Counted from the stretch's first letter, positions 1 to 41,194 are shown. The stretch is DNA of 41,194 nucleotides from a filamentous cyanobacterium CCP2 (GCA_003003615.1 PVWD01000021.1:1-41194), one strand, 5' to 3'. A program made the numbers and translations. Notes: generated from the letters alone by a model not told the origin.

Positions 1-936
1 CTTCTTTGCTGCTTGGTCTAATTCTAAAACTTCTCCTGCATCCAATTGCCAGCCCAATGCCCCAATATTCTGTTTTGCTTGTTCAACGGACTTTGCCCCC
101 GGAATCGGAATGGTTCCTTTGCACATGCACCAATTTAAGGCAACCTGGGCAGCCGTTTTGGATCTTGATTGGGCGATCGATCGGACACATTCCAATAAAT
201 TCCGAATTCCGGGTAGCAGTTGCCGAAATAAAATACCTCGAATCCCTTTGGGTAATGTTCCCGCTTCAGAGTATTTTCCAGTCAGCAACCCCAAAGCCAA
301 CGGGCTGTAGGCAATGAGCTGAATGCCCAATTCATCACAAACATCCTTGATTCCCAGTTCTGTCACCGGATAGGTGGAAAGCAGCGAATATTGCACTTGC
401 AGCGACGTAATCGGAATACCGCGATCGGCAAATTTTTGATGCACGCTTCGCAAACGTTTGGAGCCATAATTTGACAGCCCGACCCCCTTCACCAAACCCT
501 GCTCGTACAAATCCATCAGGCCATCTAGCAGGGCCCACTCCTGCCAAGGGGCATAGTTAGCAGTAGACCAGTGCATCTGCACCAAATCAATGTTGCGTTC
601 TAGTCGCCTTGCTGAGGCTTTTCCGGCTGCCACCATCGAGCCACGAGTGAGCCGCCAAGGGTAAGGAGCCAGCTTTGTGGCAATGCAAATTTGTGCCTGG
701 TTTGGGCCCGTGTAGTCCTGGGCAAACTGGCCTAAAAGTTTCTCGCTCTGACCGTTTAGCCGCCCTGTGCCGTAGGAATCTCCGGTGTCAAATAGCGTTA
801 CGCCGTTGTCTACGCAAAGATCAAAAACCGCTTTTAGCTGCCCATCCATGCTCTGGTTATATCCCCAAAGCAGCCGATTGCCCCATGCCCAAGTTCCACA
901 ACCCATTGACGGTAGGGAAAGTGATGATTTTTGCAT
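1..936 (-). CDS. Aldo/keto reductase (3' end outside window)
   Basis: NAD(P)H-dependent oxidoreductase of the aldo/keto reductase superfamily, expected to be a cytosolic TIM barrel that reduces a carbonyl; the substrate cannot be told. The reading frame runs without a stop from an ATG at 936 to base 1, giving 312 codons, so only the last few residues are missing. The catalytic tetrad is visible: Asp50 and Tyr55 in LFDTGDSYG, Lys88 in IATKL, His122 in VQMHW. The C-terminal part has the cofactor-binding signature IPIPGAKSVEQAKQN. The ATG at 936 gives a normal beta-strand start before the MGCGTWAWGN motif. It stands alone upstream of a broken binding-protein gene on the same strand. The family is sure; the exact subfamily (plant-type chloroplast-like AKR) is inference. 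Confidence 0.93.
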   Translation of the reverse strand, partial: MQKSSLSLPSMGCGTWAWGNRLLWGYNQSMDGQLKAVFDLCVDNGVTLFDTGDSYGTGRLNGQSEKLLGQFAQDYTGPNQAQICIATKLAPYPWRLTRGSMVAAGKASARRLERNIDLVQMHWSTANYAPWQEWALLDGLMDLYEQGLVKGVGLSNYGSKRLRSVHQKFADRGIPITSLQVQYSLLSTYPVTELGIKDVCDELGIQLIAYSPLALGLLTGKYSEAGTLPKGIRGILFRQLLPGIRNLLECVRSIAQSRSKTAAQVALNWCMCKGTIPIPGAKSVEQAKQNIGALGWQLDAGEVLELDQAAKK

Positions 937-1001
937 ATCAGCCAACACTATCCTGAACTCATTAGCAACTCTAGAGTCAGGCGTGGTTACTGTCAACTCT
1001 T

Positions 1002-1872
1002 TTAACTCACAGTAGGCGGTGAATAAAGCGGAGCGGCTTCTGGTAGCTCAGGCGGTTCACCTTCAAACCAACTGCGATAAATCTCCTCATAGATTCCGTC
1101 TTCAATGATGATGGCCAATCCCTGATTCAGTAAATCTAAGGTTTCCGTTGCATTCTGCGGCATCGCCATCCCGTAATATTCCTGTGTGAGCGGCTCCTCA
1201 ATGTTGCAAATTCCCTGAATGGTTCCCGATCGAATCACAAATTGGTTCACAGGAGCATCGTTAATTACTGCATCAACTTCTTCATTTACCAGTGCTTGCA
1301 GTGCCAGAATAGAATTCTCAAATGAGGCAATTTCTTGAGCATTTGACTCAGTTACCTTGGCGACGGCCGTAGTTCCTAGATTGAACACCAATGCGTTTAC
1401 CTTCCAAATCCTCAAAAGATTCAATTTCTTCCGCAAGCGCGGGCACGGCAATTGCCAATCCAGATTCAAAATAGGGTCTTGAAAAATCAACCTGCTGCGA
1501 TCGATCGGCAGTAATTATCATGGAGCTAATCGTGGCATCTACGGTTCCGGCTTGCAGGGCCGGAATGATATCTTCAAAGGGCAAAACCTCTAGCTCAACC
1601 TCAAACCCTGAAGCCTCAGCAATGGCATAGAGTAAATCGATTTCAAATCCTTCTAGTTCGCCTTCTACATCAGATTGAAACGGCGGAAAAACCGGATCAA
1701 TGGCGATCGTTAAAACAGTGGGTTGTGTGGCAGTCTCAACATCAGGAGCAGTTGAGTGATTGGTTTGCTGAGTTTGATCAGCCGCACAAGCATTAACGGT
1801 AAATGCAAATGCCAACCCCAACCCTGCCAAAGCGATTTGGCGCAAAAATTGCGATCGTGTCAAGCTAACCAT
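1002..1872 (-). pseudogene. ABC transporter amino-acid-type substrate-binding lipoprotein, one-base frameshift
   Basis: A family 3 extracellular solute-binding protein split by a frameshift. The N-terminal frame (from ATG 1872) carries a signal sequence ending in a lipobox VNAC with Cys29, then LTIAIDPVFPPF, GFEIDLLYAIAEASG and the ligand-binding MIITADRSQQVDFSRPYF. It should continue IGVQLGTTAVAK, but one extra base at about 1380 diverts it to a stop 11 codons later. The second frame continues the family cleanly (ESNAQEIASFENSILALQAL, EEVDAVINDAPV) to the stop at 1002. Removing the extra base restores a protein of 289 residues, the normal length. No permease or ATPase lies nearby. It is either a recent pseudogene or an assembly error; all other positions look under selection. 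Confidence 0.85.
1380..1380 (-). other. Frameshift site in the binding-protein gene
   Basis: On the coding strand the bases read CAA T CTA GGA ACT; family members read Gln-Leu-Gly-Thr-Thr here, which is recovered exactly when the T at 1380 is removed. No homopolymer is present, which slightly favours a true mutation over a base-calling slip. Confidence 0.75.
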
Positions 1873-2309
1873 AGAGATGATTTCGCCCTTTTACAATCTC
1901 TTAATTAGATAAACAGCGTTTCCTATTCAGTTGGTCATTCCAAACCGTCGCTCATAACACTCTTGAGAGCGTTCTACCAAATTAATTCTGCCTTCACTCT
2001 ACCGCGCTCTTTAAATCAGCGTCAAAAAATACATATTTAGATAAATTGATGATTTTTAACTCCCACCTCCATCTAGAGGAACTGAAGCGAATTTACTCGT
2101 TCATTAATCAAATTAAATTGATGTACTTAGGCTATCAGGGTACAGGGAATCGGGCTAGACATCCGTGCCGCAAGTGAAGGTTCTGGAGCTAGACTGCTTA
2201 CAGGAGCTAAGGTTTGTCAACTGGTGTGGCTTTGTTGTTTCAATGGGTTGGGTAGACTGACAGTGCAAGCATTTGGTGCAATCGGTTTCGTTAGGGGGGA
2301 TGTAGAGCG
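1873..2309. other. Intergenic region, no gene seen
   Basis: This 437-base stretch separates the divergent binding-protein remnant and the GTPase gene, so it should hold two promoters. It is AT-rich up to about 2130, then more mixed. I find no convincing ORF, hairpin or repeat. A purine-rich run (TTAGGGGGGA, 2290-2299) sits just before the GTPase start and may serve as its ribosome-binding site, though spacing is long. Confidence 0.4.
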
Positions 2310-4259
2310 ATGGTGCGAATCAAACTATGGCAATGGATCGTTTTAGTGCTGCCGATCGTCTTTATCGTTGGGTTTTTGCTGGCAGCAGCCGGATGGCAAA
2401 TTCATGAATGGCGGCTGAACTGGATTTGGGCAGTCTTTACGCTGGTTTTCGTGGGGTGGCGGTGGTTATTGGTGCGGTGGACACAACCCGCCCTCAAGCA
2501 AATGCAAGCCGTTGTGACGGAAGTTCAGGAGGAGTTGCAATCTGAGTTAGAGGCTGCCTCACTGAACGCACTCAGCAATACACCAAACAATGTCACCCAG
2601 CAGGCAGAACAAGCCCTCCAAACCGTTTTGAACTCTGCCAAGAGCGATCCTCCCATTTGGGAAAACTGGGAATTATTTTGGAAGCGTTGCCAGGAGCTTG
2701 TCACCTCGATCGCCCACATTTACTACCCCACTGTGAAATATCCCTTACTGAATATTTATGTGCCTCAAGCCTATGGGCTAATTCGGGGAACGGTCGATGA
2801 TGTAGACCAGTGGATGCAAAAACTTTCGCCAGTGCTGAACCAAGTCACCGTAGGGCAAGCCCTTGAGGCCTATGAAGTGTACCAGAAGCTAGAACCCTCT
2901 GCCCGTAAGCTTTGGCGCACCTGGACATGGGCCCAGTGGGTTTTAAACCCGGCGGCGGCCGCGGCTCGGCAAGCCAGTCAACGATCGAGCGATCGGGCGA
3001 CCCAGCAGCTTTTGGTCAATTTGGGTCAGTTGCTCCGAGAGGCGACTTTACGAAATTTGTGTCGGCAAGCCATTTTCCTCTACAGCGGGATGCTTCCGGT
3101 TGGGGCTTCCCCCGTGCCAAAGCCAACCTTGCCCAAGGCCAAAACCCAAACGCTACGAGAGATTTTGACCCACGCCCAGCCCGTTGAAACGGTTAAGCAG
3201 CAGCCCATTAATATCCTGCTGGTGGGCCGAACCGGAGCCGGAAAAAGTAGCCTGATCAACACCCTGTTTGAAGCCGATCGCGCCGCAGTGGATGTGTTAC
3301 CTAGCACCGACCAAATTCAAAGCTATCACTGGGAAACCGCCACCGGGGAAACCTTGACCCTCTGGGACTCTCCAGGCTACGAACAGGTCAACCGTTCAGA
3401 TTTACGAGAATTGGTACTAGACTACGCCGCCAGTGCCGACTTGCTTCTGCTAGTGACTCCCGCCCTCGACCCAGCCCTGCAAATGGATGCCGATTTTCTC
3501 AAAGATTTGAAAACCGATGTTCCAGACCTTCCCGCCATTACCGTTGTCACCCAGGTCGATCGGCTGCGGCCCTTCCGCGAGTGGGAGCCGCCCTATGACT
3601 GGCAATGGGGCGATCGTCCGAAGGAAATTTCCATCCGCGAGGCAACCCAATACCGAGCAGAGTTGCTGGGTGAATATTGCGATCGGGTTTTGCCCATCGT
3701 AACGGCAGAGATGCAGTCTAACCGGGCAAGCTGGGGAGCTGATACCCTATCTCTGGCACTCATAGAAACGATCGACCCCGCCAAGCAAGTCCGTTTAGCA
3801 CGATTTCTCAACAACCTGGAAAGCCGCACCGTTGCCGCCGCCAAAATTATTGATCATTACACCTTCCAAATGACCACCACCCAGGGAGTAGCCTCTCTGT
3901 TGAAAAGTCCCGTCCTTCAGTTTATTTCCACCCTTACCACTGGCTCACCTGCCCTGGCCTACGTTTTGGCAGAGCAAATCCCCGTCGAACAACTTCCCCT
4001 CGTCATCGGCAAACTGCAAATGGCCTATGATTTGTTTTCCCTCTTCAACACCAGCACCGAGCTATCCGATCGCGTCAACGCACCCACCTTCGACCTGCGC
4101 TCCCTCTGGAGCCTCCTCCTGGAAAACTCCAGCACGCCCGATCGCAATGCCTGGGCCTTTGGCCATGCCCTGGTGGAATACTGGACACACAACCTGTCGA
4201 TCGCCCAACTCCGTGATCGGTTTGAGCACTACCTCAACCAACAAGCCCAACAAAAATAA
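2310..4259 (+). CDS. Membrane-anchored dynamin/Era-like GTPase, function unknown
   Basis: A 649-residue protein with two N-terminal hydrophobic segments (about residues 8-26 and 37-56) followed by a long helical region and a P-loop GTPase domain. GTPase motifs are G1 GRTGAGKSS at 306-314, G3 DSPGYE starting at Asp353 (Pro in the usual DxxG gap is normal for this group) and G4 TQVDR at 414-418, a variant of NKxD/TKxD seen in Era-like GTPases. The region after the GTPase domain is helical, with a long hydrophobic stretch around LLKSPVLQFISTLTTGSPALAYVLAEQ. The layout (two TM, GTPase, hydrophobic C-terminal domain) resembles YcjX/DUF697-type cyanobacterial GTPases. A role in membrane or stress processes is inference. 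It is a single-gene unit followed by a heptamer tandem repeat. Confidence 0.85.
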   Translation: MVRIKLWQWIVLVLPIVFIVGFLLAAAGWQIHEWRLNWIWAVFTLVFVGWRWLLVRWTQPALKQMQAVVTEVQEELQSELEAASLNALSNTPNNVTQQAEQALQTVLNSAKSDPPIWENWELFWKRCQELVTSIAHIYYPTVKYPLLNIYVPQAYGLIRGTVDDVDQWMQKLSPVLNQVTVGQALEAYEVYQKLEPSARKLWRTWTWAQWVLNPAAAAARQASQRSSDRATQQLLVNLGQLLREATLRNLCRQAIFLYSGMLPVGASPVPKPTLPKAKTQTLREILTHAQPVETVKQQPINILLVGRTGAGKSSLINTLFEADRAAVDVLPSTDQIQSYHWETATGETLTLWDSPGYEQVNRSDLRELVLDYAASADLLLLVTPALDPALQMDADFLKDLKTDVPDLPAITVVTQVDRLRPFREWEPPYDWQWGDRPKEISIREATQYRAELLGEYCDRVLPIVTAEMQSNRASWGADTLSLALIETIDPAKQVRLARFLNNLESRTVAAAKIIDHYTFQMTTTQGVASLLKSPVLQFISTLTTGSPALAYVLAEQIPVEQLPLVIGKLQMAYDLFSLFNTSTELSDRVNAPTFDLRSLWSLLLENSSTPDRNAWAFGHALVEYWTHNLSIAQLRDRFEHYLNQQAQQK

Positions 4260-4278
4260 TGGAAGTTACAGCAGTTTG

Positions 4279-4318
4279 CAGACGGGTAGGGAGTGGGGAG
4301 TGGGGAGTAGGGAGTAGT
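4279..4318. repeat. GGGAGTR short tandem repeat
   Basis: About five degenerate copies of the heptamer GGGAGTG/GGGAGTA begin 20 bases after the stop codon of the GTPase gene. The same motif recurs at 25691-25755 and 36242-36287. Such short tandem repeats are common in intergenic DNA of filamentous cyanobacteria. Confidence 0.8.
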
Positions 4319-4365
4319 GTGGCTTAACTAAGTGGAAATCGCTGTAAGACTTTAATTAGGTCATT

Positions 4366-4390
4366 CGTAGCGCAGGCATCTTGCCTGCCA
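4366..4390. repeat. Dispersed hairpin repeat, GCAGGCATCTTGCCTGC core
   Basis: A palindrome with stem GCAGGCA/TGCCTGC and a three-base loop, preceded by CGTAGC. The same core lies at 25874-25898 in this orientation and in reverse within the 100-bp elements at 8589-8688 and 38877-38976. Flanks here are only loosely like the copy at 25874, including a shared GATCGCA...CGAATTTGACTTTAAC-like right side ending in a TTAAC(T)TCCAT end. Confidence 0.8.
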
Positions 4391-4625
4391 GTGGAACGAT
4401 CGCCCGATCGCAATCAGCGAATTTGACTTTAACCTCCATCATTTCTTGTAGGATCAGTCGATCGGCTTAAGTCCTCTTCACCCCAAACTCCATCATTTCT
4501 TGTGGGATGGGCATCTTGCCTGCCCTTCCATCATCCCCATGCAAAAATAACTTTGCCTGCCCCAGAACAAAGCAACCTTTACAAAATTTTACATTCCCCC
4601 AAAAGGCACACCAGCCTACCTATTA

Positions 4626-4697
4626 TGTCCTCCGGACTGTCCTGGAGACAATCTTATGGACTGTCCTGGAGATTGTCCTGTGGAAATTCCTCTGGAC
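4626..4697. repeat. Array of six phased 12-bp palindromic units
   Basis: Six contiguous 12-base units with consensus TGTCCTSTGGAC: TGTCCTCCGGAC, TGTCCTGGAGAC, AATCTTATGGAC, TGTCCTGGAGAT, TGTCCTGTGGAA and ATTCCTCTGGAC, starting at 4626 and repeating every 12 bases. Each unit is close to its own reverse complement (GTCC...GGAC). Two further units lie within the neighbouring HTH gene (5190-5213) and two over its ribosome-binding site (5473-5496). The arrangement looks like a cooperative protein-binding array, such as an operator, iteron or centromere-like site. The likeliest binder is the protein encoded at 4904-5467, by inference. Confidence 0.75.
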
Positions 4698-4708
4698 GTG
4701 GTAAAGTA

Positions 4709-4795
4709 TGAACAGAAAGGCTGAAGGGTTCAAGGAGAACGGCTCCCACTGGTGGGTAAAGCTCCTGCTGGCGCACAAATGCCAGAGTAACTGAC
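4709..4795 (+). CDS. Possible 28-aa small protein downstream of the 12-bp array
   Basis: An ATG 11 bases after the repeat array opens a frame encoding MNRKAEGFKENGSHWWVKLL and eight more residues, ending at 4795. It is basic with a Trp-Trp pair. No good Shine-Dalgarno is visible. It lies inside the interval bounded by the array and a plus-strand terminator at 4883-4905, so the interval is probably transcribed; whether this frame is translated is uncertain. The interval may instead make a non-coding RNA. Confidence 0.3.
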
Positions 4796-4819
4796 AGCCC
4801 ATCACCAAAAACTAAGGTG

Positions 4820-4870
4820 ATGCCAGTGCTAAGACCAACATCACCAAAGAAGATAAAAGTAAAAAAGTAG
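4820..4870 (+). CDS. Possible 16-aa lysine-rich peptide
   Basis: A second tiny frame, MPVLRPTSPKKIKVKK, starts at 4820 after CTAAGGTG, which contains a weak AAGG ribosome-binding match. It ends 13 bases before the terminator stem. It is strongly basic. Its position between array and terminator is the only support, so it is listed at low confidence. Confidence 0.2.
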   Translation: MPVLRPTSPKKIKVKK

Positions 4871-4882
4871 CTAAAGTAACTC

Positions 4883-4905
4883 AGCCAGCCCATAGCTGGC
4901 TTTTT
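4883..4905 (+). terminator. Rho-independent terminator (plus strand) of an array-proximal transcript
   Basis: A seven-base-pair stem AGCCAGC/GCTGGCT with a five-base loop is followed by TTTTT. The T tract is on the plus strand only, so it ends a rightward transcript, although no sizeable plus-strand gene lies in front of it. The T tract overlaps the stop codon of the convergent HTH gene. Confidence 0.7.
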
Positions 4906-5467
4906 AATTGTAAAGCTTTGAGACTCTCCAGGCTAGCTCCCCCCCCGATCGAAATCCAGCACGAGTGAAAACAAACCCTGCTTCATAAAACCGATCGCCT
5001 GCCTCTCTTACCACTGAAGGGGGAAGGTCTAAAAGATAGGCAACTTCCTTGGTGCTGAGGAGCCAACCATAGCGGGCAGCCCGTTCCAAGGCTTCAAAAT
5101 AGGCAAGGGGGTCAGGTTCGGGGGGAGGCGGTTGCAGCTTTGAGACAAGCTCCGAAGCAATCATTGTCACCAGCTTGATGATGTCCGGCTGTATTGTGGA
5201 CAGTCCAGAGGACGAGTCGGCAGGTTCAGCCTCTGGGCTTTGTATTCCTTTCATATCAAGGAATTCGGCAGTCGTTCCTCCTTGCTGAATAAACTGGTGC
5301 AGTTCATCCAACAGCCGGATCTGTCCTGCATTGACGTAGGATCTGTTGCCAATCCGCTCTGGTTTAATGCCCAAAGCATCAAGGCGTGTATAAACGGCAC
5401 TTCTGACCAAGTTGTACCGCTCCGTTAGCTGGCTCACCGGCAGCCGATCGATCTCCCCATTGCTCAT
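4904..5467 (-). CDS. DNA-binding protein with two helix-turn-helix regions
   Basis: A 187-residue protein of no family I can name. The N-terminal 50 residues (PVSQLTERYNLVRSAVYTRL ... IGNRSYVNAGQIRLLDEL) look like a MerR/excisionase-type winged helix: a helix-turn-helix followed by a wing. A Ser/Glu/Pro linker follows (about 75-115). The C-terminal 60 residues (LLSTKEVAYLLDLPPSVVREAGDRF..., RAGFRSGGELAWRVSKL) form a second excisionase-like HTH. The start at 5467 is supported by AGAGGA seven bases upstream. That ribosome-binding site lies in a pair of 12-bp units, and further units occur in the gene and downstream, suggesting autoregulation. It could also be a partition or replication-type binding protein captured from a plasmid; no transposase or replicase is near. 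Confidence 0.7.
   Translation of the reverse strand: MSNGEIDRLPVSQLTERYNLVRSAVYTRLDALGIKPERIGNRSYVNAGQIRLLDELHQFIQQGGTTAEFLDMKGIQSPEAEPADSSSGLSTIQPDIIKLVTMIASELVSKLQPPPPEPDPLAYFEALERAARYGWLLSTKEVAYLLDLPPSVVREAGDRFYEAGFVFTRAGFRSGGELAWRVSKLYN
5190..5213. promoter_or_regulatory. Two 12-bp units inside the HTH coding sequence
   Basis: TGTATTGTGGAC followed directly by AGTCCAGAGGAC, matching the 12-bp consensus of the downstream array in the same phase. It contains the GGACAGTCC core. It lies in the linker-encoding part of the gene, where protein sequence is least constrained. Confidence 0.55.
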
Positions 5468-5472
5468 CCCGT

Positions 5473-5496
5473 TATCCTCTGGACTGTCCTCAGGAT
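5473..5496. promoter_or_regulatory. Two 12-bp units over the HTH gene's ribosome-binding site (candidate operator)
   Basis: TATCCTCTGGAC and TGTCCTCAGGAT together make a near-perfect 25-bp palindrome around GGACTGTCC, ending six bases before the ATG at 5467. The Shine-Dalgarno AGAGGA of the gene falls within it. This is the expected place for an autorepressor site; binding is inferred, not shown. Confidence 0.6.
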
Positions 5497-5619
5497 ACTT
5501 TTAATATGCCTATGACAAGCAAAAGTGGCAAGTATTTGGCAGCCAAGATTCAGAAATTAAAGATTTGCTGGGGGCAATTCGCTGAAGTTGTGACAAATTC
5601 GATCGGGTGAACTGGTGAA

Positions 5620-6057
5620 TCAATAAACCGAAACGGCTCCATTGGCGGCAATGCTGACTGAGGTGCGGCCAGGCGTATCGCTCAACTGCTCCCCAATAAT
5701 AATGGTGACGGTGTTGCCAGAGGTGAACACATCCATACTTAGGCCAATGCTGTCCCCTTGGGGATACGCCACAAAGTAGACAGGCGGAGGAATAAACTGA
5801 GTGGTAGTACTACCAAAAGCAGTAGTGCCGCCGGGTGGCAGAAGCCGTTCAGCAGAAGCAGGCTGGGTGAGCCGACAAACGATCGTCGCGTCGCCGCCAT
5901 TGACCACTTCAATCCGAATCGGCTGGTTAGGATTCACGCTGGCAATGACCTGTCCTGCCTGGGCCATTTCAAAGGAGGACAAGGGGATAGCAGGGGCGAT
6001 CGACGGCACTATTCCAAGACCTGCGACCGCTAGCAACAGGGCAAAATATGATTTCAT
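5620..6057 (-). CDS. Small exported protein, unknown function
   Basis: A 145-residue protein with an N-terminal signal peptide (MKSYFALLLAVAGLGIVPSI, cleavage expected after about residue 22-32) and a beta-rich mature part, including NPNQPIRIEVVNGGDATIVC and a Gly/Thr-rich stretch. I chose the ATG at 6057 because GAGG lies at a good distance before it and it opens directly into the signal peptide; the longer frame to 6114 adds a second, unlikely hydrophobic leader. No catalytic motif is visible. A periplasmic or surface beta-sandwich role is possible. It has no operon partner. Confidence 0.7.
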   Translation of the reverse strand: MKSYFALLLAVAGLGIVPSIAPAIPLSSFEMAQAGQVIASVNPNQPIRIEVVNGGDATIVCRLTQPASAERLLPPGGTTAFGSTTTQFIPPPVYFVAYPQGDSIGLSMDVFTSGNTVTIIIGEQLSDTPGRTSVSIAANGAVSVY

Positions 6058-6287
6058 TAATAAATCCTCAAAGCTTGAGCAGTTAAAACTTAACAGAAGG
6101 ATCAAGCAAAGCATTAATCAGAACCGCTAAATTCGGGCTATAGATTTTTGCCCAAATGCTTCACCACACCCAATTTTTCTTCCTAAATATTAAACCGTAA
6201 TTGTCACGGGCTAGGCTTGCTAAATCCTGTTTTCTTTGATTCAGGCTGAGCCATTGGGCAGGGATCATTCGCTTGTTCCGGGCTGCC

Positions 6288-6986
6288 TCACCGGACTTGT
6301 ACCACCAAAATTGAAAAGTATGGCAAATCTAGACTTGGCCGATCGCGCAAATCGCTATACACCTTTTGATCCGGCAAGGTTGCCCGCACCACCACATGGC
6401 TTTGCTGAAGCAGTTGATGCTGTTTCAACACCGACCACACCTTTTCATAAACCGAACTCACCTTCATCAACACCAAAACATCAGCTTGCTGCAAGGCGGC
6501 TTCCAGATCAGAAACCCTATAAAGCGCGGGCAAGACCATTAGGCGTTGGGTACGAACCGTGAGGGGAATGCCTAAAACGGAAGCGGCCGCCATGGGTGAA
6601 CAAATCCCCGGCACGGTTTGAATCATCACATCAGGATGGGCTGCTTGAAGGGTTTGAGCCAGATAGGTAAAGGTGCTGTAAAAACTGATATCTCCCTCAC
6701 AGGCAAACGCCACATCCCCTTGCTGCAAGGACTGCCATACCTGAGCCGCTGCCGCCTGCCATGCCTGAAGTAGTTCAGCTTCGTCTTGGACATAGGGAAA
6801 AGCCAACGACAGACGAGTTTGCTGCGGTTGGAGCCACGACACCACAATTTGCTCTGCCATACCCGGTTTGCCACCAACACCCGCCGGAAATGCCACCACT
6901 GGAGCCTGCTGCAACAGCCGCAACCCTTTAACGGTAATCAATTCTGGGTCGCCCACTCCGACTCCAATCCCATACAGGATGCCCAT
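6288..6986 (-). CDS. cobI: Precorrin-2 C(20)-methyltransferase
   Basis: A 232-residue tetrapyrrole methylase that transfers a methyl group from S-adenosylmethionine to C-20 of precorrin-2 in the corrin ring pathway leading to (pseudo)cobalamin. The N-terminus YGIGVGVGDPELITVKGLRL is the family signature, with the SAM-binding GVGDPELIT loop. Further motifs are FACEGDISFYSTFTYLA and VPGICSPMAAA, both typical of this family. Length fits CobI/CbiL. No other corrin gene is in the window, which is normal for cyanobacteria, where these genes are scattered. It is divergent from the aminotransferase gene. Confidence 0.93.
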   Translation of the reverse strand: MGILYGIGVGVGDPELITVKGLRLLQQAPVVAFPAGVGGKPGMAEQIVVSWLQPQQTRLSLAFPYVQDEAELLQAWQAAAAQVWQSLQQGDVAFACEGDISFYSTFTYLAQTLQAAHPDVMIQTVPGICSPMAAASVLGIPLTVRTQRLMVLPALYRVSDLEAALQQADVLVLMKVSSVYEKVWSVLKQHQLLQQSHVVVRATLPDQKVYSDLRDRPSLDLPYFSILVVQVR

Positions 6987-7213
6987 GCAAACTTAACCTT
7001 ACTTGCGATCGAATGTCCCCTTAATGTATCTGGTTTAGCTTCGGAAACTATTGAGAGACTTCATCATTCTTCAGAGATAGGAGAAGATAGTGCTGATGAC
7101 TTGATTGAGTGAATTCTGTTGGGATGGGTTCAGTTGGGATTGTCAGTGGTTCTCGACTCCATCACAATTGAATCACGAGTGTCCGCTTTAACTAGAGTGT
7201 GTGGTGTAACAGA

Positions 7214-8359
7214 GTGAATCCTATTCCGTCGTTTGATCTCAGTAGACAATACAAACTGATTGGTGATGAAATCCGCACAGCAGCTTCAGAGGTGCTGGCA
7301 TCGGGTCAGTACATTGGTGGTTCTGTCGTTCAGGGGTTTGAACAACAGTTTGCCGCCTACACGGGTACAGCGGAGTGTGTTGCCTGCAATTCTGGAACAG
7401 ATGCTTTGTTTCTGGCGTTACGATCGCTCCAAATTGGGCCAGGCGATGAGGTGATTACAACTCCGTTTACCTTTGTGGCAACGGCTGAAGTGATTAGTGC
7501 GGTGGGGGCAAAACCTGTTTTTGTTGATATTGACCCCCAGACGTTTAATTTAGACCTGAACCAAATTGAAGCGGCAATTACCGATCGCACAAAAGCCATT
7601 ATTCCGGTGCATTTATTTGGGCAACCCGTAGATATGACTCGCGTGATGACGATCGCCCAAACCCACAACCTTTGGGTAATTGAAGACTGCGCTCAGGCAA
7701 CCGGAGCAACCTGGGCAGGGCAGAAGGTCGGCAGCATAGGGCACATTGGTTGCTTTAGCTTTTACCCCACCAAAAATCTGGGAGCCTGTGGCGATGGTGG
7801 AGCGATGACGACCAATGATTCGGGCATTGCGGCCCAACTGCGGATGCTGCGGGATCATGGACAAAAACAACGCTACATGTACGAGGCGATCGGGGTTAAT
7901 AGCCGGTTGGATGCGGTGCAAGCGGCCATTCTTCAGGTAAAACTGCGCTACCTCGAAACCTGGAACATTCAACGTCAAACGATCGCCAGCCGCTATCATG
8001 ATTTACTGCAATCCATTGCCGGAATTGTCATTCCTCAAGACATTGCAGGTGGGCAAAGCGTATGGAATCAATACACAATTCGAGTGTTGCAACCGCAAGG
8101 TGAATCAGCCCCTCAAGGGCAAAATCGGCGCGATCGGGTGCGGCAACAGCTTCAACAGCATCAGGTCGGTTCAATGGTCTACTACCCAAAACCCCTGCAC
8201 ATTCAGCCGGTGTATGCCGATTTGGGCTACTGGACAGGCGATCTAACGATTTCTGAACAAATGGCACAAGAGGTTCTGTCTTTACCCATGTTCCCAGAGC
8301 TAGAAGCTGACCAGCAAGAACAGGTGGTGTACGCCCTGAAGGACAGTTTGGCGCATTGA
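7214..8359 (+). CDS. DegT/DnrJ/EryC1/StrS family sugar aminotransferase
   Basis: PLP-dependent aminotransferase that aminates keto-sugar nucleotides, usually for surface polysaccharide or glycan building blocks. From the GTG at 7214 the protein has 381 residues. It opens with IPSFDLSRQYKLIGDEI, followed by ASGQYIGGSVVQGFE, CNSGTDALFLALRSLQIGPG, DEVITTPFTFVATAEVISAVG and VIEDCAQATGA. The PLP lysine is Lys187 in SFYPTKNLGACGDGGAM. There is no ATG near the family start; an in-frame GTG at 7199 would add five residues, and the choice between them is open. No sugar-nucleotide enzymes flank it, so the substrate is unknown. Confidence 0.92.
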   Translation: MNPIPSFDLSRQYKLIGDEIRTAASEVLASGQYIGGSVVQGFEQQFAAYTGTAECVACNSGTDALFLALRSLQIGPGDEVITTPFTFVATAEVISAVGAKPVFVDIDPQTFNLDLNQIEAAITDRTKAIIPVHLFGQPVDMTRVMTIAQTHNLWVIEDCAQATGATWAGQKVGSIGHIGCFSFYPTKNLGACGDGGAMTTNDSGIAAQLRMLRDHGQKQRYMYEAIGVNSRLDAVQAAILQVKLRYLETWNIQRQTIASRYHDLLQSIAGIVIPQDIAGGQSVWNQYTIRVLQPQGESAPQGQNRRDRVRQQLQQHQVGSMVYYPKPLHIQPVYADLGYWTGDLTISEQMAQEVLSLPMFPELEADQQEQVVYALKDSLAH

Positions 8360-8397
8360 ATCCTGATTTCAACAGTTTTAGGACTGATTTAGGACTG

Positions 8398-8527
8398 GCG
8401 CAGTTGCCTTGAGATAAACTTTCTCTGATGGAGATGCTCCGCGAACAGGCTAAAAGCAAAATCCATTCATGGAAGTTTAAGAAAATAATTGAGTCATTAT
8501 CTTGTGGGGTGGGCATCTTGCCCACCC
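8398..8527 (+). repeat. Dispersed intergenic element, homologous to 25798-25898
   Basis: Shares a run of blocks in the same order with 25798-25898: CGCAGTTG, TTGAGATA, GGCTAAAAGC, AAATCCATT, ATGGAAGTT and then a palindromic GGGCATCTTGCCC or GCAGGCATCTTGCCTGC core. Here the palindrome is GGGTGGGCATCTTGCCCACCC at 8507-8527. Looks like a degenerate non-coding mobile repeat. I see no coding frame in it. Confidence 0.65.
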
Positions 8528-8588
8528 AGTCATCTGTTCATTCCATCGCTTTCTCATCAAGACGATCGCAGTCTGACCTGGATAATCT

Positions 8589-8688
8589 GGGTGTATCCCA
8601 CTTTTGCATTTCCATGACAAATCGCTCACTGGCAGGCAAGATGCCTGCGCTACGGAAATCGATCCATTTGCATCAATGGGATGCTCCC
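8589..8688 (-). mobile_element. 100-bp MITE-like element, copy 1
   Basis: A 100-base unit about 91 per cent identical (9 differences by eye) to 38877-38976. Its ends form imperfect terminal inverted repeats: GGGTGTATCCCACTTTTGCA on the left against GGGAGCATCCCATTGATGCA on the right read in reverse, 15 of 20 matching. The centre is the GCAGGCA/TGCCTGC hairpin. No target duplication is obvious. It is a candidate non-autonomous element; the strand given is arbitrary. Confidence 0.65.
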
Positions 8689-8831
8689 GATAATCTTCTT
8701 ACGCCATAAAACAAAAAAGTACGACCTCATTAAAGAGATTGCCAACAAAAGGTACAATCACAAACAAATCTTTTAATCCATCGCAGTACATTAATTACAT
8801 TAATACATCAATATATAAACGCCCTACTCCT

Positions 8832-10109
8832 ATGAATGCCCTAATCGATCGCGTCGTTGAAGATGGCAGAGATATTTTGGTCATTGACGATACGCCAGAT
8901 AATCTGCGGTTTTTATCAAGCTTGTTAACAGAAGCGGGGTATACCGTTCGCAAGGTCATTAATGGCGAACTGGGTTTAGAAGCGGCAAAACTTCAACCGC
9001 CCGATTTGATTTTGTTGGATATTATGATGCCCGGAATGAATGGGTACGAAGTTTGTCAACGCATGAAGACAAGCGATCGAACTCGTGATGTTCCGATTAT
9101 TTTCCTAAGTGCTTTAGATGAAGAACTAGAGAAAGTACAAGCCTTTCAAATTGGCGGTGTTGACTATGTGACGAAGCCATTCCAGGTTGTAGAAGTCCTT
9201 GCCCGCATTGAAACGCACCTAAAGATCAGCCGGTTACAACAGCAGTTACAACAGCAGAATCTACAACTTCAGCAGGAAATGGCGTATCGCACCTCTGCCG
9301 AAGCGGCATTGCAACTTTTAAACCAGGGAATTGATGCTCACGTTCAGGAACATACAGCCGAATTAAAAGCAAAGACTGAACGCCTTCTCCATCGCCAAAA
9401 AGAACTCCAAGCAGCACTGGAACAAGAAGAAAAGCTGAATGCTGTCCAGTCTCAGGCGATCGAAACATTAGCACAAGGTTTGAAAAACCCTCTGAATGAT
9501 CTTGAGAATGCAATCGATTGCCTACAAAAAGAATTGCCTGAACACCTCAGCAACAACCTTTCTGTCCAGCAAATTGTCAACAGCATTTTGCAAATCGAGC
9601 AACTCATCAGTAAAGCCTTATCATTAGTCAAACCTATTGCCAAAGAACTTTGTTTTAACCCTGTTTTACTCGATTTCACTCGGTTTTGCCGTAACATCGT
9701 AAACCAATGGCAGTTGCCAGAGGACAGCCCCCACTCCCTCAACTTTTTGCCCGTCAGTCAAGCCCCGACGCAGGTTTTTGCTGATCCAGGTTTGCTCCAA
9801 CAACTTCTAACGATCCTCATTGCCAACGCCATTCAATTTTCTCCAAATGGCGGCACTGTTGAAGTTGAGCTAGGGTATGAACCGCGCAATGTGCACCTGT
9901 ATATCCGAGATCAAGGAATCGGAATTCCGCCAGACGAAATACAGCATATTTTCGATCGGCTTTATTGTGCCAGCAATGCTGGAAGGCTGGCTGGGTCAGG
10001 AATGAGCTTGGCAAAAGCAAAGCAAATTGTGGAACGTCATCGGGGAACTATCACCGTTGAAAGCGAGATCGGCAAAGGTACAAGTTTTACAGTAACACTG
10101 CCGCTTTAA
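8832..10109 (+). CDS. Response regulator fused to a degenerate histidine-kinase module
   Basis: From the ATG at 8832 (no clear Shine-Dalgarno) the protein has 425 residues. Residues 15-130 are a complete receiver domain: acidic DD in VIDDTPDN, phospho-acceptor Asp63 in LLDIMMPGMNGYEVC, conserved Lys115 in TKPF. A long Gln-rich coiled coil follows (about 133-205). The dimerisation/phospho-acceptor helix reads LAQGLKNPLNDLENAI, where kinases have the H-box S-H-E-L-R-T-P-L; Gln215 replaces His. The C-terminal ATPase domain has an N-box (IANAIQFSP), G1 DQGIGIP and a G2 box GSGMSLAKAK in which the usual second Gly is Ser. It probably cannot autophosphorylate on His, so it may be a phosphate-responsive scaffold or pseudokinase. 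It is a stand-alone gene. Confidence 0.88.
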   Translation: MNALIDRVVEDGRDILVIDDTPDNLRFLSSLLTEAGYTVRKVINGELGLEAAKLQPPDLILLDIMMPGMNGYEVCQRMKTSDRTRDVPIIFLSALDEELEKVQAFQIGGVDYVTKPFQVVEVLARIETHLKISRLQQQLQQQNLQLQQEMAYRTSAEAALQLLNQGIDAHVQEHTAELKAKTERLLHRQKELQAALEQEEKLNAVQSQAIETLAQGLKNPLNDLENAIDCLQKELPEHLSNNLSVQQIVNSILQIEQLISKALSLVKPIAKELCFNPVLLDFTRFCRNIVNQWQLPEDSPHSLNFLPVSQAPTQVFADPGLLQQLLTILIANAIQFSPNGGTVEVELGYEPRNVHLYIRDQGIGIPPDEIQHIFDRLYCASNAGRLAGSGMSLAKAKQIVERHRGTITVESEIGKGTSFTVTLPL

Positions 10110-10258
10110 CATCACCGCTTTAACATCAATTTCACTTCACATCAAAACTTTTCAGCAACTTAGCTCAAGCTAAAACCTTGGGCGAATGTTATCACGGATA
10201 CAGGGCGATCGTTTCAACCTGTGCGCCCCATTCTACGCCGATCAAAAGAGCTTGTTGT

Positions 10259-11059
10259 ATGGCTATCTATCTGCGATTAAATGAGGGTGATTATGGGGCA
10301 CTGACTCGCTATTTACAAGTGCTGCTATGCGCTCATGGAAATATTTCTGTCATTGCTGACGGCCGGTTTGGCCGCAGTACAAAGGCTGCCGTTGCCCAGT
10401 TCCAAACGTCCCGTTCCTTGCCGAGTAATGGCGTTGTCAATTCAAAAACCTGGCAAGCCCTCCAACAATTTACGCTGCCCCGCACTACAGGAAGTGGCTC
10501 CTTTCCCGTTGGACAACTCCCCATTCGAGAAGGAGACTCTGGGGCGATCGTCTGTCAGCTTCAAACTTTGCTTCGATCGCACTATTCCAACGTCATTGTA
10601 AATGGATGTTTTGACCGGAAAGTCGCTGAATTGGTCAAGCGGTTTCAAAATAAATGCGGATTGACAAGCACTGGAATAGTGGATGGTGGTACATGGTGGC
10701 AACTCTACAAGAAAATTCTGCGCTTAGGTGATGCGGGCGACAAGACACAAGACTTGCAAAACTGTTTACGAAAGCACGGCTATATTCTTTCAACAAACGG
10801 CACCTTTGATGAAGCAACGTTGATTGCTGTCATGGACTTTCAGCAACGCTATGGGCTTCCGGTAGATGGCATCGTTGGTCTAATGACCTGGGTGATTTTG
10901 GCTGAGGCAATTCCGTCCACACCTCACTTCGTCCAGCTAACAGAACTGTGTTTGTCCTACACCCAACTTCAGCAACCCAAAACCATCAAGCCGCTTCACC
11001 CAAAAGATGCAACTTCACCCCATCGGGCGATCGGTTCAGTGCGCCCAAGGAGCGTTTAA
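10259..11059 (+). CDS. Peptidoglycan-binding protein with three PG_binding_1 domains
   Basis: A 266-residue protein made of three peptidoglycan-binding type 1 domains at about residues 6-72, 88-152 and 154-218. Each shows the hallmark pattern L..G..G..V..LQ..L......V.G.FG..T..AV..FQ...GL...G.V...TW. No catalytic domain and no signal peptide are visible, so either it is exported another way or the true start is upstream: the frame stays open to 10178, but those 27 residues are not signal-like. I chose ATG 10259 because the first domain begins just after it. The last 48 residues are basic and unordered. It lies 149 bases after the pseudokinase gene on the same strand. Confidence 0.88.
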   Translation: MAIYLRLNEGDYGALTRYLQVLLCAHGNISVIADGRFGRSTKAAVAQFQTSRSLPSNGVVNSKTWQALQQFTLPRTTGSGSFPVGQLPIREGDSGAIVCQLQTLLRSHYSNVIVNGCFDRKVAELVKRFQNKCGLTSTGIVDGGTWWQLYKKILRLGDAGDKTQDLQNCLRKHGYILSTNGTFDEATLIAVMDFQQRYGLPVDGIVGLMTWVILAEAIPSTPHFVQLTELCLSYTQLQQPKTIKPLHPKDATSPHRAIGSVRPRSV

Positions 11060-11229
11060 AGGCTGAATTTTGATGATCTAGCAATGAATGGAAAGATGAG
11101 GGTCATTTCGCGAACTACCCCTATCGCATCTGTTTCTCTACTTTCAAGAATTGGGGTGACTTCTACTGCCCTAATTTCTCAAACTCCATAATCTTCCTGG
11201 TTTGTCAACCCATTTTTGGCGGAAATTAA

Positions 11230-11424
11230 GCCCAGTGAGGGGATAAATTAACCTATTGCAGCGCGGGAGAGTAGCAGGGCATTATTCAGCCAAACCAAGG
11301 AAGAATTCCTGAAGAGACAGCTATAGAATTCAACAAGAATAAACGAACGACACTCCAGCCCTAGCTTTGTCCTGCCAGCACTAAGAATCCCACTGTTTGG
11401 TAGTGACAAAGTCGGGGTTTTTTT
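11230..11424 (+). ncRNA. Candidate small RNA ending in a strong terminator
   Basis: A long hairpin closes at 11359-11417: CCCT-A-GCTTTGTCCTGCCA pairs with TGGTAG-T-GACAAAGTCGGGG (one mismatch, one bulge, a few G-T pairs), followed directly by seven Ts at 11418-11424. The T run is on the plus strand, and no plus-strand gene ends within 300 bases, so it may end a separate small transcript. The 5' limit given is a guess. It could instead be the terminator of the peptidoglycan-binding gene with a long 3' UTR. No known RNA family is recognised. Confidence 0.4.
11359..11424 (+). terminator. Strong rho-independent terminator
   Basis: About 18 paired bases in two stacked stems, 20-base apical loop, then TTTTTTT. 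See the small RNA candidate at 11230-11424 for which transcript it may end. Confidence 0.75.
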
Positions 11425-11470
11425 GTGCCTGCCCCCCTGGAATTTGAGTAGGGCGGACACTGAGATACCC

Positions 11471-13891
11471 CTAGTTCACCAAATTTTCTGGAGAGAGTGA
11501 ACCACCAGAAACCTCAGAAACCTCCTCTGCAAAGGGACTCTGTGCATCGTTAAAGACATCCAGACTCGTGCTGAGGGGGTCATTGGCAGGCACAGCAGCT
11601 TCACTGGGAACGGTAGAGCCGCCACTGAGGGGTTCTTGTTGCAGTCCATCTTCGCTCAGGGGAAGGTTGTCTTCAGCAGGAACGATCGCCGGATTCGTCA
11701 ACGGTGGAGTTTCTTCGATCGGTTCAATCATCCACTCACCCACCGAGGGTTCCACACTGGGGACTGGCTCTTCAGTAAATGGTCGAGGAGGAGTTGCTTC
11801 AACCTCTGCATTGGGCTGAGATTCCAGGCTAGGTTCGGCGATCGGTGCTGGAATGGGTTCTGGCGGAAAGGCTTCTGGGGGAGCAATTGGATTTGCAGGA
11901 GGTGCTGTTCTTTCCGCCCCAGCAGTTGGAGTGGGAAGCAGTTCACTCGGCGTTAGGCGGTCTGCTACAGGGCGCGGATGGGTACGCATTAGCTCCTCAA
12001 TGGTGCGTGGTAGCTGATGGGCAGGAGAAGGCAAGGGAGAGGGTTCTGCTGGCTCGTTGGGCTGGTTGGCAGGTTCGATTACAGAAGGAACAGGCTCCAC
12101 GACAGCCGATCGTGTTTCTGGGGAACGTTCCTCCTGTACTGAGTCAGAAGCTTGGCGAGTAGACCGATCGCGCGGTTGTTCTGCCTCAATGATCTGAGCT
12201 TGCCAATTGCCGATCGCAGCCTGTGCCCTGCCATAAAGGGCGCGCCCCGAACGAATTACCGATGCCGTTTGAATCGCCTCCCTGAGTAAACCTTGCCTCG
12301 CCTGGGATTGCGCCAACGTCAGGAACGGCTCATCCTCCAACACCTCAACTTTCTGCCCCCAGGCATAGGCCAAGCCCTGAGCCTCTCCGTGAAGCACCCG
12401 CCCAAACGGAATTTGGTTGACCTGGGCAATGGCTGTCTTTAAAGCGGCTAACGTTTCAGGCTCAGCCAGCTTTTGGGCATAGAAAAGAATGGGCTGATCT
12501 TCTAACCGTTCAGCTTCTTGTTGCCAATGGGCGATCAGCGTTTGCGCTTGCAGTCTGCGGGGGCGGTTAAAGTCAATTTGTTTTGCCTGGGCAATGGCCG
12601 TTTCCACTGCATCGCGGTTGCCCAAACTGGCAGTGACCTGGGCATATTGCAACTGAAGCATATCTTGGAGTTGGGCATCCCAGCTTTCCAGGCTGGCTTG
12701 TGCCTGAGCATAAAAGCGGCTATCCGGTTGAACTTGCCGTGCTGCGGCCACTGCTTCCATCATGTTCCAAAGGTGCTGCGGTGTCACCTTCCACTGAGAA
12801 CCGCTAGAAATTGCCATTTGCCTGGACTGGCTGAGCTTAATCAGGTTTTCCGCATCGACAAGCAGATCAGCACTGAGCTTAGCCGATTCAGCAAACGCGA
12901 TCGCTTCATCAAACTGCTTTTCTTGCCAACGTTGCCCACCCGCAATCAATAGAGATTCACCCCATTCCTTCAAGGCAGGCTGTGCTTCTACCCAGGTATG
13001 CGTATTGCGATCGATTTGCCCTAATCGATCGATCGCTGCCACAAGCTGTTGAGGTTTGTCGAGTTGGGCGATTGCAATCGCTTCTGCCAGTATCTGTCGG
13101 GCTTGTTTTTCCGTTTGTACCTGCTCAGAGAGCGTGTTGGCTTGTTGGGTTCTCCAGTAATCGTAGGGATGATCGCGCAGTTCAAAAATTTTGGCGTAGG
13201 CAAGATCCCAGTCTTGTTGTTTAAGAGCGTCTTGCACCTGGTTGAAGAGGATTTCGCCTTGTTGCCAAACCTCCTGCCATTGGGCGATCGTCGCTTGGGT
13301 TTCGGTATAAAGCGGACTGGTCGGTGGAATGCGATTTGCCAATTCCAGGGCACCCTCCAGGTCGTTTTGGGCCATCCGTTGACGGGCAATACCGAGAACA
13401 GAAGTAGACCATTCTGCCATCCAGCGATTTGCTTCATTGTAAAGGGGATGGGCGGGTGTCCAGGTTTCAACGAGTTCCAGTCCGGCAATCAGTTCGGGCA
13501 GCTCTCCAGATTGGGCGGCTTCCTGGGCACAATGTAGCCGTTCCATGTCGGATGAGAGTGGTGAAATATTTTGGCAATCTGTTGCGGGCGGAATGGCTGT
13601 TAACCAAAAAAAAGCAAACGCAGACAACCCACCCAAACCACAGCTCAGCAAAAACCAAACCAAAAACCAGCGCAAGGGTGGACGCGATGAGCGTGTCTCT
13701 GAGGGCGCACTCAAACTGGCAGATTGCTCTGGATATGCCGTCTGATCTGGACATAAAGATGAATCCGCTTGCGATCGTTTCTTGTCTGGCAGTAAAACAT
13801 TCTCTTCAAGGATGTTTTGATCAGGATTTAGATCAGGATTTGGATCAGATGAATCAGCGACTGGATCAGGAAACTGATACGATTTGTTCAT
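11471..13891 (-). CDS. 806-aa single-pass membrane protein with helical repeats and a Pro/Glu-rich tail
   Basis: Architecture: an acidic, Asp/Pro-rich cytoplasmic segment (residues 1-70), one transmembrane helix (RWFLVWFLLSCGLGGLSAFA, about 74-97), then about 480 residues of helical repeats and a C-terminal Pro/Glu-rich disordered tail (about 580-806). The repeats are 35-45 residues long and share the pattern A...I..L......Y..A...L..W, for example IPPTSPLYTETQATIAQWQ, VQPDSRFYAQAQASLESWD and IRSGRALYGRAQAAIGNWQ. This resembles a solenoid of degenerate TPR-like hairpins. Such proteins are found in filamentous cyanobacteria and are often misnamed chromosome segregation ATPases; no Walker motif is present here. 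The topology suggests a periplasmic scaffold. Function is unknown. Confidence 0.78.
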   Translation of the reverse strand: MNKSYQFPDPVADSSDPNPDLNPDQNILEENVLLPDKKRSQADSSLCPDQTAYPEQSASLSAPSETRSSRPPLRWFLVWFLLSCGLGGLSAFAFFWLTAIPPATDCQNISPLSSDMERLHCAQEAAQSGELPELIAGLELVETWTPAHPLYNEANRWMAEWSTSVLGIARQRMAQNDLEGALELANRIPPTSPLYTETQATIAQWQEVWQQGEILFNQVQDALKQQDWDLAYAKIFELRDHPYDYWRTQQANTLSEQVQTEKQARQILAEAIAIAQLDKPQQLVAAIDRLGQIDRNTHTWVEAQPALKEWGESLLIAGGQRWQEKQFDEAIAFAESAKLSADLLVDAENLIKLSQSRQMAISSGSQWKVTPQHLWNMMEAVAAARQVQPDSRFYAQAQASLESWDAQLQDMLQLQYAQVTASLGNRDAVETAIAQAKQIDFNRPRRLQAQTLIAHWQQEAERLEDQPILFYAQKLAEPETLAALKTAIAQVNQIPFGRVLHGEAQGLAYAWGQKVEVLEDEPFLTLAQSQARQGLLREAIQTASVIRSGRALYGRAQAAIGNWQAQIIEAEQPRDRSTRQASDSVQEERSPETRSAVVEPVPSVIEPANQPNEPAEPSPLPSPAHQLPRTIEELMRTHPRPVADRLTPSELLPTPTAGAERTAPPANPIAPPEAFPPEPIPAPIAEPSLESQPNAEVEATPPRPFTEEPVPSVEPSVGEWMIEPIEETPPLTNPAIVPAEDNLPLSEDGLQQEPLSGGSTVPSEAAVPANDPLSTSLDVFNDAQSPFAEEVSEVSGGSLSPENLVN

Positions 13892-14730
13892 AGTGAACCT
13901 CTCACACCTTTGGCAAACGTTTACTGCCGATAGTCGTGTTTTGCTTTGATAAAGTTATCTTTATAGATTTCCATATTCATCTCAGATAGGGAACCCCCAA
14001 AGGGCGGTTTTTTAGAAAGCACTTCTCCATACGCTAATCTGGTTACGAAATGTAAAAGCCTTAGCGACGATCGGAAAGGTTAGGACAGTGAACGTCAACA
14101 AAGCTGATAAAAGCTGCGAAACCGTTCTGATCAACCTTTTTACTAACAGAACAGGCTCTATTTCATACCTCTAGATTTAGCGTAAGGTGGGCAGTGCCCA
14201 CCCTACAAATGAAGGTTTTGCGTAAGTCCTAACTGGGATGAATTTCAGGATTACGATCGAGATATTTCATGAAAAGTAGATTTGTCCTGGCAACTGTCTC
14301 AGCCTGCAAAGGTGAGTCGTGAAGTGATACTTTTCAGCCTGAAAAAGTTCAGAAAATCAGTTATTGATCCTTTCTCAAATCCATCCAAAATGTGGAATAA
14401 ATTCAGGTAAAACATCATCTTATGCCTAGGGTTAAATGCTTCTTAAAATCAATCGTTAATCCTATTAATTTGTGTTTATTGTTTCAACAGGTTATCCAAA
14501 ATTTAGTTGCGAAAAGGCGATCGAATGCATTTTTTTCAGATTGAAATCTTGATCTAACCCGTTTTTTCAGACTTTGACAAATCCTCTCAGCTTTCTCAGC
14601 CAACGATTAACATCTTTTCAGGTTGCAGTCAGACTGTCTTCAGCCCAAGCGTTCATTCTAGTGATCAAGCAAATCAATAAACCCTTCATAAAACACTAAT
14701 CACAATCTTACTTTGCTGGAGCAACTTACA
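13892..14730. other. 839-base intergenic region
   Basis: The longest gene-free stretch. It holds the divergent promoters of the 806-aa protein and the small repeat protein. At 13990-14013 a hairpin AACC-C-CC/GG-C-GGTT is followed by TTTTTT, terminator-like on the plus strand but with no gene before it. At 14184-14204 lies a palindrome AAGGTGGGCAGTGCCCACCCT followed by CGTAAGTCCTAA, a fragment of the dispersed repeat family. The 14240-14700 part is AT-rich with no convincing ORF, and may be a long 5' leader of the gene at 14731. Confidence 0.45.
14184..14204. repeat. Palindromic GTGGGCAGTGCCCAC repeat
   Basis: Stem GTGGGCA/TGCCCAC around a single base, analogous to GTGGGCATCTTGCCCAC at 8507-8527. 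The adjoining TTGCGTAAGTCC is the reverse of GGACTTACGCA near 25794, tying it to the same dispersed family. Confidence 0.6.
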
Positions 14731-14937
14731 ATGAACCGCCTAACGCTTGCCATTTTCTCGACGATCGCCCTTGTTTCAATAGCAGCACCTACAATGGCTC
14801 TCAGCCCTCGGTTTGAGGAGTCTCGCGAGGAGCGGCTAAACGCCCTTAGCCCCCGGTTTGAAGACACCCACTGGCAACAGCTCAACGCACTCAGTCCTCG
14901 GTTCAAACAAGCCTATTGGGATAATCTCTACAGCTAA
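14731..14937 (+). CDS. 68-aa secreted protein with three ALSPRF repeats
   Basis: A signal peptide (MNRLTLAIFSTIALVSIAAP, cleavage expected after TMA, residue 26) is followed by a mature part built only of three tandem repeats of 15-16 residues: ALSPRFEESREERLN, ALSPRFEDTHWQQLN and ALSPRFKQAYWDNLYS. I chose the ATG at 14731 because it begins the signal peptide; an in-frame TTG/ATG further up adds only six residues. The mature protein is about 42 residues. A terminator at 15051-15082 closes the unit. It could be a secreted peptide precursor, a surface binder or a small amphipathic structural protein; the sequence does not say which. No neighbour shares its strand or theme apart from the exported SLH fragment. 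Confidence 0.75.
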   Translation: MNRLTLAIFSTIALVSIAAPTMALSPRFEESREERLNALSPRFEDTHWQQLNALSPRFKQAYWDNLYS

Positions 14938-15050
14938 TCTTTCGCCTCTCGTGCCGAATCAAAAAAATGCCCTAAACGTGAGTACTAGCTAGGAGCAACA
15001 GCTGACTTTACGTTTCGCTCACTTGTCTCTGCTCCGATGTGAATCACATT

Positions 15051-15082
15051 CCCCTATTGAATAGCCCAATAGGGGATTTTTT
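15051..15082 (+). terminator. Rho-independent terminator of the ALSPRF gene
   Basis: Perfect nine-base-pair stem CCCCTATTG/CAATAGGGG with a seven-base loop, then A and six Ts. It lies 114 bases beyond the stop codon at 14937 on the same strand. Confidence 0.85.
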
Positions 15083-15098
15083 ATTCTTAACTCATTCA

Positions 15099-15422
15099 CT
15101 AAAGCGGAAAACAACGAATTGGGCCGATCGCCAATCGATTTACCGCTTCATAGGCCCAATCTTCTGGACGGACATCAGGAAAGGCAGAGGCAAACTGACC
15201 AGCAGGGCAAGATGGCGCGATCGGTTCTTCTGGGGCAGGTAAGGTTTGGGCATCCAATTCTGGCTCGGTTGGGGTGGGTGCGTTGTCGAGGAGCGGTGCG
15301 TTTGTCTCTGGGAGTGGGGGATTAGGAGATGGCGAGGTTGACTGGGCAAAGGCAGGAGCAACTGCCCAATGGAGAGCCGCAATTGAAGCAAAAACAATGC
15401 TTCCACGAATAACGTTCATCAT
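15099..15422 (-). CDS. Exported protein with a C-terminal partial SLH motif
   Basis: A 107-residue protein: signal peptide (MMNVIRGSIVFASIAALHWA to about AFA, residue 26), a Pro/Thr/Glu-rich linker (27-75), and a C-terminal FPDVRPEDWAYEAVNRLA, the opening half of an S-layer homology motif. The normal SLH continuation (G.. GYPDG.F) is absent and the protein ends with GPIRCFPL. It may be a naturally short anchor or a truncated member of the cyanobacterial SLH exported family. It is convergent with the small repeat gene; the terminator between them may serve only the latter. Confidence 0.75.
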   Translation of the reverse strand: MMNVIRGSIVFASIAALHWAVAPAFAQSTSPSPNPPLPETNAPLLDNAPTPTEPELDAQTLPAPEEPIAPSCPAGQFASAFPDVRPEDWAYEAVNRLAIGPIRCFPL

Positions 15423-15587
15423 GGCTGTCTCAAATCATTCCTTGAATGGAGTACTGGAGCGGGGCTGCGATACGTCTCTAGTCTAATAAATTCGTTCAAT
15501 GTGTTCGAGATATCAGAGCGATCGGCGGGAAGTGCTATAGGCTAAGGGCGAATCTTGTATTTGTTAGAGACGCAGGCGGATACTCCG

Positions 15588-16685
15588 ATGAGCCAGACCC
15601 CCATTAGCAGTAAGCAGGTTGCACAATTAATCAAAAAAAGTACGAAGAAGGTAATTGCAGAGAGTGGTATTGATCCATCTACTCGCAGTGGCAACAAGGA
15701 GCTAGACCATTTGGTGAAGCGGTTAGCAAATCAACCCTTTCCTAGCTTGGAGTCGGCTAAAACATTTGGGGAAACCTTAGGACACAAAATCGTCGCACTG
15801 TCTCAACAGCTTGGCAAGCAAAACCTCGATCGCGGCGTAATTTGGCAATTAGTCGTTCAGAAAGATTTTCCGACACTCGGAGAGTCCGCCCCTTCACAAC
15901 CTCCCCAACCTCAAAAAACTGCTAAACCTCCCGTTGCAGAAAAACCGATCGCAGAAGAAGAACCTGTAGCCGAAGAGCCGATCGCAGAAGAAGCCGTTGC
16001 AGCCAGTGAACCTGATGTGAGCGAAGATCCGCCTGTGGCAGCCAGCGATGAGCCTGTGGTTGAAGAAGAGACAGGCGAGGAGGAAGAGGAGGAAGATAGG
16101 GAAGAAGAACCTGTAGCCGAAGTTGAAGAAGACGATGAGCCTGAGGCAGAAATTGAAGACGATGAACCTGTAGCCGAGGTGGATGTTGAAGACGAAACTG
16201 AAGAAGATTCTGAGGCAGAAATTGAAGAAAGCGAGCCTGTAACTGTCGCTGAGGATGAGAGTGGGATTGAAGTTGGGGATGAGGATGAGGTAGAGGAGCT
16301 TGTAGCTGAGGTAGATGACGCAGAAGAAGATGAGGATGAAATAGAAGAAGAAGAGCCTGTAGCTGAGGTGGAAGAGGATGAAATAGAGGAAGAGGAGGAT
16401 GAGGATGAAGTAGAGGTAGAGGAGCCTGTAGCTGAGATGGAAGAGGATGAAGATGAGGATGAAGAGCCTGTAGCTGAGATGGATGACGCAGAAGAAGAAA
16501 CTGTAGCTGAGGTAGATGCCACAGAGGAAGAGGAGGATGAAGAGCCTGTAGCTGAGATGGAAGAGGATGAAATAGAGGAAGAGGAAGAGGAGGATGAAGA
16601 AGAAGAAGAAGAACCTGTAGCTGAGATGGAAGAGGAAGAAGAGGAAGCATCTGAGCTAGAAGAAGTTCCGCAGAAGAAAAAGTAA
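15588..16685 (+). CDS. Highly acidic protein with Glu/Val/Ala repeat tail
   Basis: From ATG 15588 (in-frame TTG and ATG lie up to 33 bases upstream) the protein has 365 residues. The first 100 residues are an ordered, basic, helical domain (SSKQVAQLIKKSTKKVIAES, ... LDHLVKRLANQPFPSLESAK, ... VIWQLVVQKDFPTL) of no family I recognise. The remaining 260 are almost only Glu, Asp, Val, Ala and Pro, with the recurring phrase EEPVAEMEEDE. It ends in a basic QKKK. At DNA level the tail is a purine-rich GAGGA/GAAGA tract, prone to slippage. A basic domain with a polyacidic tail suggests nucleic-acid or histone-like partner binding, a chaperone, or a metal sponge; all are guesses. Confidence 0.75.
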   Translation: MSQTPISSKQVAQLIKKSTKKVIAESGIDPSTRSGNKELDHLVKRLANQPFPSLESAKTFGETLGHKIVALSQQLGKQNLDRGVIWQLVVQKDFPTLGESAPSQPPQPQKTAKPPVAEKPIAEEEPVAEEPIAEEAVAASEPDVSEDPPVAASDEPVVEEETGEEEEEEDREEEPVAEVEEDDEPEAEIEDDEPVAEVDVEDETEEDSEAEIEESEPVTVAEDESGIEVGDEDEVEELVAEVDDAEEDEDEIEEEEPVAEVEEDEIEEEEDEDEVEVEEPVAEMEEDEDEDEEPVAEMDDAEEETVAEVDATEEEEDEEPVAEMEEDEIEEEEEEDEEEEEEPVAEMEEEEEEASELEEVPQKKK

Positions 16686-16814
16686 AGACGACTTGACTTA
16701 TCCCCAACCATCTAGCAATGTGAGGTAGCTCCTGTAGATTCTTCTTAAGATTCCGTGGGAACAGCGGTCTGTTTGAAATGATGAACTTATTACCCCACAG
16801 CTTGGTTGGTGGAT

Positions 16815-18005
16815 ATGACGCGGATTCTCATCCTATATTCCTCCCTTGGCTCAGGACATGTGAGTGCCGCCAAAGCGTTGCGCGATGCGTTTTTGCACTT
16901 TCCTGATGTCGAAGTCCTGAGTGAAGATGCGCTGGCTTATACAAGTTCCATTTACCGCAATGCGGTAACTCAAATTTATGAGCAGTTGAGTGTGAAAGTT
17001 CCTCAGCTGTACAAAGCCTTCTATGAAGGCAGCGATGTCGATGACTTGGAAAAGTCTTTAGACAACAATTTGGCGTGGGCAAAAATTGAACGCCCCTTCT
17101 TTCGACGATTAGGAAAAATGGTGAAGGATGCGAATCCTGATGCGATCGTCTGTGTGCAGCAAATCCCTAGCCGCTTTCTGCAACTGCTGGAACAGGATGA
17201 TGAAATTTTCTGTCCTCAATACGTGGTCATCACCGACACGATCGCCCATAGCACCTGGATTAACTATGGAGTCAGCAGCTACTTTTTGCCTAATGATCTC
17301 AGCGTCAATTTCTTAGTGCAGCGTGGAGTTGAGCGATCGGTGTTGCAGGTGACAGGGATTCCCGTCAAACTAGAAATTATGCAGCCTAAATCGCAAACTG
17401 AAATGCGAAAGCGTCATAACTTGCCCCTGGATGCTCCCGTGATCACCCTATTTGGGGGCGGGTTGAATCCAAAGCGGGTGCATTTCATGGTGTCTAATTT
17501 ACTCGAACACCTGGAATCTGGAGTGCTGACAGTAGCGGCAGGTCGAAACAAAGAATTGTTAGATGACCTGGCAGATTTAACGGACAGTCCTACCGTCAAG
17601 CTGCGGAAAGTCGGCATGATTGACTATGTGGATGACCTGATTGTGGCAAGCGATTTGATTATTACCAAAGCCGGAGGGCTAATTACCAGCGAAATTTTGG
17701 CACGGGGAACCCCCATGCTCATTGTTGACCCCATTCCCGGACAAGAAGAACAGAATGCCGATGTCATTGCTGCTGCCGGGGCTGGAACTCAGCTTCGCCT
17801 ATTGGAAATGGTGACACCTGCCGTACAGTACCTCCTGAAACATCCAGAACGGTTGAATGAAATGCGGCAAGCGGCCCAAGAGTTAGGTCAACCCCGTGCG
17901 GCTTTAAATATTGCTGACTTCATTTTGAAAAACTGGCAGGCGCATCGCATCGCAAAGGACATGTCGAAAGCTTTGAGACAGCAAACCGAAACTCATGCAG
18001 ACTAA
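16815..18005 (+). CDS. GT28-type diacylglycerol glycosyltransferase (UgtP/MGDG synthase family)
   Basis: A 396-residue glycosyltransferase expected to transfer glucose or galactose from a UDP-sugar to diacylglycerol at the inner membrane surface. The N-terminal MGDG-synthase domain opens with ILILYSSLGSGHVSAAKALR, with the conserved GxGH at Gly12-His15. The C-terminal nucleotide-sugar domain carries FGGGLNPKR, DLIITKAGGLITSEIL and GTPMLIVDPIPGQEEQNA, whose GG-x-x-x-x-E and PGQE-x-x-N elements bind the UDP-sugar. The TK-x-GG wording is nearer to Bacillus UgtP than to plant MGD1. Cyanobacteria normally make MGDG through MgdA (GT2) and an epimerase, so this would be an additional enzyme. ATG 16815 is preferred; a GTG two codons earlier is possible. 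It overlaps the next gene by 11 bases. Confidence 0.85.
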   Translation: MTRILILYSSLGSGHVSAAKALRDAFLHFPDVEVLSEDALAYTSSIYRNAVTQIYEQLSVKVPQLYKAFYEGSDVDDLEKSLDNNLAWAKIERPFFRRLGKMVKDANPDAIVCVQQIPSRFLQLLEQDDEIFCPQYVVITDTIAHSTWINYGVSSYFLPNDLSVNFLVQRGVERSVLQVTGIPVKLEIMQPKSQTEMRKRHNLPLDAPVITLFGGGLNPKRVHFMVSNLLEHLESGVLTVAAGRNKELLDDLADLTDSPTVKLRKVGMIDYVDDLIVASDLIITKAGGLITSEILARGTPMLIVDPIPGQEEQNADVIAAAGAGTQLRLLEMVTPAVQYLLKHPERLNEMRQAAQELGQPRAALNIADFILKNWQAHRIAKDMSKALRQQTETHAD

Positions 18006-19557
18006 TTTAGAGACGTTATCAGAGACACCAGATTCCTTCCTCTGGGGAGTTGCCACGTCTGGCTATCAGAGTGAAGGCGGATACAATGCCCCCGGTCAAC
18101 CCCAAAACAACTGGTCGTTGAGTGAAGCACGGGGAAAGGTGATGCCAACGAAGGATGCATCTGCCTTCTGGACTCGTTATGAAGAAGATTTTCAGCGATG
18201 TCAGCAGATGGGGCTAAATTCGTTTCGCTTGGGCTTGGAATGGGCACGGATTCAGCCCTCTACCAGCACCACGCCTACCTCGGCTCCCCCTTTTGACTAT
18301 GAAGCTCTGGATGCTTATGCCGATCGCCTTGCATCTTGCCGTCAGCATGGCTTAGAACCCGTTGTTACACTGCATCACTTTACCCATCCGGCCTGGCTTG
18401 GCATTGATGCGTGGCTCTCTGAAGAAACGATCGACTGCTTTACAGACTATGTTCAGGTTTCCGTTGCCCACATCAACAGACGCTTAACCGAGCATTACCA
18501 CCTGCCGCCTGTCCACTGGTACATTACCATCAATGAGCCAAACATGCTGGTGACAAGTGCTTACCTGAGCGGACAGTTTCCGGCAAAAACGCGGGGCTTT
18601 GGAGCCGTCTTAAAGGCATACGATCACCTCTTAGCGGCCCATGTTCAGGCATACAACTGCATTCATGATCTGTACGAAGCCGAAGGATGGGCAACGCCTC
18701 AGGTTTCGCTGAATACCTATTGCAGCGATCTCTACTGGTCGGAAAAAGTGCTTTGGGATTTGTTGGATTTGCGGACTCAACAGGTGAAGCCTGACCAGCT
18801 TGACGATTATATTTACGAAAAGGCAAAGGGCTTTGTTGCCAAGGTAATGGAGGCGCAGTTACCCTTTCGACGCGACATTCCCTACCGGCTGGGGCGGTTG
18901 GTGGGGCATACGGTCAACTGGTTAGGACATCGCCTCTTCAAAGTGCAATCGCTGGATGTTTATTTACAAACCCTGGCAGCTTCTACCCGCCCAAATGTAA
19001 CCGACTTTGTGGCGATCGATTATTACGATCCTTTTATCGCCCATATCCTCCGCATTCCTGCCTTCTCAGACTTTGAGTTTGACATTGAAGACTTGCGGGT
19101 TTGGTTGATGAACGGTGTCACCAGCAAATGGTGGGATTGGCGCAGCCTACCAGAAGGGTTACACTTCTTCTGCAAATACTACGCTGAAGAATTCGATCGC
19201 CCGATTTTAATTGCTGAAAACGGGATGGCCCTTCGCCGGAAGCCAGACAACAGCATTGCATCCCGTCGCCCCGACCAACTGCGCCGCAGCGAGTTTTTGG
19301 AAGCCCATATTGAACAGGTGAAACGCCTGTTACAAGAATCTGTTCCAGTCATCGGCTATATGCACTGGTCGCTGACTGATAACTATGAATGGGGTTCCTA
19401 CACCCCCCGGTTTGGGCTATTCAGCATTGACTTTGAGCAGGGAACTGATCGCCTCGTGACAGATCATTTAGGCGATCGACCGTCAGAAACCTATGCACGA
19501 CTGGTGCAATCTGCCCGACGGGTGCGATCGGCGACTCACAGCAGAAATTCCGAATAG
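17995..19557 (+). CDS. Glycoside hydrolase family 1 protein
   Basis: A 520-residue retaining beta-glycosidase-type TIM barrel. GH1 signatures: FLWGVATSGYQSEGG at the N-terminus, FRLGLEWARIQP, LHHFTHPAW, the acid/base Glu181 in TINEPN, the nucleophile Glu408 in IAENGMA, and C-terminal GYMHWSLTDNYEWGSYTPRFGL. It is about 60-70 residues longer than common beta-glucosidases, with an insertion around residues 255-325 containing a hydrophobic/basic helix (YRLGRLVGHTVNWLGHRLFK). There is no signal peptide, so it acts inside the cell or at the membrane face. Its start overlaps the glycosyltransferase gene by 11 bases, so the two are translationally linked. It may cleave or transglycosylate glycolipid head groups; a soluble beta-glucosidase is the plain alternative. 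Confidence 0.9.
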   Translation: MQTNLETLSETPDSFLWGVATSGYQSEGGYNAPGQPQNNWSLSEARGKVMPTKDASAFWTRYEEDFQRCQQMGLNSFRLGLEWARIQPSTSTTPTSAPPFDYEALDAYADRLASCRQHGLEPVVTLHHFTHPAWLGIDAWLSEETIDCFTDYVQVSVAHINRRLTEHYHLPPVHWYITINEPNMLVTSAYLSGQFPAKTRGFGAVLKAYDHLLAAHVQAYNCIHDLYEAEGWATPQVSLNTYCSDLYWSEKVLWDLLDLRTQQVKPDQLDDYIYEKAKGFVAKVMEAQLPFRRDIPYRLGRLVGHTVNWLGHRLFKVQSLDVYLQTLAASTRPNVTDFVAIDYYDPFIAHILRIPAFSDFEFDIEDLRVWLMNGVTSKWWDWRSLPEGLHFFCKYYAEEFDRPILIAENGMALRRKPDNSIASRRPDQLRRSEFLEAHIEQVKRLLQESVPVIGYMHWSLTDNYEWGSYTPRFGLFSIDFEQGTDRLVTDHLGDRPSETYARLVQSARRVRSATHSRNSE

Positions 19558-19586
19558 GAATGTCGCCAAGGGTGGTAGGAACTTTA

Positions 19587-20576
19587 TCACCAAGTTGTTT
19601 CGCTCAGGTCTGCCTCTTGCAAATTCGCATCGGTTAAGCAAGTATCCCGAAGGTTTGCCCCAACCAAACTGGCTCCCCACAAATTGGCAGAGGTGAGGTT
19701 CGCCCCGGTCAGGTTGGCCCCATCCAGAACAGCCCCCCACAGGTCGGCTCCAGTCAGATTGCTATGCGAAAGGTCTGCATGGCGCAGATCGGCTCCTGCC
19801 AGACTGACTCCGCTTAGATTGGCTCCTTGCAGAAGGGCCCCTGATACAGCTAAGTACAAACCGTTGGCGATCGGGTCATACTCAGCCGGAAACAAGGTGG
19901 CATCATTGCAAAGGGCACCCTTAATCCAGGCAAACGCTACATTTGCCTCCTGGAGGTTGGCTCCAAACAGGTTGACTCCATACAAATCAGCATGGCTCAA
20001 GTCTGCCTGCTGCAAGTTGGCTCCAGCTAAGTTTGCTCGAATGAGCCGCGTCTCCGAAAGGTTAGCGTTGCTGAAGTTTACCCGGTTAAGGTTCGCTTCG
20101 CTTAAATCTGCCCCCAAAAGGTTTGCCTCTGCCAGGTTTGCATCCCTCAAGTCAGCCTGGCGTAAATCTGCACCGCTCAAGTCACAACGGCTCAAGTCAG
20201 CTTGGTGCAACCGGGAACCGGGAACAATCAGGTAGGCTCCCGCACCAGACCAGTCAGACCCAGAGGGCAGTTCAGTGGTTTCATCCCACAGAGCCTCATC
20301 CAGGCGAGTCGATCGAAGGTTGGTTTGTTTCAGCTTGGCTCCGCGCAAATCAGCCCGACGGAGATCTGCCCCTGCCAAAATTGCCCCATTTAACCGGGCT
20401 TCTCTGAGGTTGGCACTTCTGAGGGTCGCTTCAATTAAATTTGCACCCTGTAAATCTGCCTCCCAAAAGTCAACCTCAGGTAACATCGCCCGACGAAGAT
20501 TCACCTGCCGCAAAGTGGCCCCACTAAAATCTCTGGTTCCAGTGGCATATTTCTGAAGTAATTCGTCTGCATTCAT
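19587..20576 (-). CDS. Pentapeptide-repeat protein
   Basis: A 329-residue protein made almost wholly of A(D/N)LXX pentapeptides, which fold into a right-handed quadrilateral beta-helix. Two interruptions occur: around residues 90-120 (WDETTELPSGSDWSGAGAYL) and 210-245 (ATLFPAEYDPIANGLYLAVS), a layout common in cyanobacterial members. No signal peptide, TM or enzyme domain is fused. Function of such proteins is mostly unknown. It is convergent with the GH1 gene, 29 bases apart. Confidence 0.95.
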   Translation of the reverse strand: MNADELLQKYATGTRDFSGATLRQVNLRRAMLPEVDFWEADLQGANLIEATLRSANLREARLNGAILAGADLRRADLRGAKLKQTNLRSTRLDEALWDETTELPSGSDWSGAGAYLIVPGSRLHQADLSRCDLSGADLRQADLRDANLAEANLLGADLSEANLNRVNFSNANLSETRLIRANLAGANLQQADLSHADLYGVNLFGANLQEANVAFAWIKGALCNDATLFPAEYDPIANGLYLAVSGALLQGANLSGVSLAGADLRHADLSHSNLTGADLWGAVLDGANLTGANLTSANLWGASLVGANLRDTCLTDANLQEADLSETTW

Positions 20577-20630
20577 TGCAGTTGCCTTGTTCTATAAGTT
20601 TATGTTTATCTAGCACGAACAACTCCAGCT

Positions 20631-21422
20631 TTATGACACTAATTCAACAGATACACTACTCTCCTTCACCCAAACGACGAAACCTTGCTCTTGCTCAGTA
20701 ATGACAACTTGCTCACCTCGATTGGAAAGCCGTTGGGCGATCGTCAGGGCTTTTTCACGAATGGGTTGCACCCTAAAAAAGCGATAGTATTCTTCATTCC
20801 AATGGAGTGCAAATTGACTGTGGGTAGACTCAGCGGTTTTAATATGACAAGTCTGACCATCCTGATCCAAAACCGGAATCAAGTTGCACTGAGTTGGTGA
20901 TGCAGTGATCCATTCCAAAGGAGTTAACTGAGATTCTTCTTGGGCAGAGGAGAACTCAGAATCAAGATTAAATTCTTCCTCAGCAGCGATAAATAATGGA
21001 TTTTCGGTTAACAATTCACTAGATAAGTAATTGTTTGGTTGATAACTAAGCTGCTCAGAGCCTTCAGAAACAACCGGATGCATCGCTGAATGATAAATAT
21101 GATCCGTGATTGGATACTCAGCATCGTCATCGTGCGGCTGTATAGGCTCCGATCGTTCTGCGGGTTGTAACCGTCTGAGAACTTCAACCGTCAGCAGCCC
21201 AGCCCCCACGCTAGAAACGATCGCCAGACCAATATGGCGAATGGCGGCCCCCTTAGACTCGTGCCTAAAAATGGGTTGAATTTCACCTTGAAACAGGGGT
21301 GGCAAATTAATCGATATGGGATTAGGATCGGACAGAATAAATGGCAGGGTGAAGCTTGAAAAAGTGGCACAGGAAACTAACACAGCAGGTAAAACAATGT
21401 TTCTAAGATGCAATCTACCCAT
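20631..21422 (-). CDS. Two-TM protein of unknown function
   Basis: A 263-residue protein with two hydrophobic segments (about residues 9-30, and 62-82: IGLAIVSSVGAGLLTVEVLR), an acidic middle part (about 90-170), and an ordered C-terminal domain. That domain runs from TPLEWITASPTQCNLIPVLD through HLGH-free SQFALHWNEEYYRFFRVQP to ERAL-like EKALTIAQRLSNRGEQVVIT. No enzyme motif is seen. It is likely a cyanobacteria-specific membrane protein with a soluble C-terminal domain. It is 54 bases upstream of the pentapeptide gene on the same strand and may be cotranscribed with it. Confidence 0.7.
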   Translation of the reverse strand: MGRLHLRNIVLPAVLVSCATFSSFTLPFILSDPNPISINLPPLFQGEIQPIFRHESKGAAIRHIGLAIVSSVGAGLLTVEVLRRLQPAERSEPIQPHDDDAEYPITDHIYHSAMHPVVSEGSEQLSYQPNNYLSSELLTENPLFIAAEEEFNLDSEFSSAQEESQLTPLEWITASPTQCNLIPVLDQDGQTCHIKTAESTHSQFALHWNEEYYRFFRVQPIREKALTIAQRLSNRGEQVVITEQEQGFVVWVKESSVSVELVS

Positions 21423-21429
21423 ATTGCTT

Positions 21430-21760
21430 GCTCCAAACGTAAAAGCGACTACAACAAAAGCCGAGAAAGTGGTAGAACTGCACCCTAGCTCAGGATTGCA
21501 TTGAAATGCTGAATGAATTAGTTATCAACAGGACACCTTGCCCAGTGGACAACGCATTCGATCGAATTGCAATGTGAATTGCAACAACGTATGCAATTTG
21601 CTCGAAAGCCTTTTCAGTAAATTACAAAGTCATTGGAACGAATTCCGGCAAACCCTGTTATTTTTACTGGAAATCCTCACAAAACGAAATGGTTTGTTAC
21701 TGATTAGACCACTTTGCTCAATGAGGTGCTTCAACAACCTGTTGAGGCACTTTTTAGTGT
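21430..21760 (+). ncRNA. Candidate small RNA ending at an orphan terminator
   Basis: The 486-base gap between two leftward genes contains a strong plus-strand terminator (21726-21755) with no plus-strand gene in front. The 74-codon frame at 21538-21762 runs through the terminator stem and has an unnatural composition, so translation is unlikely. A non-coding transcript starting somewhere after 21423, divergent from the two-TM gene, is the simplest reading. The 5' end is not known. Confidence 0.4.
21726..21755 (+). terminator. Rho-independent terminator without an upstream gene
   Basis: An 11-bp stem GTGCTTCAACA/TGTTGAGGCAC (one G-T pair) with a three-base loop ACC, followed by TTTTT. The T tract is on the plus strand only. 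Confidence 0.85.
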
Positions 21761-21908
21761 AAATCAATTACTTGCAATGCAGTACCCCTTCAGGGAATTT
21801 ACAGTCGAAACTGCATAATTACTGCCAGTTTTATGAAGGAACGTTTAAGGCTAGGGAATCACACCTACAGTAGGAAAGGATGCAAAGAACGTGTTCTGTG
21901 TTCCCAAT

Positions 21909-22367
21909 CTACGCATCAAACCGCTTTTCCATAAAAATACTGAGCGGATCGGGTTGGTAGTCGCCAAAGGGCGGAATAGGCTGATAGCCAAGCTTTGTGT
22001 AAAGCTGAATCGCCGCATCCTGGTAAATTCCCGTTTCCAATCGGGCGATCGAAATTCCAGCCTGCACCAAAAAATCTTCGAGGGCCCTAAGAATCAGTTT
22101 GCCAACTCCCTGCCCCCGCGCCTCCGGAGCCACATACATTCGCTTAATTTCTCCATAGCCGCCCGGCATTTGCTTCACCGCCCCACAGCCCACCAAATCA
22201 TCTCCATCAAATGCCCCAACAAAGTACACCGATGGCAACTCCAGGGTTTCGATCGAATCAAAATGGTTGCTTTCAGCAGGATATAAGCTGCTTTGGTATT
22301 GGTCTAGCTCTTGAATCAGACGCTGTACCGCTTCCAGACGCGGGTGAGTTGGCTTAACTGCAATCAT
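21909..22367 (-). CDS. GNAT family N-acetyltransferase
   Basis: A 152-residue acetyl-CoA-dependent acetyltransferase with one GNAT domain. Motif A is EIKRMYVAPEARGQGVGK, giving the R-G-x-G-x-G/A pyrophosphate-binding loop; motif B is near the C-terminus (AIQLYTKLGYQPIPPFGDY). VGCGAVKQMPGGYGEIK precedes the cofactor loop. Likely acetylates a small amine or protein; the substrate is not readable. It starts 24 bases downstream of the PBP1A gene's... opposite end on the same strand: PBP1A (22391-24334) is upstream, so the two may be cotranscribed. Confidence 0.9.
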   Translation of the reverse strand: MIAVKPTHPRLEAVQRLIQELDQYQSSLYPAESNHFDSIETLELPSVYFVGAFDGDDLVGCGAVKQMPGGYGEIKRMYVAPEARGQGVGKLILRALEDFLVQAGISIARLETGIYQDAAIQLYTKLGYQPIPPFGDYQPDPLSIFMEKRFDA

Positions 22368-22390
22368 GGGTGAAGGGTTTTCAAACGTTG

Positions 22391-24334
22391 CTAGGGGCGA
22401 ACAAAGTTTGAAGCAGGCTGGAAGGACTCAACTGGAACCCCATTCAAGGCTTGCTGCATAAAGTTGCGCCAAATTGGAGCTACGTAGCCACCACCCGTTG
22501 CCCCAACGCCAAGCGGACCATAGTCATCTCGCCCAATCCACACGGAAACAGACAGTTGCGGCACATAGCCCACAAACCAAATATCCCGCTCTGCCGAAGT
22601 GGTTCCAGTTTTGCCTGCGGCCGGACGATCGAGCCGAGCTGCTGTTCCTGTCCCGCTGGTAATCACAGACTGCATCACGTCATTCAGGGAAGCAACCGCC
22701 CAAGGATCAAGCACCAATTGCGGACTGGGGGTATTGTCTAGCAAAACATTGCCCTGACTGTCCATCACCTGGACGATCGTTGTTGTTTCAGACTGCCATC
22801 CTCCATTGGCGAAGGTGGCAAAAGCGGCCGCCATTTCAAGGGGGGTAAGATCAACCGCACCCAGAGGCAGAGAGGTTACAGGCTCCATTGGACTCTTGAT
22901 ACCCAGGATTCGGCTGATTTCAATGACTCGATTAATTCCAACCTCTTGCCCTAAGCGAATCGCTGGAATATTCCGCGAACTCGCCATTGCCTGCCGAATG
23001 GGCATCGCCCCACTGAAGCTGCCATCATAGTTTTGCGGATTGTAGTATCCATCGCCATCCGGATAGCTCACTGGTGTATCCATAATCGTTGAGTCAGGGG
23101 CATATTTACCTGTGGCAAAGGCCGCATAGTAAACAAACGGCTTGAAGGCTGACCCTGGCTGCCGGAGTGCCTGCACCGCCCGGTTATATTGGCTCTGGTC
23201 ATAATCTACGCCACCCACCATTGCCTTCACAAAGTGTGTCCGGGGATCAACCGCCACAATAGCAATCTGGTCAGCATAAAGCCCCTGGTATTGCACCGAT
23301 GCCAACCCATTGCGAGCCACCTCTTCAGCAAGACGCTGCAAATCCAGGTCGATCGTCGTTTGCACCCGCATTCCACCCTTCAGCACGGCATCTTGCCCAA
23401 ACCGATCGGTTAATTCCTGGACGACAGCATCCGTCACGTAGGGAACCTGGCTCCCCTGGAATGACGTAATTTGCCCCAGCAAAATCGGCTGTGCTTTGGC
23501 GGCCTCAACTTCTTCTGGGGTTGCCCAACCCAACCGCTGCATTCGGTCTAAGACGATCGCCTGTCGCTGCTTTGCAAGCTGATAGTTCACAAAGGGACTG
23601 TACCCTTCAGGAGCCTGAATTAGCCCAGCCATCATGGAAGCCTCTGCCAGGGTTAGCTCTGAGGCAGGTTTGTTGAAATAGCTTTTAGCAGCGGTTTCAG
23701 CTCCGTAGGTGTTGTGCCCCCAATACACTTGGTTCAAATACATTTCCAGGATTTGATCCTTGGAGAACACCTGCTCTAAACGCAGAGCTAACACGGCCTC
23801 TGCCAACTTGCGGCTAACGGTACGATCAGGCGACAAAAACAGGTTCTTCACCAACTGCATTGTCACCGTGGAACCGCCTTCCACCGTTTCCCCCTCCTCA
23901 AGGTTTGCCAGAAACGCCCGCGCCACGCTGGGAGGATTGATGCCGTGGTGAGAAAAGAAATAGCTATCTTCGATCGCCAATACAGCCCGCTTCAGGTGTG
24001 GCGATACATTGTTCAAGTCAACAATATCCCGGTTTGCCTCATCGTGAATGCTGGACAACAGCGTCCCGTTGACATCGTAAATGTAGCTCGTTTCAGATGG
24101 GATATAGTTGCGAAGGAGCCGAACATCAGGCAAATTTCGGAAACTCAGTGCCAAGCCCACTAGCCCTCCGGCAACCACAGAGCTAGACAGCATGGTAATG
24201 GTCAGGAGCGTCCCGGCAGTCACTTGAGCAACGCCCAGGAAGTACCCAACAACCGGATTTGTTGTACCAGCAGATTTGCCTTTCCGGGCCGGTTTAGGAG
24301 AGATTGGCTTTGATCTGGCAGGGTTGGATGACAC
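22391..24334 (-). CDS. Class A penicillin-binding protein (PBP1A type)
   Basis: Bifunctional peptidoglycan glycosyltransferase and DD-transpeptidase, 647 residues, anchored in the inner membrane. A basic, Pro-rich cytoplasmic tail (1-28) precedes one TM helix (about 30-63). The GT51 domain has catalytic Glu122 in EDSYFFSHHG, GGSTVTMQLVKNLFL (153-167), RKLAEAVLALRLE and ILEMYLNQVYWGHNTYG. The transpeptidase domain has the active-site Ser395 in SAFK (Lys398), the S-R-N motif at 453-455 and KTGT at 575-578. Length and motif order are complete. Its start is 135 bases from the divergent tyrS start. The gnat gene follows on the same strand after 23 bases. Confidence 0.96.
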   Translation of the reverse strand: MSSNPARSKPISPKPARKGKSAGTTNPVVGYFLGVAQVTAGTLLTITMLSSSVVAGGLVGLALSFRNLPDVRLLRNYIPSETSYIYDVNGTLLSSIHDEANRDIVDLNNVSPHLKRAVLAIEDSYFFSHHGINPPSVARAFLANLEEGETVEGGSTVTMQLVKNLFLSPDRTVSRKLAEAVLALRLEQVFSKDQILEMYLNQVYWGHNTYGAETAAKSYFNKPASELTLAEASMMAGLIQAPEGYSPFVNYQLAKQRQAIVLDRMQRLGWATPEEVEAAKAQPILLGQITSFQGSQVPYVTDAVVQELTDRFGQDAVLKGGMRVQTTIDLDLQRLAEEVARNGLASVQYQGLYADQIAIVAVDPRTHFVKAMVGGVDYDQSQYNRAVQALRQPGSAFKPFVYYAAFATGKYAPDSTIMDTPVSYPDGDGYYNPQNYDGSFSGAMPIRQAMASSRNIPAIRLGQEVGINRVIEISRILGIKSPMEPVTSLPLGAVDLTPLEMAAAFATFANGGWQSETTTIVQVMDSQGNVLLDNTPSPQLVLDPWAVASLNDVMQSVITSGTGTAARLDRPAAGKTGTTSAERDIWFVGYVPQLSVSVWIGRDDYGPLGVGATGGGYVAPIWRNFMQQALNGVPVESFQPASNFVRP

Positions 24335-24469
24335 AGCTAGTGTTAATTCCTCACAAGTTTTGCAATTATAGTAGGTTGTTTGTTGAACGACACATTACAC
24401 TCAGATAGATATTGCAGACTTTGCAGAGAGTGTAGCGGATCTAGCGAGTAAATTGCCAAAAAAATATGT

Positions 24470-25708
24470 ATGGTTTCTGATCAATCCATTAAGACTGTAG
24501 CGCAATCTTTTTCCTGGCTCCACCGAGGGACAAATGAGATCTTCCCGAATCAGCCAGATTCCACCGATCCCAACGAAAACCTGGAGGCACGACTGGCCAA
24601 AGCCGATCGCCCTTTGCGGGTTAAGTTGGGCATTGACCCCACCGGGACAGAAATTCACCTTGGGCATAGTATTGTATTCCGAAAACTCCGAGCCTTCCAG
24701 GATGCCGGACACAAAGCCGTGCTGATCATTGGTGACTTTACCGCCCGCATTGGCGACCCAACAGGCAAATCGGAAGTGCGGAAGCAGTTGACGGTAGAGC
24801 AGGTGAAACAAAACGCCGACACCTATCTCGAACAAGTTCGCCCCATTCTAGACTTTTCTCCAGAGAAACTAGAAATTCGTTACAACTCGGAATGGTTAGC
24901 AGATTTAGATTTATCAAAAATCCTGGAATTGCTAGGCACGATGACCGTTGGGCAAATGCTGGCCAAGGAAGGATTCGCTGAACGCTATAAAAAAGAGACT
25001 CCCATCTATCTACACGAGTTTCTCTATCCCTTGATGCAAGGCTATGACTCAGTAGCAGTCCAGGCAGACGTGGAGCTAGGTGGAACCGATCAGAAATTTA
25101 ATCTGGCAGTCGGTCGAGATTTGCAGCGGCACTTTGGGCAAACACCGCAGTTTGGTTTACTTTTGCCGATTTTAATTGGGACAGACGGTGTACAAAAAAT
25201 GTCGAAGTCCTTGGGCAACTATGTCGGGTTGATGGACACTGCCCAGGATATGTACAACAAGCTGCAAAAAACCCCCGATGCCCTGGTCGAAGAATACTTT
25301 GAGCTATTGACCAACCTACCGCTGAACAAACTGCCTGAAGCCGCCCGCGATCGCCAGGAACTCCTTGCCCTGGAAATCACCACCCAATATCACGGGAAAG
25401 AAGCCGCCCTTGCCGCCCAACAAGCTGCCAGAGCCGTCGCCGGAGGCAACCTCGATCATGTCGGGGAAGCAGTCGAATTTTCTCTGGCCAACGTTCAATT
25501 TCCAGCCAAGCTGTTCTATATCCTCAGTGCCGCAGGTCTATGCAGCAGCAGTTCCGATGCCCGTCGGCAAATCCAAAATGGAGCCGTCCGCCTCGACGGT
25601 GAACCCATCAAGGAAGTCGATCGCACCTTTGAGTCAGTAGAGGAATTAGACGGCAAGTTGTTGCAGGTGGGCAAGCGAAAGTTTGTGAGGTTGGGGAGTG
25701 GAGAGTAG
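24470..25708 (+). CDS. tyrS: Tyrosyl-tRNA synthetase
   Basis: Class I aminoacyl-tRNA synthetase charging tRNA-Tyr, 412 residues. The Rossmann domain has the HIGH-type motif HLGH at 63-66, the tyrosine-binding region [21 protein letters not shown], and KMSKS at 243-247. The C-terminal S4 RNA-binding domain is seen in [20 protein letters not shown]. The TyrRS family with the longer KMSKS spacing (TyrZ-like) fits. The gene's last codons run into a GGGAGT tandem repeat, which has supplied the stop codon. The start ATG at 24470 has a weak ribosome-binding site. Confidence 0.96.
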
Positions 25709-25755
25709 GGAGTAGGGAGTAGGGAGTAGGGAGTGAGGAGTCGGGAGTCGGGATG
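25691..25755. repeat. GGGAGTA tandem repeat overlapping the tyrS stop
   Basis: About eight copies of GGGAGTA/GGGAGTG/GGGAGTC in tandem. The first copies are within the last codons of tyrS; the TAG at 25706 is part of a repeat unit. Confidence 0.85.
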
Positions 25756-25797
25756 CCCAGAATTTTGTGTAGGTTAACCCCAAACTAAATTGGACTT

Positions 25798-25952
25798 ACG
25801 CAGTTGTTTTGAGATACATCTCAGGCTAAAAGCTGAAATCCATTTATGGAAGTTAAGCAAATATTAGGTAATCCGTAGCGCAGGCATCTTGCCTGCCAAT
25901 GAGACGAGTACCCGATCGCAGTGACCGAATTTAATTTTTAACTTCCATTGGT
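25798..25952. mobile_element. Dispersed MITE-like element with ATGGAAGTTAA ends
   Basis: A non-coding unit whose inner part is bounded by inverted ends: ATGGAAGTTAA at 25846-25856 and TTAACTTCCAT at 25939-25949. Its core is CCGTAGCGCAGGCATCTTGC and the rest of that palindrome (25873-25898). The left flank from 25798 matches 8398-8500 block by block. A partial relative lies at 4330-4440 with a similar CGATCGCA...CGAATTTGACTTTAAC right side. No ORF. It fills most of the 413-base gap between tyrS and pyrF. Confidence 0.6.
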
Positions 25953-26121
25953 TTAGATCACAGAAGATTTCCCATTCCCTCTTGTCTGCCCAGTGATGTC
26001 CCTTTAGCCCTTCCTTCACCTAAAATCTGAACACCCCCTTACTCTTCCTCCCCCAAAACCAACCCCATCCGTTAATTGAATTCATCAACCTAGACACTCC
26101 CACCACCATCCATCCGCTGCC

Positions 26122-26829
26122 ATGCTCGATCGCATTATTGTTCCTCTCGATGTTTCCTCTGAAGTGGAGGCGGTTGCCCTGCTCGATCGTCTGCCAGATG
26201 TCACCTTTTGGAAGGTGGGGCTGGAGTTGTTTACCAGCACAGGAGCGGGGATTCTTCAAATCCTAAAAGAGCGTCAAAAACGAATTTTTTTGGATCTAAA
26301 GTTTCATGACATTCCCAACACGATGGCGGGGGCTTGTCGGGCGGCAGGGCGGTATGGTGTAGATTTGCTTACTGTTCATGCGGTAGCAGGGAAAGAGGCT
26401 CTTGAGGCGGCCCAGGCGGCGGCTGAGGTGGGTGCATCGGAGGCGGGCTGCTCCGTGCCCAAGCTAATTGCCATTACGGTGCTGACCAGCTTAACGGCGC
26501 GAACCCTGGCCTTTGAATTGAAAATTCCCCTGGAGTTGGAAGACTACGCTCTGCAAATGGCTTTACTGGCAAAGGAGAGCGGTCTGGCGGGGGCAGTTTG
26601 TTCGCCGCAGGAAGCTGCCCAACTGCGGGATATTTGTGGCAAGGAATTTTTGCTGGTTTGTCCGGGGGTGCGACCAAGCTGGGCGGAGGCAAAGGATCAG
26701 AAACGATCGCTCACACCTGAGGCTGCATTGAAAGCAGGGGCAGACTATCTGGTCATTGGTCGGCCCATTACAATGGCAGATGATCCGGCGGCAGCATTTC
26801 GGCGAATTTGTCAGGAATTAAAGACTTGA
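26122..26829 (+). CDS. pyrF: Orotidine 5'-phosphate decarboxylase
   Basis: Last step of UMP synthesis, decarboxylating OMP; 235 residues, soluble TIM barrel. Hallmarks: [20 protein letters not shown] at the N-terminus, the catalytic [13 protein letters not shown] (Lys and Asp of the D-x-K-x-x-D network), [36 protein letters not shown] and the phosphate-binding [11 protein letters not shown]. All are complete. Length is normal. The gene starts at 26122 after the repeat-filled gap and is followed after 55 bases by a same-strand gene for an exported protein. Confidence 0.97.
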
Positions 26830-26884
26830 AATTCTGCGTTTGGCAAAAAGCTTCACAGGGGTAGGGCAGGGGGAAAAGTGAGGG

Positions 26885-27544
26885 ATGCAGCGCAAGATGA
26901 AGCGGATTTTGAGCAAAATGGCGATCGTCAGTTTGGCAGGCGGGTTTTCTATATCAGGAATGCTGGGAATATGGGGAAACTCATTCGCAGCCGAGTCAGT
27001 GCGCCCAGAGAACAATCCGGAAAACCTTGAAGTGAACCCTGAGCCGATCGCCAGACCGGAAAATCCACAATACATTCGCCCATCTATCCAATGCCCCAGC
27101 GAATTGGAAGAACTGCTGCCCTTGCTGCTGCGCGATTTGCCAAGCTATGCCAACCGGGTGAACCAGCGAGCCTACCCATTGGATATTCGGACAGGAAACA
27201 TTCCAGGCTATGTGTTGCTTGCCACCCGTCCAGACTTTGAACCGTTGCCGCTAACATCCAGAGCCTACACCCCCACCCAAGAAGACGATACCACCCAAAT
27301 TTTCTTTACCACCCTGGAGCGGCAATACGTCCCCAATGCATCTGTTCGTTTACAACATCACCATTGGGCATTTTTAACCCAAACCACGCGAGGATGGCGG
27401 CTGGTGTTGATGGTTTCTGCGATCGATAATGTTCCTGCTGATGAACCACCAACGCCACCCCATGACAGCAGCGAAGGAGTCATTGCCCAAGCAATTCGTT
27501 TATGGTTAAGGGACTGTCAGGCGGGAAGCGTAGCACCAATTTAA
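26885..27544 (+). CDS. Exported protein of unknown function
   Basis: A 219-residue protein with a signal peptide (MQRKMKRILSKMAIVSLAGG..., AFA-type site around residue 36), a Glu/Asn/Pro linker, and an ordered mature domain (IQCPSELEELLPLLLRDLPS, VLLATRPDFEPLPL, TTQIFFTTLERQYVP, WAFLTQTTRGWRLVLMVSAI). It closely resembles cyanobacterial conserved exported proteins of no known function; I recognise no enzyme motif. A second ATG at 26900 is an alternative start that keeps the signal peptide. The repeated aromatic/Leu pattern around WRLVLMVS suggests a beta-sandwich. It may share a transcript with pyrF. Confidence 0.75.
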   Translation: MQRKMKRILSKMAIVSLAGGFSISGMLGIWGNSFAAESVRPENNPENLEVNPEPIARPENPQYIRPSIQCPSELEELLPLLLRDLPSYANRVNQRAYPLDIRTGNIPGYVLLATRPDFEPLPLTSRAYTPTQEDDTTQIFFTTLERQYVPNASVRLQHHHWAFLTQTTRGWRLVLMVSAIDNVPADEPPTPPHDSSEGVIAQAIRLWLRDCQAGSVAPI

Positions 27545-27648
27545 GTTGTGCCAACCAAATATAAACAATCTCTCAGAACCGCTATTGAAGCAACAGTCGA
27601 TCATGAGATCATGGCCTAGAATAGCTCGGTTCTGTTTAACGGAGGAGA

Positions 27649-29106
27649 ATGATGGCTTTATCTGTAACTGATCCAGAGCAGTGGTACACCGTATACGAGG
27701 AGGCTTCCGTCAAACAGCAGTACGAGATGCTTCTGGATGCTCTTGCCCAACCGCTCACTCCCGACATTATTGAAGACCTGGATTTGCCCATGCTGTTGGC
27801 GATGATGCGAGATGAGTTGGTGCATACAAACCAGCTTGAAAAGGCCGTGGCATTAATTCACGCTTTGCATGAACAGCAACCAGAATTGCATCAGGAAGAA
27901 TTCCCATTTTTAGATAATTTGCTAATTGAGTACTTTCTTTACCAAGATGATCTTGAGCAAGTACGGGAAGGTCTAGGACAATTTCTTAAAAACCCCGCTG
28001 AGGATATTGACCAAACCCTGATAACGCTGGATTACTTGAAACTATATGATGCCAGAGGATTGGCGATCGAGCTTTGCCAAGCAGCCTACGAGCCAGTGAA
28101 GGAGTCTCCCAAGGCGATTCGCGCTTCAGAAATGGCCTTCAGCAACATTTTGCTTTATGACCAAATGCAGTGTGCTTATGAGCAGCTTCAGCACGGTGAA
28201 ACGGTCGATTGGGACGCTTTTCTAGAAAAATCTGTGCAGTATGGCTTCCCAAAAAAGCCGAAATGGATTGCAGAGATTCAGCAGAATTTGACAACGGAAC
28301 TAGAGAACAATCCAGCATTTCTTGCCCAGTTTAAGCGCGATCGATCGACGGCATTGCAATCTATCTCCGTTCGCTTTTATCAATACATGGCGGAGCAAAA
28401 GCAGGTTAGTTTTATCTGTAGTTCGGCAATTTGGAAAGCAGTCATTAGTTTTCTAGATAATCGCCAAACACCTCGCAAAAAGCTTTCCCAACCTGAACTT
28501 TACTTTGCCTTTGAACAAGAAGAACTCGATCAATCGCTGACCCAAATGATTGGTGGTTTGCTATCAATGGCGCAGGCAAAGGGTTTTGGGCTGCTGTGGG
28601 GCATTCCCTATGTGTATGATTTTCTGCTTGCAAAACAATTCATTTCCAACGAGGTGTATCAGCAAGCAATGGACAGCACCAACGCCCTCAAAGCCATGAT
28701 TTTAGAAAACTATCCCAAGCTGTGGCGGTTTGATTTTGTCCATCGTTGGCAACCGCCGGATAGTGTTTCTGTGGAAGCGTTTGGAGCCGAAGCCAGACAG
28801 TTTGCTGCCAGTTTGGAGCCTGTCACACCGCTCAGCGAAGAACCTGGGAAAGGGGTAACCCATCAGACTTTTATTGACAACTTGAAGCAACATATGCCGC
28901 CAGAGGTGCTGGAAGCATTTGAGCAACTGGTTGCCGAAGAGGGTGCAGACGAGGAGGAAGAAGAAGAGGAGTACATTCAACCCATTGTTCGGTTTAGAGA
29001 ACCGATCGAGGACTACAAAGCACCGAAGAAACGTAAATCTCCTTTGCGATTAGCAGCCGAGCTACCAGACGAGAAGCCGCCCAAGCAGCGGAAGAAGAAA
29101 CGTTAA
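27649..29106 (+). CDS. Helical cytosolic protein, unknown function
   Basis: A 485-residue, mainly helical protein without signal or membrane segments. The start is decided by GGAGGAG directly before ATG 27649 (ATG 27652 is the alternative). Residues 1-200 contain helical hairpins like a degenerate TPR (LEKAVALIHALHEQQPEL, DLEQVREGLGQFLKNPAED). The rest is an alpha domain with conserved Trp/Phe. The C-terminal 60 residues are first acidic (EEEEEEEY) and then very basic (KRKSP..., PKQRKKKR), a pattern of proteins that touch nucleic acid or ribosomes. I know no family for it. It stands alone. Confidence 0.75.
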   Translation: MMALSVTDPEQWYTVYEEASVKQQYEMLLDALAQPLTPDIIEDLDLPMLLAMMRDELVHTNQLEKAVALIHALHEQQPELHQEEFPFLDNLLIEYFLYQDDLEQVREGLGQFLKNPAEDIDQTLITLDYLKLYDARGLAIELCQAAYEPVKESPKAIRASEMAFSNILLYDQMQCAYEQLQHGETVDWDAFLEKSVQYGFPKKPKWIAEIQQNLTTELENNPAFLAQFKRDRSTALQSISVRFYQYMAEQKQVSFICSSAIWKAVISFLDNRQTPRKKLSQPELYFAFEQEELDQSLTQMIGGLLSMAQAKGFGLLWGIPYVYDFLLAKQFISNEVYQQAMDSTNALKAMILENYPKLWRFDFVHRWQPPDSVSVEAFGAEARQFAASLEPVTPLSEEPGKGVTHQTFIDNLKQHMPPEVLEAFEQLVAEEGADEEEEEEEYIQPIVRFREPIEDYKAPKKRKSPLRLAAELPDEKPPKQRKKKR

Positions 29107-29273
29107 GGGTCTGTAAAATCTCTGCTCTAAACCAAAAATTTGGGCGAAGAGCAAAAGTCAGTTGATGGAAGTTAAATTGAACAGGTTAGGACAGGTTCAG
29201 GTTGCTCTAGCCGTCCGCAAATCGGTTGAAGCGATAAGATGCAGTCCATCCTTTTTACTGCTGCTATGGCGCA

Positions 29274-30467
29274 TTAAACGAAGACAAAATCATTAAAGGC
29301 AAACACAGTAGGGTTAACGTTTTCCACAATCGCCAGCCGTTCAGTACCCACCCGAATCACTGTGCCACTGCCCCTAGGAGCGATCGTCAGATCACTAAAC
29401 GTGAGGCCATCTGCCAAGCCAATGCGGTCTTGTCCTTTGCGGAAATCACCAATGATGGCAAACCCTTTAGTGCGTTGAATCACAAAGATATCTCGATCGC
29501 GCCCACCCAGCATTCGATCGCGTCCGGCATCCCCAATTAGCACATCCCGGCCCCGACCGCCGACCAATAAATCATTCCCGTTGCCCCCCAGCAGCGTATC
29601 AGCCCCAGCTTGCCCTTCCAACGTATCTCGACCGTCACCGCCGTTTAGCTCATCATTGCCTTTGCCGCCCAAAAGCGTATCATTTCCTTCATTGCCAAAC
29701 AGAACATCACTGCCGCTCTGTCCGCGCAATTCATCACTTCCCCGTCCGCCTTCCAAGGTGTCATTGCCTGCATCGCCAATCAACAGGTCATCGCCATCGT
29801 CTCCCCACAGCCGATCGTTGCCATCGCCGCCGCGCAGGGTGTCATTACCAGAGTCGCCCCGAATTTCATCGTTGCCCCTGTCACCGTTTAGCTCATCGTT
29901 GCCGTTGCCACCCCGGATGTCGTCATTGCCATCCCCGCCGGAAATTGTGTCATCACCATCATCTCCCCTGAGGGTGTCATTGCCGGAGTCGCCTCGAATC
30001 CGATCGTCGCCACTGCCCCCTAACACTAGGTCGTCGCCGCTTTCGCCGTTAATATCATCATCACCACTGTCCCCTCGGATGGTGTCATTGCCATCGCCGC
30101 CGCGCAATGTATCCTGACCGGAACCGCCTCGGATGTCATCATTGCCGCGTTCGCCAAAGATGGTGTCATTGCCACTGCCGCCAATCAAGCGATCGTCACC
30201 ACCGCGCCCTTCAATGCGATCGTTTCCTGCCCGGCCATCCAAGCGATCATTGCGGTCTGTGCCACGAAGAGTATCATTACCAATGGTTCCGACTCGGTTC
30301 ACGCCCGTAGCGAACCCACCGCCAATAACACCGCCGCCAATTATGCCACCGCCAATGACACCACCCAAAAGGTTATCCAGCAGGTTTGTGGTTTGGCGAA
30401 CGGGTTGAGGCACGAGAATACTGGTTACACTTGTCCTTCTAAACAGGGAATCACTAATTCGTTCCAC
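29274..30467 (-). CDS. RTX (hemolysin-type) calcium-binding repeat protein
   Basis: A 397-residue protein built around 29 uninterrupted nonapeptides of the form G-G/N-x-G-N-D-x-L-x, which bind calcium as a parallel beta-roll. Before them is a short leader, then a Gly-rich segment (GGVIGGGIIGGGVIGGG). After them is a C-terminal domain DIFVIQRTKGFAIIGDFRKG ending FNDFVFV, typical of cyanobacterial RTX proteins exported by type I secretion. The start is likely GTG 30467, because AGGAGA lies seven bases before it; the frame upstream to 30578 has no ribosome-binding site and a non-protein-like composition. No adhesin, protease or lipase domain is attached. No secretion genes are near. Confidence 0.9.
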   Translation of the reverse strand: MERISDSLFRRTSVTSILVPQPVRQTTNLLDNLLGGVIGGGIIGGGVIGGGFATGVNRVGTIGNDTLRGTDRNDRLDGRAGNDRIEGRGGDDRLIGGSGNDTIFGERGNDDIRGGSGQDTLRGGDGNDTIRGDSGDDDINGESGDDLVLGGSGDDRIRGDSGNDTLRGDDGDDTISGGDGNDDIRGGNGNDELNGDRGNDEIRGDSGNDTLRGGDGNDRLWGDDGDDLLIGDAGNDTLEGGRGSDELRGQSGSDVLFGNEGNDTLLGGKGNDELNGGDGRDTLEGQAGADTLLGGNGNDLLVGGRGRDVLIGDAGRDRMLGGRDRDIFVIQRTKGFAIIGDFRKGQDRIGLADGLTFSDLTIAPRGSGTVIRVGTERLAIVENVNPTVFAFNDFVFV

Positions 30468-30675
30468 GACTGTATCTCCTAAAACTCGATCGCACTCATA
30501 CCGAAGGGATAGTGAGCTTGTGTCTTTGCCAAGTTTGGCTCGATCGCAGCCGAACTCGCTTGACAGAAACCACAGCATTCCACAGCGTTGTAGAGCATAC
30601 TTTTGTAGTGCTTACTCAATTATGGAATTCAATCGTTTCCTTGTCTTTAGACCGAGTGGGTGAGATTAAGTTCCA

Positions 30676-31296
30676 CTAACCAGCTGATTTTTTCTCTCCA
30701 ATAAAGGGAGTGCCCCACGCTTCCCAGTTTTCTTTGTTAAAGGGCGATTTCCACTTTTTGATCAAAGCAGACTCTAACCGTTGCCGAGGGCGTGTTTGAG
30801 TTGGGGCATTTGGCCAAAAGCTAATGTTTACCGTTACCGGCAACTGATAAAGACGATGAGCCGTCACATAGTTCAACAAATATCGCTTGCAGTCGTGTTC
30901 ACCTTTCCAGCGTTGGTTAGACTTGACCGTTTCGCCCACGTACAGCAAAATCGGCAACTCATGATCAATCACAAAATACAAAGCGGATGTGCCCGTGTCT
31001 TCAAACTTCGATCGCCAAAATTCAGTGTTTTGTTGAGGTAAATGGAAAGGGTGAATGCTATCTGGATTCGCTGCATCAGGTAAAGCCGCCCCATTGGGTG
31101 ACGTGGGCAGATCAAACAGGGTTCCTTGCTGGGTTGGAGGATGGACACAAACCTGCTGTTGAAACTCAAACACTCGCTGTTTCCAGGCTTGCAAGGATTC
31201 ACGGCTAATGGGCAGCGATTCCGTTTTTGGTTTAACGCTGTACGTTGCGGATAGCTCGGAGGCAGAAAAAAGGGAAGTTTGTTCAATTCTCGTCAC
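30676..31296 (-). CDS. GIY-YIG nuclease-like protein
   Basis: The C-terminal half has a GIY-YIG-type fold: ALYFVIDHELPILLYVGET gives the two beta strands (FVI/YVG in place of GIY/YIG), followed by the KGEHDCKRYLLNY helix and the RLESALIKKWKSPFNKENW motif with the expected Glu and Asn. The first 100 residues are a separate, poorly conserved part (SLFSASELSATY, QAWKQRVFEFQQQV). The start is uncertain: GTG 31296 opens MTRIEQTSLF and fits; the frame runs on to 31668, and ATG 31395 is another option, but it would extend across the divergent promoter of the carboxypeptidase gene. A host repair or element-derived nuclease role is inferred. Confidence 0.6.
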   Translation of the reverse strand: MTRIEQTSLFSASELSATYSVKPKTESLPISRESLQAWKQRVFEFQQQVCVHPPTQQGTLFDLPTSPNGAALPDAANPDSIHPFHLPQQNTEFWRSKFEDTGTSALYFVIDHELPILLYVGETVKSNQRWKGEHDCKRYLLNYVTAHRLYQLPVTVNISFWPNAPTQTRPRQRLESALIKKWKSPFNKENWEAWGTPFIGEKKSAG

Positions 31297-31484
31297 AATA
31301 ACGCTCTGAAACAGTGATTTTTGGGACAAATTATGACGGCCGCTAAGAATAGCACATCTTCTCCGAACTTGATTTCGGTAAATAAAAATCTGCATAATGA
31401 AACCTGCATTGTTTAAAAGCAGCCTTCCCTGTCCGTTCTGGTTTCCCTGTTTTTCCTGTTGAACTTGGTGTGGGGTTATACGCC

Positions 31485-32360
31485 GTGAAATTTTCCAAAC
31501 GTCTGCGGTACGGGTTGCAATTTGTGTTGGTTTTGTGCGTTGTGATGCTGGTGGGCTTGTCTGGCAGTCGGGGGGTTGCTCAAACAGTCGATCGCCCCAT
31601 TCCATCCACCGGGGATTTTGTCCGCGATACGTTGAATGCTCCGGTTTGCCCTGCCCAGTTAGGCTCATTCATTGATGAGATTATTCGTCAGCCGGCCGTT
31701 GCCGATGGGCGTTGGGGCGTTGTCGTTGAGTCTGCCTCTACTTCAGAACCGCTTTATAACCACAACTCCGAAGATTTTTTGATTCCAGCTTCCAATATTA
31801 AGCTGTTTACCACTGCGGCGGCTCTGCAACTGTTGGACTTAAACACATCAACCGGGCGATCGACCTGGGAACCTCGAATTCGCATCATCAACGGCAACAG
31901 TGATAACTCGTCTGCGGATGCCCTGCTGGCTCGGATTGGTGGCACTCGTGCCGTTCAGGATACGCTGCTTCAGTTGGGGATTGATCCGGCAAGCTATCGG
32001 CAGGTGGATGGTTCGGGGCTGTCGCGAAACAACATTGCCCAGCCTAAAGCCTTTGTGAATTTGCTCAAGGCCATGCGATCGGCTTCAGGCGGTGATATTT
32101 TCTATCAGTCTTTGCCTGTTGGGGGGGTAAGCGGCACTTTGCGAAACCGCTTTCGGGGAACTCCAGTTGCAGGCAAAGTTCATGCCAAAACGGGAACGCT
32201 GAATGGAGTTCGGGCTTTGTCAGGCTATTTAGAACATCCAGACTATGAAGAGCTAATGTTTAGTATTGTGGTGAACCAACCCGGACAGTCAGGCTCCGTT
32301 CTATTACAGGCGATCGACCAGATTGTGGTGCAGTTGGCGCGAGTGTCGGTGTGTGAGTAG
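31485..32360 (+). CDS. Minimal D-alanyl-D-alanine carboxypeptidase (S13, PBP4-like)
   Basis: Periplasmic penicillin-binding peptidase that trims peptidoglycan stem peptides. From GTG 31485 the protein has 291 residues with a signal peptide (residues 1-33, ending VAQ). Active-site motifs are Ser103-N-I-Lys106 in PASNIKLFT, Ser180-Arg-Asn182 in SGLSRNN, and Lys235-T-G in KTGTLNGVRALSGY. E. coli PBP4 is about 477 residues; here the segment between SxxK and the SDN-A-LL helix is only about 35 residues (residues 107-145), so the large domains II and III inserted there are absent. GTG 31470 would add five residues. It leads a same-strand run with the two genes that follow. Confidence 0.85.
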   Translation: MKFSKRLRYGLQFVLVLCVVMLVGLSGSRGVAQTVDRPIPSTGDFVRDTLNAPVCPAQLGSFIDEIIRQPAVADGRWGVVVESASTSEPLYNHNSEDFLIPASNIKLFTTAAALQLLDLNTSTGRSTWEPRIRIINGNSDNSSADALLARIGGTRAVQDTLLQLGIDPASYRQVDGSGLSRNNIAQPKAFVNLLKAMRSASGGDIFYQSLPVGGVSGTLRNRFRGTPVAGKVHAKTGTLNGVRALSGYLEHPDYEELMFSIVVNQPGQSGSVLLQAIDQIVVQLARVSVCE

Positions 32361-32384
32361 CGAGTCGTTCTCTCTTCTCATGAA

Positions 32385-33275
32385 ATGAACCTCATGAAGC
32401 CGATCTATCTTCCCTTTACCAGCCCTCAATGGCATCTCAAATTGGGCTTGAAGCCGCTCAATTTACAGGATTGGATTGAAATTGATCAGGAATTTTCCGC
32501 CTATCTCAGCCGTAAAACCAGCCTGTTGCAAGAACGCCATTCTGAAGTATTTGGTTGCTTGCCAGGAAGTGAAGCCGCACAGCAAGAAGTGCTGGATTTA
32601 TTGCTGGAACATTTGCCCAAACGGTTTCCAGAGGTTTATCGATTACAGGATCATCAAATTACCAATTTGCTCACCCAACAGGTTTGGCAAATTTCTGATT
32701 TTGCTGAAAACCCTCTAGAGTTAGCCGGACGGCTGATCCAGGAGGATTTATGCATAATGCAGCCCCGTTCAGAAGAATATGTTTTGGTGGCGGGTTCTGT
32801 CTGCTTTCCGTTTAACTGGTGGTTCCCCGAAAAGTTAGGACTGCCCCTGATGCAAATTCACGCACCTGTCCCCGAATACAACACAAAGCTGAATCATCCG
32901 GTGAACAATTTTTTCGATCGCCTTCAGGTCAATCATCCTGGATATCGGTTGAATTGGGGATTGGTTGATACTCCAGATCTTTGCCTAGCAAAACACGAAG
33001 CTGAAACCATTAATAGCCCTCTGACTGTGAATACGATCGCCCATCAATTATGGATTCGGGTAGAACGCCAAACATTGCGGAAACTTGCACAAACAAACGC
33101 AATTCTATTTACCATTCGGACGTACATTTATCCTCTATCAATTCTGGAACAACATCCAACAATGGCGAAGAATTTGCTGCTCAGTATTCAATCGATGCCA
33201 ATCAGAATGCAAAAATACAAAAATTTACCCTCCATTCGAGAAATATTGTCGGACTATCTGAATCAGATAAGCTAG
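32385..33275 (+). CDS. DUF3445 family, heme-dependent oxidative N-demethylase-like protein
   Basis: A 296-residue protein of the DUF3445 family, whose characterised members are heme-binding oxidative N-demethylase subunits. Motifs seen: WIEIDQEFSAYLSRKTSLLQ, the ERHSEVFGCLPGSEAAQQEVLD region, LQEDLCIMQP-like LIQEDLCIMQP, VLVAGSVCFPFNWWFPEKLG and IHAPVPEYNTKLNHPVNNFFDRLQ, which is the family's most recognisable stretch. Downstream come LWIRVERQTLRKLAQTNAIL and FTIRTYIYPL. The physiological substrate in cyanobacteria is unknown. ATG 32385 is used; ATG 32394 is nearly as good. It begins 24 bases after the carboxypeptidase stop and ends 17 bases before the GST start. Confidence 0.85.
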   Translation: MNLMKPIYLPFTSPQWHLKLGLKPLNLQDWIEIDQEFSAYLSRKTSLLQERHSEVFGCLPGSEAAQQEVLDLLLEHLPKRFPEVYRLQDHQITNLLTQQVWQISDFAENPLELAGRLIQEDLCIMQPRSEEYVLVAGSVCFPFNWWFPEKLGLPLMQIHAPVPEYNTKLNHPVNNFFDRLQVNHPGYRLNWGLVDTPDLCLAKHEAETINSPLTVNTIAHQLWIRVERQTLRKLAQTNAILFTIRTYIYPLSILEQHPTMAKNLLLSIQSMPIRMQKYKNLPSIREILSDYLNQIS

Positions 33276-33292
33276 AGGTAAAGGTGAATCCG

Positions 33293-34318
33293 ATGCCAAA
33301 GCTGCCTTCACTCCCACTGAAACCCGGTCGATCGCTGCCGCCAGGACTGGTCATTCGGACTGGAAAGTTTGTTTGGACAACCCTTTGGCAAATCATGATG
33401 GCAAATTTGGCTCCGCGCAACCCCAAGGGAGAGTATGTTCGTCCATCGAGCCAGTTTCGGCAGTCTGTGAGCCTGGAGCCTGAAAGTTTATATCCGCCTG
33501 CGATGGGACGTTACACCCTATATGTGGGGATGGGCTGCCCCTGGGCCCACCGAACCCTGGTTGTGCGGGCCCTGAAAGGTTTGGAATCTGCCATTCCCAT
33601 TGTGATCGCCTCACCGTCTTCAGAGCAAGGAATTTGGGTGTTTGAGCAGGAGCAGGAAGGCTGCCGATCGCTGCCAGAGCTATACCAATTAGCGGAACCA
33701 GGCTACCAAGGACGATCGACGGTTCCGGTACTGTGGGATAACCAAACGAAAGCGATCGTGAATAATGAAAGTGCCGAAATTATTGTCATGCTGAATGCAG
33801 CCTTCAATGAATTTGCTCAGCATCCAGAACTTGACCTGTACCCTGAAGATCTGCGGGACTGTATCGATCGCTGGAATGACAAAATTTACCATACCGTGAA
33901 TAACGGTGTGTATCGCTGTGGCTTTGCCCAAACCCAGGAAGCATATGATTCTGCCTGTGAGGAACTCTTTACCACACTGGACAAATTAGACAAAGTATTG
34001 GCAAGCAATCGATATTTATGCGGCGATCGGGTCACGCTGGCAGATGTACGCCTATTTACCACGCTCTTTCGGTTTGACATTGTGTATTACGGTTTGTTTA
34101 AGTGCAACCGTCGGCGGATTCAAGACTATCAAAATTTAGGAGCTTATTTACGCGATTTATATCAGCTTCCAGGCGTGGCACAAACCTGTGATTTAGAGGC
34201 AGTTAAACGGGACTATTACGGTAATTTGTTTCCTCTCAATCCAGGTGGCATTATTCCCAATGGGCCAGATATTACCAATCTTTTGGAACCCCACAGGCGA
34301 GAGACAGTCCGGACATAA
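33293..34318 (+). CDS. Xi-class glutathione S-transferase (glutathionyl-hydroquinone reductase)
   Basis: A 341-residue enzyme expected to reduce glutathionyl-hydroquinones with glutathione. The thioredoxin-fold domain has the catalytic Cys82 in GMGCPWAHRT (the family uses Cys-Pro-Trp), and TVPVLWDNQTKAIVNNESAE for glutathione binding. The helical domain has NDKIYHTVNNGVYRCGFAQT and LADVRLFTTLFRFDIVYYGLFKCN, both strong Xi-class markers. The ATG at 33293 has AAAGGTG seven bases before it and is preferred; the frame stays open into the preceding gene. It is closely linked to the DUF3445 gene, suggesting shared control. Confidence 0.9.
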   Translation: MPKLPSLPLKPGRSLPPGLVIRTGKFVWTTLWQIMMANLAPRNPKGEYVRPSSQFRQSVSLEPESLYPPAMGRYTLYVGMGCPWAHRTLVVRALKGLESAIPIVIASPSSEQGIWVFEQEQEGCRSLPELYQLAEPGYQGRSTVPVLWDNQTKAIVNNESAEIIVMLNAAFNEFAQHPELDLYPEDLRDCIDRWNDKIYHTVNNGVYRCGFAQTQEAYDSACEELFTTLDKLDKVLASNRYLCGDRVTLADVRLFTTLFRFDIVYYGLFKCNRRRIQDYQNLGAYLRDLYQLPGVAQTCDLEAVKRDYYGNLFPLNPGGIIPNGPDITNLLEPHRRETVRT

Positions 34319-34355
34319 TCTTCCAATGCGCTAATTTTTTTACTTTCCACAATCT

Positions 34356-34505
34356 CTATTTTCCAGCAGCGATCGTCTCTAGCTGTTCCCAATCCAATAC
34401 GGTGATGAGTCCACCTCGCTGATAAAGTAGTACCAATTTGAATTGCTTGAACAACCGAACACATTCTTCGTAGGTGATGCCAATACTGCGGGCAATCTGG
34501 TAAGG
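34356..34505 (-). pseudogene. C-terminal remnant of a Crp/Fnr-type transcription factor
   Basis: Directly after the methyltransferase stop codon, in another frame, about 48 codons read YQIARSIGITYEECVRLFKQ followed by the Crp-type wing LLYQRGGLITVLDWEQLETI and AAGK before a TAG at 34356-34358. This is a recognition helix and wing of the Crp/Fnr HTH, with the usual IxxLDxxxLxxIA ending. No start codon and no effector-binding domain are present. It is a gene remnant left by a deletion whose breakpoint coincides with the methyltransferase stop. Confidence 0.6.
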
Positions 34506-35300
34506 TTAAATCCGCTGAGCGCACAAAATGATATGTCCTAAATCATCCTGATGTTGTTGAAAAGTGCGACGCATTGCCATCACGCGCGATCGAAGTTTTG
34601 GCTGCGTTAGGATGTTCCAAACAATCTGGGCTGTCGTCAAAATGCCTTCATCTTGAAGCATTTGTTGGGGTTGCAAAAGACCCATTGCTCCAGTTTGGTA
34701 ATGTTGGATTTGGAGTCCGGTGGCTTCAAATGTCGTTATCCAGTTCACTTCTGACAACGGCTGTGCATTGACCCGAATTGCCTCTGCCAAAGCACGATGG
34801 ATCTCGGCTTCCTGGGCACGAGCGAACAATTCATGGGATAAAAACTTGCCGCTTGGCTTCAGCCGATCGCGCACCCTCTGTAATATTTTGGTCTTGCCAG
34901 CGGGCGACTGCATCGTCAAAATTGCTTCTGCCAACACGTAATCAAACCGCTGCGAGGAATCCTCTGGCAGAGCCACCCGATCGAGGTGGAAAATATCGCC
35001 TTCAATGATGGTAATTTGCTCAGACAATCCGGCAGCAGCTACATTTGCTTGGGCACGAGCCACACTGTCTGGATTTTTTTCAATGCCAACTACCCGGACG
35101 TTGTAGCGTTTTGCCAGGTCGATCGCGCTGTATCCAAAGCTGGAAGCCAACTCCAGTACGGTTTCACCCGGTTGAAAATTTGCCCATTCAAACAATTGTT
35201 CAGTTGCTCTGCGGCCACCGGGTCGCAAAATTTTCTTACCTGCGGCCGCTAAAATCTGATGTCCAGATGCTTTCTGCCAATCAATCGTCGCTTGAGCCAT
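34506..35300 (-). CDS. Class I SAM-dependent methyltransferase
   Basis: A 264-residue Rossmann-fold methyltransferase. SAM-binding motif I is VLELASSFGYSAIDLAKRY, with Leu-Ala-Ser-Ser-Phe-Gly in place of the standard D/E-x-G-x-G-x-G, so the loop is unusual. Motif II is VVGIEKNPDSVARAQ; the VLAEAILTMQSPAGKTKIL stretch and the DRLKPSGKFLSHEL motif follow the normal fold. The start at ATG 35300 opens AQATIDWQKASGHQILAAAG; the frame runs 24 codons further up without signal or ribosome site. It is next to a Crp-type HTH remnant on the same strand. The methyl acceptor is unknown. Confidence 0.87.
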   Translation of the reverse strand: MAQATIDWQKASGHQILAAAGKKILRPGGRRATEQLFEWANFQPGETVLELASSFGYSAIDLAKRYNVRVVGIEKNPDSVARAQANVAAAGLSEQITIIEGDIFHLDRVALPEDSSQRFDYVLAEAILTMQSPAGKTKILQRVRDRLKPSGKFLSHELFARAQEAEIHRALAEAIRVNAQPLSEVNWITTFEATGLQIQHYQTGAMGLLQPQQMLQDEGILTTAQIVWNILTQPKLRSRVMAMRRTFQQHQDDLGHIILCAQRI

Positions 35301-35404
35301 TGTCCTGCCCTCGAAATTCAACGTACCTCTACTGTGGCAGGGTGACGCAAAGCTTTCTATGAGGTATCTCATGCACTGGAAGATTGCAGGGTTAACGTTA
35401 CAAG

Positions 35405-36241
35405 CTATTTTGTGTCGGCTCTGCGAAATTCCATTTGGTAGCGGTAAAGGGCAACTGGACGGGACGCAGCAAAAAGATTATCGGTGGGAAAGGTTTTGAA
35501 ATAGTCTGGGTCTTGGGGCGAGAGGTAGATAGCTGTCACCTGATCGGCAATGATATCCGGGCGATCGGCTGATTCTTGCTCAGGGTAATAGGTATAAGCG
35601 GTCGTATTTTCGACTTCGTTAAAGTAAATTTCGGGTAAGCCTAAAAACTCTTGCTGGAAAATTTCCGTTGTAATGAACTGATTTGGGTTGGGAGACTCGC
35701 TATCACGGGCTGTTACGGTAGACAGCAAGCGGCGATCGTCTTTTAGTAAGGTAATTTGTCGGTTCGGATTCTTCGGATCAACCTTCACCCAAAGCACGGC
35801 ATCATCACCCAAATAAGCCTTTGCTAAACTCAGCCCATTAAAAGCCCGATCAGACACGATTGGTGTCGCATCCTTACCATTCAGCGGGTTCAAAATAGGC
35901 TGAAGAAACATTTGAAGTCCATCAGGCTCTTCTTCCACAAACCGCACTGGGAAAACGATCGGCTGATTCAAAAATTGCCGATTTCCTTCAAACCCCGGTG
36001 TCACAATCTCTGGAGCCAACGGGGCCGCCATATCAACCAGCGTCGTTGTCACTGTCCAATCTCCAGCAAACCACTCTGGATAAATCAAATCCCCTTTTGC
36101 AGGCTGAATGAAGGGCTTTCCCTGCCACTCTGGAAAATGCGACAGCCGCTCAGCTAACTCGCCTGCCTGAGCCGTTCCGCTACAGAACAACCACAGGAGC
36201 AGTAATGCCAGGAGCCAGAAGAGTTTTTTCTGATGTCGCAT
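35405..36241 (-). CDS. Exported DUF6816-like conserved protein
   Basis: A 278-residue protein with a signal peptide (MRHQKKLFWLLALLLLWLFC, site near AQA, residue 26) and a mature beta-rich domain. The core is YPEWFAGDWTVTTTLVDMAA followed by PLAPEIVTPGFEGNRQFLNQ, which I recall from a protein family shared by cyanobacteria and plastids (DUF6816); this match is from memory. Later blocks: WVKVDPKNPNRQITLL, TTEIFQQEFLG, YRYQMEFRRA. The GDW-VTTT opening is like lipocalin or tetrapyrrole-bound beta-barrel proteins. A lumenal or periplasmic site is inferred. A GGGAGT tandem repeat sits just before the start. Confidence 0.7.
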   Translation of the reverse strand: MRHQKKLFWLLALLLLWLFCSGTAQAGELAERLSHFPEWQGKPFIQPAKGDLIYPEWFAGDWTVTTTLVDMAAPLAPEIVTPGFEGNRQFLNQPIVFPVRFVEEEPDGLQMFLQPILNPLNGKDATPIVSDRAFNGLSLAKAYLGDDAVLWVKVDPKNPNRQITLLKDDRRLLSTVTARDSESPNPNQFITTEIFQQEFLGLPEIYFNEVENTTAYTYYPEQESADRPDIIADQVTAIYLSPQDPDYFKTFPTDNLFAASRPVALYRYQMEFRRADTK

Positions 36242-36287
36242 GGGGGAGGTAGAAGTAGGGAGTGGAGAGTGGGAAGTGGGGAGTGGG
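36242..36287. repeat. GGGAGTG/GGGAGTA repeat upstream of the DUF6816-like gene
   Basis: Degenerate tandem copies of GGGAGT with one-base variants (GTAGGGAGTGGAGAGTGG and on) immediately upstream of the start codon at 36241, so within its probable 5' leader. Confidence 0.75.
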
Positions 36288-36392
36288 GTTAGATCGAACT
36301 CCCAGAATTTACGAGGCTAAGGGCAGTTTTGCCCCCTATGTTAGCGTTTTCCCCTTTACTTTCCTATCTTTACAGATCCCCATTCACATCGA

Positions 36393-37316
36393 TCAATAAA
36401 TACAATGTTCAATAATGGCTGCATTCACCACATCCGGATTGCCACTAGAGGCAACATGACCGCAGTTTGGTACAATTTTCAGCCGAGAATTGGGCAACTT
36501 TGAGTGAAGCAATTTGCCATTTTCCACCGGAAACCACCGATCGCAGTCGGCCCACAAAATCAGCGTGGGGCAGGTGACATCGGGCAAACGATCTTGAATC
36601 GATTGAATCAGGTTTGGCTGGTTGCGCTGTAAGCGATCGATCTCTTGGGCAGACAAACGCAGGTCAACGGCAAATTGTGTCAGCGTCCCAGGAAGATAGA
36701 GGTAAGGATAGGTCAGCCAGAAAATTTCTTCCTCCTCAATTTGCGACGGATCATAAACAACCTCTTGCCGCACCAGTTGAGTGACATACTGCACGATCGG
36801 CGTGAACGGGCGAACAAGCTGATTTTGATCAACCCATTCCACCAACGGTAGCGGAATCGCAGCCAACGATCGCATTCCAGCACTGGGCAACTGTCGCGGA
36901 AACACTGGCACATTGATCAACACCAGCCGATCGACCAACTCTGGATAAGACTGAGCCAATGCTAATGCCGTTAATGCCCCTAAAGACTCTGAGGCAATCA
37001 TCACAGGCGGCTTGCACAATGCCCGAATTACCCGCGCCATTTCAATAATTTGATGCCCCACCACTTCCGGTAAAGGGGGCGTTTCCGAAAAACCATACCC
37101 CTTCGCATCTACGCAAATCACCCGAAAATGCTTTGACAACGGCTGAATGTTATGTCGCCAGTTATAGCTCCAACTGCCAATCCCATGTAGCAACACGATC
37201 GTCCGTCCAGTACCCACTTCACCATAGGCGATCGCCACTTCTCGCCCACTCGCATCAGGAATTCTCAGGGTTTGCCGACCTTTAGGAAAATGTTGTTGCC
37301 ACCAGTCTATTTTCAT
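36393..37316 (-). CDS. Alpha/beta-hydrolase fold protein
   Basis: A 307-residue alpha/beta hydrolase. It has the oxyanion loop VLLHGIGSWSYNWR, nucleophile Ser111 in ASESLGALTALALA (a relaxed Sm-x-Nu-x-Sm elbow), a probable acid at Asp257 or Asp259 in LILWADCDRWFPVE, and His287 in CGHVASSGNPD. VICVDAKGYGFSETP is the standard region after strand 4. It is soluble; the substrate is unknown (esterase, lipase or lactonase types all fit). ATG 37316 is used; ATG 37364 is possible and would put the start 26 bases from nadC, with which it is divergent. Confidence 0.87.
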   Translation of the reverse strand: MKIDWWQQHFPKGRQTLRIPDASGREVAIAYGEVGTGRTIVLLHGIGSWSYNWRHNIQPLSKHFRVICVDAKGYGFSETPPLPEVVGHQIIEMARVIRALCKPPVMIASESLGALTALALAQSYPELVDRLVLINVPVFPRQLPSAGMRSLAAIPLPLVEWVDQNQLVRPFTPIVQYVTQLVRQEVVYDPSQIEEEEIFWLTYPYLYLPGTLTQFAVDLRLSAQEIDRLQRNQPNLIQSIQDRLPDVTCPTLILWADCDRWFPVENGKLLHSKLPNSRLKIVPNCGHVASSGNPDVVNAAIIEHCIY

Positions 37317-37389
37317 AAGGTAGTTTTCCGTTGAAAGGGCAACGGGCTGTAACAATGTAAACATTCCCGTCAAAGCATCCACGTTAATT

Positions 37390-38256
37390 ATGAACTCGCC
37401 AACCGCCATCCTGCCGCCCTTCTTGATTCTCGATCGCCTGTTGCAAGACTGGCTCCTCGAAGATGTGGGCAGGGGCGATCGCACCACTCAAGGACTTTTA
37501 GCCAATACGCTAAAAACGGGTGAAGCCCAATGGATTTGCAAAGAAGCAGGCATCATCGCTGGACTGCCGATCGCCGCACGGGTGTTTCAATTGCTGGATG
37601 CTCAAGCAAAATTCATGCCAACGGTGGCAGAAGGGGAATGGTGCGATCGGGGTCAGGTGATCGCTCAAATTGAAGGCACATGGGATGCCCTGCTCACCGG
37701 AGAACGGGTTGCCTTAAACTTGTCCATGCGATTAAGCGGCATCGCCACCCTAACCCATCGCTACGTGGAGAAAATCGCTGATTTACCTGCTCAACTGGTA
37801 GACACGCGCAAAACCACGCCCGGACTCCGCATCCTGGAAAAATATGCAACCCAGGTCGGAGGAGCCACAAACCACCGCATGGGCTTAGATGATGGCGTAA
37901 TGATTAAGGATAACCACATTGCAGCAGCAGGCGGCATCCAGCAGGCGATCGAGCAAGTGCGTTCTCGCATCCCCTATCCTCTGACGATCGAAGTGGAAAC
38001 GGAAACCCTGGAACAGGTGGCAGAAGCTCTAGCGTATGGGGCTGATATTATCATGCTAGACAATATGCCTGTAGAGCAGATGCAGCAAGCCGTACAGATG
38101 ATTCGCACGAAAAACGATCGCCTCAAAATTGAAGCATCGGGCAACATCACGCTGGAAACGATTCGATCGGTGGCGGAAACCGGAGTAGACTACATTTCGA
38201 CTAGTGCCCCCATTACGCGATCGACTTGGCTGGATTTAAGTATGAAAATGCTTTAG
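37390..38256 (+). CDS. nadC: Nicotinate-nucleotide pyrophosphorylase (quinolinate phosphoribosyltransferase)
   Basis: NAD synthesis enzyme joining quinolinate and PRPP to nicotinate mononucleotide with CO2 release; 288 residues. Motifs: LLEDVGRGDRTTQGL at the N-terminus, ERVALNLSMRLSGIATLTHR, DTRKTTPGLRILEKYA, GGATNHRMGLDDGVMIKDNH with the substrate-binding Arg/His/Lys, TIEVETETLEQ, ADIIMLDNMP and KIEASGNITLETIRSVAETG. Complete and of normal length. The start is 73 bases from the divergent hydrolase gene. Confidence 0.97.
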   Translation: MNSPTAILPPFLILDRLLQDWLLEDVGRGDRTTQGLLANTLKTGEAQWICKEAGIIAGLPIAARVFQLLDAQAKFMPTVAEGEWCDRGQVIAQIEGTWDALLTGERVALNLSMRLSGIATLTHRYVEKIADLPAQLVDTRKTTPGLRILEKYATQVGGATNHRMGLDDGVMIKDNHIAAAGGIQQAIEQVRSRIPYPLTIEVETETLEQVAEALAYGADIIMLDNMPVEQMQQAVQMIRTKNDRLKIEASGNITLETIRSVAETGVDYISTSAPITRSTWLDLSMKML

Positions 38257-38295
38257 GGAAAAATATTGCTAATTTAGTAGCAGAGATGTGAAGAC

Positions 38296-38566
38296 TTACG
38301 GAAAAATCTTATAAATCTCTCTTCGATGAGCAATCCGTTCGCAAATCAAGGTTTGAATTTGCCTTTCCACGGTGATTCCAATCCGATAATCACCACGCGA
38401 ATCTTAAACTTATCGCCATAACTTTCATCTTTTCTAGATATCCTAATCGAAAAGGATTTTCAGCTTCCAATTCAGAAAAAACGATCGGCTCAACCCGCCT
38501 CTGGATACCTTCAGGCAATGCAGCTAATTCTTTAAGAAAACGCTTTGTATATTCAACCTTCCACAT
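38296..38566 (-). pseudogene. RelE/ParE-family toxin with two single-base deletions
   Basis: Three frames together give a standard toxin of 90 residues: WKVEYTKRFLKELAALPEGI, QRRVEPIVFSELEAENPFRL, then YLEKMK / SYGDKFKIRV / GDYRIGITVERQIQTLICER and IAHRREIYKIFP. The first shift lies at the AAA around 38423-38425, the second at the GG around 38393-38394; adding one base at each restores one frame, and the total (271+2 bases) is a multiple of three. The start overlaps the antitoxin stop by 14 bases, the usual TA arrangement. Either the toxin is dead and the antitoxin a leftover, or both shifts are sequencing errors in short homopolymers. Confidence 0.8.
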
Positions 38567-38777
38567 AATTTTGCTTTAACGATCGGTAATAATTCAACGC
38601 ATCTTCCCGATTCAACCGATCGCCATCTTCAGAGTTTTCAAAGGGGGTGGCTATTAGTTGTGCTAACCCGTAATCTTCCAAAATTTCCTCAATTCGCTCA
38701 AACTCAGCAATGGGAATTTGAACCGCTACAGGCTGCTGATTTTCATCGAGAACGTAAAGTTTGTGGAGGTTGAGCAT
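38553..38777 (-). CDS. RelB-like antitoxin
   Basis: A 74-residue protein. The N-terminus MLNLHKLYVLDENQQPVAVQ followed by IPIAEFERIEEILEDYGLAQ is a Phd/RelB-type beta-strand and helix DNA-binding/dimerisation region; the C-terminal part (NREDALNYYRSLKQNYVEG) is the acidic/helical toxin-binding tail. ATG 38777 is chosen; the frame runs 20 codons further up with a non-protein-like composition. It overlaps the toxin start by 14 bases. Intact, unlike its partner, so it may now be only a DNA-binding protein. Confidence 0.75.
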   Translation of the reverse strand: MLNLHKLYVLDENQQPVAVQIPIAEFERIEEILEDYGLAQLIATPFENSEDGDRLNREDALNYYRSLKQNYVEG

Positions 38778-38876
38778 GATGGGAAAGGGTGAGCAAGTTA
38801 TACCATCAATCATAGGATATTCATATCTTGGTTTCATTCACCCAGTTGATTTCTCGGGTTAATCGCCAAAACTAGA

Positions 38877-38976
38877 GGGTGTATCCCACTTTTGCATTTG
38901 CATGATGGATAGTTCACTGGCAGGCAAGATGCCTGCGCTACGGAAATCGATCCATTTGCATAAATGGTATGTTCCC
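38877..38976 (-). mobile_element. 100-bp MITE-like element, copy 2
   Basis: Same unit as 8589-8688 with about nine differences in 100 bases. Ends are GGGTGTATCCCACTTTTGCA and, in reverse, GGGAACATACCATTTATGCA. The central part GGCAGGCAAGATGCCTGCG forms the hairpin. It sits upstream of the antitoxin gene. Confidence 0.65.
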
Positions 38977-38980
38977 AAAC

Positions 38981-39120
38981 TAAACCTCTGGTTTCCTTAC
39001 CGCAAATTAAATCCAGAGGTTTAATTCATGACCTACAAAACTAACCTGTTTCTGACGGGTGGAGATGCCGCGTCTCTGCCCAAAAGGAATCTGCTGTAAG
39101 GGCACACTGCTGTGCAACCC
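38981..39120. other. Cluster of three hairpins in the gap after the C39-like gene
   Basis: Three inverted repeats: AAACCTCTGG/CCAGAGGTTT (about 38984-39022), GGGTGGAGA/TCTCTGCCC around 39058-39082, and GCACA/TGTGC near 39102-39115. The middle one contains AGAGACGCGGCATCTC, like repeats common between genes in Nostoc-type cyanobacteria. A 23-codon frame from ATG 39028 runs through it but I do not believe it is a gene. No T-tract follows any stem. Confidence 0.4.
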
Positions 39121-39135
39121 AACTGGGTACATTAA

Positions 39136-39927
39136 CTATCGTCGAGACATAAAGTGAACCCAAAAGTTTCCATCGGGAATGCACAACCGACGAATCAAAT
39201 TATAGGAATAGTGAATATATTTACCCTTCTCGTTTTTGGAACCGGGAACATTACGATCGTATCCTCCGGTATGCCATTCACCATAGGGATCGTGAACCAA
39301 AAATCCCTTCTCGTCATAACCTGCCAGCACCACAATATGGCCAAAGGAAGTGAAATAACCGTGAATCACTGCCGGATTGCGATCGGCTAACCAATTTTGT
39401 ACTTGTTCGATCGTGGCACTCGTCCGAAAATCATCCCGGCAGCCGTAGTGTTCCACAATCATTGCTAAATCATGGGGATCATGGCGGCTTAAGCCTTTAC
39501 TCAGAGCATAGCGGTACAGTTCATCTTCAAACTGCCCCCAGCCCGTGCGCCGTTTCGCCCCTAAATATTCCAGCCCCATCGCCAAAGAGGTTACATTGCA
39601 AGATCCTTCCGGATTCTCAGCATTATCGCGCTGAGACTTATAGGGGATCGGCAGTTTAATCGATTTTGGGCGTGGCTTCGGTAAAACCGGTTGACCATCC
39701 TGGACAATTTCAACGTGGGGCGCGTAGACATACCAGGTGTTCATCCCGTTGAAAAATTGATTGGCAAACGCCACCCGCACATGATCTCGTTCTGGGAAGT
39801 AGGAATGCAATTCAAAAACCTGACCCGCTTCGATCGCATGTTTCTCCATATCAGATAAATCGATCGATTGAATCGGCTTGCGTTTTAAGACCGTCGCATT
39901 TGAGGTTTTCAGCAGTGTTTTTGTCAT
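39136..39927 (-). CDS. C39-like cysteine peptidase-fold protein
   Basis: A 263-residue protein. After an N-terminal beta domain like SH3 (about residues 25-75: HAIEAGQVFELHSYFPERDH, NTWYVYAPHVEIV) comes a C39-like peptidase domain: catalytic Cys110 in PEGSCNVTSLAM, His197 in SFGHIVVLAGY, Asp213 in VHDPYGEW, giving the Cys-His-Asp set of the papain-like peptidase_C39_2 group. No signal peptide is seen in MTKTLLKTSN. ATG 39927 is chosen since CAGGGATTTT precedes it; the frame runs 25 codons further up. A cytosolic or atypically exported peptidase or cell-wall amidase is likely; no transporter or leader peptide gene is adjacent. Confidence 0.82.
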   Translation of the reverse strand: MTKTLLKTSNATVLKRKPIQSIDLSDMEKHAIEAGQVFELHSYFPERDHVRVAFANQFFNGMNTWYVYAPHVEIVQDGQPVLPKPRPKSIKLPIPYKSQRDNAENPEGSCNVTSLAMGLEYLGAKRRTGWGQFEDELYRYALSKGLSRHDPHDLAMIVEHYGCRDDFRTSATIEQVQNWLADRNPAVIHGYFTSFGHIVVLAGYDEKGFLVHDPYGEWHTGGYDRNVPGSKNEKGKYIHYSYNLIRRLCIPDGNFWVHFMSRR

Positions 39928-40190
39928 AAAATCCCTGAGCAGTGAAGGGGTCAACCCATGATGGTTAAAGGGTTTGTTTGCTCTAGAGTGCCCCTCACAC
40001 AAGGGGGACTAACATAATCAGGGCTAACACTGCAAGAGTTGGTTTCTGTATCCTAGGAATGGTTAGATATAGCAGTACAAAAGATGATTTGGACAATTTT
40101 GAAGCTCCACAATCATCTTCTACAATCATCCGTTTCGGACTTCAACAGCCTGAGATTGTCCTAACCCACTCATCCGTTGCCACAGACACT

Positions 40191-41194
40191 ATGAAGAACA
40201 CGATCGCCCTATTGAAATCTCGTTTGGAAGCGGCTCTGGTTGCTGCCTTTGGAGAAGATTTAGCCGGAACTGACCCGATTTTGGTTCCAGCGAGTAATCC
40301 GAAATTTGGAGATTATCAGGCAAATGTGGCGATGTCCCTGGCAAAGCGGTTGGGGCAGGCTCCTAGGGCGATCGCCGAGCAAATTGTACAGAATATTGAC
40401 ATTTCTGATATTTGTGAACCGCCAACGGTGGCCGGCCCTGGCTTCATTAACATCACCTTTCAGACAAACTATCTAGAAGCGCAACTCAAAGCCATTCAGT
40501 CTGATCCGCGTTTAGGCATTGCCCCCACCCAGCAGCCGCAGCGGGTGATTGTAGACTACCCCAGCCCCAACATTGCTAAAGAAATGCACGTTGGGCATTT
40601 GCGCCCCTCTGTAATCGGCGATTGTATTGCTCGAATTTTGGAGTTTTTGGGGCATGATGTGCTGCGGCTTAGCCATGTGGGTGATTGGGGAACGCCTTTT
40701 GGCATGTTGATTGCCTACCTGGAAGAAGCCTACCCAGAAGCCCTGGAAACTTCAACCTCATTAGATTTAGGAGATTTAGCCTCCTTTTATCGATCGGCCA
40801 AGAAACGGTTTGACGAAGACCCAGCTTTTCAAGAGGCGGCCCGTTTGGCAGTGGTAAAGCTTCAGGCCGGAGATGAGGAAACGACCCGCGCCTGGAAAAT
40901 TGTTTGTGATTTGTCTAACCGCACGAACCGCAAAATTTACGACCTGATGGGGCTTTCACCCGACATTAAAGAGCGGGGCGAGTCTTTTTATAATCCACTC
41001 CTACCCGGAGTCCTGGAAGAGTTGGAAAGGCTGGGCTTGCTGGTGGAAGATAGTGGGGCAAAGTGCGTCTTTTTAGAAGGGTTTACCAACAAGGAAGGAA
41101 AGCCGCTGCCCTTGATTGTGCAAAAGTCGGGGGGAGGCTACAACTACGCTACTACTGATTTGGGGGCAATTCGCTATCGGGTGGATGTGGACAA
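40191..41194 (+). CDS. argS: Arginyl-tRNA synthetase (3' end outside window)
   Basis: Class I synthetase charging tRNA-Arg; 334 codons are present, over half the expected 580 or so. The N-terminal tRNA-binding domain ([20 protein letters not shown] ... [20 protein letters not shown]) is complete, followed by [20 protein letters not shown] with the HIGH-type [37 protein letters not shown], and [20 protein letters not shown] near the edge. The start ATG 40191 is the family start. The frame is open to the last base. Confidence 0.97.

Follow-up and report, generated by a model that had tools for sequence, protein, structure and literature searches.

The 41,194-nucleotide stretch of DNA analysed here (the window), from the filamentous cyanobacterium CCP2 (GCA_003003615.1 PVWD01000021.1:1-41194), carries a GT28 glycosyltransferase gene that overlaps a GH1 glycosidase gene, and this pair, which is genuine and old, occurs in cyanobacteria mostly where the epimerase MgdE is absent. 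We tentatively favour the reading that the pair is a sugar-swapping module acting on a membrane lipid, which in most of the cyanobacteria that bear it stands in for MgdE. Cyanobacterial MGDG is made by MgdA, the GlcDG synthase, and then by MgdE, yet mgdE is absent from G. violaceus, T. elongatus and A. marina, and since G. violaceus nevertheless turns GlcDG into MGDG an unknown 'mgdX' has been postulated (PMC4742570). Reviews from 2016 to 2021 derive the MGD1-type GT28 enzymes from green bacteria (PMC4742570, PMC8227023). A literature search that covered few subscription papers turned up no description of a bacterial GT28-GH1 pair, of a cyanobacterial GT28 of the MGD1 type or of an identified mgdX, and the anti-association of the pair with MgdE is new.

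The features of the pair, in coordinates of the window, are as follows.

16815..18005, + strand: GT28 gene, first of the pair, 396 aa from the ATG at 16815, with MGDG_synth and Glyco_tran_28_C domains.
16806, + strand: TTG, a possible alternative start of the GT28 gene.
17995..18005, + strand: 11-bp overlap of the GT28 and GH1 frames, the GH1 ATG lying within the last GT28 codons.
17995..19557, + strand: GH1 glycosidase gene, second of the pair, 520 aa.
18847..18981, + strand: extra helical stretch of the GH1 protein (residues 285-329), drawn from AlphaFold helices, length comparison and the pattern in orthologues.

An earlier note, made from the sequence of the window, had placed the upstream gene in the UgtP/MGDG synthase family and had read the downstream gene as a GH1 enzyme with both catalytic glutamates, and the profile searches agree on both counts. 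The GT28 protein matches PF06925 (MGDG_synth) over the full model (1-169) with 84 bits against a cut-off of 25, and PF04101 with 26.3 bits (cut-off 22); its GxGH motif is G12-S-G14-H15 and its PGQEE motif occupies residues 308-312, within PGQEEQN, with G12, G14, H15 and P308-E312 invariant in the alignment of 21 orthologues. The GH1 protein matches PF00232 with 198 bits (cut-off 22.6), and its E181 and E408 align with E166 and E351 of T. maritima BglA. The 11-base overlap described in the same note is also correct, positions 17995-18005 being common to both open reading frames, and an overlap of the same length recurs in five other loci (L007, L008, L009, L011 and L025), which makes translational coupling of the two genes likely. 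Directly upstream of the pair lies a gene (15555-16685, +) that is not kept beside the pair in other genomes; in its protein product Glu/Asp make up nearly the whole C-terminal half, with repeated EEPVAE-like units; downstream, a gene for a pentapeptide-repeat protein (19587-20576, -), with long antisense frames over it, converges on the GH1 gene.

The linkage of the two genes proved to be without exception in the cyanobacteria surveyed. The GH1 was present in 22 of 117 related genomes besides the host, at 59-72% identity and each time (22/22) with the GT28 gene directly upstream on the same strand, in many cases with an 11-base overlap as in the host, and when the survey was widened to 390 cyanobacterial genomes (one class) the GT28 and GH1 profiles matched an identical set of 39, neither alone, with the two matches adjacent and GT28 upstream of GH1 in all 39. 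Because the pair is conserved with high identity across cyanobacterial families (55-77% for the GT28 and 58-71% for the GH1), it is not due to chance. Moreover, a PF06925 search found a match in all five of the pair genomes sampled and in none of the 75 others sampled, so that in the cyanobacteria sampled the MGDG_synth family is confined to the pair. Several pair members are broken by frameshifts, stops or split matches (the GT28 in L036/G027 and G313; the GH1 in G304, L051, L052, L057 and L084), for which decay or draft sequencing errors are possible causes. Open frames of 820-832 aa in Gloeobacter-type genomes had suggested a GT28-GH1 fusion, a candidate that we rejected on finding the GT28 in a different frame.

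The conservation in other cyanobacteria that the earlier note had proposed to look for thus exists, in 39 of 390 cyanobacterial genomes, and the pair is also found in Verrucomicrobiota. A GTDB-wide scan, from which 80 of 457 loci were taken, placed relatives in these two groups, besides a few MAGs of Actinomycetota and a single record under the label Betaproteobacteria. The GT28 gene adjoins the GH1 gene in nearly all the verrucomicrobial loci, with opposite orientation in two Methylacidiphilum loci; a GT28 of 650 aa is divergent beside the GH1 in Methylacidiphilum sp. Phi (L100 2246-4195, -). No GT28 was found in the flank covered for L065 or L088, the genome of the latter having a pair-type GT28 on another contig. 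A larger shared operon was ruled out: no third gene family is broadly common to the cyanobacterial and verrucomicrobial neighbourhoods, and the two genes therefore form a module of their own.

To relate the pair to MGDG synthesis we took as MgdE-type the proteins matching NF005653 (bifunctional sterol desaturase/SDR), in accordance with the description in PMC4742570. Such proteins were present in 291 of the 390 genomes, and were absent from 32 of the 39 pair genomes versus 67 of the 351 others (present in 7 and 284, respectively; Fisher P 4e-15). With phylogeny handled by family strata only, 7 genomes had both the pair and MgdE, against an expectation of 15.2 (exact P 2e-5; Mantel-Haenszel odds ratio 0.08). 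The same exclusion is seen at close range in one genus of the host's family (g5), where two members have the pair without MgdE and three have MgdE without the pair. MgdA, recognised in three genomes from proteins that adjoin MgdE and share 57-59% identity with the Synechocystis reference, was found in 378 of the 390 genomes and in 38 of the 39 with the pair, in line with the earlier remark that cyanobacteria otherwise use MgdA. The host itself has the pair and MgdA; it has no NF005653 match, and none of its three FA_hydroxylase proteins is MgdE. One host contig (C518) holds two MgdA matches of identical score and length, at 5670-6926 (-) and 15281-16537 (+), either a recent inverted duplication or an assembly artefact.

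The pair is also present, again without MgdE, in two genomes (G048 and G080) that we take to be Gloeobacter violaceus PCC 7421 and G. kilaueensis JS1. It is thus found mostly where MgdE is absent and MgdA kept, but not in all MgdE-less genomes: 67 lack both, including a group of 2.4-2.8 Mb genomes (f26/g48; e.g. G064, G077, G090 and G130), presumably Thermosynechococcus-like. Another solution must therefore exist, and these genomes must have a further route from GlcDG to MGDG if MGDG is made there. Overall, the distribution of the pair points less to the SFR2-style making of oligogalactolipids than to a stand-in for MgdE.

The AlphaFold model of the GT28 protein (pLDDT 87.6) has plant MGD1 as the best structural match (4wyi/4x1t, E 4e-20; next other protein 2e-13), and the solved structure nearest to it by sequence is 9wde, named a processive diacylglycerol beta-glucosyltransferase. 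The best NCBIfam match is NF010135, at 182.3 bits far under the cut-off of 500 for a UgtP equivalog, and the donor-site segment KAGGLITSE is nearer to that of UgtP (KPGGITLTE, UDP-Glc) than to that of MGD1 (KAGPGTIAE, UDP-Gal). In the tree UgtP falls together with the cyanobacterial and verrucomicrobial pair GT28s, with MGD1 and most verrucomicrobial paralogues apart, and a clade of the cyanobacterial GT28s with MGD1 was disfavoured (AU p 0.024), which speaks against close kinship or orthology with MGD1. Between cyanobacteria and Verrucomicrobiota the GH1 is about 50% identical and the GT28 only about 30%. A partner swap between the phyla was considered and rejected, since a single clade of all pair GT28s is compatible with the data (AU p 0.449) and faster divergence of the GT28 is therefore enough to explain its low identity. 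Verrucomicrobiota also have a second, separate group of MGDG_synth GT28s (L222, L224, L226-L228 and the divergent GT28 of L100), several with open frames of 650-680 aa.

The GH1 protein is cytosolic, with no signal peptide, and its AlphaFold model (pLDDT 89.9) has GH1 structures as its best matches, headed by human cytosolic beta-glycosylceramidase (2e9l), a hair's breadth above many beta-glucosidases. In an alignment to BglA the glycone pocket is kept (Q25, H128, Y344, W458, E465 and W466), and an Asp (D342) replaces the active-site N293 of BglA in all 36 aligned GH1s of the pair clade. In two cyanobacterial orthologues (L026/L056 and L027/L062) the acid/base motif is NEL instead of NEP, with the catalytic Glu retained. 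The earlier note's figure of 60-70 residues for the insertion was overstated, for between the acid/base Glu and the active-site Tyr the pair GH1 has 163 residues, compared with 129 in T. maritima BglA, 136 in the host's canonical BglA, 116 in LacS and 110 in SFR2, which amounts to about 27-34 extra over bacterial GH1s and about 50 over LacS and SFR2; the remaining extra length is spread over small insertions. The hydrophobic and basic helix that it had placed there holds up better, as a confidently predicted amphipathic basic helix at residues 295-314 (IPYRLGRLVGHTVNWLGHRL; hydrophobic moment 0.5-0.57), followed in the model by a second helix at 317-329. The basic/aromatic pattern of this stretch is kept in cyanobacterial orthologues, and from the model it is possible that helix 295-314 contacts the membrane surface. 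An N-terminal hydrophobic anchor was not found: FLWG is preceded by 14 residues, and these include no hydrophobic stretch.

When the GH1 was placed in a phylogeny with the host's BglA, T. maritima BglA, LacS, SFR2 and verrucomicrobial paralogues, as the earlier note had suggested, it stayed apart from the soluble cellobiases: a single clade (100/100), separate from all others, unites the pair GH1s with their actinobacterial relatives, and the match to the canonical beta-glucosidase model TIGR03356 reaches 193.3 bits against a cut-off of 478.5. Kinship with SFR2, which the earlier note's plant parallel had implied, is not supported, with 22% identity, SFR2 pairing with archaeal LacS in the free tree (95/77, on long branches) and the N-terminal membrane extension of SFR2 missing; a forced clade of SFR2 and the pair GH1s was nonetheless compatible with the data (AU p 0.161). 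The SFR2, LacS, BglA and MgdA references were provisional sequences rather than database records, checked by length and catalytic positions (for SFR2, length 622 and E267/E429) or, for MgdA, by alignment. Three Actinomycetota loci (L107, L108 and L111) and the MAGs G405 and G406 have several GH1s of the same clade per genome, with the Asn-to-Asp change. No MGDG_synth-domain GT28 was matched in G405 or G406, and GH1s of this kind may be older than the pair or may act with a different transferase.

From the sequences and their context, the probable role of the GT28 is to glycosylate a membrane lipid, and that of the GH1 to take such a sugar off or to move it. The GT28 would work at the cytosolic membrane face, using a UDP-sugar to place a hexose on a lipid of the diacylglycerol type, and the GH1 would remove, or pass on, the hexose of beta-hexosyl lipids. 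Applied to MGDG, MgdA would make GlcDG, the GH1 would strip its glucose to leave diacylglycerol, and the GT28 would add galactose in its place to give MGDG, with a net effect resembling the epimerisation of GlcDG, as reported for one MgdE-less species. Here we infer the lipid substrates, UDP-Gal as donor, a hydrolytic and not a transfer reaction, and the sequence of steps. That the pair replaces the GlcDG epimerase in MgdE-less cyanobacteria, Gloeobacter included, by this exchange of glucose for galactose is a possibility that we regard as doubtful. The exchange is favoured by the perfect linkage, the anti-association with MgdE, the retention of MgdA, the limitation of MGDG_synth to the pair and a glycone pocket that, by alignment, is kept for non-phosphorylated glucose or galactose. 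Against it stand the UgtP-like donor motif, the 67 genomes with neither MgdE nor the pair, the seven genomes with both, and the related GH1s of two actinobacterial MAGs without any MGDG_synth gene. To our knowledge Verrucomicrobiota are not makers of galactolipids, and the exchange would therefore need a different purpose there.

The UgtP-like donor motif is in keeping with glucolipid turnover, in which the GT28 would make mono- or diglucosyl-DAG and the GH1 would trim or recycle them, tuning the balance of bilayer and non-bilayer lipids, with only an indirect link to MgdE. The proximity of 9wde and the NF010135 match (182 bits, best although far below 500) agree with this, as does the presence of the pair in Verrucomicrobiota; the MgdE pattern is not predicted by it, and we hold it to be unlikely. 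Much the same standing belongs to another lipid acceptor (hopanoid, carotenoid, polyprenol or sphingolipid), glycosylated by the GT28 and deglycosylated by the GH1, for which we would not expect a favourable outcome. GT28s also use isoprenoid acceptors (MurG), the pair occurs in non-photosynthetic Verrucomicrobiota, and the glycosylceramidase heads the structural matches of the GH1, if by a hair; the full-length MGDG_synth domain of the GT28, MGD1 as its clearly best structural match, the MgdE pattern and the lack of a third gene family conserved nearby speak against such an acceptor.

Retaining GH1 enzymes can transglycosylate, and in an SFR2-like scheme the GT28 would make beta-hexosyl diacylglycerol and the GH1 would move hexose between such lipids, yielding di- and oligohexosyl lipids and diacylglycerol without more UDP-sugar. 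We consider this quite improbable even though plants use both enzyme families on galactolipids (PMC5809773) and an amphipathic helix lies by the extra region of the GH1, because the pair GH1 stands apart from SFR2 in the free tree (a forced clade being compatible with the data, p 0.161), has no N-terminal membrane extension and keeps Q25, which is not aligned in SFR2, and because the scheme by itself leaves the anti-association with MgdE unexplained. Least credible, to the point of being nearly dismissed, is that the GH1 is an ordinary soluble sugar beta-glucosidase lying beside the GT28 gene by coincidence. Its fold, catalytic residues and PF00232 match would allow this, but the linkage is 39/39 without singletons and is seen again in another phylum, the GH1 forms its own clade away from BGL (TIGR03356 193 vs 478.5), and a distinct canonical BglA (L001) is also present in the host. 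Moreover, the pair-type GH1 is the only GH1 match in the methanotroph-type genomes (Methylacidiphilum/Methylacidimicrobium), which argues against a cellobiose-eating role.

The mgdX question thereby gains a two-gene candidate, a GT28 tied to a GH1 and found mostly where MgdE is missing. Carried by about a tenth of cyanobacteria and by many Verrucomicrobiota, the pair may be the missing alternative route to MGDG; if so, it would be a third way to this lipid and would include the only MGD1-type enzyme in cyanobacteria, and if the GH1 proved to transfer sugar, bacteria would have a parallel to the oligogalactolipid synthesis of plants.

Compared with known systems, the proposed exchange module would share with the MgdA-MgdE pathway its starting lipid, GlcDG, and its end product, MGDG. 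MgdE, however, belongs to the membrane desaturase-like/SDR epimerases, leaves the sugar on the lipid while isomerising it, and has no sequence relation to the pair proteins, whereas the pair would exchange the sugar by means of a hydrolase and a GT28. With plant MGD1 the pair GT28 shares the family, the MGDG_synth domain and the GT-B fold (its best structural match), but they are only 27% identical, differ in the donor motif and are unlikely to form a common clade (p 0.024), and MGD1 relies on neither MgdA nor a GH1 partner gene. Bacillus UgtP, the processive diacylglycerol glucosyltransferase, has the family, 26% identity and the donor-site KxGG motif in common with the pair GT28, which falls under the UgtP equivalog cut-off; no GH1 partner of UgtP is known. 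Plant SFR2/GGGT shares with the pair GH1 the GH1 fold, the catalytic pair and possibly a lipid substrate, but at 22% identity and with inserts at different positions; its N-terminal hydrophobic anchor and long Loop A have no equivalent in the alignment of the pair GH1, which for its part keeps the glycone Gln (Q25) that has none aligned in SFR2. Finally, canonical BglA (TIGR03356) has the same fold, catalytic glutamates and glycone residues, whereas the pair GH1 belongs to a separate clade, has Asp in place of N293, is some 30 residues longer from the catalytic Glu to the active-site Tyr, and in cyanobacteria has an obligate GT28 neighbour.
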